In this document: one piece after another, positions 1-60,000 of the stretch
Layout: each line of letters opens with the position of its first letter
How positions within the stretch are numbered: position 1 is the stretch's first letter
NCBI GenBank assembly: GCA_902541695.1
Contig: CACBRT010000001.1
Coordinates: forward strand, 1-60,000
DNA from: an uncultured Alphaproteobacteria bacterium
GTDB taxonomy: Bacteria; Pseudomonadota; Alphaproteobacteria; Rhodobacterales; Rhodobacteraceae
Direction: 5' to 3'
DNA length: 60,000 bases
The notes under the pieces: generated by a model
What the model saw: only the letters and a program-made list of their open reading frames with translations
The model's database searches: none
What the model was told of the DNA's origin: nothing
Made by a program: the position numbers and the translations under genes

Positions 1-1
1 T

Positions 2-2044
2 ATAGGTACTTTAAAAGTTTCATCAGGGACTAATTCTTCAGTAACTGCAGTAACTTCGCTAGGAACTGTCACTGACTTTATAGGCTCGGGAGATATTACA
101 CTATCTACAACTGGTGCTATTGCCGACACACCTACATCAGTATCTTCATCAGGGACGGGTAGTCTTACTTTAAATTTAACCAATGTAAGTAATAATAATG
201 TTTCTACAGTAGCTGCAGATACTATTAATCATATGCATGCAGGTGGGTCTGGTTTAACTATTGCTGGTTCATCCGTGTTAAATTTAGATGTTGCGTTGGC
301 AACATCTAACATGAATTTAGCAGCACCTGGTACAATGATTATGAATGTTTCTGAAACACAAAGTTCTAGAATTATAACAGGTTCTAATGTTATTGCGTTA
401 ACTATATCTGCAACGCCAGATGAAAAAAGTGACACTCAGAATGGTGCAGTGATTACGATGTCAGATCTTTCGTTAAATGCAGCAACAAAAAATGTAGCAA
501 TTGTAGGATCTGACTCTTTAACTCTTACTGACTTAAGTACAGGTGCCGCGACTACAATTAGTGCTACAAGTATGACTGGTGACCTTACAATTTCTGAAAT
601 GGGAGCCAATAATGCCTCATTATTCTTAGGTTCGGGCAAAAATAGTATTACAACTGGAAATGTTGCAGCATCTTTTACAGTCGTTGGAGCTGATGGTGAC
701 GATACTGTAAATTTAACCGGGTCAAATGTTTTAGCATCAAGTGTTAATTCATTTGGTGGAAATGATACAATTACTGGTGGATCTGGTATTGATACAATTA
801 TGACTGGAATTGGTAACGATATTGTGAATGGAGGGCCAGGTGCAGATGTAATTACACTTGGTTCTGGAAATGACAATGTAATTTTAGTTGGCGGTCAAGA
901 TGATGACGAAATAAAAGATTTTGTCCTTGGTTCAGACACGCTCATTTTAACAGGAAGTGCCGGTGGTAATTTAAATTTAGCTAGCCAGACTGTAAACTCG
1001 GGGACCTACAATCTAGATAACGCAGGGACATTCGATGTGACTCTAATTGGATCAATAGCTACAGATCTTTCTAACAGTGTTCAGTTAGGCTATAAAACTG
1101 TAGTAGGGGCAGGTGCAGGTCAAGCTGCTGAATTAGTAACATATTTTCCGTTAGTTTCAGGTTCTTGGAATATAATTTCAGGTGATAAAAATGATGTTAT
1201 ATCAACAGCAGTGAATTCAGGTAGAACAATAAAAACTGGTCAGGGTAATGATACTATAATTTCCTCTGCTGCTGCTTCTGGGAATGTTATTATTTCTGAT
1301 TTTGATGTTTCAAAAGATACAATTATTCTAACAGGAGCAGCTGGAGATAAAGATAGTATAGATTTATCCAGTATATCAGTTACTTCAGGACAATATTCTT
1401 TCAGTTCAAATCATATTATGAATTTATCTAATAATGGATCCTCCTTAACTTTGACTGATTTAAGCTCTTCAGTCCAATTAGGAAATTCTACTACTTATTT
1501 TTCACTAAATGATACTACTGGTTCAACGACAGTACAGGGTGGAAAACATAACGATTTTATTGAATTAGCAGATGGTGGTAACAGAGATACTGTTTTTTTT
1601 ATAGATAATGGTGGCGTAGATACCATTATAAGTTTTACAAAGAATGAGGATAAACTTAATTTTGATAGTATAACTGGAATTTCTGCAAATGGTATTAATT
1701 TTTCTGCTACTGATTCAAAAGTAAGTGATGCAGTTAATGGAGAGGTTTATATTTTTGCTCATCAAAATTTGACAGGTGTAAATGCTACTTTTGACTTTAA
1801 TGGCTTAAACAATGATGCTTCACTTGGATCTAATGAAGTATTGCAGAGTGCATCATCTTATCTTGAATCATCAATTACAGCGGCTAATGGAGAAAAGTAT
1901 GTTGCATTAATTAATACAGGTTCATCTGATATATTTGCAGCTTATCTAGTAATGGCAGATAATGATGGAATAGATTCAGATGATCTTACTTTAATTGGTT
2001 CAGTAGATTCAAATGCAGTAATCAATTCTTCTGATATAGTTTAA
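2..2044 (+). CDS. RTX-type (hemolysin-like Ca-binding repeat) surface or secreted protein, C-terminal part
   Basis: The reading frame is open from the first bases of the window, so the true start lies upstream and this is the C-terminal ~680 residues. The sequence is rich in Ser, Thr, Gly, Asn and Asp with almost no Cys, typical of secreted beta-roll proteins. Nonapeptide-like repeats (GGNDTITGGSGIDTI, then GNDIVNGGPGAD and GSGNDNVIL) lie at about 755-890; this pattern binds calcium in RTX proteins. Two ~125-residue modules follow, starting at about 917 and 1298, each opening with an aspartate-rich DTxILTGxAG stretch and containing a SVQLG motif. The last ~140 residues lack repeats and resemble type I secretion C-termini. 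Likely exported by an ABC/HlyD/TolC system not in this window. Role inferred as adhesin or surface layer; RTX class is confident, function is not. Confidence 0.8.
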   Translation: MGTLKVSSGTNSSVTAVTSLGTVTDFIGSGDITLSTTGAIADTPTSVSSSGTGSLTLNLTNVSNNNVSTVAADTINHMHAGGSGLTIAGSSVLNLDVALATSNMNLAAPGTMIMNVSETQSSRIITGSNVIALTISATPDEKSDTQNGAVITMSDLSLNAATKNVAIVGSDSLTLTDLSTGAATTISATSMTGDLTISEMGANNASLFLGSGKNSITTGNVAASFTVVGADGDDTVNLTGSNVLASSVNSFGGNDTITGGSGIDTIMTGIGNDIVNGGPGADVITLGSGNDNVILVGGQDDDEIKDFVLGSDTLILTGSAGGNLNLASQTVNSGTYNLDNAGTFDVTLIGSIATDLSNSVQLGYKTVVGAGAGQAAELVTYFPLVSGSWNIISGDKNDVISTAVNSGRTIKTGQGNDTIISSAAASGNVIISDFDVSKDTIILTGAAGDKDSIDLSSISVTSGQYSFSSNHIMNLSNNGSSLTLTDLSSSVQLGNSTTYFSLNDTTGSTTVQGGKHNDFIELADGGNRDTVFFIDNGGVDTIISFTKNEDKLNFDSITGISANGINFSATDSKVSDAVNGEVYIFAHQNLTGVNATFDFNGLNNDASLGSNEVLQSASSYLESSITAANGEKYVALINTGSSDIFAAYLVMADNDGIDSDDLTLIGSVDSNAVINSSDIV

Positions 2045-2122
2045 AAATCTGAGAAATTGACAGACTATTACAAATTATTTATACGTAATTTTAATTGTAT
2101 ATCAAAGATGTAAAGGTTTTTT

Positions 2123-2299
2123 ATGGATCAAAATACCAAAGAAAAAATGTTATCGACTTATGAAAGAAGATTAGAAACAACAAAAAGAAGACAAGAAGCG
2201 GAAATTAAAAATATAACGGCGAGACATGAAAAAGAAATACAGGCCTTAGAAATTCAGTATAAGAATATGTTAAGGCTTAAAACTTCTGAATTAAATTGA
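2123..2299 (+). CDS. Small coiled-coil protein, 58 residues
   Basis: ATG preceded by AAAGG at a 6-base spacing, then 58 codons to TGA. The product is highly charged (many Lys, Glu, Arg) with no Pro or Gly, predicted as one continuous helix; residues about 8-52 show heptad-like spacing of Leu, Ile and Met, as in a short coiled coil. It lies 78 bases after the RTX gene on the same strand and converges with uppS. I do not recognise the family. The clean ribosome binding site and position in an otherwise empty gap support it as real, but a chance ORF is possible. Confidence 0.5.
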   Translation: MDQNTKEKMLSTYERRLETTKRRQEAEIKNITARHEKEIQALEIQYKNMLRLKTSELN

Positions 2300-2322
2300 T
2301 AAACAGTAAAACTCAATTTTAT

Positions 2323-3033
2323 CTAAACAAACTTTTTGAAATCATATTCTTTATGGCCAAATTTCCTATTTCGTTGTCTAAAACTATTAACTGCCATTTC
2401 AAAATCTTGAGTGGTAAATTCTGGCCACATTTTATTTGAAAAATAAAGCTCTGAATAAACAGATTGCCAAAGTAAAAAATTAGAAAGCCGCATTTCTCCT
2501 GCAGTTCTTATTATTAAATCTGGGTCTTTTTGATCACTAGTGTCTAAATAACTGCTAAAAAGAGTTTCATTAATATCGTTTACTGAAATTTTATCTGACA
2601 GCAAATCTTTGGCTATTTTTTTAGTGGATCTTATTATTTCATTTCTCCCTCCATAATTAAGTGCAATATTCAGAAAAAAACCATTATTTTTATTTGTATC
2701 TGTTTCAAGTTTTTTCATTTGTAGGAGAATGTCTTTTGGTAAAGGGTTTGTATCACCTAAAAATTTTACCTTTATGTTATTTTTTACAACTTCAAGATAT
2801 TTAGTCTGCAAGTATCCTCTAAATAATCTCATTAAGCTGGAAACCTCATGTGCTGCTCTTTTCCAATTTTCTGTTGAAAAAGCATAGAGAGTTAGAGTCT
2901 TAACTTTAAGCTCAGGACAATATTTTATGATCTCAGAAACTTTCTTCGCACCTGCTCTATGTCCAAAACTACGAGGCCAGCCTTTGTCTGCAGCCCACCT
3001 ACCGTTTCCATCCATAATTATTCCAATATGCAT
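2323..3033 (-). CDS. uppS: Undecaprenyl diphosphate synthase (cis-prenyltransferase)
   Basis: Makes C55 undecaprenyl diphosphate from farnesyl diphosphate and isopentenyl diphosphate, the lipid carrier for peptidoglycan and surface glycans; cytoplasmic or membrane-associated. The 236-residue protein has the family signature MDGNGRWA at residues 7-14, with Asp8 as the Mg/diphosphate-binding residue, HRAG near residue 26, the TLYAFSTENW motif, and the C-terminal RTAGEMRLSNFLLWQ region with SELYF. Length matches the family (230-255). Many alphaproteobacteria keep uppS beside cdsA and dxr; here it stands alone between a small coiled-coil gene and a divergent DUF2794 gene. Confidence 0.96.
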   Translation of the reverse strand: MHIGIIMDGNGRWAADKGWPRSFGHRAGAKKVSEIIKYCPELKVKTLTLYAFSTENWKRAAHEVSSLMRLFRGYLQTKYLEVVKNNIKVKFLGDTNPLPKDILLQMKKLETDTNKNNGFFLNIALNYGGRNEIIRSTKKIAKDLLSDKISVNDINETLFSSYLDTSDQKDPDLIIRTAGEMRLSNFLLWQSVYSELYFSNKMWPEFTTQDFEMAVNSFRQRNRKFGHKEYDFKKFV

Positions 3034-3169
3034 AAATTCCCCAGTAAAAAACTAAGATTTTTTACCTTCCATTATTCAGAAAGGCAAGTCATTCTTTGTA
3101 ACTCAGTTTAATAAATTTTTTTAATATTACTTATTTAAATATCTATGATTTTATTATAAAGTATAAATA

Positions 3170-3520
3170 ATGATCATTTATAATAATTTTAATTACAAAA
3201 GAAATGTTGAAGAGGATAATAAAAAAATCTTTTTTAGCAGGGAAGAATTAAATCTAATACTGAGACTTTATGGAAGATTTGTTGCTGCAGGTCAGTGGAG
3301 AGATTATGGAATTTCAGTATTAAAAAATGTTTCAATATTTTCTATTTATAAACACACTGCTGAATGTCCTATTTATATAATTGAAAAAAAACCATCGCTT
3401 TTCAAAAAAAATGGAATGTATTCAATTATTGCAATGGATGGTAGAATTCTTAAAAGAGGTAATGATCTTTCGAATGTTTTAAATGTATTTAATTCTAAAT
3501 TATTAAAAGTTGTTAGTTAA
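3170..3520 (+). CDS. DUF2794 family protein
   Basis: 116 residues matching the alphaproteobacterial DUF2794 pattern: FSREELNLILRLYGRFVAAG followed by a WRDYGIS segment, then PIYIIEK near the middle and a C-terminal GMYSIIAMDGRILKRG block. No signal peptide or membrane segment; soluble. Function unknown for the family. It is divergent from uppS and 14 bases upstream of the gamma-glutamyltranspeptidase-like gene, so the two may be one transcript. Family assignment is from memory of the conserved motifs. Confidence 0.85.
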   Translation: MIIYNNFNYKRNVEEDNKKIFFSREELNLILRLYGRFVAAGQWRDYGISVLKNVSIFSIYKHTAECPIYIIEKKPSLFKKNGMYSIIAMDGRILKRGNDLSNVLNVFNSKLLKVVS

Positions 3521-3534
3521 TAAACTTTAAAGAA

Positions 3535-5118
3535 ATGCGTGATTTTCAAAAATCTAATAGATCAATTTCTTATTCTTCAAATGGAATGGTAGCTACGTCG
3601 CATCCAATCGCCTCAATTGTTGGTCTAGATATTTTAAAAAAAGGAGGAAATGCTGTAGACGCTGCAATAGCTATGGCATTAGTTTTACCTATTTGTGAAC
3701 CTCAGTCTACGGGTCTGTTTGGGGATGTTTTTGCAATTATAAAACCAAGTGATAATGATAATTTTGTAGGTATAAATGGATCTGGAAAAGCACCTAAAAA
3801 CATTTCACCAGATACATTAAGACAAAAATTTCAATTTGCTATTCCTGAAGATGCTGTTGAAACTATTACAATGCCTGGTGCAGTTGCAGCATTTGAAAGC
3901 TTGAACAGAAAATTTGGTAAAATGGAACTTTCTGATTTATGTCAACCTGCAATCAATTATTCGGAAAAGGGAGTGATTGTATCTCCTAGAGTAGCTTTTG
4001 ATTGGAGTCATTCATTTAATAATCTAAAAAAGTATTCTAAAAAATTTTATTCTAATAATGGAAAACCCTTTTTAGCTGGGGATATCTTTAAATCTTCTGG
4101 GCAATATGAAGTTTTAAAAAAAATAGCAAAATTTGGGGCTAAAGGTTTCTATGAGGGAGAGGTAGCGAAAGATTTTATTGATTCACTTATTGAACTTGGA
4201 GGAGTTTATGAAGAAGATGACTTTAGTTCTGTTACAGTAGAATATGTGGACCCTTGTAAAGCAAAAATTGGTAACTGCGAACTATTTGAAATTCCACCCA
4301 ATGGTCAAGGTTTGACAGCAATTCTTATTTTAAAAATTCTCGAAAAATTGGAAGTTTGCAAATTAGATGCAATGTGTGCTAAAAGAGTGCACTTAGAAGC
4401 AGAAGCTGCAAAAATTGCGTATTTAGCTAGGGATAATTTTATTGCTGATACAAAATTCTATGACTTAGATTATGATATTTTCATGTCAGATGAAAAGATT
4501 AATTCTTACGTTAACTTAATTAAAGAAGATAAAGTTAGTGATTTCAATAAAATTTTAGATTTTACTCCTCACAAAGATACAGTCCTTTTAACAGTAGTAG
4601 ATAAGAATAGGCAGATGATATCTCTGATATTTTCTATATTTAATAGTTTTGGGTCAGGTTATTGCTCAAAAAAGTATGGAATTTTATTCCATAACAGAGG
4701 GGCAGGATTTAACTTAAAAAAAGGGCATCCAAATGAAATTATTGGTGGTAAAAGACCCCTACATACAATAATTCCTGCTTTTCTGAAAGAAGATAAAAAA
4801 TTTTTAATGCCTTTTGGTGTGATGGGTGGGCAGTATCAGGCAAATGGTCATGCTCGATTAATCTCTAACTTATTACATCACAATATGGATATACAATCAG
4901 CTATTGATTTTCCCAGAAGCTTTCCTTTCAATGGTCTCTTAAATTTAGAAAATGGATATAATACAGATATTGCTTCAAAACTTCAAAAAATAGGACACAT
5001 AATTTCAAGGCCTGACCAACCAATAGGTGGAGCACAAGCAATATTATATGATCTTAAAAAAGACATATTAATGGGCGGATCAGATCCTAGAAAAGATGGT
5101 TGTGCTTTGGGTTACTAG
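3535..5118 (+). CDS. Gamma-glutamyltranspeptidase-family enzyme (cytoplasmic, YwrD-like type)
   Basis: An N-terminal nucleophile hydrolase of the gamma-glutamyltransferase family, which cleaves gamma-glutamyl amides such as glutathione. 527 residues. Recognisable: GGNAVDAAIAMALVL at about residues 36-50, the glycine-rich STGLFGDVF, and the processing site HKDTVLLTVVD where Thr349 aligns with the autocatalytic Thr of the TTHYSVVD motif; then GFGSG-like and GGKRPLHTIIPAF motifs. There is no signal peptide, unlike periplasmic GGTs, and the residues after the Thr (Val-Leu) differ from the usual Thr-His, as in the YwrD-type branch. It could therefore act on another gamma-glutamyl or acyl amide substrate. 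Lies just after DUF2794 and converges with hspQ. Confidence 0.85.
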   Translation: MRDFQKSNRSISYSSNGMVATSHPIASIVGLDILKKGGNAVDAAIAMALVLPICEPQSTGLFGDVFAIIKPSDNDNFVGINGSGKAPKNISPDTLRQKFQFAIPEDAVETITMPGAVAAFESLNRKFGKMELSDLCQPAINYSEKGVIVSPRVAFDWSHSFNNLKKYSKKFYSNNGKPFLAGDIFKSSGQYEVLKKIAKFGAKGFYEGEVAKDFIDSLIELGGVYEEDDFSSVTVEYVDPCKAKIGNCELFEIPPNGQGLTAILILKILEKLEVCKLDAMCAKRVHLEAEAAKIAYLARDNFIADTKFYDLDYDIFMSDEKINSYVNLIKEDKVSDFNKILDFTPHKDTVLLTVVDKNRQMISLIFSIFNSFGSGYCSKKYGILFHNRGAGFNLKKGHPNEIIGGKRPLHTIIPAFLKEDKKFLMPFGVMGGQYQANGHARLISNLLHHNMDIQSAIDFPRSFPFNGLLNLENGYNTDIASKLQKIGHIISRPDQPIGGAQAILYDLKKDILMGGSDPRKDGCALGY

Positions 5119-5130
5119 TTTATATAGTAA

Positions 5131-5457
5131 TTAATGAAGTCTATCCGTAGGTGTATATTTGCCATTTGAGAGGTTTTCAAATAATTCAGAAACCTCTGGA
5201 TGTTCCACTGGATCACCGCTATCATCTGCGATTAAATTCTGTTCCGATACATAAGCAACGTAATAACTTGTATCATTCTCTGCTAGTAAATGATAGAAAG
5301 GTTGATCCTTTTTAGGTCTATGATTTTTAGGTATTGAATTCCACCATTCTTCAGTATTCGAAAAAGTAGGATCAACATCAAAAATAACACCTCTAAAAGG
5401 ATGAATTTTGTGCTTGACTACTGCACCTATTGCAAATTTTGCTATTCGTTTTTCCAT
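5131..5457 (-). CDS. hspQ: Heat shock protein HspQ (hemimethylated-DNA-binding/YccV-like)
   Basis: 108 residues with the YccV-like domain: FAIGAVVKHKIHPFRGVIFDVDP at the N-terminus (residues about 8-30), then the aromatic segment EEWW followed by QPFYHLLAEN and YVAYVSEQNL. HspQ in enterobacteria modulates Lon protease and DnaA stability; the domain is also called hemimethylated DNA binding. The C-terminal ~30 residues are acidic and low in complexity. Converges with the upstream GGT-like gene with a 12-base gap. I found no clear heat-shock promoter upstream. Confidence 0.92.
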   Translation of the reverse strand: MEKRIAKFAIGAVVKHKIHPFRGVIFDVDPTFSNTEEWWNSIPKNHRPKKDQPFYHLLAENDTSYYVAYVSEQNLIADDSGDPVEHPEVSELFENLSNGKYTPTDRLH

Positions 5458-5577
5458 TGAAACCTCAAAAAATAGAATAACCTTGTTTTTTTATAATGTC
5501 TACAAGTGAATCATTACATTTTTTATTAGACCAAATTAATTAAAAGTATTATTGTAAAAATTCGAGTAGATTAAAAA

Positions 5578-6153
5578 ATGAAAATAAAAATAGTAGTTAT
5601 ATTAGCTTTTGTATTTATACAATCCTGCGGCATCTTTAATCGTGTGCCCTACTCTCAGAGCAATGCTTGTGATATTTTAGAAAATAAAAACTCTTGGCGT
5701 AGATCATTAAATTCTTCAAGTAAAAAATGGGGTGTTTCTCCAGCCCTTCAGTTAGCTTTTATAAAAACAGAATCAAATTTCAGGGCACGCGCAAAAACAC
5801 CTAGAAAATTTTTTCTTGGTATTATTCCTACAGGAAGAATATCTTCTGCATATGGATATGCACAAGCATTAAATGGTACTTGGGATTGGTATAAAAAAGA
5901 TACTGGAAACAAGCATGCTAGAAGAACAAGCTTCTCAGATTCTACAGATTTTATAGGTTGGTATGTTAATCAAACTAATAGAAAACTTAAAATATCTAAA
6001 TCTAATGTTTACCGACAGTATTTGGCTTATCATCAAGGACATGCTGGGTATTCAAGTGGAAGATATAAATCAAGTGAAGCAATTATGGCAGTTGCTAAAA
6101 GAACATCTAAAACAGCGAATGTTTTTGAAAAACAACTAAAAAACTGTAAATAA
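5578..6153 (+). CDS. Lipoprotein lytic transglycosylase (SLT domain)
   Basis: 191 residues. An N-terminal signal with lipobox IQSC (Cys17) marks an outer-membrane or periplasmic lipoprotein. The SLT domain follows: WGVSPALQLAFIKTESNF has the catalytic Glu65, then the SSAYGYAQALNGTWDWY segment that matches the GLMQ-like motif region and a YLAYHQGH motif near the C-terminus. It would cleave peptidoglycan glycan strands, giving anhydromuropeptides. The form resembles short EmtA-like or 'transglycosylase SLT domain lipoproteins' of alphaproteobacteria. Single gene, 58 bases ahead of the F0 operon. Confidence 0.88.
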   Translation: MKIKIVVILAFVFIQSCGIFNRVPYSQSNACDILENKNSWRRSLNSSSKKWGVSPALQLAFIKTESNFRARAKTPRKFFLGIIPTGRISSAYGYAQALNGTWDWYKKDTGNKHARRTSFSDSTDFIGWYVNQTNRKLKISKSNVYRQYLAYHQGHAGYSSGRYKSSEAIMAVAKRTSKTANVFEKQLKNCK

Positions 6154-6211
6154 GATTTTATTAGAATAGATATTGAGGTTTTTACATATTTTTATTTTTT
6201 AGGTATATATA

Positions 6212-6514
6212 GTGTCAATATTCAAAATTAAAAATCAAAAATTGAAAGATTTAGATATTAAAATACAGAATATCAAAAATAGGAATAACAATACCGATAA
6301 AAATAGTAATATGTTTAAGTCAGCACATACTGGTTGGAGGATGGTTATAGAGTTGGTTATTGGTATTGTATTAGGTGTAATAATTGGTTTTGGTATTGAT
6401 ACTTTTTTTAATACATCTCCAATTTTTTTAGTAATTATGACTTTTTTTGGTTTTGCTGCGGGCATTAAAACAATGCTTAAAACTGCAAATGAAATAAATA
6501 AAAAAATAGAATAA
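6212..6514 (+). CDS. atpI: ATP synthase protein I (AtpI/AtpZ-like)
   Basis: 100 residues starting at GTG. A charged N-terminal ~35 residues (Lys/Asn-rich) precedes two membrane helices (about residues 45-63 and 69-87), with the conserved glycine-rich GWRMVIELVIGIVLGVIIGF region. AtpI acts as an assembly factor or Mg/Ca handling partner for the c-ring. First gene of the F0 operon atpI-atpB-atpE-atpF'-atpF, which is the standard alphaproteobacterial order with F1 encoded elsewhere. The antisense frame here is a shadow. Confidence 0.88.
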   Translation: MSIFKIKNQKLKDLDIKIQNIKNRNNNTDKNSNMFKSAHTGWRMVIELVIGIVLGVIIGFGIDTFFNTSPIFLVIMTFFGFAAGIKTMLKTANEINKKIE

Positions 6515-6589
6515 AATAAAATGGCTTGTAAAATCACCTAATTTTTCTTATTAATTTAATGTGTTTAATTATTTTAAGTTTGAAATAAG

Positions 6590-7336
6590 ATGGCTTCAGA
6601 AACAAGTGCATTTGAAATTAGGCCTATGGATCAATTTATAATATCTCCATTGTTTTCTGAAGGAGAACTAAATTGGTATACATTTACAAACCAATCGCTT
6701 TGGATGTTAATCGCACTTATTGGAATAATACTTCTATTCGTATTTGGAATTAGAAAAGGTGAAGTGGTTCCCGGTAGGATGCAATCTGTTGCAGAAGTAA
6801 TTTATGTTTTTGTTCATAAAATGGTTTCAGATATTGCAGGTCAAGAAGGTCTAAAATATTTTCCTTACATTTTCACTTTATTTTTACTTATTTTATTTGG
6901 AAATGTATTAGGGTTACTTCCCTATAGTTTTACTTTTACTAGTCATATAGCAGTGACAGGGGTATTAGCTTTAATTGTTTTTATATTTGTTACAATCTTA
7001 GGTTTTGTAAAAAATGGTTTTAAGTTTTTTGGTCTTTTCTGGATATCAAGTGCGCCACTTCCTTTAAGACCAATTTTGTTAATAATTGAAGTAATTTCAT
7101 ATTTTGTAAGGCCGATAAGTCATTCCATAAGATTAGCTGGAAATATGATGGCAGGTCATGCAGTTATTAAAGTATTTGCAGGATTTGCTGGCATTATGGG
7201 ACTAGGCGCGGTTGCTCCTATCTTGGCAATAGTTGCAGTATATGGTTTAGAAATGTTAGTAGTCGTAATCCAGGCTTATGTTTTTACCATATTGACATGT
7301 GTTTATTTAAATGATGCATTGCATCCATCACATTAA
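6590..7336 (+). CDS. atpB: F0F1 ATP synthase subunit a
   Basis: 248 residues, strongly hydrophobic with 5-6 membrane helices. The subunit a signatures are visible: [11 protein letters not shown], then [14 protein letters not shown], containing the essential Arg that faces the c-ring carboxylate, and the last helix [20 protein letters not shown]. Forms the half-channels for proton movement with the c-ring. The N-terminal [16 protein letters not shown] is typical of alphaproteobacterial AtpB. 31 bases before atpE. Confidence 0.97.
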
Positions 7337-7367
7337 TTTTTAAGTTAAAATAATAAAGGAGAGTATT

Positions 7368-7604
7368 ATGGAAGGTGAATTTGTAGAAATGGGAAAGTTA
7401 ATTGGAGCGGGGTTAGCTTGTACTGGTATGGGTGGAGCTGCTGTAGGTGTAGGCCATGTTGTTGGTAACTTTTTATCTGGAGCTTTAAGAAATCCAAATG
7501 CTGCTGCAGGACAAACAGCTACAATGTTTATTGGAATTGCTTTTGCCGAAGCTTTAGGTATTTTTAGTTTTCTAGTGGCATTGTTACTAATGTATGCTAT
7601 GTAG
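7368..7604 (+). CDS. atpE: F0F1 ATP synthase subunit c
   Basis: 78 residues forming a helical hairpin; the c-ring rotor subunit. The polar loop is RNPNA (41-45), and the ion-binding carboxylate is Glu61 in FAEALGIF. The residues around Glu61 (Ala-Glu-Ala-Leu) match proton-type rings of alphaproteobacteria rather than the Glu-Ser/Thr pattern of sodium-type rings, so a proton ring is inferred. Strong ribosome binding site AAAGGAGAG upstream, as expected for the most abundant F0 subunit. Confidence 0.97.
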
Positions 7605-7643
7605 ATTACTTTAAATTTTTCCTCATTTTTAAAGGTTAAAATT

Positions 7644-8111
7644 ATGGCAAGTAGTTCTGAAAATAGTTCGTCTGTAGGAATGCCACAGCTTGATTTTTCT
7701 AATTTTGATAATCAGATATTCTGGTTAGTAATTTTTCTTATATCTTCATTTTTAGTAATAAGAATATTAGTGATGCCCAGGATGGAAGAAACTTTAACAA
7801 ATAGGAGAAAAATAATTGAAGAAGATATTCAAGAGGCTGAAGAATTTAAAGATAGAGCAATTGAAATTGAAAAAAATCTAAATTCTGAAATTGATAATGC
7901 TAAAATTACAGCCAATGAAATTTTGAGAAATTGTAAGGAAGAAATAAAAAAAAATACTCAAGATGCAATTTCCGAAATTGATATTAAAATCGAAGAACTT
8001 GTAAAAAAATCAGAAAAAAATGTTGAGAATATAAAGTTCGAAGCAAAAAAAGAAGTTGAGATTTTATCAAAAAAATTAGCTCCTGAAATAGTAAAAGTTT
8101 TTGTGCGATAA
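7644..8111 (+). CDS. atpF': F0F1 ATP synthase subunit b' (AtpF')
   Basis: 155 residues: short Ser-rich N-terminus, the GMPQLDFSNFDNQIFWLVIF lead into one membrane helix (about 27-47), then a long Lys/Glu-rich coiled coil to the end. The FDNQIFWL motif and the MPRMEETLTNRR segment after the helix are characteristic of b' in alphaproteobacteria and cyanobacteria. Pairs with subunit b to form the peripheral stalk as a b-b' heterodimer. Its stop lies just before the atpF start. Confidence 0.93.
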   Translation: MASSSENSSSVGMPQLDFSNFDNQIFWLVIFLISSFLVIRILVMPRMEETLTNRRKIIEEDIQEAEEFKDRAIEIEKNLNSEIDNAKITANEILRNCKEEIKKNTQDAISEIDIKIEELVKKSEKNVENIKFEAKKEVEILSKKLAPEIVKVFVR

Positions 8112-8130
8112 ATTTAAGTGTATCAATAAT

Positions 8131-8748
8131 ATGTCCAACTTTCTAGAAAATATAAAATTAAATATTTTAAGTAAAAGAAAAAATTATTTTATTTTTACTT
8201 CTCTTTTCTTTAATTTTTTCTTCTTGGGTCTTGCAAATGCTGCTAGTGATGCTCCACCTTTCAGTATGTCAAATACTGATTTTGTGGTTGCTATATCTTT
8301 TGTAATATTTATTGGTATTTTGATTTATTTTAAAGTTCCTAAAATAATAACAGGTTTATTGGACAAAAGATCAAGTTCTATTCGTTCTGAAATAGATGAG
8401 GCTAATAAATTGCTTGAAGAGGCGAAGTCTTTGTTAGCTAAATCAGAAAGAGAGCACAAAGAAAATATTTTAAAAGCAAACGAGATAATTAGTTCTGCTG
8501 AAAAAACAAGCAAGCAACTATTAGAGCAATCAAAGTCAGATATAAAACTTGCAGTTTCTCGCAAATTGGAAAATGCAAAAAAACAGATTCAATCAAATGA
8601 AAAGTCTGTTTACAATTCAATCAAAGCAGAAATTGTTGAATCTGCTTTTTTGATAGCCGAAAAAACTTTAGTTAGTAAACTTGATAAGACAAAATTGAAT
8701 CAAATTAACAAACAATCTATAGATGAAATAAGTAACAAGCTCATGTGA
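8131..8748 (+). CDS. atpF: F0F1 ATP synthase subunit b
   Basis: 205 residues from the ATG at 8131; an in-frame TTG at 8101 would overlap the b' stop and adds an unconvincing N-terminus. The first ~40 residues look like a cleavable signal (basic, then FFNFFFLGLANAAS), seen in some alphaproteobacterial b subunits. A membrane helix follows at about 50-67, with the NTDFVVAISFVIFIGIL motif, then a long Ala/Lys/Glu coiled coil. Forms the stator with b'. Last gene of the F0 operon; F1 genes are not in this window. Confidence 0.92.
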   Translation: MSNFLENIKLNILSKRKNYFIFTSLFFNFFFLGLANAASDAPPFSMSNTDFVVAISFVIFIGILIYFKVPKIITGLLDKRSSSIRSEIDEANKLLEEAKSLLAKSEREHKENILKANEIISSAEKTSKQLLEQSKSDIKLAVSRKLENAKKQIQSNEKSVYNSIKAEIVESAFLIAEKTLVSKLDKTKLNQINKQSIDEISNKLM

Positions 8749-8863
8749 AAAAACTAATTATCTCATTACTAAGGTTTGAATTGAAATTAATTTTGCGTTT
8801 TCAAATTTATTTAACAAAATATCTTTTGATTAAATTTTAATTATTTTTCATTTTGAGGTAGAA

Positions 8864-9853
8864 ATGCAAAAATCCTTTCATGTAGTTGGAATTGGTAATG
8901 CAATAGTTGATATATTTAGTTTTGTAGATGACAATTTTCTTGAAAAAAACAAGATACCGAAAGGTGTTATGAGTTTAGTCAATCCTGATCAAGCAAAAAA
9001 ACTTTTGAACCAAATTGTTATATCAAAAAAAGTTGCTGGTGGGTCGGCTGCAAATACCATTGTTGGTTTGTCACAACTAGGATTTAATACGTCATACATA
9101 GGTAAGGTTTGTAATGATAAGTTAGGAAATTTCTTTTCTAATGAAATGAAAATTAACGACGTAAAATTTGATCAATTAAGTATTTTTAAGTCCAGAGATT
9201 TATTAACTGGTCATTGTATTGTTTTGGTCACTCCAGATGGAGAAAGAACAATGAATACACACTTGGGTGTTACTGAAAATTTATCACAATATGATCTTGA
9301 TATTGAGGTTTTAAAAAACTGTGAGTGGGCCTATTTAGAAGGTTATCGATTTGATGGGATAGATAGTCAAAAAGCTTTTCAAATTGCTATTGAAAATGTC
9401 AAATTAGGTGGTGGCAATGTTGCGCTTTCTTTATCTGATCCTTTTTGTGTAGAACGTCACAAAAGGAAATTTGAAGACATAATAAATAATGGTGTAGATT
9501 TAGTATTTTGTAATGAAAAAGAGCTAATTTCATTGACGTGTGAAAAAAATTTCAATTCTGCTTTACGTAAAAGTCTAGAATTTCCTAGTAAGTTCATTTG
9601 TACAGTAGCAGAAAAAGGAGTATTTATTAATGTTGAAGGTTCTTGGATTAATATACCAACAAAAAGTGTAGATATTAAAGATACAACAGGAGCAGGTGAT
9701 TTATTTGCAACTGGTTTTTTGTATTGTTATTTAACTGGTCAAAATGAAGAATTGTCTAGTTTATTTGCCAACAAGTGTGCTGGTGAAGTGATACAAATTT
9801 TAGGTTGTCGATTAGATAAAAATAAATTAACTAATTTAATTAGAAGGAAATGA
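8864..9853 (+). CDS. PfkB-family carbohydrate/nucleoside kinase (adenosine kinase-like)
   Basis: 329 residues with a ribokinase fold. N-terminal VVGIGNAIVDIFSFVDD, the glycine-rich GGSAANTIVGLSQLG near residue 65, and the C-terminal DTTGAGDLFATGF signature with the catalytic Asp and anion-hole Gly-Ala-Gly. The N-terminal GNAIVDI and PGG-like regions resemble alphaproteobacterial enzymes annotated as adenosine kinase, so nucleoside salvage is plausible but the sugar substrate cannot be fixed from sequence. One base separates it from the HIT gene, so the two are co-transcribed. Confidence 0.88.
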   Translation: MQKSFHVVGIGNAIVDIFSFVDDNFLEKNKIPKGVMSLVNPDQAKKLLNQIVISKKVAGGSAANTIVGLSQLGFNTSYIGKVCNDKLGNFFSNEMKINDVKFDQLSIFKSRDLLTGHCIVLVTPDGERTMNTHLGVTENLSQYDLDIEVLKNCEWAYLEGYRFDGIDSQKAFQIAIENVKLGGGNVALSLSDPFCVERHKRKFEDIINNGVDLVFCNEKELISLTCEKNFNSALRKSLEFPSKFICTVAEKGVFINVEGSWINIPTKSVDIKDTTGAGDLFATGFLYCYLTGQNEELSSLFANKCAGEVIQILGCRLDKNKLTNLIRRK

Positions 9854-9854
9854 T

Positions 9855-10235
9855 ATGGGTTTAAATTATGATTTTAACAATATATTTGCCAAAATTTTAA
9901 AAAAAGAAATTCCTAACGAAACTGTGCTTGAAACAAAGCATTCACTAGCATTTAAAGATATAAATCCAGCTGCTCCAATTCATATTTTAGTTATACCTAA
10001 AGGTCCTTATGTAAATTATGATCATTTTATTTCAAATGCTACTGATGAAGAGATTATTGATTTTAATAAGACTGTAAAGGAAGTTATAGAAAAACAAGAG
10101 TTAGATCCCAAAAGTAATGGAAATGGTTATAGATTGATCGCTAACACTGGAATAAATGGAGTTCAAGAAGTACCTCATTTGCATTTTCATATTTTGGGAG
10201 GTAAGAATATGGGTTTTATGGTTTCAAAAACCTAA
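9855..10235 (+). CDS. HIT-family (HINT-like) nucleotide hydrolase
   Basis: 126 residues with the histidine triad HLHFHILGG near residue 108, in which the central His is the nucleophile. N-terminal NIFAKILKKEIPNETVLET and the KDINPAAPIHILVIPK block are the HINT signature. The family hydrolyses adenosine phosphoramidates and acyl-AMP. Cytoplasmic. It follows the PfkB kinase by one base and precedes the small zinc-finger gene, suggesting one transcript; a purine-salvage link with the adenosine kinase-like neighbour is an inference. Confidence 0.93.
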   Translation: MGLNYDFNNIFAKILKKEIPNETVLETKHSLAFKDINPAAPIHILVIPKGPYVNYDHFISNATDEEIIDFNKTVKEVIEKQELDPKSNGNGYRLIANTGINGVQEVPHLHFHILGGKNMGFMVSKT

Positions 10236-10255
10236 AAAACTAATAGGAAAAACAG

Positions 10256-10435
10256 ATGATTAAAAGTGAAAACAATATCATTAAAGTTTCATCTTTAAAA
10301 GTTAGCTGCGATGGAGAAAATAATAATTCTTCAGAGGGACATCCTTTAATTTGGTTACAGATAGATGAAGAAGTGGGTTATATTTTTTGCCCCTATTGTG
10401 AACAAAAGTTTGTTTTTGAAGACAAATACACATAA
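10256..10435 (+). CDS. CHCC-type zinc-finger protein (NDUFS6-like)
   Basis: 59 residues, too short for a standard ORF cut-off. The pattern Cys18, His29-Pro30, Cys45-Pro-Tyr-Cys48 matches the zf-CHCC family, whose mitochondrial member is complex I subunit NDUFS6. Alphaproteobacteria carry this protein as a stand-alone ~60-70-residue gene. Ends in KFVFEDKYT. Located between the HIT gene (20-base gap) and polA (8-base gap). In bacteria its role is probably with NADH dehydrogenase, inferred from the mitochondrial homologue. Confidence 0.87.
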   Translation: MIKSENNIIKVSSLKVSCDGENNNSSEGHPLIWLQIDEEVGYIFCPYCEQKFVFEDKYT

Positions 10436-10443
10436 ACTAATAA

Positions 10444-13299
10444 ATGCATTCTGATTATAAAAAAAATATTTATTTAATTGATGGTTCAGGTTTTATTTTC
10501 AGGGCTTATTACGCTTTACCTTCATTAACCAGATCTGATGGATTACCGGTTGGTGCGATTTCTGGTTTCTGTAATATGATTTATAAACTATTGAATAATA
10601 AGCAAAATGAAGAAATAAAAAAACCAACACATATTGCAGTAATCTTTGATCATAAGGGTAAAAATTTTAGATCTGATATCTATCCAGATTATAAAATGAA
10701 CCGTAAAGAACCCCCCATAGACCTTATTCCTCAATTTGATTTGATAAGGCAAGCAACTCAAGCTTTTGGATTAGATAGTATTGAAGTAGAAGGATATGAA
10801 GCTGATGATATAATTGCCACATATGTAGAAATAGCACAAAAAAACGACTGGGAAACTACTATAATATCTTCTGATAAAGATTTAATGCAACTTGTTTCAT
10901 CCAAAACAAAAATGTGGGACACAATGAAAAATAAAATCATTTGTGAAGAACAAGTCAAAGAAAAATTCGGAGTTGAACCTTCATTAGTCGTAGATGTTCA
11001 GGCTTTAGCTGGTGACTCTGTAGATAATATACCGGGAGCAACTGGGATTGGAGTAAAAACAGCTTCACTACTTATTAATCAATTTGGTTCATTAAATGGG
11101 CTCTTAGAAAATGCTAGTACTATAAAACAACAAAAAAGAAGAGAAGTATTAATGAAAGAAAAAGATTTGATACTCATTTCTAAAGAATTAGTTTGTTTAA
11201 AAAAAGATGTACCTCTAACCAAAAATATAAATGAGTTATCTGTTTCAAAAATTGATTTCGAACAATTACTGTCTTTTACAAACAAAATGGAATTTAGGAC
11301 ACTTTCTGACAGGATTATTAAAGATAACCAAATAATATTAAAAACAAACAATTTTTTAAAGGAAAATAACGAAATAATTCAAAATGAAAAAATGCTCTCG
11401 AAAAAAAACATTGTTGAATTCAAAAATATTGATTCAATTAAAGATATAAAAAATAAAAGCTATGAGAATTATGAAATAGTTAATAGTAGAGAAAAGTTAC
11501 AAAAGTGGATTGATATAATTGAAAATATTTATTGTTTTGCTTTAGATTTAGAAACTTCTTCTATAGACGAGGTTGACGCTGATCTAGTTGGTATTTCACT
11601 AGCTGTTGATGCAGGAGTCGCATGCTACATTCCATTAGGACACAAATTTGAAGATATTGACGAAAAAAATAAAAAAAATATACATAGTCAACTATCATTA
11701 GATTATGTTATAAAAATTCTAAAACCTGTTTTAGAAAATTCATCTATTTTAAAAATTGGTCAAAATATTAAGTTTGATTACAAAATTTTAAAAAAATACT
11801 CTATTTCTTTAAATTCTTACGAAGACACTATGTTGATGTCTTACTCCCTAAATTCAGGTTTACATCGTCATAATCTGGATACTCTATCAGAGATTTTTCT
11901 TAACCATAATTCTATTAAAATAGATTCACTTGTAGGAAGTGGTAAAAACAAAAAAAATTTTTCTCAAACTCCCATAGATTTAGCAACAAATTATGCTGCT
12001 GAAGATGCAGATATTACCTTGAGGTTATGGAAAATTTTCAGACCAAAGTTGTCAGAAAAAAAAGTATCTATGATTTATCATTATATAGAATTAAAACTAA
12101 TTGCCGTTTTAGCACAAATGGAAATGACCGGAATTTTGGTTGACTCAAAAATTCTATCAGAACTATCTAGTCAATTTTTAAAAAAATTAAATTTTTTAGA
12201 AGAAAAAATATTTAATATTTCTGAGGAGAAATTTAATATTGGTTCACCAAAACAGTTAGGCTATATATTTTTTGAAAAATTAGGCTTTAAAGGTGGTAAA
12301 AAAGGTAAAATGGGAACTTATTCTACAGATGTGGATGTTTTGGAAAAACTTTCTTCAGCCGGTCATGATATTGCGGAATTTGTTTTAGAATGGCGACAAT
12401 TATCAAAGTTAAGATCGACATATACAGAGTCTCTTCAAAATCATATTAAGACTGATACAAAAAGAGTTCATTCTTCTTTTCTTTCGTCAGGAGCCACGAC
12501 AGGTAGGTTATCCTCTTCAAGTCCAAATTTACAGAACATTCCTATAAGGACTGATGATGGTAGAAAAATTAGATCTGCATTCATATCAGGGGACGAAAAA
12601 AAGTTGGTTAGCTTTGATTATAGTCAAATTGAATTAAGAATATTGGCCCATATAGCCAATATCAAGAATCTTAAAAATGCGTTTAATGATGGTCATGATA
12701 TTCATTCTCAAACAGCCTCTGAAGTTTTTCAGGTTCCGATCGAAAATTTAAATCCAGAATTAAGAAGACAGGCAAAAGCTATCAATTTTGGAGTAATTTA
12801 TGGTATTTCAGCTTTTGGTTTGGCCAATAATTTAAGAATAGCTAGAGAAAAAGCTAAAAACTTCATAGAAAAATATTTTGAACGTTATCCCGAAATAAAA
12901 AATTATATGGATCAAACAGTAATAGAGGCTAAAGAAAAAGGTTATGTCCAAACACTATTTGGACGCAAAATTTATACTCCTAATATTAATTCCAAAGGAC
13001 CAGCAGCAGGTTTTGCTAAGCGATCTGCTATAAATGCACCTATTCAAGGGACTGCTGCTGATATCATTAAATTAGCAATGATCAAAATTCCTAAATTATT
13101 AATAGAGAATAACCTAAATGCAAAACTTGTATTGCAAGTGCACGATGAATTATTGTTTGAAGTACCTAATGAAGAAGTTGAGATATTAAAAAACAAAGTC
13201 ATAGTAGAAATGGAGAATGCTCCTTATCCATTTCTTACTTTAGATGTCCCTCTGAAAGTTGATTTTGGATTTGGTAAAAATTGGAATGATGCTCATTAA
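10444..13299 (+). CDS. polA: DNA polymerase I
   Basis: 951 residues with all three domains. 5'-3' exonuclease at about 1-290 (DGSGFIFRAYYALP, AGDSVDNIPGATGIGVKTA). The 3'-5' proofreading domain at about 350-545 keeps the metal-binding Asp368-x-Glu370 (DLETSS), so proofreading is probably active. The polymerase domain at about 560-951 has motif A SFDYSQIELRILAH (Asp725), motif B RRQAKAINFGVIYG, and motif C QVHDELLFEVP (Asp901). Acts in gap filling, Okazaki fragment processing and repair. Lys/Asn-rich linker between exonuclease domains reflects the AT bias. Confidence 0.98.
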   Translation: MHSDYKKNIYLIDGSGFIFRAYYALPSLTRSDGLPVGAISGFCNMIYKLLNNKQNEEIKKPTHIAVIFDHKGKNFRSDIYPDYKMNRKEPPIDLIPQFDLIRQATQAFGLDSIEVEGYEADDIIATYVEIAQKNDWETTIISSDKDLMQLVSSKTKMWDTMKNKIICEEQVKEKFGVEPSLVVDVQALAGDSVDNIPGATGIGVKTASLLINQFGSLNGLLENASTIKQQKRREVLMKEKDLILISKELVCLKKDVPLTKNINELSVSKIDFEQLLSFTNKMEFRTLSDRIIKDNQIILKTNNFLKENNEIIQNEKMLSKKNIVEFKNIDSIKDIKNKSYENYEIVNSREKLQKWIDIIENIYCFALDLETSSIDEVDADLVGISLAVDAGVACYIPLGHKFEDIDEKNKKNIHSQLSLDYVIKILKPVLENSSILKIGQNIKFDYKILKKYSISLNSYEDTMLMSYSLNSGLHRHNLDTLSEIFLNHNSIKIDSLVGSGKNKKNFSQTPIDLATNYAAEDADITLRLWKIFRPKLSEKKVSMIYHYIELKLIAVLAQMEMTGILVDSKILSELSSQFLKKLNFLEEKIFNISEEKFNIGSPKQLGYIFFEKLGFKGGKKGKMGTYSTDVDVLEKLSSAGHDIAEFVLEWRQLSKLRSTYTESLQNHIKTDTKRVHSSFLSSGATTGRLSSSSPNLQNIPIRTDDGRKIRSAFISGDEKKLVSFDYSQIELRILAHIANIKNLKNAFNDGHDIHSQTASEVFQVPIENLNPELRRQAKAINFGVIYGISAFGLANNLRIAREKAKNFIEKYFERYPEIKNYMDQTVIEAKEKGYVQTLFGRKIYTPNINSKGPAAGFAKRSAINAPIQGTAADIIKLAMIKIPKLLIENNLNAKLVLQVHDELLFEVPNEEVEILKNKVIVEMENAPYPFLTLDVPLKVDFGFGKNWNDAH

Positions 13300-13400
13300 A
13301 AACTAATAAATTTGTAAAAAAAGATTATTAAATTTTTATTTAATATACATTTTTTGCATAAAACTTGCATATAAATAAAAATATCAACTAAGTGTATTTT

Positions 13401-14573
13401 ATGAAAAAAGCTTTAATCACAGGTATTACTGGTCAAGATGGATCTTATTTAGCGGAGTTTCTACTAAATAAAGGATATGAAGTTCATGGTATAAAAAGAA
13501 GATCTTCTTCATTAAACACTAGTAGGATCGATCATATTTACGAGGATTCACATAAAAACCCTAAGTTAATACTTCATTATGGAGACTTGTCTGATACATC
13601 TAATTTGACAAAAATCATTGGTGATGTTGAACCAGATGAAATATATAATTTAGGTGCACAAAGTCATGTTGCAGTAAGTTTTGAAAGTCCAGAGTATACA
13701 GCTAATATAGATGCTCTAGGTACTTTACGATTATTGGAAGCCATACGATTTTTAGGCTTAGTTAATAAAACAAAATTTTATCAAGCTTCTTCTTCTGAAA
13801 TGTATGGATTAGTTCAAAATACTCCTCAAAATGAAAATACTCCTTTTTATCCGTGTTCTCCCTATGCTGTTGCTAAAATATATTCCTATTGGATAACTGT
13901 AAATTATAGAGAATCGTATAATATGTTTGCGTGTAATGGCATTTTATTTAATCATGAAAGTCCAAGAAGAGGTGAAACATTTGTTACTCGAAAAATTACA
14001 AGGGGCTTGTCTAACGTTGTATGTGGTTTAGATGATTGTGTTTATCTTGGAAATTTAGACGCTTTAAGAGATTGGGGCCATGCAAAAGATTACGTCGAAA
14101 TGCAATGGAAAATGTTACAACAACAAAATCCCAAAGATTATGTTATAGCAACTGGCAAACAATATAAAGTGAGAGATTTTATAATGTGGACGGCCGCCGA
14201 ATTAGGTTTTGAAATTGAATTTTATGGACATGGTAGAGATGAAGTTGGAATAGTTACCAAATTAGATAAAAACTCATCAAAATTTATATCCTTGGGCCAA
14301 AAAGTCATAAAAGTTGATCCCAAGTATTACAGACCAACAGAGGTCAGCTCTCTATTAGGTGACGCAACGAAGGCGAAAAAAGAGCTTGGATGGATAGCAA
14401 AAATTACAGCTCAAGAATTATGTGCTGAAATGGTCAAAGAAGATTTAGCAGAAGCCAAAAAAAATCAATTACTTATTGATAACGGTTATGATATTTCAAT
14501 TTATAAAGACGACTATGATATTAAGAAATCTTATCTTTCTTATAAAAATAGTGAACATTTAAATATTTCATAA
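13401..14573 (+). CDS. gmd: GDP-mannose 4,6-dehydratase
   Basis: 390 residues from the ATG at 13401; the GTG at 13392 has no better ribosome binding site and the [19 protein letters not shown] start fits the family. Short-chain dehydrogenase fold: NADP-binding GITGQDG, catalytic SSSEMYG and YAVAK (Tyr-x3-Lys), and [16 protein letters not shown]. Converts GDP-mannose to GDP-4-keto-6-deoxymannose, the first step to GDP-L-fucose. About 15 residues longer than the E. coli enzyme at the C-terminus. 16 bases before fcl. Confidence 0.97.
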
Positions 14574-14589
14574 AAGATCTATCATAATT

Positions 14590-15552
14590 ATGAGAATTTT
14601 TATAGCTGGACATCAAGGAATGGTAGGTAAAGCGATTTTAAAAAAGTTGCTTCCTAACCAAAATTATCAAATTCTTACAAAAAATAAGAGTGAATTAAAT
14701 CTTACTGACCAAAATGCTGTTTCATTATTCTTTAAAAAAGAAAAAATAGATTTAATAATAATTTGTGCTGCCAAGGTTGGTGGTATTTTTGCAAATAATG
14801 AATATCCAGCTGAATTTATTTATGAAAATATTCAAATTCAAACTAATATAATTCATCAAGCGCATTTGTCCGATATTCAAAATATAATATTTTTAGGTTC
14901 TTCTTGTATATATCCTAAAAATTTAGGAGAAACTAGGTTATTAAAAGAAAGTTGTCTTTTAAAAGGTCCATTTGAACCCACAAACGAACCTTACGCTATA
15001 GCAAAAGTAGCAGGTATAAAAATGTGCGAAAGTTATAATAGGCAATATTTAAGAGATTATAGAACAGTAATCCCCTCAAATTTATATGGTCCAGGAGATA
15101 ATTTTAATCTTAATAATGCACATGTTATTCCAGCATTAATTAGAAAAATGCATGAAGCCAAATTAAGGAATTTAAAAAGTGTTTATATTTGGGGTGATGG
15201 TTCACCCCTAAGAGAATTTTTATATATTGAAGACATGGCTGAGGCTTGTATTTTTATAATGTTACTTGATAAAAAAACATATCATTCCAGAACTAGTTTA
15301 ACTCAATCGCACATAAATGTTGGTATGGGTATAGATATAAGTATATTAAATTTAGCAGAATTAATAAAGACTACTATAGGATATGAGGGAGCACTTATTT
15401 TTGACAAAAATAAACCAAGCGGCATTTCAAAAAAATTACTTGATGTAACCTTGATAAAATCACTGGGTTGGAAACCAAAAGTTAAATTAAAAACAGGTTT
15501 AGTTAAAACCTATGATTGGTATTTAGAAAACTATGAAAATTTAAGAAAATGA
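14590..15552 (+). CDS. fcl: GDP-L-fucose synthase
   Basis: 320 residues. NADP-binding GHQGMVG at residues 7-13, the AAKVGGIFANN motif, LGSSCIYPK with the catalytic Ser/Cys pair, and YAIAKVAG with Tyr-x3-Lys. Also SNLYGPGDNF and the C-terminal GWKPK segment. Performs 3,5-epimerisation and 4-reduction of GDP-4-keto-6-deoxymannose to GDP-L-fucose. Directly after gmd, so fucose, or a derivative, is a component of a surface polysaccharide. The glycosyltransferases using it are not adjacent. Confidence 0.96.
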   Translation: MRIFIAGHQGMVGKAILKKLLPNQNYQILTKNKSELNLTDQNAVSLFFKKEKIDLIIICAAKVGGIFANNEYPAEFIYENIQIQTNIIHQAHLSDIQNIIFLGSSCIYPKNLGETRLLKESCLLKGPFEPTNEPYAIAKVAGIKMCESYNRQYLRDYRTVIPSNLYGPGDNFNLNNAHVIPALIRKMHEAKLRNLKSVYIWGDGSPLREFLYIEDMAEACIFIMLLDKKTYHSRTSLTQSHINVGMGIDISILNLAELIKTTIGYEGALIFDKNKPSGISKKLLDVTLIKSLGWKPKVKLKTGLVKTYDWYLENYENLRK

Positions 15553-15595
15553 TATAATCTGAGATACAATTTCTTACTTAATTTAATAACAACTT

Positions 15596-16318
15596 TTATT
15601 TAAGCAATTTAACAAGTTTAGTAATTTCATCAATAACAAGTATGTCAGAATGTGTAATTATGATTCTAGTTCCTTTAACTAAATTTTTTTTATAAGGATA
15701 AGATCCAATTTGGGCATTAGGAAAGTTACTTGCTATAGATGCAAGTTTTTCTGCGATTTCACCTTCTGGTTTTTCTATTCTAATTGATTTTGATTTAATT
15801 GGTTTTGCACTTTTTAATTTTTCAATTATATCTTTTACCATAGCTTTGAAAATTTCTGGAACTCCAGCCAAAACAAATACATTTTCTATCTGAAAACCAG
15901 GCGCTATGCTTATCGGATTATCTATCAAATTTGCTCCTTCTGGTATTCTTGCCATACGTAATCTTGCAGCATTGAGTTCTACATTTTGAATTTTGTAGTA
16001 ATCTTGCAACAATTTTTTTGCTACTTCATTAATAGGAAGCTTCACATCAAAAGCGTTTGCAATACATTCTGCAGTTATGTCATCGTGTGTTGGTCCTATT
16101 CCTCCACTTGTGAATACATAGTTATATTTAATTCGTAATTTGTTCACACATTCAATTATATGCTCCTTAGAGTCTGGTATAATTCTTACTTCATTTACAA
16201 TTATTCCAATTGAAAGTAATTTTTGAGCTAAAAATTTTGTATTTGTATCTTGAGTACGACCTGATAAAATCTCATTACCAATTATTATTATTGCTGAATC
16301 TTTCAATAATTTGTGCAT
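15596..16318 (-). CDS. CinA-like molybdopterin-binding domain protein
   Basis: 240 residues holding only the MoCF/molybdopterin-binding domain of CinA: IIGNEILSGRTQDTN at the start, then VFTSGGIGPTHDDITAE, GFQIENVFVLAGVPEI. The C-terminal NMN deamidase domain of full-length CinA (~400 residues) is absent, as in many alphaproteobacterial 'competence/damage-inducible protein A' proteins. May act on nucleotide pyrophosphates such as ADP-ribose; the activity is not settled from sequence. Divergent from sfsA and convergent with fcl. Confidence 0.88.
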   Translation of the reverse strand: MHKLLKDSAIIIIGNEILSGRTQDTNTKFLAQKLLSIGIIVNEVRIIPDSKEHIIECVNKLRIKYNYVFTSGGIGPTHDDITAECIANAFDVKLPINEVAKKLLQDYYKIQNVELNAARLRMARIPEGANLIDNPISIAPGFQIENVFVLAGVPEIFKAMVKDIIEKLKSAKPIKSKSIRIEKPEGEIAEKLASIASNFPNAQIGSYPYKKNLVKGTRIIITHSDILVIDEITKLVKLLK

Positions 16319-16378
16319 AATTTACAATACCTATTACTTAAGTTTTTATTAATATAATCATTCTAGCTAATTTATAAA

Positions 16379-17083
16379 ATGCAATTTTCAGGTGAACTTA
16401 TTGAAGCCAAGTTAATAAAGAGATATAAGCGTTTTTTAGCAGATATTATTTTTGAAAATGGTTATTCGACAACAGTATATTGTCCGAATCCAGGTTCTTT
16501 ATTAGGTCTTGCTGAAAAAAATACTAAAATCTGGTTAGAGAAATCTAAAAATAAAAATGCGAAATATCAATATAAATGGAAACTCAGTGAGCTTTATGAT
16601 GGCACATTAGTTTGCATAGACACTCAAATGGCTAACATGATAATATATGAAAATTTAAAATTAGGTAGAATACCTGAATTTTGTCAATATGATACAATTA
16701 TTTCAGAACCTAAAATTGATTGTGGAAGCAGGCTTGACTTTCTTTTAAAATCAGATGTTGGCGTTCCATGTTATATAGAAGTTAAATCTTCTACTCTTTC
16801 TAGATTTCCAAATATTTCAGAATTTCCAGATTCAGTTACCTCAAGAGGATCTAAACATTTGTCAATATTAAAAAGTTTAAAATTAAATGGTTTTAGAGCC
16901 ATTCAAATCTATTTAATACAAAGAAATGATACTAATACTTTTAAAATAGCAAGAGACATTGACAATTTATATTTTAAATCTTTCCAAATGGCCAAGAGCT
17001 CTGGAATAGAAATTTTGGTCTTGCAAAGTTTTATTTCTAAGACTGAAATAAAATTAAGTGAAAAAAGACCAACAATATTATAA
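16379..17083 (+). CDS. sfsA: SfsA family DNA-binding/nuclease-like protein
   Basis: 234 residues. N-terminal OB-like part with KRYKRFLADI and the CPNPGSLLGL motif, then a PD-(D/E)xK-like core: SRLDFLL, then CYIEVKSSTL, and FPDSVTSRGSKHLSIL. Matches the SfsA (sugar fermentation stimulation) family throughout and is full length. First found to bind DNA nonspecifically in E. coli; nuclease activity is inferred from the fold. 70 bases upstream of map, as often seen in alphaproteobacteria. Confidence 0.94.
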   Translation: MQFSGELIEAKLIKRYKRFLADIIFENGYSTTVYCPNPGSLLGLAEKNTKIWLEKSKNKNAKYQYKWKLSELYDGTLVCIDTQMANMIIYENLKLGRIPEFCQYDTIISEPKIDCGSRLDFLLKSDVGVPCYIEVKSSTLSRFPNISEFPDSVTSRGSKHLSILKSLKLNGFRAIQIYLIQRNDTNTFKIARDIDNLYFKSFQMAKSSGIEILVLQSFISKTEIKLSEKRPTIL

Positions 17084-17152
17084 ATAATTTAATTATTTGT
17101 CGTTATTCATTATAGGACTTGATAGGTTTGCAAATAATTTATATAGCAAGGT

Positions 17153-17980
17153 ATGAATTTGAATTTAATTAAGGAAATTTTTTTGGATACAAACCGTTTA
17201 AATAAAGATGGAATAAGAATTCATTCTGATTCTGAACTCGAAGAAATGAGACTTTCATGCAAACTAGCAGCAGAAACTTTAGATATGATTGGAGATTATG
17301 TAGTACCCGGTGTTTCAACGGAGAGAATAAATAAATTATGCCATGAGTACATTTTAGATAATAAAGCAATTCCAGCAACTCTTGGTTATAGAGGCTTCCC
17401 TAAATCTTGTTGTGTATCAATCAATCATGTTGTCTGTCATGGCATACCTGGGCCAAAAACTTTGAAGGAAAGTGACATCTTAAACATTGATGTTACTTGC
17501 ATTCTAAATGGATGGTTTGGTGATAGTAGTAGAATGTATATTGCTGGTTCAATCTCAAAAAAAGCTAGTCGGTTAATTGAAGTTACTTATAAAGGGTTAT
17601 TAAAAGGGATTGAAGTAGTTAAGCCAGGAAATACTTTTGGTGACATTGGAGAGGCAATACAAAAATATGTTGAAAGTAAAAAAATGTCAGTTGTAAGGGA
17701 TTTTTGTGGACACGGGGTTGGTCAAAATTTTCATTCATCTCCAAATGTTTTGCATTTTGGTGAAAAAAAGACAGGATCAATTCTGGAACCAGGCATGTTT
17801 TTTACTATTGAACCTATGGTCAATCTAGGGAAACCAGAAACAAAAATTTTGTCGGATAACTGGACGGCAGTTACTAAAGATAAGTCACTTTCAGCTCAGT
17901 TTGAGCACACAGTTGCTGTTACTAGTTATGGTGTTGAAGTACTTACGCTTTCACCGCAGGATAAATTTTATCCATTATGA
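17153..17980 (+). CDS. map: Methionine aminopeptidase, type I
   Basis: 275 residues. Metal ligands are all visible: DVTCILNGWFGDSSRMY (two Asp), the HGVGQNFH region (His), FTIEPMV (Glu) and FEHTVAVT (Glu); also the substrate His in VCHGIPG. No N-terminal zinc finger or insertion, so MetAP1a type. Removes the initiator Met from nascent proteins. The N-terminus is about 10-15 residues longer than in E. coli. Converges with secA over a 19-base gap. Confidence 0.96.
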   Translation: MNLNLIKEIFLDTNRLNKDGIRIHSDSELEEMRLSCKLAAETLDMIGDYVVPGVSTERINKLCHEYILDNKAIPATLGYRGFPKSCCVSINHVVCHGIPGPKTLKESDILNIDVTCILNGWFGDSSRMYIAGSISKKASRLIEVTYKGLLKGIEVVKPGNTFGDIGEAIQKYVESKKMSVVRDFCGHGVGQNFHSSPNVLHFGEKKTGSILEPGMFFTIEPMVNLGKPETKILSDNWTAVTKDKSLSAQFEHTVAVTSYGVEVLTLSPQDKFYPL

Positions 17981-17999
17981 TAAAAGGATTTTTTTTAAA

Positions 18000-20660
18000 T
18001 TAGTTTCTACCATGACAATTTTTAAATTTTTTTCCTGATCCACAAGGACACGGAGAGTTTCTGCCAACTTTACCCCAATTTGCAGGGACTGTATTTTGTA
18101 ATATATCACTTTTATCTTTTTCTAAAACTTTTGATTTTTCAATATTATCAAAATTTGTTGTATTGTTTGAAACATTGCTATTTTCAACAAGTTGAAAAAA
18201 AGCCATAAATTTTGTAACTTCTTCTCCTATATTTTGTAGTAATACTTCAAATAGTTCGTATGCTTCTGACTTATACTCATTTAATGGATCTCTTTGTGCA
18301 TAACCTCTAAAACCGATTACAGATCTTAAATGTTCAAGTTTTAAAAGATGCTCTCTCCAAGATTTATCTATTGTTTGCAAAAGAATTTGTTTTTCAATAT
18401 TTTGTATAATATTAACCCCATATTTATTTACTTTTTCATCTAAAATTTTTGATGCTTCAATATTTATACGATCCAATAATTCTTCACCAGAAAAATTATC
18501 TTCATTCACCCAACTATCCAAAGGAAGGTTCAAACCTAATTTTTCCAATATTTTTGTTTTTAATAAATTATTATCCCATTGCATTGGGTCATTTTCATCT
18601 TCAACATTATCCAGTACAATATTTTCAATTACCTTCTCTCTCATTTCAATTATTGTTTCAGAAACAGTTTCTGCTTCCATTATTTCTCTTCTCTGATTAA
18701 AGATGGATTTTCTTTGTAAATTCATTACATCATCATATTTTAATAAATTTTTTCGAATATCAAAATTTCTTGCTTCTACTTTACTCTGAGCGCGTTCTAG
18801 AGCTTTATTAATCCAGGGATGTGCAATACTTTCGCCCTCTTTCATCCCTAATCTTTTTAACATAGAATCTAATTTATCTGATCCAAAAATTCTCATTAGA
18901 TCATCTTCTAAACTTAAATAAAAAGATGTTCTTCCAGGATCACCTTGTCTGCCAGAACGTCCTCTTAATTGATTATCAATTCTTCTACTTTCGTGTCTTT
19001 CTGTTGCTAGTACATAAAGACCACCAGCATCTTTTACAATTTTCTTTGATATCTCTACTTCTTCATTAATTTTCTGTTTTAATAAACTCACATCTTCTTG
19101 ATTTTTTTCTTTCCTTTGATCTAAGATCATGTCAGCATTACCACCAAGTTGGATATCAGTGCCTCTACCTGCCATGTTTGTTGCTATAGTAACAGCTCCG
19201 GGTATGCCGGCATTAGCAATTATATAGGCTTCTTCTTCGTGATATCTAGCATTTAGAACTTGGTGCTTTATACGTTCTTTTTTTAACATACTTGAAAGTA
19301 ATTCAGATTTTTCAATTGAAGTTGTACCTACAAGAACAGGTTGGCTTTTTTTGAAGGCCTTCTTTATTTCAAAAACTACTGCATTGTATTTTTCTTTAGA
19401 AGATCTGAAAACTTGATCATCTTCGTCTTTTCTTATAACTTCTTTATTTGTAGGAATTTCAATTACGCCCAGATTATAGATTTCTGAAAATTCTTCTGCC
19501 TCAGTCAATGCAGTTCCTGTCATTCCTGCTAGTTTTTCGTAAAGTCTAAAATAATTTTGAAAAGTTACAGATGCAAAAGTTACATTTTCTGATTGGATAG
19601 ATACATTTTCTTTAGCTTCAATAGCTTGGTGTAAACCGTTAGATAATCTACGACCACTCATCATTCTTCCGGTAAATTCGTCAATTAAAACTATTTCATT
19701 ATTTCTAACGATATAATCTTTATTTTTAAAAAACATTTTGTGTGCTAACAGAGCCTGATTAATGTGGTGAACTAAACTTGTACTTTCTGGATCATAAAGC
19801 GATTGGTTTAAATCCATAGTATTATTATCTCTTAATTTTAATTCTATAAATTCAATGCCAGGATCTGTTAGATTTACTGTTCTGGTTTTTTCTTCTAATT
19901 CATAATGTTCATCTTTTAAATTAGGAATTAATTTATTAATACTATTATAGAGATCAGATTTATCTTCTGTTGGCCCTGAAATGATAAGTGGCGTTCTAGC
20001 TTCATCAATTAATATGCTGTCAACCTCATCAACAATAGCATAATATGGATTTCTTTGAAATACTTCTTCAAGACTTGATTTCATATTATCTCTTAAATAA
20101 TCAAAGCCAAGTTCATTATTAGTAGCATAAGTAACGTCTGCTAAATATGCTTGTTTTTTAAGTTGTTCATCCATTTCTGGATAAATTGAAGCTACCTTTA
20201 AATTTAAAAAATTATAGATTTCTCCCATCCATTTTGCATCCCTTTTGGCTAGGTAGTCATTTACAGTAACTATATGTACTCCACGTTCAATTAAAGCATT
20301 GAGATAAACTGGCATAACGGCAGTAAGAGTTTTTCCTTCTCCTGTTTTCATTTCTGCAATATTACCTTGATGAAGAAATATACCACCAATTAGTTGAACA
20401 TCAAAAGGTCGTTGTCCTATTGTCCTAACAGATGCTTCTCTAACAACTGCAAATGCCTCTGGTAATAATTGATCTAATGTTTCACCATTTTTAATTCTTT
20501 CTTTAAATTCAGAAGTCTTATTGGCTATTTGTTGATCAGAAAGCTTTTTTATTTCTTCCTCATGGTCATTAATCTTTTTTACTATTGGTAATATTGATTT
20601 AATTGCCCTTTCATTAGAGGATCCAAAGATTTTTGATGCTAATTTTCCAAAACTAAACAT
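18000..20660 (-). CDS. secA: Protein translocase ATPase SecA
   Basis: 886 residues. N-terminal [16 protein letters not shown], Walker A region [15 protein letters not shown] near residue 105, the DEAD-like motif [32 protein letters not shown], and [11 protein letters not shown] of the second helicase domain. The C-terminal zinc motif [14 protein letters not shown], which contacts SecB and ribosomes, is intact. Drives export of unfolded proteins through SecYEG. Divergent from argJ over 176 bases, which must hold both promoters. Confidence 0.98.
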
Positions 20661-20836
20661 TTTATTTTTAAAAGCCTTCTTATTTGTTTTTGTTTATTTT
20701 TAAATAATATTAAATACACTAAAGTTAATTAATTTGTTGTAGTTTATACCAATATTAAGGTAAAGCAGTAATGATTTAAGATTAGTATTCTAGATTCTTT
20801 ATTTAATAAATAATTAATATTATAAATTTAAAAAAA

Positions 20837-22069
20837 ATGAAAAAAATTAATTTTTTTAATAAAAAAGAAATTAAAATAAAAGGTGCAAAATTTTCAGCTT
20901 TAAGTGCTAATATAAAATATTCAGACAAATTGGACTTAACACTTATTTACCTTGATGCTGGTAGTATTATTACAGGTGTTTTTACTAATTCACTTACTAA
21001 AGCTGCTTCCGTAATCTGGTCCAAAAAAGTTGTAAAAAATGCCTATAAAATAAATAATGCGCCAATTGCAATATTAGTAAATTCAGGAAACGCAAATGCA
21101 TTTACTGGAGTAGAAGGTACTCAAGCAGTTGAAAAAATAGTATCTGAAATATCAAAAAAATTGAAAATAAGTAAAAAAAGAATCTTAATGGCTTCAACTG
21201 GTGTAATTGGAGAATTTCTACCTACTCAAAAAATAATAAAAAAAATACCAGGGTTAATTCAAAAGCTTTCTGAAAATCAAATACCTCAATGTGCTCAGGC
21301 GATCATGACAACGGATACTCACCCAAAATTAAGATTTAAAAAATTTAAATTAGAAAATTCGGATATCTCCATTGTTGGTGTAGCTAAAGGTTCAGGTATG
21401 ATTTCACCTAATATGGCCACTATGCTTGCTTTTATTATAACTGATGCAAAAATTGCTTATCCAATTTTGCAAAAACTTACTGCGGATTTATCCTGTAAGA
21501 CTTTTAATTCTATAACTGTTGATGGAGACACATCAACATCTGATATGGTTTTAATTTCTTCAACCTCAAAATCTGATATGGAACCTATAGTCAAATTTTC
21601 AGATAAGAGAATTAAGGATTTTTCTAGATTTTTAGAATTAATTATGAAAAATTTGGCATTGGATATTGTTAAAGATGGAGAAGGTGCTAAGAAATTAGTT
21701 GAATATCAAATTGAAGGTGCTACTAGTGACAAAAGTGCAAAAATAATAGCTTTTTCAATAGCAAATTCGCCTTTAGTAAAAACTGCAATAGCTGGTGAAG
21801 ATCCTAATTGGGGCAGGATAGTAATGGCAATAGGTAAGTCAGGAGAAACTATTATTCAAGAAAAGATTAAAATTTATTTAGGAAAAAGTTTAGTAACAAA
21901 ATATGGTAAGGTTTTTAAAAAATATGATGAGAAAAAAGCAAAGAGATATATGAAAAACAAAAATTTATTGGTTAAGGTAAACTTAGGTATTGGAGAGGGA
22001 AAATCAAAGGTTTGGGGTTGTGACTTTACAAAAGAATACATAGAAATCAATGCAGATTATCGATCGTAA
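20837..22069 (+). CDS. argJ: Bifunctional ornithine acetyltransferase / N-acetylglutamate synthase
   Basis: 410 residues. The self-cleavage site Met-Ala-Thr195-Met-Leu (in PNMATMLAF) splits the precursor into alpha and beta chains, with Thr195 as nucleophile. Also VLVNSGNANAF-like segment, MASTGVIGE with the oxyanion-hole Thr-Gly, and AGEDPNWGRI. Transfers acetyl from N-acetylornithine to glutamate, closing the cyclic arginine pathway. Start ATG at 20837 gives the Lys-rich MKKINFFNKKEIKIKG N-terminus. Its 3' end overlaps mutT by 20 bases, as in other alphaproteobacteria. Confidence 0.97.
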   Translation: MKKINFFNKKEIKIKGAKFSALSANIKYSDKLDLTLIYLDAGSIITGVFTNSLTKAASVIWSKKVVKNAYKINNAPIAILVNSGNANAFTGVEGTQAVEKIVSEISKKLKISKKRILMASTGVIGEFLPTQKIIKKIPGLIQKLSENQIPQCAQAIMTTDTHPKLRFKKFKLENSDISIVGVAKGSGMISPNMATMLAFIITDAKIAYPILQKLTADLSCKTFNSITVDGDTSTSDMVLISSTSKSDMEPIVKFSDKRIKDFSRFLELIMKNLALDIVKDGEGAKKLVEYQIEGATSDKSAKIIAFSIANSPLVKTAIAGEDPNWGRIVMAIGKSGETIIQEKIKIYLGKSLVTKYGKVFKKYDEKKAKRYMKNKNLLVKVNLGIGEGKSKVWGCDFTKEYIEINADYRS

Positions 22070-22463
22070 AATTCAATTAGTGGCTGCAGTTGCATTAACA
22101 GATATTGATAGTAGGGTGCTAATTACTAAGAGACCAGATAATAAACATATGGGAGGATTATGGGAATTTCCAGGTGGTAAATTAGAAAATAAAGAAAAAG
22201 CAGAAGATGCATTGATAAGAGAATTGTATGAAGAATTAAATATAAAAACTTGGAAAAGTTGCCTTGCCCCTCTAACTTTCTCTACTTATGATTACCAAGA
22301 TTTTAATCTTATATTATTATTATTTGTATGTAGAAAATGGGATGGAGTAATTACTCCAAATGAAGGACAAGATATTAAGTGGGTATATTCTAGAGAATTA
22401 AACAAGTACCCTATGCCTGAAGCAGACAAACCGTTAATTTCAATTCTTAGAGATTATATTTAA
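22050..22463 (+). CDS. mutT: 8-oxo-dGTP diphosphatase MutT (NUDIX)
   Basis: 137 residues. The NUDIX box is complete: G-K-L-E-N-K-E, then seven residues and RELYEELNI, though the final Gly of the consensus is Asn. WEFPGGKLE and the C-terminal WVYSRELNKYPMPEAD match MutT specifically (the PxAD end is typical). Hydrolyses 8-oxo-dGTP to prevent A-to-C transversions. The start overlaps argJ by 20 bases, so translation is probably coupled. Confidence 0.93.
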   Translation: MQIIDRKIQLVAAVALTDIDSRVLITKRPDNKHMGGLWEFPGGKLENKEKAEDALIRELYEELNIKTWKSCLAPLTFSTYDYQDFNLILLLFVCRKWDGVITPNEGQDIKWVYSRELNKYPMPEADKPLISILRDYI

Positions 22464-22539
22464 AAAAATATAGATGTCATTATAGAGATAAAAAATTAGG
22501 TAGTAATTTTTTGCTTTAATTTTAATATGGAGTATTATT

Positions 22540-23187
22540 GTGAGAGAAAATATATTAAAAACTAATAATGTATTAAAAAAATATTTCTTAAAACAAAAAA
22601 TTCTACCGATTTTAACAATTGAAGAATTGAGCACTTGTAAATTTTTAGAGGACATTTTTTTAGAAAATGGTGTTCGGACGTTTGAAATTACACTAAGAAC
22701 TGAAGTTGCTTTAAAAGCAATAAGTATAATGTCTTCTAACAATAATTTTATAGTTGGAGCTGGTACCTTAAAAAACGAAAAAGATGTTTGTTCAGCTATG
22801 AGTGCAGGGGCGAAATTTGGTGTATCACCAGGTATAAGTGATAATCTTTTTAATGAATGTCAGAGAAAAAGCTTTCCTTTAATTCCTGGTGTTTCTAGTC
22901 CTTCTGAAATTATGATTGCTTATAATCGTGGGTATGAAATCTTAAAACTTTTTCCAGTTGAAGTTATAGGTGGTATTAAAATGCTAAAAGCATTAGCTGG
23001 TCCTTTTCCAGATTGTTCATTCTTTCCAACTGGTGGGATTAGTCAAGATAATGCTAAAGATTATTTAAATTTATCTAATGTTTATGGTGTAGCTGGTAGT
23101 TGGATGGTCCCAAAGAATTTAGTAGATCAAAGTGACTGGAACGCAATAAGAAAAATTTTGAAAAGTAGTTTGAAAAATAATGCATAA
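22540..23187 (+). CDS. eda: 2-dehydro-3-deoxyphosphogluconate (KDPG) aldolase
   Basis: 215 residues from a GTG start with a weak GGAG 10 bases before. Class I aldolase: Schiff-base Lys136 in ILKLFPVE, the catalytic Glu in FEITLRT (~residue 49), VGAGTLKNEKD, and FFPTGGISQDN. Cleaves KDPG to pyruvate and glyceraldehyde-3-phosphate, the last step of the Entner-Doudoroff pathway. Overlaps pgi by 8 bases. Zwf and Edd are not in this window. Confidence 0.95.
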   Translation: MRENILKTNNVLKKYFLKQKILPILTIEELSTCKFLEDIFLENGVRTFEITLRTEVALKAISIMSSNNNFIVGAGTLKNEKDVCSAMSAGAKFGVSPGISDNLFNECQRKSFPLIPGVSSPSEIMIAYNRGYEILKLFPVEVIGGIKMLKALAGPFPDCSFFPTGGISQDNAKDYLNLSNVYGVAGSWMVPKNLVDQSDWNAIRKILKSSLKNNA

Positions 23188-24790
23188 TCCTTATTGGAAA
23201 TTGATTGAAAAAAATCGTATTGATTTTAAGAAAAGAAGAATTGAAACACTTTTTGAAATTGATAAAAACAGATTCAAAAACTTTAGTTTGAAAATAGAAG
23301 ATCTGTATTTCGATTTCTCAAAAACTAATATAGATGAAGATACAATTCAAAATCTTAGAAAATTAGCTGAAACTTCTAATATTATGAATAAAATTAATTC
23401 TATGTTTAGAGGTGAAAAAATTAACATTACAGAAAATAGAGCTGTTTTGCATACTGCACTTAGAAATTTTAACAATAATTCATTACTTAAAAATAGTAAG
23501 GTTAACAAAACATTAGTTTCTAGGTATAAAGTTATTTCTAAGTTTTGTAACAAAATTAGAAATGGCAAAAAAAAATCTTGTACTGGAGATAAATTTACTG
23601 ATGTTGTGAATATAGGAATAGGCGGTTCTGAAATAGGTCCAAAATTTGTAACAAGAGCTTTATCAGAATATCATAATGGTCCCAAAATTCATTTTGTCTC
23701 AAATATTGATCCGTCAGATATAGATTACATTATTAAAAATCTTAATCCGAATAAAACGCTTTTTGTATTATCTTCTAAATCTTTTACAACAACTGAAACA
23801 ATTTATAATTCTAAAACAGCAATAAAATGGGTTTGTTCTAAATTAGGTTCTGATGGTATTAAAAATTTTGTGGCAGTTTGCTCTTCAAAGGAAAGAGCTT
23901 TAGATTTTGGAATTTTAAGTGAAAATATTTACGAATTTGATGAATGGGTGGGAGGTCGTTTTTCAGTTTGGGGACCTATAGGTTTACCTATAATGTTAGC
24001 AATAGGTGTTGATCAATTTAAAGAATTTTTAGAAGGTGGTTCTCAAATAGATTATCATTTTAAAAACGAAGAAATTTCTAAAAATATTCCTTTGACTTTA
24101 GCATTGATTGGATTCTGGCATTCTACAATATGTAAGTATAGTTCAAGAGCTATTTTACCTTATGAAAGCAAACTTGAATACCTCACTACATATTTACAAC
24201 AACTTGATATGGAAAGTAATGGTAAATCAGTTAACTTAAGTGGAGAAAAAATTGGCTATCCAACAACTCCAGCAATTTGGGGACAGATTGGTACTAATAA
24301 TCAACATACCTTTTTTCAATTTTTGCACCAAAGTAATCAAATAATCCCATGTGAGTTTTTACTAGGCGCAAATTGTGTAGAAAAAAAATATGATAAAAAT
24401 CATCACTCACAATTGATAATAAATTGTATAGCTCAAACAGAAGCTTTAATGCTTGGACTTAATTCTAAAACTCATCATAAAGAAAAAAATGAAAATGTTG
24501 ATCTTCATAAATATTGTGAAGGCAACAGACCCTCTACAATTCTATTATATAGAGAGCTTACTCCTAAAATTTTGGGTAAACTATTAGCACTTTTTGAGCA
24601 TAGAACAATTACTGAAGGTTTTTTATGGAATATAAATTCTTTTGATCAATGGGGAGTGGAAATAGGAAAAACAATAGCGAAAAGATTAACCGAAAATTAT
24701 AAAGAAGATAAAGTACGAAATTTCAGTAGTTCAACATTAAATTTGTTGAGTGAAATAAACAAGCTCAAAGAATTTAAAGATTATGAATAA
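23180..24790 (+). CDS. pgi: Glucose-6-phosphate isomerase
   Basis: 536 residues. Motifs: VVNIGIGGSEIGPKFVTRAL, SSKSFTTTETIYN (phosphate binding), DEWVGGRFSVWGPIGLP, and near the C-terminus SFDQWGVEIGK with the catalytic Lys. Slightly shorter than E. coli Pgi (549). Interconverts glucose-6-P and fructose-6-P, feeding the Entner-Doudoroff branch with eda. Overlaps both neighbours by 8 bases each (eda upstream and waaA downstream), so the three are one translation-coupled operon. Confidence 0.97.
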   Translation: MHNPYWKLIEKNRIDFKKRRIETLFEIDKNRFKNFSLKIEDLYFDFSKTNIDEDTIQNLRKLAETSNIMNKINSMFRGEKINITENRAVLHTALRNFNNNSLLKNSKVNKTLVSRYKVISKFCNKIRNGKKKSCTGDKFTDVVNIGIGGSEIGPKFVTRALSEYHNGPKIHFVSNIDPSDIDYIIKNLNPNKTLFVLSSKSFTTTETIYNSKTAIKWVCSKLGSDGIKNFVAVCSSKERALDFGILSENIYEFDEWVGGRFSVWGPIGLPIMLAIGVDQFKEFLEGGSQIDYHFKNEEISKNIPLTLALIGFWHSTICKYSSRAILPYESKLEYLTTYLQQLDMESNGKSVNLSGEKIGYPTTPAIWGQIGTNNQHTFFQFLHQSNQIIPCEFLLGANCVEKKYDKNHHSQLIINCIAQTEALMLGLNSKTHHKEKNENVDLHKYCEGNRPSTILLYRELTPKILGKLLALFEHRTITEGFLWNINSFDQWGVEIGKTIAKRLTENYKEDKVRNFSSSTLNLLSEINKLKEFKDYE

Positions 24791-26066
24791 GAGTAATAAA
24801 CACTCGATTATTTTAAAAGTTTATTTTTTTGCAACTAGGTATTTTGAAATATTTTTATTTTTATTTCTCAAGTATAGATTAATAAAGGGTAAGGAAGATA
24901 AAAATAGAATCTTTGAAAGAAAAGGGATTTCTAATTTTGAAAGACCGCAAGGTAAGTTAATTTGGTTTAATGCTGCAAGTGTAGGTGAGTCACTAAGTAT
25001 TTTAAATTTAGTAGAAGAATTAAGTAAAAAAAATAAAAATTTATATTTTTTGATAACTACTACTACGATTTCTTCTTCTATAATATTAAAAGAAAAAATA
25101 CCAGACAACTGTATACATCAATTTTCTCCAATAGATACATTTTCTTCCTCAAAAAAATTTTTAGATCACTGGAAACCAGATTTAGCAATATTTGTTGAAA
25201 GTGAGTTCTGGCCTAGACTTATTTTTGAAGTAAAAAAAAGAGGAATTCCACTTGGTTTAATTAATGCAAGAATGGAGAAAAAAACTTATGAAAGTTGGTC
25301 AAATATTAAAAATTCTGCAAAGCTTATTTTAGAAAAATTCGATTTTGTCTATGCCAACGATAATGTAACTTCTCGAAGGTTATTATCCCTTGGAATAAGT
25401 AAAAGTAAATTATTAGGAGTTGTTTCTTCTAAAGAACACGCAATTCCCCTTTCTTACGAGCTTGAAGAAAGAGAAAAATTCTTAAAAATATTTCACAATA
25501 AAAAGGTTTGGGTAGCAGCTTCAACACATCAAGGTGAAGAAGAAATACTAGAAGCAACACAAAAACTACTATTTGATAATGATCAAAACTTTTTATTAAT
25601 TTTAGTACCTCGCCATCCCGATAGAGGTCTTGATATATATAAAAAATTAAAATTAAACGGACAAGTAATCAAGATTAGAAGTAAGGGACAGAAAATAACT
25701 AAAGAAACCTCAATTTATTTAGCTGATACCTTAGGAGAATTGGGTTTATGGTATAATTTGAGTAAAATAGTATTTTTAGGAGGATCTCTTGTAAAAATAG
25801 GTGGTCATAATCCCTATGAACCTTGCAGGTTTGGTAATGCTATTATTTCTGGGCCATATATTTTTAATTTTCAAGAGGCTTTTGATCAATTAAGGAAGAA
25901 TAAGGCATCAATAATAGTGCAAAATGCGCAAGAATTGGCTGTTCAAATCAAAAATTTGAGTTTTAAGGATAATGCATCAACACTCGGTAATAGAGGATTT
26001 AAATATGTTAATTCCCTTGCTAATAATTGTTCCAAAATAATCAATACAATAAGTACATTTACTTAA
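24783..26066 (+). CDS. waaA: 3-deoxy-D-manno-octulosonic acid (Kdo) transferase
   Basis: 427 residues. An N-terminal membrane segment (about 10-28), then the GT-B fold with IWFNAASVGESLSI (catalytic Glu), FVESEFWPRLI, LINARME, and the C-terminal CMP-Kdo site GGSLVKIGGHNPYEPCRFG. Adds Kdo to lipid A on the cytoplasmic face, so the organism makes lipopolysaccharide. Last gene of eda-pgi-waaA; the metabolic link to eda and pgi is not obvious and may just be linkage. Confidence 0.95.
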   Translation: MNKSNKHSIILKVYFFATRYFEIFLFLFLKYRLIKGKEDKNRIFERKGISNFERPQGKLIWFNAASVGESLSILNLVEELSKKNKNLYFLITTTTISSSIILKEKIPDNCIHQFSPIDTFSSSKKFLDHWKPDLAIFVESEFWPRLIFEVKKRGIPLGLINARMEKKTYESWSNIKNSAKLILEKFDFVYANDNVTSRRLLSLGISKSKLLGVVSSKEHAIPLSYELEEREKFLKIFHNKKVWVAASTHQGEEEILEATQKLLFDNDQNFLLILVPRHPDRGLDIYKKLKLNGQVIKIRSKGQKITKETSIYLADTLGELGLWYNLSKIVFLGGSLVKIGGHNPYEPCRFGNAIISGPYIFNFQEAFDQLRKNKASIIVQNAQELAVQIKNLSFKDNASTLGNRGFKYVNSLANNCSKIINTISTFT

Positions 26067-26130
26067 TTTTTTCTTACATTGATTTTCTTTTATTTTGTGG
26101 ATAGAAAAAGATTAAAACAGAGGTAATAAA

Positions 26131-27129
26131 TTGAAAATAAAATCAAATATTTTGATAACAGGCGGAACAGGTTCATTTGGATCAAAATTTATTCCACTAA
26201 CATTAGAAAAATATAATCCAAAAAGATTAGTAGTTTTTTCTCGTGATGAGATTAAGCAGTGGAATATGCAAAAAATATATCAAAATGATCCTAGAGTAAG
26301 ATTTTTTATTGGTGATGTTAGAGATAAAGATAGATTAATGAGAGCTTTAGATGGTATTGACTATGTAATACATGCAGCAGCAACAAAAATAGTACCTACA
26401 GCAGAATATAATCCTTTTGAATGTGTAAAAACTAATGTTCTTGGAGCTATGAATGTTATAGATGCTTGTTTAGATAAGAATATAAAAAAGTGTGTAGCAT
26501 TATCTACTGATAAAGCTTCAAATCCAATAAACCTCTACGGGGCGACTAAATTAGCTTCTGATAAAATGTTTGTTGCAGGTAATTCTTACTCTGGTTCTTC
26601 AAAGTGCAAATTCTCAGTTGTTAGATATGGGAATGTAATGGGATCTCGTGGGTCAGTTATTCCCTTTTTTTTACATAAAGAAAAAGAAGGTTATTTCCCA
26701 ATTACTGATTTGAGGATGACACGTTTCATGATCTCTTTAGAACAAGGTGTTGAATTAGTTTGGAAAGCTTTTGATGATATGGAAGGAGGAGAAATTTATG
26801 TAAAAAAAATTCCTTCCATGAAAGTTATTGATATAGCTAAATGTATTAATCCAAAAATAGATTTTAAAATTATTGGAATCAGACCAGGTGAAAAGTTGCA
26901 TGAACAAATGATTGGATTAGAGGATGCTCCAAATACTTATGAATATATTGATTATTATAAAATTTTTCCTGTTATTCAAAACTGGTTCAAAGATCCAGTT
27001 AAGATAAAAGGTGGTAAGAAAGTTTCAGAAGATTTTATTTACACCTCTGATACAAATACAGACTGGTTAAATAACAGGGATTTTAAAAAATGGCTTTCTG
27101 AAAATAGAAAGTCTGTTGAAATAATTTAA
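26131..27129 (+). CDS. pseB: UDP-N-acetylglucosamine 4,6-dehydratase, inverting (PseB-like)
   Basis: 332 residues from TTG, with AGAGG 7 bases upstream. Extended SDR: NILITGGTGSFG, then VVFSRDEIKQWNM, ALDGIDYVIHAAATKIVP, catalytic STDKA followed by NPINLYGATK (Asp-Lys pair and Tyr-x3-Lys), and RYGNVMGSRGSVIPFF. These are the hallmarks of the short PseB/FlaA1 form, not the long membrane-bound CapD. First step from UDP-GlcNAc toward pseudaminic-type sugars: dehydration with C5 inversion. First gene of the glycan locus, 17 bases before the NeuB-like synthase. Confidence 0.92.
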   Translation: MKIKSNILITGGTGSFGSKFIPLTLEKYNPKRLVVFSRDEIKQWNMQKIYQNDPRVRFFIGDVRDKDRLMRALDGIDYVIHAAATKIVPTAEYNPFECVKTNVLGAMNVIDACLDKNIKKCVALSTDKASNPINLYGATKLASDKMFVAGNSYSGSSKCKFSVVRYGNVMGSRGSVIPFFLHKEKEGYFPITDLRMTRFMISLEQGVELVWKAFDDMEGGEIYVKKIPSMKVIDIAKCINPKIDFKIIGIRPGEKLHEQMIGLEDAPNTYEYIDYYKIFPVIQNWFKDPVKIKGGKKVSEDFIYTSDTNTDWLNNRDFKKWLSENRKSVEII

Positions 27130-27146
27130 TTATTAGTGAAAATCAA

Positions 27147-28232
27147 ATGAAAAAAGAAAAATATTGTAAAGAACTGTATTTAAATAACCGAAAAATAGGC
27201 GTTAATGAAAAAACATATTTTATTGCTGATATTGCAGCTAATCATGATGGTGATTTAGGCAGAGCTATTGATTTAATTAATTTGGCAAAAGAAGCTGGAG
27301 CTGATTGTGCTAAATTTCAACATTTTGAAGCTGAGACAATTGTAAGTGATAGGGGTTTTTCAGGAGAAATGTCATCAGTTTCTCACCAATCAAAATGGGA
27401 AAAAACAGTTTATGAAATATATGACCAATACCATACAAAATTAGAATGGACACAAGATCTTCTTGGTGAATGTAAAAAAGCAAACATAGATTTTATGACT
27501 ACACCATATAATTTTGAAGCAATTAAATTATTCAGAGATACCGTACCTGGATTTAAAATTGGATCTGGAGATATAACCTTTAAAAGTATTCTTGTAGAGA
27601 TTGCTAAGCAAGGCAAACCAGTTTTTTTAGCTACTGGTGCTTCAAGTTTAGAGGAAGTAAAAAGAAGTGTGGATATCCTTTTATCTTTAAATCCTAAAAT
27701 CTGTTTAATGCAATGTAATACCAACTATACTGGTGATATAAGCAATTTTAATTATGTGAATTTGAATGTGTTAAAAACTTTTTCTAAAATCTGGCCTGGT
27801 ATGGTTTTAGGATTATCTGACCATACCCCAGGTCATAGCACAGTTTTGGGTGCTATTTCGATGGGAGCTTCAGTTATTGAAAAACATTTTACAGATGATA
27901 ATTCTAGGAAAGGCCCAGATCATAATTTTGCAATGAATCCTAAGACTTGGAGTGATATGGTTAATTCTACTAGAGAATTAGAATTATCATTAGGCGACGG
28001 TATTAAGCGAATTGAAAAAAATGAAAAAGATACTGTTCTGATTCAAAGAAGAGCCTTAAGATTAAGAAAAAATATGAAAATTGGGGATATAATAACGCCA
28101 GAGGATATAGTTGCTTTAAGACCATGTCCAAAAAATGCATTGACACCCATGGATTATGATAATGTTATTGGGAAAAAGCTTGTTAACTGCAAAATTAGGG
28201 GGGAAGAAATTAGTTGGATGGATTTAATTTAG
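27147..28232 (+). CDS. NeuB/PseI-family nonulosonic acid synthase
   Basis: 361 residues. TIM-barrel synthase with YFIADIAANHDGD, CAKFQ, DFMTTPYNFEAI, FKIGSGDITF, LGLSDHTPGHST and the C-terminal SAF (antifreeze-like) domain from about residue 300 (KIGDIITPEDI). Condenses a hexosamine with phosphoenolpyruvate to give a nine-carbon acid sugar. The HD in ANHDGD replaces the common HN of NeuB, so sialic, legionaminic and pseudaminic acid cannot be told apart. The PseB neighbour suggests the pseudaminic side. Its end overlaps the glycosyltransferase start. Confidence 0.9.
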   Translation: MKKEKYCKELYLNNRKIGVNEKTYFIADIAANHDGDLGRAIDLINLAKEAGADCAKFQHFEAETIVSDRGFSGEMSSVSHQSKWEKTVYEIYDQYHTKLEWTQDLLGECKKANIDFMTTPYNFEAIKLFRDTVPGFKIGSGDITFKSILVEIAKQGKPVFLATGASSLEEVKRSVDILLSLNPKICLMQCNTNYTGDISNFNYVNLNVLKTFSKIWPGMVLGLSDHTPGHSTVLGAISMGASVIEKHFTDDNSRKGPDHNFAMNPKTWSDMVNSTRELELSLGDGIKRIEKNEKDTVLIQRRALRLRKNMKIGDIITPEDIVALRPCPKNALTPMDYDNVIGKKLVNCKIRGEEISWMDLI

Positions 28233-28852
28233 GTATTCTTATACCTGCTTTTAATGAAGAAAAAACAGTTGCAGAAATCATTTTAAAAGCAAGAAAATTT
28301 GGATCTGTAATTTTAAGTGATGATAGTAGTTTAGATAATACTATAAAATTATCAAAAAAAGCTGGCGCAAAAGTTTTAACTAATATTTTTGATAAAGGTT
28401 ATGAAGGAAACTTAAAAACTTTATTGAAATTTGCATCTGAAAAAGGACAATTTAGTCATTACATCACACTAGACGCAGATGGTGAGCTTCCTCCCGATCA
28501 AATTTCAAAGTTTCTTGAAAATATGCAATCATATGATTTATGTATTGGTCAAAGAAGCAAATTTAATCGAACTGTTGAATACTTTTTAGGTATATATTTT
28601 TACTTTAGATATGGTATTAGGGATCCTATTTCAGGTATGAAATTTTATTCAAAAAGTCTTTTATGTGATTTTTACAATGATAAAAGGGAACTTAATCTAG
28701 GTACTTCAATAATTAAGTTTTGCAAATCAAGAAAATACAAAATTAACACAATTAAAATTAAGGTAAAAAAAAGGAAAGATAGCTCTAGATTTGGAGAAAG
28801 TATTTTTTCTCAATTTAAATTAATAAGAATTATATTTAGAGATTTAAAATAG
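28214..28852 (+). CDS. Family 2 glycosyltransferase (DPM1-like), short
   Basis: 212 residues from TTG, overlapping the preceding gene by 19 bases. GT-A fold: LGILIPAFNEEKTVAEII at the start, VILSDDSSLDNT, and the DxD motif in ITLDADGELPPDQ. Ends at residue ~212 without the C-terminal membrane helices of many DPM1-like enzymes. Probably transfers a sugar from a nucleotide donor to a lipid or glycan acceptor; the acceptor is unknown. Its overlap with the NeuB-like gene points to a shared role in this locus. Confidence 0.85.
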   Translation: MDGFNLGILIPAFNEEKTVAEIILKARKFGSVILSDDSSLDNTIKLSKKAGAKVLTNIFDKGYEGNLKTLLKFASEKGQFSHYITLDADGELPPDQISKFLENMQSYDLCIGQRSKFNRTVEYFLGIYFYFRYGIRDPISGMKFYSKSLLCDFYNDKRELNLGTSIIKFCKSRKYKINTIKIKVKKRKDSSRFGESIFSQFKLIRIIFRDLK

Positions 28853-28968
28853 GATAGAATTTGGTCTTTTTTGAAAAAAAATCACACTCATTTTTTTACT
28901 TGAATGTAATAAATATAAAAAAACTATATTTATCTAACAAATCCATCTTTGTATAAAAAGGGAAAAAA

Positions 28969-31002
28969 ATGTTTGAAAAAAAAATTGTAGCAATCATTCA
29001 GGCTAGAGTTTCATCAAAAAGGTTCCCTAGTAAAGTTTTACAACTGATAAACGGGAAAAGTGTAATATTATGGGTTATTAATAGAATAAAACAATGTTCT
29101 GAAATCGATAAAATTTGTATAGCTACTACTAATGATCCTACAGATGATGAGCTGGTAAATCATTTAAAAAGCGAAGATGTGTACATCTTTAGAGGTGAAA
29201 ATGAAGATGTGTTATCAAGATATTATCATTCAGCTAAAGAAATGAAAGCTTCCTATATTATTAGAATAACTGCAGACTGTCCTTTTGTAGATCCTTTTAT
29301 CATATCAAAAGTAATTAACCATTATAAGAAAAATGAAAAATTAGATTATGTTTCTAATACATTATCAGAAACATATCCAGATGGTTTAGATGTAGAAATG
29401 TTTTCATTTAATGCTTTAAAACTTGCACATTTTAATGCAAGCTCTCTATTTGAAAGAGAGCACGTGACTCCTTATATAAAAAATAATTGCTCTGTTGATA
29501 ATGTATATTCTGAATATTCTTTTGCTAAAGATCTTAGGTTAACAATCGATGAGCCAATCGATTTAAAAGTATTGAACCAAATAGTTATGATATCTGGTTT
29601 AAAAGATGATTTTAAATTTGCTGATATTGTAAATATATACAAAAAAGAACCACAAATTTTTTCTAAAAATATGCATTTAACTAGAAATTTTGGTAGTAAA
29701 CTTACTAGTAGTGAGAAAATTTGGAAAAGAGCAAAAAAAGTAATACCAGGTGGAACTATGCTTTTTTCTAAGAGGCCCGAACTTTTTCTTCCAGGTATTT
29801 GGCCAACATATTACAAAAAGTGTAAAGGAATATCTGTCTGGGACATGGATTCAAAACATTACTTAGATTTTTCATATATGGGTGTTGGGACTAATACACT
29901 AGGTTATGGTTGTGAGATAATTGATAAAGCTGTTTCAAGTGTTATAAAAAAAGGAAATTTGTGTACATTAAATAATCCTGACGAAGTACTATTAGCTGAG
30001 AAGCTAATAGATATAAGTCCTGGCCAAGAAATGGTGAGATTTACTAGATCTGGCGGTGAAGCTAATGCTGTTGCTATTAGAATTGCTAGAGCTGCTACAT
30101 CAAAAACTAATGTTGCTATTTGTGGGTATCATGGTTGGCATGATTGGTATTTAAGCGCCAATCATGAGAATGAAAATAACTTGAGCAAACACCTACTAAA
30201 AGGTCTTGGTGTTGATGGTGTTCCAAAACAACTATCAGGATTAACGATACCTTTTTTATATAATGATATTAATGAATTAAAAAATATATTAAGCAGCGGT
30301 AAAGTTAGTGCAGTCAAGATGGAAGTGAAGAGAAACATTGAACCTAACTCAACTTTTCTGAAAGATGTAAGAGAATTATGCGATAGGAAAAATGTTATTT
30401 TAATTTTTGATGAATGTACTTCGGGATTTAGAGAAACATATGGTGGATTATATAAAAAATATGATGTTGTACCTGATATGTTAATTTATGGTAAAACACT
30501 TGGTAACGGTTATGCAATCAATGCTATTTTAGGGAAAAGAGAAGTAATGGAAGCAGCACAAAATACATTCATAAGTTCGACTTTTTGGACTGAAGCAATA
30601 GGTACTGCAGCTGCAATAGCAACATTAAATGAAATGAAGAGGATTGAATCTTGGAAGATTATTTCAGATCTTGGTGAATATTTTAATAAAGGCTTAAAAA
30701 AAATAGCAAAGAAAAATTCAATAAATATTGATACTTACGGACTTAAACCTTTAAGGTCTTTCACTTTTGAAAAATGGCATTTAGAACGTAAAACTTTTTT
30801 GACAAAAGAAATGTTAAAATTAGGGTGGTTAGCAACTAATGCTTTTTATGCTTCTACTGTGCATACGAAAAAAAATATCGACGACTATTTAAATGACCTT
30901 GATACAGTATTTCATAGTCTTAAAGATCTTGATTTTGATGACGATATTACAAGAAAAAAAATTGGTAATTTATGTCATTCTGGTTTCAAAAGACTGAACT
31001 AG
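28969..31002 (+). CDS. Fusion: SpsF-type cytidylyltransferase + class III (GSA-like) aminotransferase
   Basis: 677 residues in two domains. Residues ~1-235 are a CTP-transferase of the SpsF type: IIQARVSSKRFPSKVL, FRGENEDVLSRYY, IIRITADCPFVDPF. Residues ~245-665 are a PLP aminotransferase of the glutamate-1-semialdehyde aminomutase type: RFTRSGGEANAVAIRIA, CGYHGWHDWY, LIFDECTSGF (Asp481 for the PLP nitrogen), and YGKTLGNGYAI with Schiff-base Lys509. No frameshift or stop separates them. In a nonulosonate-like locus the first half would activate a sugar acid with CMP and the second would aminate a keto sugar, in place of the usual separate DegT-type aminotransferase. Substrates are inferred only. 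Confidence 0.88.
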   Translation: MFEKKIVAIIQARVSSKRFPSKVLQLINGKSVILWVINRIKQCSEIDKICIATTNDPTDDELVNHLKSEDVYIFRGENEDVLSRYYHSAKEMKASYIIRITADCPFVDPFIISKVINHYKKNEKLDYVSNTLSETYPDGLDVEMFSFNALKLAHFNASSLFEREHVTPYIKNNCSVDNVYSEYSFAKDLRLTIDEPIDLKVLNQIVMISGLKDDFKFADIVNIYKKEPQIFSKNMHLTRNFGSKLTSSEKIWKRAKKVIPGGTMLFSKRPELFLPGIWPTYYKKCKGISVWDMDSKHYLDFSYMGVGTNTLGYGCEIIDKAVSSVIKKGNLCTLNNPDEVLLAEKLIDISPGQEMVRFTRSGGEANAVAIRIARAATSKTNVAICGYHGWHDWYLSANHENENNLSKHLLKGLGVDGVPKQLSGLTIPFLYNDINELKNILSSGKVSAVKMEVKRNIEPNSTFLKDVRELCDRKNVILIFDECTSGFRETYGGLYKKYDVVPDMLIYGKTLGNGYAINAILGKREVMEAAQNTFISSTFWTEAIGTAAAIATLNEMKRIESWKIISDLGEYFNKGLKKIAKKNSINIDTYGLKPLRSFTFEKWHLERKTFLTKEMLKLGWLATNAFYASTVHTKKNIDDYLNDLDTVFHSLKDLDFDDDITRKKIGNLCHSGFKRLN

Positions 31003-31014
31003 TAATTATTGTAT

Positions 31015-31896
31015 ATGAATAATGAAGAATTTATAATTTTAGGTAGTTCAGGTTTCGTAGGTTCTTCTATTCAATATTATATTTCTCATATAAAACAAAA
31101 ACATTTTGTTCATTTTATTTCTCGTTCAAAAAATAAATTAGTTGATTTTGAGCCAAGTCTTCGTTTTTATTCAGGTTGTATATTGGATAATTTAAACCAA
31201 ATAATTCTCAAGGCTGGGAAAAATAAGAAATTTATTATAATTAATTTAATTGGAAAAATTACAAATGATTTGGATAAGTTAAATGACGTAGAAAAATTAA
31301 CTCAATCATTCTTATCAATTTTAAATAAAAAAAACACAAAAAGATTCTTACATATTTCTTCAAGTGCTGTCTATGACGGTTTAAACAAAAAAATTAATAT
31401 AACAGAAAAAACTTGTCCTTATTCAAATACAAATTACGGTAAATCAAAATTAAACTTGGAAAACCTAATGATGTCTTCATCTATTAGGGAGATTACAACA
31501 ATTATAAGAGTAGGAAATATCCTTGGTGGAGATTCCTTAACAAAAAATTTTCAAACAGATAATAAACAAAAAAAAATACTAGAGATATATGATGATGGGC
31601 TGAGCGCTTTAAGAACTTATATTGATCCGTTAAACTTTAGTAGATTATTGTTCAAAATAGCGAACAAAAATCTAATAAATAACTCCGTATATAACTGTGG
31701 TACTTTAAAACCTTTTTTTATGCAGGATGTTTTAAAAGCTTTGAATGTAGATTACGAGGTTACCTACTCAAATAATAATAAAAACCAATATTTCACATTA
31801 AATATAAATAAAATTTCAAAAGAGCTAAATAATAAATTGAGATATAACCTCGATGAAATGGCTTCAAATACCATTGCAGTTATTAATAAACAATAG
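31015..31896 (+). CDS. NAD-dependent epimerase/dehydratase-family protein
   Basis: 293 residues; ATG at 31015 preferred over the TTG two codons upstream. Extended SDR: FIILGSSGFVGSS nucleotide-binding loop, then FLHISSSAVYDG and NYGKSKLNLE with Tyr-x3-Lys, and IIRVGNILGGD. Sequence is diverged, Lys/Asn/Ile-rich and more AT-rich than surrounding genes, suggesting it belongs to a faster-evolving or transferred glycan cluster. Product may be a reduced or epimerised nucleotide sugar; not assignable further. Starts 12 bases after the fusion gene stop and converges with the capsule-type gene. Confidence 0.8.
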   Translation: MNNEEFIILGSSGFVGSSIQYYISHIKQKHFVHFISRSKNKLVDFEPSLRFYSGCILDNLNQIILKAGKNKKFIIINLIGKITNDLDKLNDVEKLTQSFLSILNKKNTKRFLHISSSAVYDGLNKKINITEKTCPYSNTNYGKSKLNLENLMMSSSIREITTIIRVGNILGGDSLTKNFQTDNKQKKILEIYDDGLSALRTYIDPLNFSRLLFKIANKNLINNSVYNCGTLKPFFMQDVLKALNVDYEVTYSNNNKNQYFTLNINKISKELNNKLRYNLDEMASNTIAVINKQ

Positions 31897-31899
31897 CTA

Positions 31900-33402
31900 T
31901 TAAAAAGTTGTATTTTTATTGTTTAAAATTAGATCTCTAATAATAACTGAAGTCTCAAAACTGTTTTCTTCTTCATTATAATCATTTACTAAATTTGTAT
32001 AAGCCCTATCTACAATACCCTTGTGTGAATTTCCCATTAACTCTGAAAATTTATATTTTAATTTTTTTGGTGTTGGTTTGTTATTAACTATTTTTTGATA
32101 AGTTATTCCTTTTTCAAACTCAGTCACTCCTGGAAATTTTCTATACCAAGCATATCCAAAAGTAAGAACACTTTTTCCTGCACATATAGATTCCCAACCA
32201 ACGGTTCCTGTAGTTGTTGCAACAAATATTGAATTTTCTAATAATTCTTTTGTATTTGCATAAGAAGGAACAAATACTACTGATTTTATTCTTGATATTC
32301 TATGAAAAAAAAGTGGTCCTCTTGCGTATGAACCTTGTTTTGGATTTTCTTTTACGAAAATCTTTATGTCATCTGGCAATATTTTTGATAATTCTTCAAT
32401 TGCTAGTAATTGATCTCTGTAGATACCGCCAATTGGAGAAGTTGTCATCTCTGGTTGCATTGGTAATGGGAAATACACAAATTTTTTCCTAATATCAAAA
32501 TCAGCACTCTCAAACTCTGAAAGGTGCTCAAAATATGCTAACTCATTTACATGGAAAAAATTAGCGAATGGATCACGCCATTTTGGAAAGGATTTATAAA
32601 TTTTATTTACTCTAGAAAATATTTTCCAAATATATAAAGGTTTAATAATAATTTTTGGATTTTTAAAAAAAGCATAAAGAATAAAATTTATAAAAGTTTT
32701 AATATTGATAATGCCATGTTTTTCATTTTTTTGTTTAATTTTTTTCATATAAAATAAATTTAATTTTGGAAGATTAATTAATTCAACATCTTTGGATTTC
32801 AGATTTGATCTTAACATTCCGTAATTTTCAATAGACCTAAGTGAGAAAAATTTATTGGGTATTAAAGACTGCGTAACTATTGTTACATCAATATTCAATG
32901 CCTTTGCAACTTGATAGACTATAGTATCATAGGCTAGGTGGGGTATATTAAAAAATAATATATGATTTATTTTATTTATTATTATTAATTCACTTATTGC
33001 ATCAGCAAGTATGTGGTAGTAATCGATATAGTCTTGAAGGTTTTTTAAATTATGTGATTTATATCTATATGCATCGGAATGTCTATAAAGTTGATCTATA
33101 AATGTTTCTAAATCCCTTTTGTAATAAGGATTAGCCATTAATTGGTATTCGAATCCATAGAAATTTTTATTTTTTTCAAATATATGTCCACCAGTTCCTT
33201 TTTTGTTATTCATACGAACTAATGAAGATGCTTTAAATTGATTTGAAATATCTCCAAAATGGAGTTTTAGGTTTATTTGTCCTGAAGATAAATTGATTAT
33301 ATTTTTTAATATTTTATTTGTATTTTTAGCAGTTGAAATAGCAAAAAGATTTATTTTTATAATATTATTATTTTCTTTTTTCTGATTTTTTTGAGGTCGC
33401 AT
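31900..33402 (-). CDS. Capsule polysaccharide biosynthesis-type protein (KpsC/KpsS-like)
   Basis: 500 residues, no signal peptide. C-terminal half has the pattern of the capsule polysaccharide biosynthesis family: FVYFPLPMQPEMTTSP, KIFVKENPKQ, VVFVPSYANTKELLENS, and VATTTGTVGWESICAGKSVL followed by GYAWY and PGV. The KpsC/KpsS family contains beta-Kdo transferases that build the linker of capsules, so it may transfer Kdo or a nonulosonic acid. N-terminal ~200 residues are strongly Lys/Asn/Ile-rich and unrecognised. Minus strand, meeting the epimerase tail-to-tail with a 3-base gap. Confidence 0.72.
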   Translation of the reverse strand: MRPQKNQKKENNNIIKINLFAISTAKNTNKILKNIINLSSGQINLKLHFGDISNQFKASSLVRMNNKKGTGGHIFEKNKNFYGFEYQLMANPYYKRDLETFIDQLYRHSDAYRYKSHNLKNLQDYIDYYHILADAISELIIINKINHILFFNIPHLAYDTIVYQVAKALNIDVTIVTQSLIPNKFFSLRSIENYGMLRSNLKSKDVELINLPKLNLFYMKKIKQKNEKHGIINIKTFINFILYAFFKNPKIIIKPLYIWKIFSRVNKIYKSFPKWRDPFANFFHVNELAYFEHLSEFESADFDIRKKFVYFPLPMQPEMTTSPIGGIYRDQLLAIEELSKILPDDIKIFVKENPKQGSYARGPLFFHRISRIKSVVFVPSYANTKELLENSIFVATTTGTVGWESICAGKSVLTFGYAWYRKFPGVTEFEKGITYQKIVNNKPTPKKLKYKFSELMGNSHKGIVDRAYTNLVNDYNEEENSFETSVIIRDLILNNKNTTF

Positions 33403-33513
33403 CTCTTTAAATTTTATAATAGTTTATATTACTTTGTAGTTTCATATTTTGTTAAAAATATTAAATAAATTCAGTTAAATTTATTTTATTGTGTAATCAA
33501 GCCCTTTTATATT

Positions 33514-34392
33514 TTATAATTTCCATATCCTAGGATCTAATAATCTATCATTAATCAATGGAGAAAAATCAGGTTTATTAATCAAAAAAGTTTTATCAAA
33601 ATATTTTAAAACTTGTATTAGTTGATTTTTTGAATTTATTCCAATAATAACTTTATCTATGAAAGATATAGAATTTATAAATTTAATACAGGCTTCCAAA
33701 GGTTGCAAACCGTTAGATATAAGCCAGTTTTCCCAATATAACCAAAAACTTTTAAATTTTAAAAATTGTAACGGAAGATTTTCTAAAGAATTTAAAAGTA
33801 TTCCTTGTAGAAAAATTGACCTTACATGAATCTCTATACCCAGATTTGAAATATTTTCTAGATAATTATTCTCAAGCAATCTTGTATCAATTATATTAAG
33901 TGGACATTGAATAATTTCAGGTTGGAATATTTCTAATATTTCATCTATTTCTTTTTTATTATATATTGAAACACCAATTTTGCTTATAATTCCATTTTTT
34001 TTTAGTGCTAACAAAGATTCTATTATCTCTGTTTCATACGACTTCAAGTCTTCAGGGTAATGTAATAAAACTGCTTCAAGTTTGTTGACTTTTAACTCTT
34101 TTATTGATTTTAGGATTTGATAATGGCACCAATCATACGCATTTTCAATCCCACGAGGAATTTTTGGTAATTTTGTAATTATTTTCCATTTTTTCACTCC
34201 TAATTCACCAAGTTTTTTTGAACAATCACCATAATTTATTGCTGTATCCAAAATATTAACTTTTTTATTTTTTGCAAAATCTAATATTTTTGTTATTTCT
34301 TCCGAATCTAATTGAGTATTTAGATTACCCTGACCATAATTTTGCCCAAAATTAGCTGTTCCTATTATTAATTGTTTATTTTTTTTCCTCAT
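33514..34392 (-). CDS. Aldo/keto reductase family protein
   Basis: 292 residues with the aldo/keto reductase barrel: IIGTANFGQNYG at the start, ILDTAINYGD (catalytic Asp and Tyr), WKIITKLPK (Lys) and VLLHYPEDL (His), which complete the tetrad. In-family C-terminal ILNSLENL and VIIGINSKNQL. Similar proteins in sugar loci reduce keto or aldehyde sugars or are annotated with pseudaminic/legionaminic clusters. Upstream of the capsule-type gene on the same strand (111-base gap), so probably one transcript with it. Confidence 0.85.
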   Translation of the reverse strand: MRKKNKQLIIGTANFGQNYGQGNLNTQLDSEEITKILDFAKNKKVNILDTAINYGDCSKKLGELGVKKWKIITKLPKIPRGIENAYDWCHYQILKSIKELKVNKLEAVLLHYPEDLKSYETEIIESLLALKKNGIISKIGVSIYNKKEIDEILEIFQPEIIQCPLNIIDTRLLENNYLENISNLGIEIHVRSIFLQGILLNSLENLPLQFLKFKSFWLYWENWLISNGLQPLEACIKFINSISFIDKVIIGINSKNQLIQVLKYFDKTFLINKPDFSPLINDRLLDPRIWKL

Positions 34393-34486
34393 AATAATAT
34401 TTTCAAATTTTAAGTAGTTTGTTATAAGTTTACTGGATTATATTAAATTAAATTTCTTTTGATTAAAATATAGTGAGGAAATTTTT

Positions 34487-35242
34487 TTGGAGCGCAGTTC
34501 AAATACTTCAACAAGGAATCAGCTTGTAGATGGTCTAAGGTCTCTAGCAGTATTAGCAATGATAGTATATCATTTTGCTTGGGATCTTGGTTTTTTTAAT
34601 ATCGTTGATCCAGTTGTTGTTAATACTGGGGCATGGAAAAACTTTGCTGTTTCTATAGGAAGTAGTTTTTTATTTATTTCAGGTATTAGTTTTTGGCTAG
34701 CAACAAGGTCCGGTATAAATTTTAAAAAATTTATATTCAGATTAAGTATTTTAGTTAGTGCTGCCCTTTTAGTTTCATTAGGAACTTATCAAGCAAACCC
34801 AAATACTTTTGTATTTTTTGGAATATTACATTTATTATCTGCTTGTACATTTTTAGGTTTAATAATTTATAAATTTCCTTCTTTTATAATTCTATTTTTG
34901 GGAATTATCATACTTTTATCAGAACCATATTTAGTTTCTGAAATATTTGAACCGAAGTATTTAGCTTGGACTGGATTATATTCTGAGGCTACAGGCTCAG
35001 TTGATTTTTATGGATTTTTTCCATGGTCGTCCGCTTATATATTTGGTCTAGGTTTCGCAAAAGTACTTTTTGGAAATAATGATAGAAAGATTTTTAAAAA
35101 AAGGTTTTCAATAAACAATAATCAATTTAATGGTGTATTTTTGAAGATTTTTTTTTGGTCAGGAAGAAATTCTCTTTTAATATATCTTATTCATCAACCA
35201 ATTTTAATCGCTATCATTTATTTATATTTAAATTATTTCTAA
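34487..35242 (+). CDS. DUF1624/HGSNAT-like membrane acyltransferase
   Basis: 251 residues from TTG with a GAGGAA site 7 bases before. About seven membrane helices. The N-terminal RNQLVDGLRSLAVLAMIVYHF segment followed by DLGF, and GSSFLFISGISFWLA match the heparan-alpha-glucosaminide N-acetyltransferase-like family (PF07786). A conserved His after VYH and the late FWSGRNSLLIYLIHQP block are typical. In bacteria the substrate is unknown; acyl transfer to a periplasmic or outer glycan is plausible given the glycan genes before it. Divergent from the aldo/keto reductase. Confidence 0.82.
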   Translation: MERSSNTSTRNQLVDGLRSLAVLAMIVYHFAWDLGFFNIVDPVVVNTGAWKNFAVSIGSSFLFISGISFWLATRSGINFKKFIFRLSILVSAALLVSLGTYQANPNTFVFFGILHLLSACTFLGLIIYKFPSFIILFLGIIILLSEPYLVSEIFEPKYLAWTGLYSEATGSVDFYGFFPWSSAYIFGLGFAKVLFGNNDRKIFKKRFSINNNQFNGVFLKIFFWSGRNSLLIYLIHQPILIAIIYLYLNYF

Positions 35243-35268
35243 TTGAAAAAGATTATTTAAATTATAAA

Positions 35269-36855
35269 TCAAAGAGTGCCTAAATTTTCGTGAGTGATTA
35301 TGTCAGTATTTATCCCTGCGAGAGTTAAAACTATATCGCTAGATCCATCATCATCCTTATCGTGAAAAAGAAGACTAAATCCTTCAGAAGCATTGGCTAC
35401 ATTATATGAAAAATAGTATGATTGTCCTGCTGCCATTGCTAAATTTGATTTAGTAAGAGCATCAGCAAAATTGGTTGCATTCGTTTCTGACAAAAAATTA
35501 CTTTCAGTAGCAACAACTGATCCTAATATCATTTTATCCAAGCTAGCGTCAAAATTAATGATTTTATCAGATTCAATTGAAACATGAGTATCAGCTGTAT
35601 TATCAATTAGGTTAACATTCGTACCACCTAAATCAATTATGTCCATATTATTTGAAGTAGATAGTGTTATGACATCTACTTGATTTGTTGTAATTATATC
35701 TACACTTCCTTTAAGGTCAGTAAAATCTAAATTTATACCATTTTTAGTCATATTTAATGCATTTAGATTAACAACGCCATTGCCACTAAATTTTCCAATT
35801 TCAATTTGAGCATCCCCACCTAAGATGAAATTGCTAATTACTTCATCTATATCAATATTTCCAATTGAAATTGATGAAAATTCAACTCCTGAAGCTGAAA
35901 AATTATCTATTTGTTTTGCTTTAATTGCCCCTACGTTTATAACTCCTCCTTCACTAGATAAGAGAAAACTTGATATTTTGTTAAAGCCTATATTTGTTCC
36001 TAAATTGCCAAGACTGATATCTCCATTTTTAGATGCAATTAGTTCTATAGATTTAACATTTGGAACATCTGTAAGACCTGAAGTGCCGGGAGTACCTAAA
36101 ATTATATCTCCTTCATCGAGTGTTTTTAAAAAAATTTTATTTAAAGGTGTTGTCCCTGTTAAATTTTCGTCAGCGCATATTACAATGTTGCCATCATTAT
36201 GATTTTCAATTTGTATAATTTTTGTATCATTAACATCTAAATTAAACTTAGGAATAATTATATTCTCGTTACCCATTATCTTTAATAAAAAATCTTCTAC
36301 TTCATTAATGGTAAAAGATGTAATTTCTACATTAGTTCCAGTATTATTTGTCCAACTTAAATCAAGCTTTGCTGAACTGTCTGGTTTATATGCAATATTC
36401 CAATCTCCGTTTTGTGTCTCAGAAACTAGAATTTTTACTAAATCGTTACGTAGATTTAGAATATCTAATGGTGCATCTGAGTTTTGTATAGATAAAAGCT
36501 CAACGTCAGAAATATTTGAAAAATCTATTTTTCCAACGTCATTAAATTTTATAAAAAGTAGGGGATAACCACTAATATCAGGGCTAGTACTTTCATTTAC
36601 ATTAACTTCTACAGTTAAACCTTCGTTGCCATCTCCCCTTTTTGTTTCTGGGTTTGAGTTATTTATAGGATAATCTGTATTATTTATTTTAGGAGATAAT
36701 TTGAGGAATTTTTCTAATCCTTCTGATGTAGCATTCCCAAGTAATCCAATAATCTTTTTGCTATCATTGTTACAAGCAGTTAATAATGGTATACACAAAA
36801 AAAAGGAATTTATTTTATTTTTTTTTAAAATTTCTAATATTTTTTTATTTTTCAT
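35269..36855 (-). CDS. RTX/beta-roll-like lipoprotein, surface protein
   Basis: 528 residues from the ATG at 36855; GTG at 36858 adds one Met. A signal sequence ends in lipobox LTAC (Cys28), followed by an Asn/Asp-rich tether. Residues ~90-430 are Asp/Asn/Thr/Gly/Ile-rich beta-strand repeats without canonical GGxGxD nonapeptides. The last ~130 residues (ESDKIINFDASLDKMIL, then GQSYYFSYN and a final DIVLTLAG stretch) resemble the C-terminus of the RTX protein at the left end of the window. Function is unknown; likely surface-exposed. The lipobox and the T1SS-like tail are an unusual combination. Confidence 0.75.
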   Translation of the reverse strand: MKNKKILEILKKNKINSFFLCIPLLTACNNDSKKIIGLLGNATSEGLEKFLKLSPKINNTDYPINNSNPETKRGDGNEGLTVEVNVNESTSPDISGYPLLFIKFNDVGKIDFSNISDVELLSIQNSDAPLDILNLRNDLVKILVSETQNGDWNIAYKPDSSAKLDLSWTNNTGTNVEITSFTINEVEDFLLKIMGNENIIIPKFNLDVNDTKIIQIENHNDGNIVICADENLTGTTPLNKIFLKTLDEGDIILGTPGTSGLTDVPNVKSIELIASKNGDISLGNLGTNIGFNKISSFLLSSEGGVINVGAIKAKQIDNFSASGVEFSSISIGNIDIDEVISNFILGGDAQIEIGKFSGNGVVNLNALNMTKNGINLDFTDLKGSVDIITTNQVDVITLSTSNNMDIIDLGGTNVNLIDNTADTHVSIESDKIINFDASLDKMILGSVVATESNFLSETNATNFADALTKSNLAMAAGQSYYFSYNVANASEGFSLLFHDKDDDGSSDIVLTLAGINTDIITHENLGTL

Positions 36856-36970
36856 CACATTAATGCTGATTTTATTAAAATTTTAAATTTTTGTTAATTT
36901 CAATCATATTTAATGCAATTTCTGTGCTAGGTTATTAATATATCAAAATTTTTTGACTTTTTTAATTTTC

Positions 36971-36986
36971 TGGAACAAGTTTTGCA
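36971..36986 (+). promoter_or_regulatory. Candidate sigma-54 (-24/-12) promoter
   Basis: TGGAACAAGTTTTGCA: GG at 36972-36973 and GC at 36984-36985, exactly 12 bases apart, with TGG-x-AC and TTGCA as in the RpoN consensus TGGCAC-N5-TTGCW. It sits ~42 bases before the start of the PEGA-like lipoprotein gene at 37028. No enhancer site or rpoN gene is seen here; one such match could be chance. Confidence 0.35.
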
Positions 36987-37027
36987 TCCATATTAAGAAA
37001 ATTAAATTAACTTATAATTACTAAAAT

Positions 37028-37474
37028 ATGTCTCTAAAAATCAAATTACTCTTTTTTGTTTTTTCAATTTTTTTTATTCAAAGTTGTGCAACTTCATATC
37101 AAGGAACTGAACAAACAGTGACTTTTAAAAGTCATCCGAAAGGTGCATTTGTGAAAACTAGCCATGGGTATTCTTGTTCGATAACTCCCTGTAAAATAAG
37201 GTTACCCAGAAACAAATCTTTTGAAGCTAAAATTTCAAAACCAGGTTTCACTACAGAGATTATAAATGTAAAATCAGCACCTAGTGGTTCAGGAGCAGTT
37301 GGTTTTGTTAGTAGCGCATTAGTTGGTGGTGTAATTGCCTCTGGTTATGATATATACAAAGGCTCTATTTTTGAACTTATTCCTTCTGAAATAAATGTTA
37401 AAATGCAAAGTACAAATGCACTGGTTTTAGAAGAGATTAGGAGCATTTCAAATATGGGTCTTTTTAATAATTAA
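37028..37474 (+). CDS. PEGA-like domain lipoprotein
   Basis: 148 residues. Signal peptide with lipobox IQSC (Cys20). The mature part resembles a PEGA-type beta domain: TVTFKSHPKGAFVKT, CSITPCKIRLPR, KSFEAKISKPGF, then a Gly/Ala-rich hydrophobic segment (GAVGFVSSALVGGVIASGYDIYKG) and IFELIPSEINVKM. Three Cys in the domain may form a disulfide. Similar proteins occur beside translocation or envelope genes in alphaproteobacteria; role unknown. Preceded by a sigma-54-like promoter sequence. Confidence 0.78.
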   Translation: MSLKIKLLFFVFSIFFIQSCATSYQGTEQTVTFKSHPKGAFVKTSHGYSCSITPCKIRLPRNKSFEAKISKPGFTTEIINVKSAPSGSGAVGFVSSALVGGVIASGYDIYKGSIFELIPSEINVKMQSTNALVLEEIRSISNMGLFNN

Positions 37475-37565
37475 TTTAATTTTTCAAATCATATAAATTA
37501 AGTTGGATTTTATAACTAAGTAAAGTATATGTTTACTTAGAGTAAATTATAAATCAAAATTATAC

Positions 37566-38882
37566 ATGACGAATTCTGATAATATAATTCAAAAAGAAGG
37601 TGGTTGGCTAAGTAAAACAGCATATGCTCTTTTTGACGTTGGAAATTCCGCAGTTGGGGCAATGCATGCAACTTTTATTTTTGCAGTTTATTTTGTTAGT
37701 GTTGTTGCTCCAGAAAACGGCACCTCATATTGGGGATATACAACTGGTTTTGCTGCTTTAGTAGTAGCCTTGTTAGGGCCAATCCTTGGTGGTTATGCTG
37801 ATTCTCGTGCAAGAAGAAAATTTTTCTTAGGTATTGTTGTTCTTATTGGAGTAGTTTCAAATATTCTTTTATGGAAAGTAGAACCAAACAATTCATTTAT
37901 TTTATTTGCACTAGTATTTTCTTTTTTTTCTATTTTTGCAAATGAATTAATGTTTGTATTTTACAACGCTTTGTTGCCTTCTGTGGCATCAAAGCAAAAT
38001 ATGGGTAAAATTTCTGGTATTGGTTGGGCTGTTGGATATTTTGGTGCTATAATAGCATTAGTAATTGCTTTGGCTTTTTTTATAATGCCTGACAAAGCTC
38101 CATTTGGTTTAGATAAAGAAAATTCTGAACACATTAGAGCCACACAAATTTTAGCGGGTTTTTGGCTACTTTTTTTTAGTTTACCCTTGTTCTTTTTTGT
38201 TAGAGAAGGTTCAGCAGCCTCAAATTTAAACAAACCATGGGAAATAATTAAAACTGGTTGGAAAGAAATTGGGCGTATACCAGGACTCAGAAAATTCTTA
38301 GTTGCTAGGATGTTATATGTTGATGGCCTTACAGTTGTTTTCGCTTTTGCTGGAATATTTGCTGCAAAAGTTTTTGGTTTTACCACTCAAGATGTTCTTT
38401 TATTTGCAATAGCAGTAAATTTTACTTGTGGTTTTGGGGCACTAATAGGTGGTTGGTTTGATGATAGATTTGGATCTTTTACAACAATAAGAATTTCACT
38501 AGTATTTTTGATTATATTTGGTTTATGTGTATTATTATCACCTACCGCAACATATTTTTGGATTTTTGGACTTATTACTGGTATTTTTATTGGTCCAGTT
38601 CAATCAGCAAGCCGGTCCTTAGTTTCACATCTTGCACCTGCAGAGCATAGAGCTCAAATTTTTGGGTTTTATATGCTTGCTGGAAAGATAACATCTTTTT
38701 TAGGTCCTATGGTTTATGCAACAATTGTTTTATGGGCAACTCAAAGTACTATAATTGAAAATTTATCATTTTACTTGTTTGGTGATGGGGATAGTACACT
38801 AGGTGAAAGAGCAGGAATGGTAACTGCTGTTTTGTTTTTTATATTAGGTTTTTTTATATTAGGAAGAAAAAAACCTGGTTAA
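37566..38882 (+). CDS. UMF1-type MFS transporter
   Basis: 438 residues with about 12 membrane helices. N-terminal TAYALFDVGNSAVGAMHATFI and the GPILGGYADSRARRKF motif (between helices 2 and 3), then FFFVREG at the middle and GPVQSASRSLVSHLAPAEHR are signatures of the UMF1/Atg22-like branch of the major facilitator superfamily. Substrate is not known in bacteria; amino acid efflux has been proposed for the yeast relative. Followed by a nested palindrome (38901-38962). Confidence 0.9.
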   Translation: MTNSDNIIQKEGGWLSKTAYALFDVGNSAVGAMHATFIFAVYFVSVVAPENGTSYWGYTTGFAALVVALLGPILGGYADSRARRKFFLGIVVLIGVVSNILLWKVEPNNSFILFALVFSFFSIFANELMFVFYNALLPSVASKQNMGKISGIGWAVGYFGAIIALVIALAFFIMPDKAPFGLDKENSEHIRATQILAGFWLLFFSLPLFFFVREGSAASNLNKPWEIIKTGWKEIGRIPGLRKFLVARMLYVDGLTVVFAFAGIFAAKVFGFTTQDVLLFAIAVNFTCGFGALIGGWFDDRFGSFTTIRISLVFLIIFGLCVLLSPTATYFWIFGLITGIFIGPVQSASRSLVSHLAPAEHRAQIFGFYMLAGKITSFLGPMVYATIVLWATQSTIIENLSFYLFGDGDSTLGERAGMVTAVLFFILGFFILGRKKPG

Positions 38883-38900
38883 ATTTTTTACATAGTTGAT

Positions 38901-38962
38901 TTAAAGATATAATTCCAAAAAGTTATTTATAACTTGTAAGCAATGGAATATTATATCTTTAA
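38901..38962 (+). repeat. Nested palindrome downstream of the UMF1 transporter
   Basis: Outer arms TTAAAGATATAA (38901-38912) and TTATATCTTTAA (38951-38962) are perfect inverted repeats of 12 bases, extended by TTCCA/TGGAA across a 2-base bulge. The 26-base loop has an inner palindrome AAGTTATTTATAACTT. It is not followed by a T-run, so not a standard terminator. It lies in a 153-base gap between the transporter and the yjbQ-type gene. Confidence 0.6.
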
Positions 38963-39035
38963 TTAAATTATGAAATACACCTTATTTAATCTTTTCAGTG
39001 GTTTTAATAAAAGTTTTTAACGATACCTGTTTTTT

Positions 39036-39458
39036 ATGATACAAAAATTTAGAGAAATTCAAGTTGATACAAGTAGACAAAAACTTATTGATATTTCAAA
39101 ACAAATTGAATTTTTTATAAAGGATACCAAAGTTGTTAATGGTATATTAAATTTGTCAATTTTGCATACTAGTGCTTCATTGATTATTCAAGAGAATGCA
39201 TCACAAGAAGTATTAGTTGATCTTGAGAATTTTTTTAATAAATTGGCTCCTATGAATGAAAGTTTATATCACCATAAACTCGAAGGTATAGATGATATGC
39301 CAGCTCACATTAAAACTACACTTACAAATACAAATTTAACTCTTAGTATTGTAGAGAATTCTCTTAAGTTAGGTAGATGGCAAGGCATATATTTGTTTGA
39401 ACATAGACTTCAAAGACATTTGAGAACAATTTTTTGTCATATAATTGGGAATTTTTAG
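39036..39458 (+). CDS. YjbQ/UPF0047 family protein (thiamine phosphate synthase-like)
   Basis: 140 residues, full length. Key motifs: LNLSILHTSASLIIQENAS, HHKLEGIDDMPAHIK followed by TLTNTNLTLSIV, and LGRWQGIYLFEHR. Several members show weak thiamine phosphate synthase activity, but the main role is unsettled. Soluble. Divergence of start: ATG at 39036 is preceded by no strong ribosome binding site. 20 bases before the hydrolase, likely one transcript. Confidence 0.92.
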   Translation: MIQKFREIQVDTSRQKLIDISKQIEFFIKDTKVVNGILNLSILHTSASLIIQENASQEVLVDLENFFNKLAPMNESLYHHKLEGIDDMPAHIKTTLTNTNLTLSIVENSLKLGRWQGIYLFEHRLQRHLRTIFCHIIGNF

Positions 39459-39478
39459 AAAATAGGCTTTGTTAAATA

Positions 39479-40258
39479 ATGAAAAATCAAATTATTTTAC
39501 TAATACATGGTGCAGGTAGTGTTGGTAACGAGTGGGAAAATTTTGAAAAGGCTTTTTCAAAAATGGGAAATAAAGTTTTAAAACCTACTTTAAGATTTCA
39601 TAAAAGGGATTTTAAAAGTAATCCTAAATTGGGGAACATTAGTATATTAGACTATGTTTCTGATATGGAAAAGTTAATAAAAAATTTAAATAAAAAACCC
39701 ATAATTATTGGACATTCAATGGGTGGATTAATTGCTTTAATTTTATGTTCTAGAGGTCATGGTAAATTGGGAATTTTTTTAACTCCTGCTGCTCCTAGTG
39801 GAATTAATGCAATATCTCTAAGTGTGATTAGAATATTTATCATGAACATTTTTCGATGGAAATTCTGGTGTAAACCAGTACTACCTAATTTTGCTTCTGC
39901 ATACTTTGGGGTGCTTCATGATTTTGAAAGAGACTATGCTTTAAAAGTATTTAAGAAAAACTTTTCTGCTGAATCAGGACGTGCACTTTGTGAAATTGGT
40001 TTTCCTTTTTTTTTCTCAAATTCGCCGACCAAAGTTGATGAATCCGGTATTAAGTGCCCAACTTTAATTATTGGTGCTGGAAGAGATAGAATAACTCCTG
40101 TCGCAATATCAAAAAAATTAAAATCTAAACTAAAAGATAAAGCAGAGTTGATTATATTTCCTTTATTTTCTCATTACATTATGGAAGGATTAGAATTTAA
40201 TTTAGTTTTCAAAAGCATTTTAAAATGGGTTAATAAAAAAATTGGACAAGATATTTGA
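39479..40258 (+). CDS. Alpha/beta hydrolase
   Basis: 259 residues. Nucleophile elbow GHSMGG (Ser ~81), the ILLIHGAGSVGNEW oxyanion region, acid in LIIGAGRDRITPV, and His in FSHYIMEG near the C-terminus; a complete triad. No signal peptide. The substrate is not predictable from sequence. Meets tRNA-Ser on the opposite strand 33 bases downstream. Confidence 0.9.
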   Translation: MKNQIILLIHGAGSVGNEWENFEKAFSKMGNKVLKPTLRFHKRDFKSNPKLGNISILDYVSDMEKLIKNLNKKPIIIGHSMGGLIALILCSRGHGKLGIFLTPAAPSGINAISLSVIRIFIMNIFRWKFWCKPVLPNFASAYFGVLHDFERDYALKVFKKNFSAESGRALCEIGFPFFFSNSPTKVDESGIKCPTLIIGAGRDRITPVAISKKLKSKLKDKAELIIFPLFSHYIMEGLEFNLVFKSILKWVNKKIGQDI

Positions 40259-40290
40259 TTAAAGAATATAAAAATATTAGAGCCAAAATT

Positions 40291-40380
40291 TGGCGGACAG
40301 GATGGGATTCGAACCCACGAGAGGGTTGCCCCTCTACTCCCTTAGCAGGGGAGCGCCTTCGACCGCTCGGCCACCTGTCC
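40291..40380 (-). tRNA. tRNA-Ser (GCU anticodon, DNA GCT)
   Basis: On the minus strand the sequence starts GGACAGGTGGCC and ends CCTGTCCGCCA, so the 3' CCA is encoded. The anticodon arm is CTCCC-CTGCTAA-GGGAG, giving anticodon GCT for Ser AGC/AGU codons. The long variable arm (AGAGGGGCAACCCTCTC) confirms the class II serine type. T-arm GTGGGTTCGAATCCCAT is regular. 90 bases including CCA. Confidence 0.97.
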
Positions 40381-40389
40381 AATTACTCC

Positions 40390-40418
40390 TGTATAATGTA
40401 GGTGGAATATTTTCAAGA
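40390..40418 (-). promoter_or_regulatory. Candidate promoter for tRNA-Ser
   Basis: On the minus strand a TCTTGA at 40413-40418 and a TATACA at 40390-40395 are spaced by 17 bases; the -10 box ends 10 bases from the tRNA 5' end, which suits a tRNA gene promoter. The -35 box deviates from TTGACA. Based on pattern only. Confidence 0.35.
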
Positions 40419-40447
40419 AAATTTTATATAAAGAGACTTAATTTTTC

Positions 40448-40963
40448 ATGAATAGAGTAAAAAAATACTTCGATAATAGTAAAAAACATAATTCAGTTAA
40501 AATGATTATTATTTTTTCTTTAATGATTTTGTTGCTTGATCAATTATCAAAATTTTATGTTGTTCATATATTAGATTTATCAACCAGATTGAGTATGACA
40601 GTAATACCGGGTTTCATTTACTTTAAAATAGCATGGAATGAAGGAATAAATTTCGGTTTATTTGCAAATAGTTCAAATATAATGAGAATATTTTTAATAA
40701 TTATATCAGTATTAATTTCTATTGGAATTTTATTTTGGGGAAGTAAGCAGAAAAGCTTTATAATTTTGCTTTGTTCTTCTGCAATAATTGGTGGCGCTTT
40801 TGGTAATGTTTTGGATCGAGTTATTTATGGGGCTGTAGCTGACTTTTTAAATATTACTTGTTGTAGTATTTATAATCCCTACTCATTCAATATTGCTGAT
40901 ATATCAATATTTCTAGGTGTTATAGGAATTATTATTTTTCCAGTCAAAGAGAAAGAAATATAG
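40448..40963 (+). CDS. lspA: Lipoprotein signal peptidase (signal peptidase II)
   Basis: 171 residues with four membrane helices. Catalytic aspartates lie in GNVLDRVIYGAVADFL and in FNIADISIFLGV. LLDQLSKFYV and NEGINFGLF are the other conserved regions. Removes signal peptides from prolipoproteins after Lgt acts; needed for the lipoproteins seen here (transglycosylase, PEGA-like, RTX-like, entericidin-like). Stands between tRNA-Ser and mutL. Confidence 0.95.
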   Translation: MNRVKKYFDNSKKHNSVKMIIIFSLMILLLDQLSKFYVVHILDLSTRLSMTVIPGFIYFKIAWNEGINFGLFANSSNIMRIFLIIISVLISIGILFWGSKQKSFIILLCSSAIIGGAFGNVLDRVIYGAVADFLNITCCSIYNPYSFNIADISIFLGVIGIIIFPVKEKEI

Positions 40964-41051
40964 TTTTTTTGGCTCAGAAGTCATTTTTCTTTGTTGGTAG
41001 AATCGATATCAAAATGCTATATTTTGTAAAATAAACTGATATATTAACAAT

Positions 41052-42923
41052 ATGTTGAATTCAAAAGTAAAAAAAAGACCAATTATCAGGCTTGAGGATA
41101 AAATAGCTAATCAAATTGCTGCTGGTGAGGTTATTGAAAGACCTTCAGCAATTATTAAGGAATTGTTAGAAAACTCAATTGATGCAGGAGCTAACTCTAT
41201 AGATGTTTTAATATCCCAAGGAGGTAAGGCAATAATTAGGGTAAAAGATGATGGATGGGGCATATCTAAAGCTGAATTACCAATTGCAGTTTGTAGACAT
41301 GCAACATCAAAATTAGTTGATAATGATATATCTAATGTTAATACTTATGGCTTTAGAGGTGAGGCATTACCATCAATAGGATCTTCCAGTAGATTAACTA
41401 TAAAATCTAAAACTGTTAATTCTGAAGAAGCATGGGAAATATTAGTTGATAATGACAATATAAAAGAAATAATCCCGGCCTCTTTAAATGTTGGTACATG
41501 CGTGGAGGTACGAGATTTATTTTTTAAAACACCAGCTAGGTTAAAATTTTTAAAGTCTGACAAAATAGAACAACTTTCAATTTTAGATATTTTCAAAAAG
41601 CTTTCTTTAATTAATCCCCATATTAGCTTTTCCCTTCGTGAAATATTGCCAAATGGATCTGATAGAATTTTAGCTAATTACAAAGTTTTATCAAAAATTA
41701 ATAGTGGAAACTATGAGTATTATTCTTTAGACAAAAATAAATACTCTGAAAGAGTAAGCCAAATATTAGGCAAAGAAATTTTTCAGAATCTTCTACCTAT
41801 AGGTTTTTCTGATGATAATATTACTATAGGAGGATATATTTCTTTACCAACTTTTTCAAGAAGCACCTCATCTTACCAGTACTTTTTTGTTAATGGAAGA
41901 TTTGTTTCGGACAAAAACTTGGCAAGTGCTATTAGAGTAGGCTTTTCTGATTTTATAATGAAAGGAAGATATCCAGTAGCAATAGTTTTTATAAATTGTC
42001 CTAATGATAAAGTTGACGCAAACGTTCATCCTGCTAAAACTGAAGTCAGATTTCAAGATTTGAATTATGTTAAAAACTCAATTATATCAACTATAAAATC
42101 ATCTATTGCAAATTTTAATACTAAGACTTCATCTGAGGTTTCTGATGGAATGATGCGAGCATTTAAAAAAAATAGTTTTAGTCATGGGAGATTATCATAT
42201 TCTAGAGATAATCAAGTTGGGCAAAAATTAAATAACTACTCGAGTGATTTATTTAGAGATTTATCTTCTAGAAATTTCCAAAATGAATTATCTCCTGATG
42301 TTACAACTGATAACGGTCTTTTAGAAGAAATCGATGAAACATTATTATCATTAGGTTCTCCTGTTGCTCATATTCATGAAAACTACATAATTTCACAAAC
42401 TGAAAATGGAATGGTTATAATAGATCAACATGCAGCACATGAAAGAATAGTTTATGAAAAACTTAAAAAATCCCTGAAAAATAATTCTATAAGTTCGCAA
42501 GCATTACTGATTCCAGAAATTGTTGAACTTGGGGAAGAAAGATCAGATATAATTCTAAAATTTACACTAGATTTTGAAAAATTAGGCGTAATATTAGAAC
42601 CATTTGGAAAGAAATCAATCTGTGTTCGATCCACTCCTGAAATTTTAGGTGAAATTAATTGTTCTACTTTTCTAAATGATCTAGCTGACGAACTTTTAGA
42701 GCATGAAAACTTTTCAGTGGCAGAAGATAAATTAGAACAAATAATTTCCAAAATGGCATGCCACGGATCTGTCAGATCTGGTAAGAAGTTGAAATTATCA
42801 GAGATGTCTTTTTTATTAAGAGCTATGGAAGAAACTCCTTATTCTAATCAATGTAATCATGGTAGACCAACCTTTATTGAATTAAAGTTGAAAGATATTG
42901 AAAAGTTGTTTAATAGGAACTAA
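41052..42923 (+). CDS. mutL: DNA mismatch repair protein MutL
   Basis: 623 residues. N-terminal GHKL ATPase: IANQIAAGEVIERPSAIIKE, ENSIDAGANSI, DDGWGI, TYGFRGEALPSI. The linker is about 90 residues, short and Ser/Asn-rich. The C-terminal domain contains DQHAAHERIVYE (from Asp458), the DQHAX2EX4E endonuclease motif, and ACHGSVRSG and CNHGRP zinc-site motifs. So MutL nicks DNA itself, as in bacteria that lack MutH and Dam methylation. Adjacent to rmuC. Confidence 0.97.
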   Translation: MLNSKVKKRPIIRLEDKIANQIAAGEVIERPSAIIKELLENSIDAGANSIDVLISQGGKAIIRVKDDGWGISKAELPIAVCRHATSKLVDNDISNVNTYGFRGEALPSIGSSSRLTIKSKTVNSEEAWEILVDNDNIKEIIPASLNVGTCVEVRDLFFKTPARLKFLKSDKIEQLSILDIFKKLSLINPHISFSLREILPNGSDRILANYKVLSKINSGNYEYYSLDKNKYSERVSQILGKEIFQNLLPIGFSDDNITIGGYISLPTFSRSTSSYQYFFVNGRFVSDKNLASAIRVGFSDFIMKGRYPVAIVFINCPNDKVDANVHPAKTEVRFQDLNYVKNSIISTIKSSIANFNTKTSSEVSDGMMRAFKKNSFSHGRLSYSRDNQVGQKLNNYSSDLFRDLSSRNFQNELSPDVTTDNGLLEEIDETLLSLGSPVAHIHENYIISQTENGMVIIDQHAAHERIVYEKLKKSLKNNSISSQALLIPEIVELGEERSDIILKFTLDFEKLGVILEPFGKKSICVRSTPEILGEINCSTFLNDLADELLEHENFSVAEDKLEQIISKMACHGSVRSGKKLKLSEMSFLLRAMEETPYSNQCNHGRPTFIELKLKDIEKLFNRN

Positions 42924-42927
42924 TAAA

Positions 42928-44040
42928 TTGATAAGCATTAATTTTTTATTTGTTTTTTTAGTTGGATTATTAATAATGATCCCTATTGTTTTGTATTTTT
43001 TAAATTCAAAAAATTCATATTTAAAAAAAGATTTAGAGAAATTGCAAGAAGGACAGCTTAGAATAGCTGGAATTATTGAAAATATTGTTAATAATCAGAA
43101 CTCTGGAAATGCTAATATTTTAGCTCATATGGAAGGTCGTTTATCTGAAGTTCAAAAACAAATTTTTGAAAGTCTAAGTGGTTCAGCCACAAGTACAGCT
43201 CAATCATTGGGTGCTTTACAAGAAAGGTTATCAGCAATAGACAAAGCTCAAGCAAATTTAGAAAAACTGTCAGGAAATGTTTTAGGCTTACAAGATATCT
43301 TATCAAATAAACAAACTAGAGGAGTTTTTGGAGAAATTCAACTTAAAGATATAGTTTCCAAAGCACTACCTCCTAATACATATGATTTTCAGGTTTTACT
43401 TAAAAATGGTAAAAGGGTTGATTGTATGATTAATTTACCAAATCCTCCTGGACCCATTGCAATAGATAGTAAATTTCCATTAGATTCTTATGAAAACTTG
43501 AGGAATAGTCATGACGAAATTGAAAATAAAAAGGCTATTCAAGATTTTAAAAAATCAATTAGATTCCATATAAACTCAATTGCTGAAAAATACATTGTTA
43601 ATGGTGAAACAGCTGACGGTGCCATAATGTTTTTACCCTCAGAAGCAATTTATGCAGAATTACATGCTAATTTTTCTGATTTGGTTCAAGAAGGTTTTTC
43701 TAAAAGAGTTTGGATCGTATCCCCAACAACCTGTATGGCGACTCTTAATACAATAAGAGGAATATTAAAAGATGCAACACTTAAAGAAAATTCTAGTAAA
43801 ATAAGAGAAAACCTAAACCACTTGTTTAGTGATGTATCAAGATTAGGTAGTAGAATTGATAATTTAGATAAGCATTTTTACCTTGCTAGTAAAGATCTGG
43901 AAGAGGTTAAAATTTCAGCCAAAAAAGTAACGAGTAGAGCTGATAAATTTGATGCTTTGGATTTTAATGATTCTGATAACACCTCTACTATTTCTGGATC
44001 TAATACAAATATTTCAAAATTAAATATGATTAATAAATAA
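42928..44040 (+). CDS. rmuC: DNA recombination protein RmuC
   Basis: 370 residues from TTG at 42928, chosen because AGGA lies 8 bases before; the longer frame from 42898 would overlap mutL by 26 bases and has no ribosome binding site. One N-terminal membrane helix, a coiled coil (about 25-115), then the RmuC core: TRGVFGEIQLKDI, FPLDSYENL, MFLPSEAIYAEL and WIVSPTTCMATLNTIRGI. The conserved domain is a nuclease-like fold that limits inversions in E. coli. Probably co-transcribed with mutL, giving a repair pair. Confidence 0.92.
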   Translation: MISINFLFVFLVGLLIMIPIVLYFLNSKNSYLKKDLEKLQEGQLRIAGIIENIVNNQNSGNANILAHMEGRLSEVQKQIFESLSGSATSTAQSLGALQERLSAIDKAQANLEKLSGNVLGLQDILSNKQTRGVFGEIQLKDIVSKALPPNTYDFQVLLKNGKRVDCMINLPNPPGPIAIDSKFPLDSYENLRNSHDEIENKKAIQDFKKSIRFHINSIAEKYIVNGETADGAIMFLPSEAIYAELHANFSDLVQEGFSKRVWIVSPTTCMATLNTIRGILKDATLKENSSKIRENLNHLFSDVSRLGSRIDNLDKHFYLASKDLEEVKISAKKVTSRADKFDALDFNDSDNTSTISGSNTNISKLNMINK

Positions 44041-44079
44041 TTTTGGTATAATTAGTTTATTTTTAAAAAAGGAGGAAAA

Positions 44080-44202
44080 ATGAGAATATTAATTTTGTTT
44101 ATTTTGTATTTATCATTAGTAAATTGTGGTACAGTTGGTGGCGCAATTACTGGTTTTGGTTCAGACTTAGATACAGTTGGTAGTTATATTACAGATTTTT
44201 AA
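44080..44202 (+). CDS. Entericidin-like small lipoprotein, 40 residues
   Basis: ATG 5 bases after an AAGGAGG ribosome binding site, one of the best in the window. 40 residues: basic start MRILILFILYLSLVNC, whose lipobox Cys is residue 16, then Gly-Thr-Val-Gly-Gly. The short mature part with Gly/Ala and Asp residues looks like entericidin A/B family peptides. Function there is toxin-antidote or envelope-stress related in E. coli; unknown in this group. Same strand as rmuC and 39 bases after it. Confidence 0.6.
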   Translation: MRILILFILYLSLVNCGTVGGAITGFGSDLDTVGSYITDF

Positions 44203-44284
44203 AAAAGCTTAATGAGGTCTTTAAAAATAATTAAGTTTAAGGATACATTCTTATTTAATTTAAAGCTTTAGTTATGGAATAAAT

Positions 44285-44752
44285 TTGGTTTATGATTTTC
44301 TGCAAGTTAAAAGAATTCAAGGCTATGGTTTAACTCATCTTCCAGATTACAAGTCGGAATATTCATCTGGAATGGACATTTGTGCGAATTTTTTAGATAC
44401 CGATACTGAAAAAGCACTACTTATTTCTGTTGGAGAAAGAAAACTAATTAGCACAGGTCTTGCCATTGAAATACCAGTCATGTTTGAAGGACAAATTAGA
44501 TCTAGATCTGGGTTAGCTATGCATAATGGTATTATTGTTCTCAATTCACCTGGTACTATTGATTCAGATTTTCGTGGCCATCTAAAAATAATATTAGCAA
44601 ATTTTGGTGAAGAAGATTATTTAATAAAACAAGGAGACAGGATTGCACAATTAGTAATATCTAAAATTGTTAGACCTAAAATTAAATTGGTAGAAAAACT
44701 GAGTAATTCCAATAGAGGTATGAAGGGGTTTGGTTCTACAGGTATCTCTTAA
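44285..44752 (+). CDS. dut: dUTP diphosphatase
   Basis: 155 residues from TTG at 44285; no in-frame ATG precedes the first conserved motif (the next Met is residue 30, inside it). Five trimeric dUTPase motifs are visible: SSGMDICAN, RSRSGLAM, GTIDSDFRGH, GDRIAQLV and the C-terminal GMKGFGSTG. Hydrolyses dUTP to dUMP, providing thymidylate precursor and keeping uracil out of DNA. In alphaproteobacteria dut is often beside moeB/thiF; here cysK is inserted between. Confidence 0.96.
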   Translation: MVYDFLQVKRIQGYGLTHLPDYKSEYSSGMDICANFLDTDTEKALLISVGERKLISTGLAIEIPVMFEGQIRSRSGLAMHNGIIVLNSPGTIDSDFRGHLKIILANFGEEDYLIKQGDRIAQLVISKIVRPKIKLVEKLSNSNRGMKGFGSTGIS

Positions 44753-44816
44753 TTAGTTATAAAATAATTTATAATCAAGTGGTTACATTTTTTCAAAAAT
44801 AAGAAAGGAAAATGAG

Positions 44817-45767
44817 TTGTCTAATACAAAAGAAGAAAAGATCTTTAATAATATAACGGAAACTATTGGTAAAACTCCTTTGGTAAGATTATCAAAACTA
44901 GAAAAAGAGATTGACACAACTTGTGAGATAATCGCAAAATTAGAGTTTTTTAATCCTCTGGCTTCAGTTAAAGACAGGATTGGAGTATCTATGATTAGTA
45001 GTTTAGAACAATCTGGTCATTTAGAACCTGGTATGACTATAATTGAACCAACTTCAGGAAATACAGGCATAGCTCTAGCATTCGTAGCTGCATCAAAAGG
45101 ATATAATTTGATATTGACCATGCCGGAAAGCATGTCCTTAGAACGAAGGAAAATGCTTGCTTTCTTAGGTGCTAAAATTGAATTAACTGAAGCAGCAAAA
45201 GGAATGAAAGGTGCGGTTTCTAGAGCAGAAGAATTGCTAAATTCTGTACCCAATTCTATTATGCCTCAACAATTTGAAAATTCTGCCAACCCTGAAATAC
45301 ATATGAAGACAACTGCTGAAGAAATTTGGGAAGATACCAACGGAAATTTGGATGTTTTTATTTCTGGGGTGGGTACTGGAGGTACAATTACAGGAGTTGC
45401 TAGGATACTTAAACAAAGAAAGAAAAGTATCAAGTTTATTGCTGTAGAACCAAAAGATAGTCCGGTTATTTCTGGAGGTGATCCTGGCCCACATAAAATT
45501 CAGGGGATAGGTGCTGGTTTTATCCCAAAAAATTTAGATGTCAACATTATAAGTGCAATTCAAACAGTTGGAAATCAAGAAGCTGTTGATATGTCAAGAT
45601 TGGTAGCAAAACTTGAAGGAGTACCTGTAGGCATATCTTCAGGTGCAGCATTGGTTGCAGCAAAAAATTATGCAATTAAAGAAAAAGATGGATCTAGGAT
45701 AGTTGTAATTTTACCTAGTTTTGCTGAGAGATATCTATCTAGTGTACTTTTTGAAGGTTTAACATAA
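44817..45767 (+). CDS. cysK: Cysteine synthase A
   Basis: 316 residues from TTG. PLP Lys lies in NPLASVKDRIG, with the substrate loop TSGNTG, GVGTGGTITG phosphate loop, and GISSGAALVAA. Condenses O-acetylserine and sulfide to cysteine. The length and motifs fit CysK rather than CysM. Spacing of 19 bases to the moeB-like gene suggests an operon. Confidence 0.95.
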   Translation: MSNTKEEKIFNNITETIGKTPLVRLSKLEKEIDTTCEIIAKLEFFNPLASVKDRIGVSMISSLEQSGHLEPGMTIIEPTSGNTGIALAFVAASKGYNLILTMPESMSLERRKMLAFLGAKIELTEAAKGMKGAVSRAEELLNSVPNSIMPQQFENSANPEIHMKTTAEEIWEDTNGNLDVFISGVGTGGTITGVARILKQRKKSIKFIAVEPKDSPVISGGDPGPHKIQGIGAGFIPKNLDVNIISAIQTVGNQEAVDMSRLVAKLEGVPVGISSGAALVAAKNYAIKEKDGSRIVVILPSFAERYLSSVLFEGLT

Positions 45768-45786
45768 ATTATTTTTGTGATGAAGA

Positions 45787-46545
45787 TTGAATAATAAAGA
45801 ATTAGAAAGATATAAACGTCACATTCTTCTCAAAGAAATAGGCGGTTCAGGTCAGAAGTTACTTAAAAAGTCTAATGTCACTGTTATTGGGGCGGGCGGA
45901 TTAGGCTCTGTAGTACTCTTTTATTTGGCAGCTGCTGGAGTTGGCAATATAAAAATTGTTGATAACGATGTAGTAAGTTTATCAAACTTGCAGCGTCAAA
46001 TCTTATATAAAGACAGTGATCAAGGTGAAAAAAAAGTAATTGCTGCAAAAAAAAATCTGTTGAATTTAAATCCTACAATTAATGTAGATGTTTTTGAAGA
46101 CTATTTTACTAATAAAAATTATTATAAGTATATTGAGAATTGTGATTTATTAATTGATGGAACTGATAATTTTAAATCTAAATCTCTGATTTGTAAAATA
46201 GCTTTTAATAAGAATATTCCATTAGTTTATGGTGGACTTAGCCAGTGGGAGGGTCAAGTATGTATTTTTGATCCTAAGTCTGACTCAATATGTTTTGAAT
46301 GTATCTTTCCAAATGATCCAGGTGAAGAATTTGATGATAGTTGTTTTAACTTTGGAATCATAGGTCCAACGGTTGGTGTTATAGGGTCTTTGATGGCAGC
46401 AGAAGTAATTAAGCTTTTGACTTCATGCGGAGCACCTATTTTGAACAAAATATTAACGTTTGACTGTTTAAATGGTGAGTTTCAAAAATTTGAAGTTGAG
46501 AAAGTTAAAAGCTGTAATATTTGTTCAAAAATAAACAAGATTTAA
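45787..46545 (+). CDS. ThiF/MoeB/HesA-family E1-like adenylyltransferase
   Basis: 252 residues from TTG. ATP-binding VTVIGAGGLGS, the DNDVVSLSNLQRQ loop, catalytic Cys in DDSCFNFGIIGP, and zinc cysteines CFEC and CNIC. No C-terminal rhodanese. Adenylates the C-terminal glycine of a small ubiquitin-like sulfur carrier (MoaD or ThiS), which is not encoded nearby. MoeB and ThiF cannot be separated by sequence here. Follows cysK, so sulfur transfer is a shared theme. Confidence 0.9.
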   Translation: MNNKELERYKRHILLKEIGGSGQKLLKKSNVTVIGAGGLGSVVLFYLAAAGVGNIKIVDNDVVSLSNLQRQILYKDSDQGEKKVIAAKKNLLNLNPTINVDVFEDYFTNKNYYKYIENCDLLIDGTDNFKSKSLICKIAFNKNIPLVYGGLSQWEGQVCIFDPKSDSICFECIFPNDPGEEFDDSCFNFGIIGPTVGVIGSLMAAEVIKLLTSCGAPILNKILTFDCLNGEFQKFEVEKVKSCNICSKINKI

Positions 46546-46547
46546 AC

Positions 46548-47522
46548 TTATAAAATAATATCTGGTGGTGTATGACCATCAGAAAATGTTTGAATGTTTA
46601 CAATAACTTTTTCACCCATTTCAATTCTACCCTCTATTGTTGCTGAGCTCATATGAGGTAACATGAAAACATTATCTAATTCTTTGAGTCTTGGGTTTAT
46701 ATCGTTACCTTTTTCAAAAACATCTAATGCAGCTCCTGCTAATTGTCCGGATCTAAGCATTCTAGTTAAAGCATTTTCGTCTATCAATTCTCCTCTAGCT
46801 GTATTTATAATATAAGCTGTTTTTTTCATTAATTTTAATCTTCTGGCATTTATTAAATGAAAAGTTGAAGGTGTGTGAGGCGCATTTATGGATAACAAAT
46901 CAATCCTAGCTAACATCTGATCTAAGCTTTCCCAATAAGTTGCCTCTAAACTTTCTTCTAATTTAATTGGTAACCTATTTCTATTATGATAATGAATCTG
47001 GATACCAAAAGCTTTTGCACGTTTAGCAATTGCTTGACCTATCCTTCCCATTCCTAATATTCCAAGTCTTTTTCCATATATTCTATGGCCTAATAATGCA
47101 TTTGGTGCCCATCCATCCCATTGGTCATCTTCTAGTTTTTTTACACCTTCTTTTATTCGACGTGGGACGCTAAGTATAAGAGCCATTGCCATATCAGCTG
47201 TATCTTCAGTGAGAACATTTGGTGTATTAGTAACTGTGATCCCTTTTTGGAGAGCTTTTGAAACATCTATGTGATCGAATCCAACTCCATAATTTGCAAT
47301 TAATTTTAAATTCTTTCCTGCTTCATTAATTAATTCTTTATCAACTTTGTCACCAATAGTCGGTACCAATACGTCACAATCTTTCATTGCTTTAGCAAGT
47401 TCCTTTCTCGATAATGGGTAAGGTGAATTAGAAAGATTTACATCAAATAATTCTTTCATCCTGGTTTCAACAGGTTCCGGTAATTGTCTAGTTACCCTAA
47501 CTTTAAATTGTTTACTATTCAT
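46548..47522 (-). CDS. D-isomer-specific 2-hydroxyacid dehydrogenase
   Basis: 324 residues. NAD-binding LGILGMGRIGQAIAKRAKAF at about residues 150-170, catalytic Arg in INTARGELIDE, Glu in ALDVFE and His in LPHMSSAT. Similar to glyoxylate/hydroxypyruvate reductases (GyaR/GhrB). Interconverts 2-keto and D-2-hydroxy acids such as glyoxylate/glycolate. Two-base gap from the convergent moeB-like gene. Confidence 0.9.
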   Translation of the reverse strand: MNSKQFKVRVTRQLPEPVETRMKELFDVNLSNSPYPLSRKELAKAMKDCDVLVPTIGDKVDKELINEAGKNLKLIANYGVGFDHIDVSKALQKGITVTNTPNVLTEDTADMAMALILSVPRRIKEGVKKLEDDQWDGWAPNALLGHRIYGKRLGILGMGRIGQAIAKRAKAFGIQIHYHNRNRLPIKLEESLEATYWESLDQMLARIDLLSINAPHTPSTFHLINARRLKLMKKTAYIINTARGELIDENALTRMLRSGQLAGAALDVFEKGNDINPRLKELDNVFMLPHMSSATIEGRIEMGEKVIVNIQTFSDGHTPPDIIL

Positions 47523-47589
47523 GATATTTTTTCTTTAATAAGTTATCATCTATTAGATTAATAACCAAAATATAAAGTTTAAAACAAAA

Positions 47590-48075
47590 ATGCAAAAATT
47601 TACTTTATTCTTAACTTTAATATTTTTTATTCTTCAAAAAAGCATAATTTTTTCTCAGGATAAAAATGAATTAGGAAAAGTAACTGGATTAGAAATTCCA
47701 AGGTTTGTTTCGTTAAAAAAAAGTAAAACTTTTTTAAGAAGGGGTCCTGGTAAATCATATAAAATTGATTGGATTTTAGAAAGAAATAGTTATCCCTTGA
47801 AAATTATTGCAGAACATAATCATTGGAGACAAGTAATTGATTTTCAAGGTGACGGAGGTTGGGTTTATTTTAGGTTATTATCAGGTAAAAGAACTATTAT
47901 CGTCAAAAAAGATAATATTTTTTTAAAAAAAACATCAGAAAAGAATTCAAATCCAATAGCTATCTTAAAATATGGTGTTATAGGGGAATTAATTAACAAT
48001 AATAATGGAGTATGCAATGTTCGATTTAAAGATTTAAGAGGATGGATATCCAAAGATGACATCTGGGGCTGTTAA
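47590..48075 (+). CDS. SH3-domain (SH3_4/DUF1058) exported protein
   Basis: 161 residues. Signal peptide (MQKFTLFLTLIFFILQ, then a cut near Ser-Gln). Two SH3-like repeats: SLKKSKTFLRRGPGKSYKIDW and a second from about residue 95 (KKDNIFLKKTSEKNSNP), with RQVIDFQGDGGWVYFR and FKDLRGWISKDDIWGC. Typical of alphaproteobacterial SH3_4 proteins, exported and possibly bound to peptidoglycan. Divergent from the hydroxyacid dehydrogenase; converges with the response regulator. Confidence 0.88.
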   Translation: MQKFTLFLTLIFFILQKSIIFSQDKNELGKVTGLEIPRFVSLKKSKTFLRRGPGKSYKIDWILERNSYPLKIIAEHNHWRQVIDFQGDGGWVYFRLLSGKRTIIVKKDNIFLKKTSEKNSNPIAILKYGVIGELINNNNGVCNVRFKDLRGWISKDDIWGC

Positions 48076-48081
48076 AATTAT

Positions 48082-48816
48082 TTAGTCTGGGACTAACATA
48101 TATCCTACACTTCTAACAGTTCTTAAGTATCTTGGTGATTTAGGGTTTTTTTCGATTTTTTTTCTTAATCTATTAATATTAACATCAACTGCTCTTTCTC
48201 TTTCTAGTTCTTTAATTGTATCATTTTTTCTAAAATTTCCTTTTTCTCTAAAATCACAAAATAATTCTAAGGCTAATTTTTGTCTTGGAACTGGTTTATT
48301 AATAGAATTTGAAAGCCTATTCATTAAGATTCTTTCTGCTCTAGTTAATGAAATTATATTATCTCCATTTGATAATTCTTGCCTTTTATTATCATACTTC
48401 AAATTTCCAATGTTAATATTTTCATTTGACTTTTTTCTTTCAAAATTTTTGATTCTTTTAAAAATACTTTCCATTCTCAAAATTAATTCTCTTGGTTCGA
48501 ATGGCTTTGAAATATAATCATCAGCACCTGTCTCTAATCCAATAATTCTATCTGAGGTTTCTTTTCTAGCTGTTAAAATTATTATTGGAGTCTGAAATTT
48601 ATCTGATAATTTTTTTGTTAAGCTTAGTCCGTCTTCTACAGGCATCATTACATCTAATATAAAAAGATCAAAATTGATCAATTTTGTAAATTTGTATGCT
48701 TCAGCAGCACTACTTGCTGTAGATACTAAAAAATTATTGTTTCTTAAATATTTTTGAATTAACTTTCTAATTCTTATGTCATCATCGACAACTAATATAT
48801 GTTTTTTTTCTACCAA
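48082..48816 (-). CDS. OmpR/PhoB-family response regulator (PetR-like)
   Basis: 244 residues from TTG. Receiver domain 1-~120: ILVVDDD (Asp12/13 acidic pair), phospho-acceptor Asp55 in LFILDVMMP, Thr-Ala in ILTARK, Lys in YISKPF. C-terminal winged helix with LTRAERILMNRL and DVNINRLRKKIE followed by YLRTVRSVGYML. No histidine kinase nearby. It lies head-to-head with ilvE, an arrangement that recalls petR loci in Rhodobacter relatives, so PetR is a possible identity. Confidence 0.92.
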   Translation of the reverse strand: MVEKKHILVVDDDIRIRKLIQKYLRNNNFLVSTASSAAEAYKFTKLINFDLFILDVMMPVEDGLSLTKKLSDKFQTPIIILTARKETSDRIIGLETGADDYISKPFEPRELILRMESIFKRIKNFERKKSNENINIGNLKYDNKRQELSNGDNIISLTRAERILMNRLSNSINKPVPRQKLALELFCDFREKGNFRKNDTIKELERERAVDVNINRLRKKIEKNPKSPRYLRTVRSVGYMLVPD

Positions 48817-48974
48817 TTCACTTTACTCTATATTGAAATTTATTCGAATATATAATTTTACTATTTATCCATCATTTTTTTCTTTATTTTTAATTAAGTT
48901 TTTTTGATTTAAATTGATCATAATAATTGTTAAGATATAACATCTTTTATAATTCAAAAAAAGAAGGAATGCTT

Positions 48975-49844
48975 ATGCAAAAAGCTTATGATGATAGAGA
49001 CGGGCACATATGGATGGATGGTAATTTATTGCCTTGGAGAAATGCTAATGTTCACATTTTAACTCATGCTTTACATTATGGTTCTTCAGTTTTTGAAGGT
49101 GAAAGAGCTTATAATGGGAAAATATTCAAAAGTCGTCAACATTCTGAGAGATTAATTAAATCAGGCAATTACATTGATGTGCCAGTTCCTTACAATGTAG
49201 ATGAAATAGAAAAAGCAAAAGAACTTCTTTTGAAAGATTCAGGCTTAAAGGAAGCATATATACGAGCAATCTGCTGGCGTGGGTCTGGAGAAGATATGGG
49301 GGTAGCATCCAAGAAAAATAAGGTTAAAATGGCGATAGCTATTTGGGAATGGGGTGCCTATTATGGCGAGGCAAAAACAAAGGGTGCTAAATTAGATATT
49401 TCCAATTGGAAAAGGCCAAGTCCAGAAACAATTCCGTCTTTTGCAAAAGCGGCTGGTCTGTATATGATATGCAGTATGTCAAAACATTCGGCTGAAGCAA
49501 AAGGTTGTTCTGACTCGTTGATGAAGGATTATAGAGGATATGTTGCCGAGGCAACTGGAGCAAATATCTTCTTTCTGAAAAACGGTGAAATTCACACTCC
49601 TTTACCAGATTGTTTTTTGAATGGAATCACCAGACAAACAATAATTCAAATACTTAGAAGTAAAGGTTTAAAAGTTATTGAACGTCATATTGAGATTGCA
49701 GAATTGGAAGATTTTGAACAATGTTGGTTGACGGGAACTGCAGCAGAGGTTACGCCAGTAGGTAAAATTGGAGATTTTAATTTTGAAGTAGGAAACTTTG
49801 TAAAAGATTTAATATCAAGTTATGAAAAAGTTGTAAGAGAATGA
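48975..49844 (+). CDS. ilvE: Branched-chain amino acid aminotransferase (class IV)
   Basis: 289 residues from ATG 48975, which has AGAAGGA 7 bases before; longer in-frame starts at 48927 or 48969 have a worse site. Fold-type IV PLP enzyme: ILTHALHYGSSVFEGERAY, RAICWRGSGEDMG, and EATGANIFFLK with the LNGITRQTII loop near the end, plus the WLTGTAAEVTPVG motif. Transaminates Leu, Ile and Val keto acids. Divergent from the response regulator. Confidence 0.92.
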   Translation: MQKAYDDRDGHIWMDGNLLPWRNANVHILTHALHYGSSVFEGERAYNGKIFKSRQHSERLIKSGNYIDVPVPYNVDEIEKAKELLLKDSGLKEAYIRAICWRGSGEDMGVASKKNKVKMAIAIWEWGAYYGEAKTKGAKLDISNWKRPSPETIPSFAKAAGLYMICSMSKHSAEAKGCSDSLMKDYRGYVAEATGANIFFLKNGEIHTPLPDCFLNGITRQTIIQILRSKGLKVIERHIEIAELEDFEQCWLTGTAAEVTPVGKIGDFNFEVGNFVKDLISSYEKVVRE

Positions 49845-49906
49845 TGAACTACTGAATTTTTTGGGCCTATAAATTATAACATTTATTAAGGAGAGGTTTT
49901 TTTAAA

Positions 49907-50263
49907 TTGAAAATGCCAACCACTAATTTTAAGAAAGGTATAAGCAATTCAAAAGATTTATTAATGGATATTGTCACATTTCTTGAAGATGAAAAACTTT
50001 TTGATATAGTAAACATATGTCTTCATGAGAAATCTCAAGAAGCAGATTTTATGGTTATATCTTCCGGAAGTTCTTCAAGACAAGTATCTTCAACATCCGA
50101 AAAACTGCTAAATCATCTGAAAATCAATTATGGTATAATATCAAAAGTTGAAGGTCTAGAAAATGCAAACTGGGTATTAATTGATTCAGGTGATATTCTT
50201 ATTAATATATTTAAACCAGAAGTCAGAGATTATTATCAGTTAGAAAAAATGTGGTTAGTTTAA
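49907..50263 (+). CDS. rsfS: Ribosome silencing factor RsfS
   Basis: 118 residues from TTG at 49907, chosen because AAGGAGAGG lies 9 bases before; an ATG two codons in is 15 bases away. Iojap domain: DIVTFLEDEKLFDIVNICL, ADFMVISSGSSSRQVSS, GLENANWVLIDSGDILINIF followed by the acidic end. Binds uL14 and blocks subunit joining. First gene of the conserved block rsfS-rlmH-gpmI-ctpA-rppH. Confidence 0.94.
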   Translation: MKMPTTNFKKGISNSKDLLMDIVTFLEDEKLFDIVNICLHEKSQEADFMVISSGSSSRQVSSTSEKLLNHLKINYGIISKVEGLENANWVLIDSGDILINIFKPEVRDYYQLEKMWLV

Positions 50264-50288
50264 TTAATCTCAAAGCGATATACGAAAT

Positions 50289-50759
50289 ATGAATATAACA
50301 ATTATAGCTGTTGGACGTATTGGTAACTCCTTTGAAGCTGAGCTTGTAAACAGATATTGTAATCGTTTTAATAAGTTAAATAAACTATTAGGTTTGAATC
50401 CTTTACAAATTATTGAAGTTGACGATAAAAAGTTTAAGACCAAGACTTTACAAGGAAAAAAAATATCAGAAATTATTAAAAAAAATTTAAATCTAGTAAT
50501 TTGGGATTCAAATGGAAAAATGATGTCATCAGAAGATTTTACTAAGTTTTTAACGATACAACGTGATACTGGTGTAAAAAATCTTTTTTTTGTAATTGGA
50601 GGAGCATTTGGATTGTGTAGTAGTCTTTATAAAAAAGATATTAAAATTTTTTCACTAGGGAAAATGATTTGGCCGCATCTTCTAGCAAGGGCTATGCTTA
50701 CAGAACAAATTTATAGATCAGCTTCAATTATGTTGGGTAATCCGTATCATAAAAGTTGA
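50289..50759 (+). CDS. rlmH: 23S rRNA pseudouridine-1915 N3-methyltransferase RlmH
   Basis: 156 residues of the SPOUT fold: ITIIAVGRIGNSFEAELV start, LFFVIGGAFGL (SAM-binding knot), and HLLARAMLTEQIYRSASIM followed by GNPYHK at the C-terminus, which is the RlmH signature. Methylates m3Psi1915 in helix 69. Follows rsfS by 25 bases as in most alphaproteobacteria. Confidence 0.97.
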   Translation: MNITIIAVGRIGNSFEAELVNRYCNRFNKLNKLLGLNPLQIIEVDDKKFKTKTLQGKKISEIIKKNLNLVIWDSNGKMMSSEDFTKFLTIQRDTGVKNLFFVIGGAFGLCSSLYKKDIKIFSLGKMIWPHLLARAMLTEQIYRSASIMLGNPYHKS

Positions 50760-50781
50760 TGTTAAAATAAAGAACTGAAAA

Positions 50782-52326
50782 ATGATGATTAAAAAACCCT
50801 CCCCAACGATATTGTGTATTTTGGATGGATGGGGAAATTCTACTCAAACTAAAGGAAATGCTGTTAAATTAGCAAAATTACCTAATTTTAACAAACTTGT
50901 TAAATATAACTCAAATGCAAGTATTATTACGTATGGTCCATCTGTAGGGTTACCAGAAAATCAGGTAGGTAATTCTGAAGTAGGACATATGAATTTAGGC
51001 GCAGGTAGGAAGGTACAAATGGATTTACCAAGAATAAATCAAGCCTTCAAAAATAATTTTTTAGATAAAGACCAAAACTTTTTTTTAAACATGAAAAAAA
51101 TTTTAAATGAAGGGGGGTATATACACATCATCGGATTATGTTCAGAAGGAGGGGTTCATAGTCACCAAAATCATATTTTTGAATTAATCAAATACTTAAA
51201 AAAATTAAATTTAAAAGTTTTTTTGCACATGATTTTAGATGGTAGAGATACAACACCTAAAAATGCAGAAAATACACTTTATGAAATAAGAAAAATTTTT
51301 GGAAATTTTAACATTATTTCTTCAATTTCAGGCAGATTCTATGCAATGGATAGAGATCAAAGGTGGAAGAGAACTCAACAATTTTATAAAATGATTGTTA
51401 ATAAAGAAGGTGAAATATTTGATAATCCTTTATTGTTTATTAGGGAACAATACAATAAAAAAATAACTGATGAATTTGTCAAACCCTCGATTTCCACTAA
51501 TTACACAGGAATAAATATTAAAAAAGATGGTATTATATTTATGAATTTTCGTTCGGATAGAATGAGACAAATTTGTTCAGCTTTATGTGATGAAAATTTT
51601 GATCATTTTTTCACAAAAGAAAAGCCTCTATTTAATTCAGCGCACAGTTTGGTTTCATACTCAAAATCCCTTGATAAATATATATTAAACCTATTTACAA
51701 AGGTTAATATTAAAAATACAGTTGGCGAAGTTATATCCAAAATGGGTTTGAAGCAACTAAGATTAGCTGAAACTGAAAAATATGCACATGTCACATATTT
51801 TTTTAACTGCGGATATGAAAAAGAATTCCCTGGAGAGGATAGAATTCTTATTCAAAGTCCTAAAGTGATGACGTATGATTTAAAGCCAAAAATGTCGATT
51901 AAAAAAGTCACTGATACTTTAATTGAAGCTGTCATTCTAAATAAGTATGATTTCATAGTCGTTAATTTTGCAAATCCAGATATGGTAGGACATACTGGAA
52001 ATTTAAAGGCTGCAATTAAAGCATGTGAATCAGTAGATACTAGTTTAGGAAAAATACTTAAAGCTTTAAAAAAAGTAAAATTTAATATGTTAATTGTGGC
52101 TGATCACGGTAATTGTGAAGAAATGATTAATCTTAAAACAAACCAACCACATACTGCGCATACATTAAACCCAGTCCCAATAATTTTACTCTCTAAAAAA
52201 ACAAACATAGAACTTAATGATGGAATTTTATCAGATATTGCCCCCACTATTTTAGATTTAATTGGTATAAACAAGCCAAAAGAAATGACAGGTGTTTCAT
52301 TAATAAAAAAAATAAAGATAAATTAA
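50782..52326 (+). CDS. gpmI: 2,3-bisphosphoglycerate-independent phosphoglycerate mutase
   Basis: 514 residues. Alkaline-phosphatase-superfamily metal site: LDGWG at the start with Asp, VGNSEVGHMNLGAGR with catalytic Ser, DGRDTTP, SGRFYAMDRD, FANPDMVGHTG and VADHGNCEEM. Interconverts 3- and 2-phosphoglycerate using manganese. Full length. Usually followed by envC in alphaproteobacteria, but here ctpA follows. Confidence 0.96.
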   Translation: MMIKKPSPTILCILDGWGNSTQTKGNAVKLAKLPNFNKLVKYNSNASIITYGPSVGLPENQVGNSEVGHMNLGAGRKVQMDLPRINQAFKNNFLDKDQNFFLNMKKILNEGGYIHIIGLCSEGGVHSHQNHIFELIKYLKKLNLKVFLHMILDGRDTTPKNAENTLYEIRKIFGNFNIISSISGRFYAMDRDQRWKRTQQFYKMIVNKEGEIFDNPLLFIREQYNKKITDEFVKPSISTNYTGINIKKDGIIFMNFRSDRMRQICSALCDENFDHFFTKEKPLFNSAHSLVSYSKSLDKYILNLFTKVNIKNTVGEVISKMGLKQLRLAETEKYAHVTYFFNCGYEKEFPGEDRILIQSPKVMTYDLKPKMSIKKVTDTLIEAVILNKYDFIVVNFANPDMVGHTGNLKAAIKACESVDTSLGKILKALKKVKFNMLIVADHGNCEEMINLKTNQPHTAHTLNPVPIILLSKKTNIELNDGILSDIAPTILDLIGINKPKEMTGVSLIKKIKIN

Positions 52327-52414
52327 ATTATTGACTTGTAAACTTTATATTTGGATTTTAATCACTAGTTCTATTATAGGATAAATTAAATAAATTAAAT
52401 CAAAAAGGACAATT

Positions 52415-53758
52415 ATGAAACGTAGTTTGATAGTATTAATTATTGGATTTTTTGCTGGAGGAATTTTTTTCAATTTTATTGATAAAAATCCGTTAATGGC
52501 TCAGGCTAATAGCGATTCTGAAGACAGAAACTCTGTATATCAACAACTAAATCTATTTGGAGAAGTTTTTGATAGAATTAGATCTAGTTATGTAGAAAAT
52601 GTTGACAGTTCTGATTTAATTTCAGCAGCAATAAGAGGAATGTTAACTTCCCTTGATCCTCATTCTGGATATATGCCACCAGAAAGTTTTGAAGATATGC
52701 AAGTAGATACAAAGGGAGCATTTGGTGGCTTAGGGATTGAAGTAACTCAGGAAGATGGTTTTGTAAAAGTTGTTGCACCGATGGATGGAACGCCTGCTGC
52801 AGATGCTGGGATTCAATCAGGTGACTTTATAACTCATGTAGATGGTGAAGCTATCTTAGGTCTTACTTTATCAGAAGCTGTTGACAAAATGAGAGGTCCA
52901 GTTGGATCTGAAGTTTCATTAACAATTGTTAGAAATTTAGATGAAGAACCCTTTGATATTCAGATAGTGAGAGATGTAATAAAACTAACTGCTGCTAGGG
53001 TAAGATTAGAAGATGACGTAATTATTATAAGAGTTACCACTTTTAATGAACAAACCACTCCAAATATCAAAAAAGGAATTAGGGATAAAATAGAAGAACT
53101 TAAAGGGGAAGAGAATGTATCTGGCTTTATTATTGATTTAAGAAATAACCCAGGTGGATTGCTTTCAGAAGCTATTTCAGTCTCTGATATGTTTTTAAAT
53201 CAAGGAGAAATTGTTTCAACAAGAGGTAGAAATAATGGACAAGCAAAACGATATAGTGCTTCAAAAGGTGATTTAGCACTCAATAAACCTATAGTAGTTT
53301 TAATTAACGGAGGTTCTGCCTCAGCTTCTGAGATTGTTGCTGGAGCATTACAAGATCATAAAAGAGCAGTTATACTTGGAACTAAAAGCTTTGGTAAGGG
53401 GTCCGTTCAATCAGTAATACCATTGGGTGAAAATGGTGCAATGAGATTAACAACAGCCAGATATTACACTCCTGCAGGTAGATCTATTCAAGCACTTGGA
53501 GTTGTTCCTGATATTATCGTGGAACAGCTTCCAAGACTTGACAAAAAGAAAGAGACAGAACAAAGATCTGGAAGAATCACTGAAGCAGATTTGAGAGGTG
53601 CCTTATTAAATGATCGCCTATCTGATGAGGAAAAAGAGCTTTTAGCAAAAGAACAAGAGATTCAATTAAAAAAATCTCAGAGAAGAAAAATTGATTATCA
53701 ACTTTCTTTTGCTTTAGATGTGTTATCAGGTCTTAATATATACGGAGGAAGTAATTGA
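52415..53758 (+). CDS. ctpA: Carboxyl-terminal processing protease, S41 family
   Basis: 447 residues with an N-terminal signal or anchor (MKRSLIVLIIGFFAGGIFFNF), a PDZ domain (about 95-175; GGLGIEVTQEDGFVKVV), and the S41 core. Catalytic pair is Ser303 in SASASE (301-306) and Lys328 in SFGKGSVQS; the 25-residue spacing matches E. coli Tsp. The region INGGSASASEIVAGALQD is typical. Trims periplasmic proteins, often involved with peptidoglycan hydrolase control. Overlaps rppH by 4 bases. Confidence 0.95.
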   Translation: MKRSLIVLIIGFFAGGIFFNFIDKNPLMAQANSDSEDRNSVYQQLNLFGEVFDRIRSSYVENVDSSDLISAAIRGMLTSLDPHSGYMPPESFEDMQVDTKGAFGGLGIEVTQEDGFVKVVAPMDGTPAADAGIQSGDFITHVDGEAILGLTLSEAVDKMRGPVGSEVSLTIVRNLDEEPFDIQIVRDVIKLTAARVRLEDDVIIIRVTTFNEQTTPNIKKGIRDKIEELKGEENVSGFIIDLRNNPGGLLSEAISVSDMFLNQGEIVSTRGRNNGQAKRYSASKGDLALNKPIVVLINGGSASASEIVAGALQDHKRAVILGTKSFGKGSVQSVIPLGENGAMRLTTARYYTPAGRSIQALGVVPDIIVEQLPRLDKKKETEQRSGRITEADLRGALLNDRLSDEEKELLAKEQEIQLKKSQRRKIDYQLSFALDVLSGLNIYGGSN

Positions 53759-54234
53759 TTGAAAATGATTTAGCTTATAGACCGTGTGTAGGTATCGTTT
53801 TAATTAAGAAAGGAAAAATTTTTGCAGGCCAGAGATTAGATTATAAATCTAGTGCCTGGCAAATGCCTCAAGGTGGAATTGAAGATAATGAGTCGCCAAA
53901 AGATGCCGCATTTAGAGAATTAAAAGAAGAAACTGGGATAAAAAAAAAGCATATTAAAATTATTTTAGAATCAAAGAACTGGCTAAGATATGATTTACCT
54001 GAAGAGTTAATTTCAAAGCTTTGGAATGGAAAATTTGTAGGTCAAAAGCAAAAATGGTTTGCAATGGAATTCTTTGGATCAGACACTGACATAAATATAA
54101 ATACAAAGTTTCCAGAATTTTCACAGTGGAAATGGATGACTGCAGACCAATTAATAAATAGTATCGTTCCATTTAAAAAAAATGTTTACAAAAAAATACT
54201 TACAAAATTTTCGGCTAAACTTGAATTAAGATAA
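53755..54234 (+). CDS. rppH: RNA pyrophosphohydrolase RppH
   Basis: 159 residues from TTG overlapping the ctpA stop (GTAATTGATT). NUDIX box GGIEDNESPKDAAFREL followed by KEETGI is complete, and YRPCVGIVLIKKGKIFAGQR is the RppH N-terminus; C-terminal KKNVYKKILTKF is typical. Removes pyrophosphate from mRNA 5' ends, starting decay. Converges with the DUF1285 gene and overlaps it by 9 bases at the 3' end. Confidence 0.94.
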   Translation: MIENDLAYRPCVGIVLIKKGKIFAGQRLDYKSSAWQMPQGGIEDNESPKDAAFRELKEETGIKKKHIKIILESKNWLRYDLPEELISKLWNGKFVGQKQKWFAMEFFGSDTDININTKFPEFSQWKWMTADQLINSIVPFKKNVYKKILTKFSAKLELR

Positions 54235-54837
54235 CTGTTTTTTTAAATCATCATCTGAAATAATTGGAAAAAAAACTTTATTTGAATAAATACCGAGGAA
54301 TTTTGAACCTTTAACGTTTGCATATTCAGCGATGTCTAATAGCCTATAAAAGCTCTTCCTATCAATTTTTGCCTCTATATTGTCTCTGACTAAAATATAA
54401 GGTGAAGGCTCTTGAGTTTCAGGATTAAAGATTATTCGAAAGGGATTGGTATTACTTAGAATTACTGTTTCTTCAATGTTCGTATGAAAAACTAGATATG
54501 ACTTTTCATCTTCTATTATTCTTTCAAAATCATTTGCTATAAAAGGAACATCGTCAACTTTTATACCTACTTTTTCAATGGGAGTTATTAAAAAGTATTT
54601 ATCTTTTTCTTTAATTAAGATACTAGAGAAAAGTTTTACTATTTGATGTCTTCCTATGGGTGATCCACAATAAAACCAAGTACCATCACTAGCAATTCTC
54701 ATATCAATGTCACCACAATATTGTGGATTCCAATTTTTAATTTTTCTTTTTATAGAATTTGGTGGTTTATTTAATATTTTTTTTAAAAAATCACTTTGAT
54801 AACTAATGCTAGCATTATTATTCAGAGTATCTTCCAT
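54226..54837 (-). CDS. DUF1285 family protein
   Basis: 203 residues. PFAM DUF1285 pattern: CGDIDMRIASDGTWFYCGSP near residue 40 followed by IGRHQIVKLFSSIL, TPIEKVGIKVDDVPF, and NPFRIIFN with the late FYRLLDIA. Family members are proteobacterial and function is unknown. Follows lldD by 12 bases, so it is in that transcript. Confidence 0.86.
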   Translation of the reverse strand: MEDTLNNNASISYQSDFLKKILNKPPNSIKRKIKNWNPQYCGDIDMRIASDGTWFYCGSPIGRHQIVKLFSSILIKEKDKYFLITPIEKVGIKVDDVPFIANDFERIIEDEKSYLVFHTNIEETVILSNTNPFRIIFNPETQEPSPYILVRDNIEAKIDRKSFYRLLDIAEYANVKGSKFLGIYSNKVFFPIISDDDLKKQLS

Positions 54838-54849
54838 GTAATCAAATTA

Positions 54850-55998
54850 TTATCTTATTCTTAAATTATTTCTCGATAAATCACTGATTTTTTTACAACC
54901 CATCAGTTTCATATCTCTTTCCAATTCATTTTTCATTATTAATAAAGCTTTTTCAACACCTTTCTGACCAGCTGCAGCTAATGCATAGAGATACATTCTT
55001 CCACCAGAACATGCTTTGGCACCAATTGAAAGAGCTTTAAGTACATGTGTACCTCTTTTAATACCACCTTCACATATCACATCAATTTTATCTCCCACAG
55101 CATCTACTATTTCTTTAAGTTGATCAAAAGGAGCTCTTGATCCATCAAGTTGCCGTCCCCCATGGTTTGATACAATTATTGCAGAGCATCCAATATCAAC
55201 TGCTTTTTTCGCATCTTCAACGCTCATCACGCCTTTCAAAGCAAAATGCCCTCCCCACTTTGAATTAAGATTTTCTGCATCTTTCCAACTCATATTTTGA
55301 TCAAGCATAGTTGAGAAATATTCACCTATAGATGTAACAGTATTAGTCCCCTCTTTTACATAATTTTGGAGATGAGGTAATTCAAATGGTGTACTTGTGA
55401 TATGGTTAATAAACCATGATGGCTTTAAAGCAAATTCCATCATGCTTTGAAATGTTAACTTTGGTGGTATTGTAAATCCAGTTCGTAGATCTCTCTCCCT
55501 GTTTCCACCAGTTATAGTGTCTACAGTAAGTGCCAAAACGTCAAATTTTGCATTTTTAGCTCTATCGATTAAATCTGAGTTTAAAGCGCGATCTTTATGA
55601 AAATAGAATTGAAACATTTTAGGAGAATTACTTATTTTTTGAATTTCTTCTACACTTACTGTACTTAACGAAGAAACACCAAACATAGTTCCAAACTTGC
55701 TAGCTGCTTTAGCTACTGCTCGTTCTCCTTGATAATGAAATAGTCTTTGCACTGCGGTTGGTGCACAATATACTGGTAAGCTTATTTTTTTACCAAATAC
55801 TGTTGTAGATAAATCAATATCTTTTACACCTCTTAATACATTAGGCACTAAGTCAATTTCATCATAAGACTCAGTATTTCTTTTGTAAGTAACTTCGTCA
55901 TCAGCTGCACCATCAATATAGTTGAAAATAGGTGAAGGTAGTTTTTTTTTAGCTAAGAATCTGAAATCACTAATATTATGACAGTCGTTAATTTTCAT
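54850..55998 (-). CDS. lldD: FMN-dependent alpha-hydroxy acid oxidase (L-lactate dehydrogenase-like)
   Basis: 382 residues. N-terminal DFRFLAKKKLPSPIFNYIDGAADDE, FMN-binding PTAVQRLF, LALTVDTITGGNRERD, and catalytic SNHGGRQLDGSRAPFD with the active His; also GGIKRGTHVLKALS. The family oxidises L-lactate, glycolate or mandelate to keto acids. Membrane-linked lactate dehydrogenase is the common assignment; glycolate oxidase is possible. Lies 10 bases after rpmJ. Confidence 0.9.
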   Translation of the reverse strand: MKINDCHNISDFRFLAKKKLPSPIFNYIDGAADDEVTYKRNTESYDEIDLVPNVLRGVKDIDLSTTVFGKKISLPVYCAPTAVQRLFHYQGERAVAKAASKFGTMFGVSSLSTVSVEEIQKISNSPKMFQFYFHKDRALNSDLIDRAKNAKFDVLALTVDTITGGNRERDLRTGFTIPPKLTFQSMMEFALKPSWFINHITSTPFELPHLQNYVKEGTNTVTSIGEYFSTMLDQNMSWKDAENLNSKWGGHFALKGVMSVEDAKKAVDIGCSAIIVSNHGGRQLDGSRAPFDQLKEIVDAVGDKIDVICEGGIKRGTHVLKALSIGAKACSGGRMYLYALAAAGQKGVEKALLIMKNELERDMKLMGCKKISDLSRNNLRIR

Positions 55999-56008
55999 AA
56001 AGAATTTA

Positions 56009-56134
56009 TTATCCCTGTCGAGCTTTAAACCTTCTTTGAGTCTTATTTATGACATATATTCTACCTTTTCTTCTAACAAGCCTACAATCTCTGTGCCTTT
56101 GTTTTAAAGATCTTAAAGAATTTCTAACTTTCAT
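56009..56134 (-). CDS. rpmJ: 50S ribosomal protein bL36 (C-minus type)
   Basis: 41 residues, too short for the ORF cut-off. The product begins [17 protein letters not shown] and continues [12 protein letters not shown], with the end FKARQG, matching the 41-residue bL36 with the extra segment. Only one Cys (residue 17) remains of the zinc ligands, so it is the zinc-independent paralog typical of alphaproteobacteria. ATG with a GGAGAG site upstream. 66 bases downstream of tRNA-Val on the same strand. Confidence 0.93.
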
Positions 56135-56200
56135 AATATACTCTCCAACGAAAAATACTTAATAACCACATTGACTTAAATATACAAGTCCTAATTTAGA

Positions 56201-56275
56201 TGGTGGGCGTAACTGGGATTGAACCAGTGACCCCTTCGATGTCAACGAAGTGCTCTCCCTCTGAGCTATACGCCC
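56201..56275 (-). tRNA. tRNA-Val (GAC anticodon)
   Basis: Minus strand begins GGGCGTATAGCTCAGAGGG and ends with ACGCCCACCA, so CCA is encoded. Anticodon arm CTTCG-TTGACAT-CGAAG gives GAC, for valine codon GUC/GUU. D-arm and T-arm (GGTTCAATCCC) are regular. 75 bases. rpmJ follows on the same strand. Confidence 0.97.
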
Positions 56276-56361
56276 TCAAAATAAAATATTATTGCATATC
56301 TCAATTAATTTCTTTAACCATCTTTAATATCCGCATCAAGTAATTTTTTTAATATAAATAA

Positions 56362-57228
56362 ATGACAAAAATCTTTGATACAAATTTTAAAGAAAATAAA
56401 AAATTTAACGTAATTTTTAATTCACCTCATTCAGGTAGCTTATATACAAAAGAATTTATAGAAAGTTCGAAATTAAATATTCATGATCTCCGAACTTCTG
56501 AGGATGCTTTTGTTGGAGAATTATTTAATTCAACCAGAACATCTGGTTGTTTATTTATTGAAGCTAAATTTCCAAGGAGTTTTGTTGATTTAAATCGTTC
56601 TCATTTGGAGTTAGATCCAAAATTAATCTCTGGCGATTTTCATTATGAAAAAACTGTTAGGAATATGGCTGGACTTGGCGTGATTCCCAGAATGTCTGGT
56701 AATGGGAAAGAAATATATAACAGCTATATTTTTATTGATGACGTTATAAAAAGACTGAAAGTTTTTTATTTTCCATATCACAGATTTTTAGAAGATTTGA
56801 TTTTTCTTTCAAAAAAAAGATTAGGATATGCAATTATTTTTGATTGTCATTCAATGCCATCTAATCTAAGTGTAGATTTTAAAAACTCAAAAAAAAATAA
56901 TGCTTCTGATATAATTTTAGGAGATGTGAATGGAACTTCGTGCTCGTCTTTTTTGACAAAAAAAGTAAAAACAATTTTTGAAAGGCATGATCTTTTAGTT
57001 ACAGCAAATTACCCATTTTCTGGTGGTTTCATCACAAAAAATTATGGTAAACCTGAAAATAGTGTTCACGTTATCCAAATTGAGGTTAATAAGAAACTAT
57101 ATATGGATGAAGAAAAAATTAAAAAAAACAAGAACTTTGAAAGCTTTCAAAGAAAAATTCAATCTATTATTAAAGAATTAAGTTTTATAAACTTATTTGA
57201 TGGTAATGATAATATTGCTGCTGAATAA
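56362..57228 (+). CDS. N-formylglutamate amidohydrolase family protein
   Basis: 288 residues. Zinc and substrate motifs: FNSPHSGSLY near residue 19, FVDLNRSHLELD, FDCHSMPSN, and NYPFSGGFITKNYG. Matches the FGase family (PF05013). In the histidine degradation pathway it hydrolyses N-formylglutamate, but no hut genes are nearby, and many homologs are unassigned. Followed on the opposite strand by dinB. Confidence 0.9.
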   Translation: MTKIFDTNFKENKKFNVIFNSPHSGSLYTKEFIESSKLNIHDLRTSEDAFVGELFNSTRTSGCLFIEAKFPRSFVDLNRSHLELDPKLISGDFHYEKTVRNMAGLGVIPRMSGNGKEIYNSYIFIDDVIKRLKVFYFPYHRFLEDLIFLSKKRLGYAIIFDCHSMPSNLSVDFKNSKKNNASDIILGDVNGTSCSSFLTKKVKTIFERHDLLVTANYPFSGGFITKNYGKPENSVHVIQIEVNKKLYMDEEKIKKNKNFESFQRKIQSIIKELSFINLFDGNDNIAAE

Positions 57229-57244
57229 AAATAAATAAATTTAC

Positions 57245-58508
57245 TTAATTCAAAGAACGACCCTTTTTGATAATTTTTTTTCCAAACTTTTGTCTTATGT
57301 TGTCAACTGTTCGTTCAGCTTTTTCTAATTTTCTATATTTTGATTCAAGATGAAAATTTGAAAATAAACCTTTTTGATCTAATAATAATTTTGTAGAAGA
57401 AAGTCCAATAAGTCTAAAAGGAGCCAACTTAATTTTTGTCTTTAAAATAGAATTTGTTGCTTGAAAAAAATGTTCAGCTAGATTTGTTGGTTCTAAAAAA
57501 GTGTATGAAAAAGTAATGTTTTTAAAATTATGCTGCTTAAGTTTCAGCACAATAGTTTTACAAATAATATTATTTTTTTTTTGAATTTCAGATACTTCTT
57601 CTGATAAGAACCATAGTGTTTTTTTAAGGGTATTATAATCAAAAATGTCCGTTTCAAATGTTTTTTCTTTAGAAATACTTTTTCTCAAATTAATAGGTGA
57701 AATCTTTCTTTTATCTATTCCTCTTACTAAATTCCAAATCGTGATACCAAAATGTCCATAACTTTTCATTAGTGTTTCTTGGTCTAATTTGGTCATGTCC
57801 CCAATTGTTTTAATAGATTTAAGATTAAATTTCTTTTGAATTGTTGGTCCTACTCCTGGAATTTTATTTATACTCATTTTGTTAATGATTTCTAATTTTT
57901 CTGATTTTCCGATTATTGTAAAAGCTCTTGGTTTTTTAATTGAGGACGCAAGCTTTGCTAAAAATTTGTTTTTCACTTAAACCTATTGATATTGTAATAC
58001 CTAATTCCTCTTCAACCTCACGAGATAATTCAACTAATAATTCTGCAGGTTTTTTCTTATGAAGGTTATAAGTGCCCGAAAAGTCAAGATAAGCCTCATC
58101 ATAGGCTATTGTCTCAACTAAAGGAGTGAGTTTATAAAATTTTTCAAAAATTAAATTAGAGATTTTTTTATAAAAAGACATTTCTGGTGGAATAATGATT
58201 GCTTCAGGACATAACTTTTTTGCTTTGAAAATTGGCATTGCAGACTTAACTCCTTTAATTCTTGCTATATAACAGCAAGTAGTAACAACGCCTCTTATCC
58301 CACCCCCAACAATTACGGGCTTATTTATTAATTTTGGATTACGTTTTTTCTCAACTGAAGCATAAAAAGCATCACAATCAATATGAGCAATATTTAAAGA
58401 GAATAATTCATCATGTTTAAGAATTCTGGGTGAATTACATTTTTGACATCTACCTATGCTAAAAGAAACCTTGGTACAATCTCTACAGATAATTTGCTCG
58501 ATATCCAA
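57245..58508 (-). pseudogene. dinB: DNA polymerase IV (dinB), broken by a one-base frameshift
   Basis: Two minus-strand frames together make one full DinB. The upstream part (57936-58508, TTG start) has an N-terminal four-Cys motif (Cys8/11/21/24), then IAHIDCDAFYASVEKK and AYDEAYLDFSG with metal Asp/Glu, but ends after GLSEKQIFSK. The downstream part resumes at NKFLAKLASSIKKPR and has IPGVGPTIQKKF (helix-hairpin-helix) and the little-finger domain to residue ~240. The break is in an A run (GAAAAAC, 57969-57973): with four As the frame would read GLSENKFLAKLAS, the normal motif. Either a true pseudogene or a base-call error. Confidence 0.88.
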
Positions 58509-58541
58509 ATAAATTGACCTGCTAATTTTTATATTTCATTA

Positions 58542-59237
58542 TTATTGACTCATATTAGATAAAAAATTATCCACAGCTAATTTAGGATCTTTAGATTGCC
58601 AAATAGGCCTACCAATTACTATATAATTTGCTCCAGACTTTATAGCTTCTGATGGAGTAGATATACGCTTTTGATCTTCTGAATCAGTTTTTTTTAATCT
58701 AATGCCAGGAGTAACAATTATTTTTTTGTTAAATTTTTTTTGTCTTCTAATGAAACTTGCTTCTAATGGTGAGCATACTATTCCATCTGCTCCTGCCATA
58801 AAAGCATTATTAGCTCTTTCAGCCACTAATTCATTCATACTCCCTTCTTTAATTAAAGACAAATTAAGATCATTGCGATTTTGGTTAGTAAGAAAAGTTA
58901 CTGCTAAAATTTTTATATTTTTGTTTTTTCTTCCATTTACAGCAGCTTCAACAATTGATGGATCTCCATTTACAGTCAAGAAATCTATTTGGTGTTCTGA
59001 AATTTTAGCTACAGTTTCCTGAATTGTGCTTTTGATGTCATATAATTTAAGATCTAAAAATACTTTTTTTCTTTTCTCTTTAATCTCATCAATTAATTTA
59101 AAACCATTAATTATGAAAATCCTTAGTCCTATCTTAAAAAATGAAATTTTATTTTCAAGTTGAGAAATCAAAACTCTGTTTTGTAAAACTGAGCTGGCAT
59201 CTAATGCAACTATGATTTTTTCATTTGGTTGTATCAT
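58542..59237 (-). CDS. pyrF: Orotidine 5'-phosphate decarboxylase
   Basis: 231 residues. IIVALDASSV start, catalytic FLDLKLYDIKST with the Lys-Asp-x-Lys-like array, TVNGDPS, VTPGIRL and VIGRPIWQS near the end. Converts OMP to UMP. Full length for the bacterial group. Follows the dinB locus by 33 bases upstream in transcription order (pyrF first), so pyrF and dinB may share a transcript. Confidence 0.96.
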   Translation of the reverse strand: MIQPNEKIIVALDASSVLQNRVLISQLENKISFFKIGLRIFIINGFKLIDEIKEKRKKVFLDLKLYDIKSTIQETVAKISEHQIDFLTVNGDPSIVEAAVNGRKNKNIKILAVTFLTNQNRNDLNLSLIKEGSMNELVAERANNAFMAGADGIVCSPLEASFIRRQKKFNKKIIVTPGIRLKKTDSEDQKRISTPSEAIKSGANYIVIGRPIWQSKDPKLAVDNFLSNMSQ

Positions 59238-59350
59238 GCAAAAATAATGTAAGGTTGTATTAATCTAATCTATTGAAATTTATAAAATAAACTATATATA
59301 ATCAATATAAATCTTTTCTTATGGGTCGATATTATTGGTGCCTAATGGGC

Positions 59351-59356
59351 TATAAT
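59351..59356 (+). promoter_or_regulatory. Candidate -10 box for clpB
   Basis: TATAAT at 59351-59356, 24 bases before the clpB start, with no clear -35 at 16-18 bases upstream and no convincing sigma-32 pattern. Evidence is only the perfect -10 hexamer. Confidence 0.25.
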
Positions 59357-59380
59357 TAGACGCTAGTTTTGGAGGATAAG

Positions 59381-60000
59381 ATGAATCTAGATAGATACAC
59401 TGAACTGTGTCAATCAATTTTAAAAAATTGTTTAAAAATTGCTGAAGTTTACTCGCATCAGCATTTAACTTTTTTCCATTTATTAAAAGCTATTTGTGAT
59501 GAAAAGAATAGTTCTATTACTAATTTATTTTCAAAATCAGGATTAAATTTATTAGATTTAGATAATAAAGTTTTAGAAATTTTAAAAACACACCCAAAAG
59601 TTAATGGATCTTCAAATATTTTTTTAGATAATAATTTAAAGAAAATGTTAGATTCTGCTGAAAAAGTTGCAAAAAGTAATGGTGACTCGTATGTAACTTT
59701 AGATGCACTACTTAAGTCTATTGTCGAAAATCCTGTTGCAAAAAATTTTCTTAAAAAATTAGGCTTCGATAATCAAAAATTTGATAAAGCTTGTAACGAA
59801 TTTCGCAAAAATAAAAAAGTAACATCAATCAATGCTGAAGATAACTTTCAAGCACTTGAGAAATTTACTACTGATTTTTGTAAACTAGCTATGGAAGGTA
59901 AAATTGATCCTATAATTGGAAGGGATGAAGAAATTAGAAGATCAATACAAGTTTTAAGTAGAAGAACAAAGAATAATCCTGTTCTTATTGGACATCCAGG
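59381..60000 (+). CDS. clpB: ATP-dependent disaggregase ClpB, N-terminal part
   Basis: Starts ATG 59381 with a GGAGG site 5 bases before; runs off the window, so only 206 residues are seen. Two Clp N-domain repeats (about 1-75 and 80-145) begin [15 protein letters not shown] and the second [11 protein letters not shown]. Then the linker to the first AAA+ domain: [20 protein letters not shown] followed by NPVLIGHPG, the start of Walker A. ClpB (rather than ClpA) is inferred from the LxxYTxLCQ-type start and the direct entry to NBD1 with little linker. Confidence 0.85.

Follow-up and report, generated by a model that had tools for sequence, protein, structure and literature searches.

A widespread fusion of an SpsF-type cytidylyltransferase and a class III aminotransferase, probably acting on nonulosonic acids

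Within a 60,000-nucleotide stretch of DNA from an uncultured member of the Rhodobacteraceae (contig CACBRT010000001.1, positions 1 to 60,000; hereafter, the window), a single open reading frame joins an SpsF-type cytidylyltransferase to a class III PLP aminotransferase. Which sugar do these two domains serve, and at which step of its synthesis does the aminotransferase act? The original prediction, made from the nucleotide sequence, was that amination of a sugar is coupled to its CMP-activation, with the class III enzyme standing in for a DegT-type aminotransferase on a UDP-4-keto sugar. The frame lies in a cluster with the following order:

26131..27129, + strand: PseB, UDP-GlcNAc 4,6-dehydratase (inverting); TIGR03589, 519.8 bits, cut-off 407.75
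27147..28232, + strand: NeuB-family synthase of a distinct subfamily, below the PseI and NnaB cut-offs
28214..28852, + strand: small GT2 glycosyltransferase beside NeuB (PF00535)
28969..31002, + strand: SpsF:aminotransferase fusion; ATG start, 677 aa, no internal stop
28969..29688, + strand: SpsF-type CTP:3-deoxy-ulosonate cytidylyltransferase half, residues 1-240 (by Pfam, profile and fold)
29664..29701, + strand: fusion linker; SpsF C-terminal tail motif RNEG (RNFG in the window) abutting the aminotransferase N-terminus
29698..30999, + strand: class III PLP aminotransferase half, residues 244-677 (by Pfam Aminotran_3 and fold)
31009..31896, + strand: NAD-dependent SDR, candidate 4-keto reductase (PF01370), starting 6 bp after the fusion
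31900..33402, - strand: PF05159 (capsule synthesis) protein; Pfam 32.1 bits, cut-off 20
33514..34392, - strand: aldo/keto reductase (AKR), conserved partner of the fusion (PF00248; tetrad D49-Y54-K74-H111)

Two intact halves in one frame

The ATG of the fusion is preceded by an AAGGGA-like ribosome site, and both halves exceed their Pfam cut-offs: CTP_transf_3 (PF02348) matched residues 7-198 with 116.7 bits (cut-off 22.6), and Aminotran_3 (PF00202) matched residues 280-583 with 140 bits (cut-off 30.5). The predicted union of the two domains in one intact 677-aa frame was thus borne out, as was the integrity of the catalytic residues D481 and K509, which are invariant in 44 fused relatives. 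In AlphaFold models (pLDDT 88.5 for the whole fusion and 96.8 for the first half alone), the SpsF fold spans residues 3-238, with a Z score of 33.0 to a Leptospira cytidylyltransferase (6oew). A profile search with this half matched KdsB and NeuA structures, and its model scored Z 19.4 to the CMP-Kdo synthetase 1gqc and approximately 19 to CMP-sialate synthetases, both of which rank level with other nucleotidyltransferases among the structure matches. Profile and predicted fold both show a relationship between the SpsF half and CMP-ulosonate synthetases.

The structure model of the second half places a class III fold at residues 244-651/671, with Z scores of 42.1 to the aminopentol aminotransferase FumI and 40.0 to glutamate semialdehyde (GSA) aminomutase (HemL). 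While the fold is shared with both enzymes, the half is only 24% and 28% identical to them, respectively, is encoded in a polysaccharide operon and falls far below the HemL cut-offs (TIGR00713, 191.2 of 527.3 bits; NF000818, 193.8 of 398 bits). The cut-off of PRK06209 was also missed (221.9 of 486). In the sequence alignment only, Trp67 of GSA aminomutase falls opposite a gap and its Arg32 lies close to an insertion; both are substrate-binding residues of that enzyme (Synechococcus numbering). A heme role was ruled out because the HemL cut-off was not reached; neither a HemL over cut-off nor an ALA synthase was found in the genome's own assembly (70% complete). The closeness to GSA aminomutase might also be taken to mean that this half is a PMP-dependent aminomutase, moving an amine along the chain (e.g., from C7 to C8). 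We consider this very improbable in light of the shortfall against HemL (191 of 527 bits) and the conserved oxidoreductase partner of the fusion, and because clusters without PseC offer no C7 amine.

Distribution of fused and split forms

The fusion was found in six congeners (46-48% identity) and, beyond these, in around 60 further genomes, with about 12 other alphaproteobacterial genomes among the carriers. A scan of genome contigs placed it at 52 loci in many phyla, single-cell genomes included. Carriers include Prochlorococcus, Synechococcus, Moorena, Chlorobium, Legionellaceae, Marinobacter, Pelagibacteraceae and Sphingobacterium, where some titles of metagenome-bin records may be unreliable. 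It is also annotated in RefSeq on an isolate plasmid, pSMR1-1 of Pseudosulfitobacter pseudonitzschiae. Since the fusion recurs in congeners, other phyla and an isolate plasmid, it reflects neither chance nor sequencing error. An erroneous joining of two adjacent genes, as the original prediction had allowed for, is likewise ruled out by its recurrence across many independent genomes.

In most Bacteroidota, separate adjoining genes encode these two domains, with the order unchanged and intergenic gaps of -8 to 31 bases, indicating that the two halves are partners. The split point falls at the 11-residue linker (232/244). Split SpsF proteins carry the C-terminal tail RNEGxxxS..., split aminotransferases begin with MGKGQ, and fused proteins read RNEGxxMxxGQKLW at the junction. 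Many linkers thus retain the former start codon. On a quick aminotransferase tree, fused forms alternate with split ones, with 12 changes, at least six of which are forced by well supported branches. Hence, fusion or fission has occurred repeatedly, which argues for a working partnership between the two halves. A second alphaproteobacterial group, more distantly related, has a longer linker of its own.

The literature searched, from which most subscription papers were absent, yielded neither a description of the fusion nor a function for it. Within this literature the architecture counts as undescribed, but it is itself common in public genomes. Provisionally, we regard it as a genuine and widespread bifunctional architecture of nonulosonic-acid biosynthesis that has apparently gone undescribed.

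Operon context and the position of the aminotransferase

Operon order was derived from the clustering of neighbouring genes and from family searches. The order PseB-PseC-(often GNAT)-AKR-fusion-PseG-PseI is conserved in many phyla. For example, the RefSeq plasmid pSMR1-1 of strain SMR1 carries the full set, the AKR (WP_089422654.1) and the fusion (WP_089422657.1) being separated by a GNAT and one hypothetical gene. An AKR is located near the fusion in 55 of the 63 group I loci with sufficient flanks, and its catalytic tetrad, complete in the window, is conserved in relatives; the window AKR lies below the KidO-type cut-off (NF011432, 106.7 of 244 bits). Several loci lacking an AKR have a Gfo/Idh/MocA oxidoreductase close by (L084, L089, L102 and L157), and an SDR is the oxidoreductase neighbour in a more distant relative (Methylomagnum). 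No oxidoreductase neighbour was recognised in some loci.

Other arrangements of these domains were also observed. At L150:3337-5037, a 566-aa fusion of a KdsB/SpsF-like domain to an aldo/keto reductase lies directly before the SpsF:aminotransferase fusion. The same pairing is known from Vibrio sp. B9-25K2 (PMC7371886), where the partner domains likewise occur in a Pse-type cluster but SpsF is joined to the AKR rather than to the aminotransferase. On a plasmid of the archaeon Halorussus aquaticus (L197), a Gfo/Idh/MocA oxidoreductase, an SpsF-like gene (annotated as a glycosyltransferase) and a class III aminotransferase stand in a row. On a Methylomagnum ishizawai plasmid (L205), the distant relative has as neighbours an SDR, a HAD hydrolase, a NeuB-family synthase and two transketolase halves, which may belong to another ulosonate pathway. 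Putative viral contigs from IMG/VR (L056-L061, L064 and L069) encode a class III aminotransferase of the superfamily with PseB-like and mostly also NeuB-like genes, which raises the possibility that phages synthesize or modify nonulosonic acids.

PseC, the aminotransferase that the class III enzyme was originally predicted to replace, is kept in 36 of the 42 relatives adjoining a PseI-type synthase. This argues against the predicted replacement of a DegT-type enzyme on a UDP-4-keto sugar, and indicates that in these loci the class III enzyme is additional and acts elsewhere than at C4 of the UDP sugar (later C7). The window itself belongs to a different type of cluster. PseC over cut-off was absent from its own genome (70% complete assembly; best match 104.7 of 423.5 bits), PseG had no match there, and no UDP-sugar hydrolase was recognised in the window. 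Its NeuB-family synthase scored 264.4 bits against the NnaB model TIGR03569 (cut-off 399.65) and 219.4 against the PseI model TIGR03586 (cut-off 340.25), and is 42-56% identical to synthases of other PseC-less clusters versus 28-29% to those of the congeners. This subfamily occurs in nine other loci (e.g., in Neptuniibacter caesariensis, a SAR116 cell and two Pelagibacteraceae cells), and none of the 10 loci contains PseC or PseG, while six contain an RmlD-like reductase. The window SDR is a candidate 4-keto reductase that would replace the RmlD-like gene of these related clusters. Relatives of the small GT2 glycosyltransferase directly follow NeuB in L131, L115, L132 and L148.

The absence of PseC from all 10 loci, together with the lack of PseC and PseG in the window genome, could suggest that here the class III half does serve as the C4 (later C7) aminotransferase on the PseB product. 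We nonetheless find this improbable, as the fusion family coexists with PseC in most other loci, no PseG is present to release the UDP sugar, and the RmlD-like reductase of several PseC-less clusters would consume the 4-keto group. Moreover, although PseC is truly missing from the window cluster, on the SpsF tree fusions from PseC-plus and PseC-less settings are mixed roughly as shuffled labels would be, and no residue column cleanly separates them. Most likely, the fusion therefore catalyzes the same reaction in both settings, at a portion of the molecule shared by the two types.

The congeners carry a PseC-type cassette at the same chromosomal place as the window cluster. When the window (20837-42923) was compared with the congeners (L071-L076), most flanking genes were 58-87% identical and PseB 80-84%, in contrast to 28-29% for NeuB, 46-47% for the fusion and 50-53% for the AKR. 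By this comparison of sequences, the sugar cassette is exchanged at this locus. The place between waaA/pgi and the lspA/mutL side thus holds alternative nonulosonate cassettes, with NeuB, PseC, PseG and glycosyltransferase genes swapped. The PF05159 gene (62-63% identical at the same locus in congeners) adjoins both cassette types. Its product may be a CMP-sugar-using transferase, because KpsC/KpsS-related proteins use CMP-Kdo.

A proposed terminal amination and CMP-activation

The fusion is likely to carry out both amination and CMP-activation of an ulosonate. More specifically, we propose, at roughly even chances, that it catalyzes the final two reactions in a modified nonulosonic-acid pathway, namely amination at C8 following oxidation by the AKR, and then CMP-activation. 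PseB would generate a 4-keto-6-deoxy sugar nucleotide, which in most relatives would be converted to a diamino sugar by PseC, PseH and PseG; in the window type, the SDR would instead reduce the 4-keto group. Condensation of the released sugar with PEP by a NeuB-type synthase would yield a 9-deoxy nonulosonic acid, and the AKR (elsewhere a Gfo/Idh/MocA or SDR enzyme) would oxidize its C8 hydroxyl. Transamination of the resulting C8 ketone by the class III half would then give an amine, after which the SpsF half would make the CMP form of the 8-amino sugar, ready to be transferred to a surface polysaccharide. Nonulosonate C8 derives from hexose C5, the oxygen of which sits in the ring of the precursor, so oxidation and amination at C8 could only follow the synthase step. 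Amination would thereby fall right before CMP-activation, which offers a reason for the domain fusion. The predicted coupling of amination to CMP-activation is supported for a nonulosonic-acid pathway enzyme, the two halves of which also occur as adjoining split genes; the UDP-4-keto substrate proposed with it is not supported.

C8 is our best single guess for the amination site, with the scales about level, and it draws on elimination and one chemical precedent. FumI, whose solved structure is the closest match to the aminotransferase half, acts on a CH3-CH(NH2)-CH(OH)- group, a pattern that resembles C9-C8-C7 and so counts in favor of C8. In six Bacteroidota loci, two different GNATs flank the SpsF/aminotransferase pair, as would be expected for two amino groups to acylate. 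AKRs usually work in the reducing direction, which counts against the proposed oxidation, as do the window's lack of a recognised UDP-sugar hydrolase and the loci without an oxidoreductase neighbour against the pathway in general. The precedent, the sole chemical one, is 8-amino-3,5,7,8,9-pentadeoxynonulosonic acid, a known sugar of the Tenacibaculum (Flexibacter) maritimum O-antigen (PMC3210612). We found no paper in the literature searched that assigns genes to an 8-amino-nonulosonic acid, and a 16S probe with published primers detected no T. maritimum genome among the sampled Flavobacteriaceae (20, then 397). In Legionella pneumophila serogroup 6/12, a GSAM-like gene shares the LPS locus with a cytidylyltransferase and an aldo/keto reductase (PMC3694923). 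Non-1 serogroups of this species reportedly have a 5,7-diamino sugar, according to the title of a work cited in PMC3210612; set against the comparable serogroup 6 genes, this may count against C8.

Two further readings retain most of this scheme. The operon evidence would fit any free hydroxyl shared by both cluster types, so oxidation and transamination might target the C4 hydroxyl or some other hydroxyl group of the nonulosonic acid instead of C8, with the remaining steps as proposed. We judge this unlikely: to our knowledge, no 4-amino bacterial nonulosonate exists, while an 8-amino one is known (PMC3210612). Alternatively, the AKR and the class III half may together alter C8 stereochemistry, by an oxidation and its reversal, without adding nitrogen, or provide an amine for a structurally different ulosonic acid. 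C8 epimers do occur naturally, for example 8-epiacinetaminic acid (PMC5595891), and the L. pneumophila serogroup 6 locus (PMC3694923) can be read this way as well. However, epimerisation by an oxidoreductase needs no PLP aminotransferase with intact catalytic residues, and we hold this pair of readings to be rather doubtful.

The proposed 8-amination pathway resembles parts of known systems. In the Shewanella Kdo8N pathway, the dehydrogenase KdnB and the aminotransferase KdnA oxidise and then aminate C8 before CMP activation. The fusion pathway would share this sequence of events on a 3-deoxy-ulosonic acid, but Kdo8N appears to be set apart by its other enzyme families, its octulosonate substrate and the lack of a fusion. 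The pseudaminic acid pathway (PseB-C-H-G-I-F) is matched by the window PseB and by the PseB/C/G/I genes around most fusion relatives; unlike that pathway, an SpsF domain replaces the PseF-type synthetase, the AKR and class III aminotransferase are extra, and in the window cluster PseC and PseG are missing and the NeuB-family synthase belongs to a different subfamily. The B. subtilis sps legionaminic acid pathway also uses an SpsF-type cytidylyltransferase for a nonulosonate, although there SpsF stands alone, SpsC and SpsD are separate, and no fusion is described (PMC7439481).

The window cluster represents the less common, PseC-free type, and its product is probably new. Tentatively, this could be an undescribed 8-amino, 7-hydroxy, 9-deoxy nonulosonic acid made via a PseC-free branch, with the fusion acting as a general terminal 8-amino module across Bacteria and Archaea carrying related gene pairs; fusaminic acid, of which the product would be an 8-amino relative, provides a precedent for the 7-hydroxy, 9-deoxy scaffold (PMC13014188). 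In general, the fusion probably adds an amino group to a rare nine-carbon, sialic-acid-like surface sugar and then activates it for construction of the cell coat. If so, a class of surface sugars with additional amino groups, so far described only chemically, would gain its genes, genome sequences would suffice to predict which marine, gut and other bacteria make them, and labels of GSA aminomutase (heme biosynthesis) on genes of polysaccharide loci would have to be revised. The existence of both split and fused versions constitutes a natural test of channelling between amination and CMP-activation.
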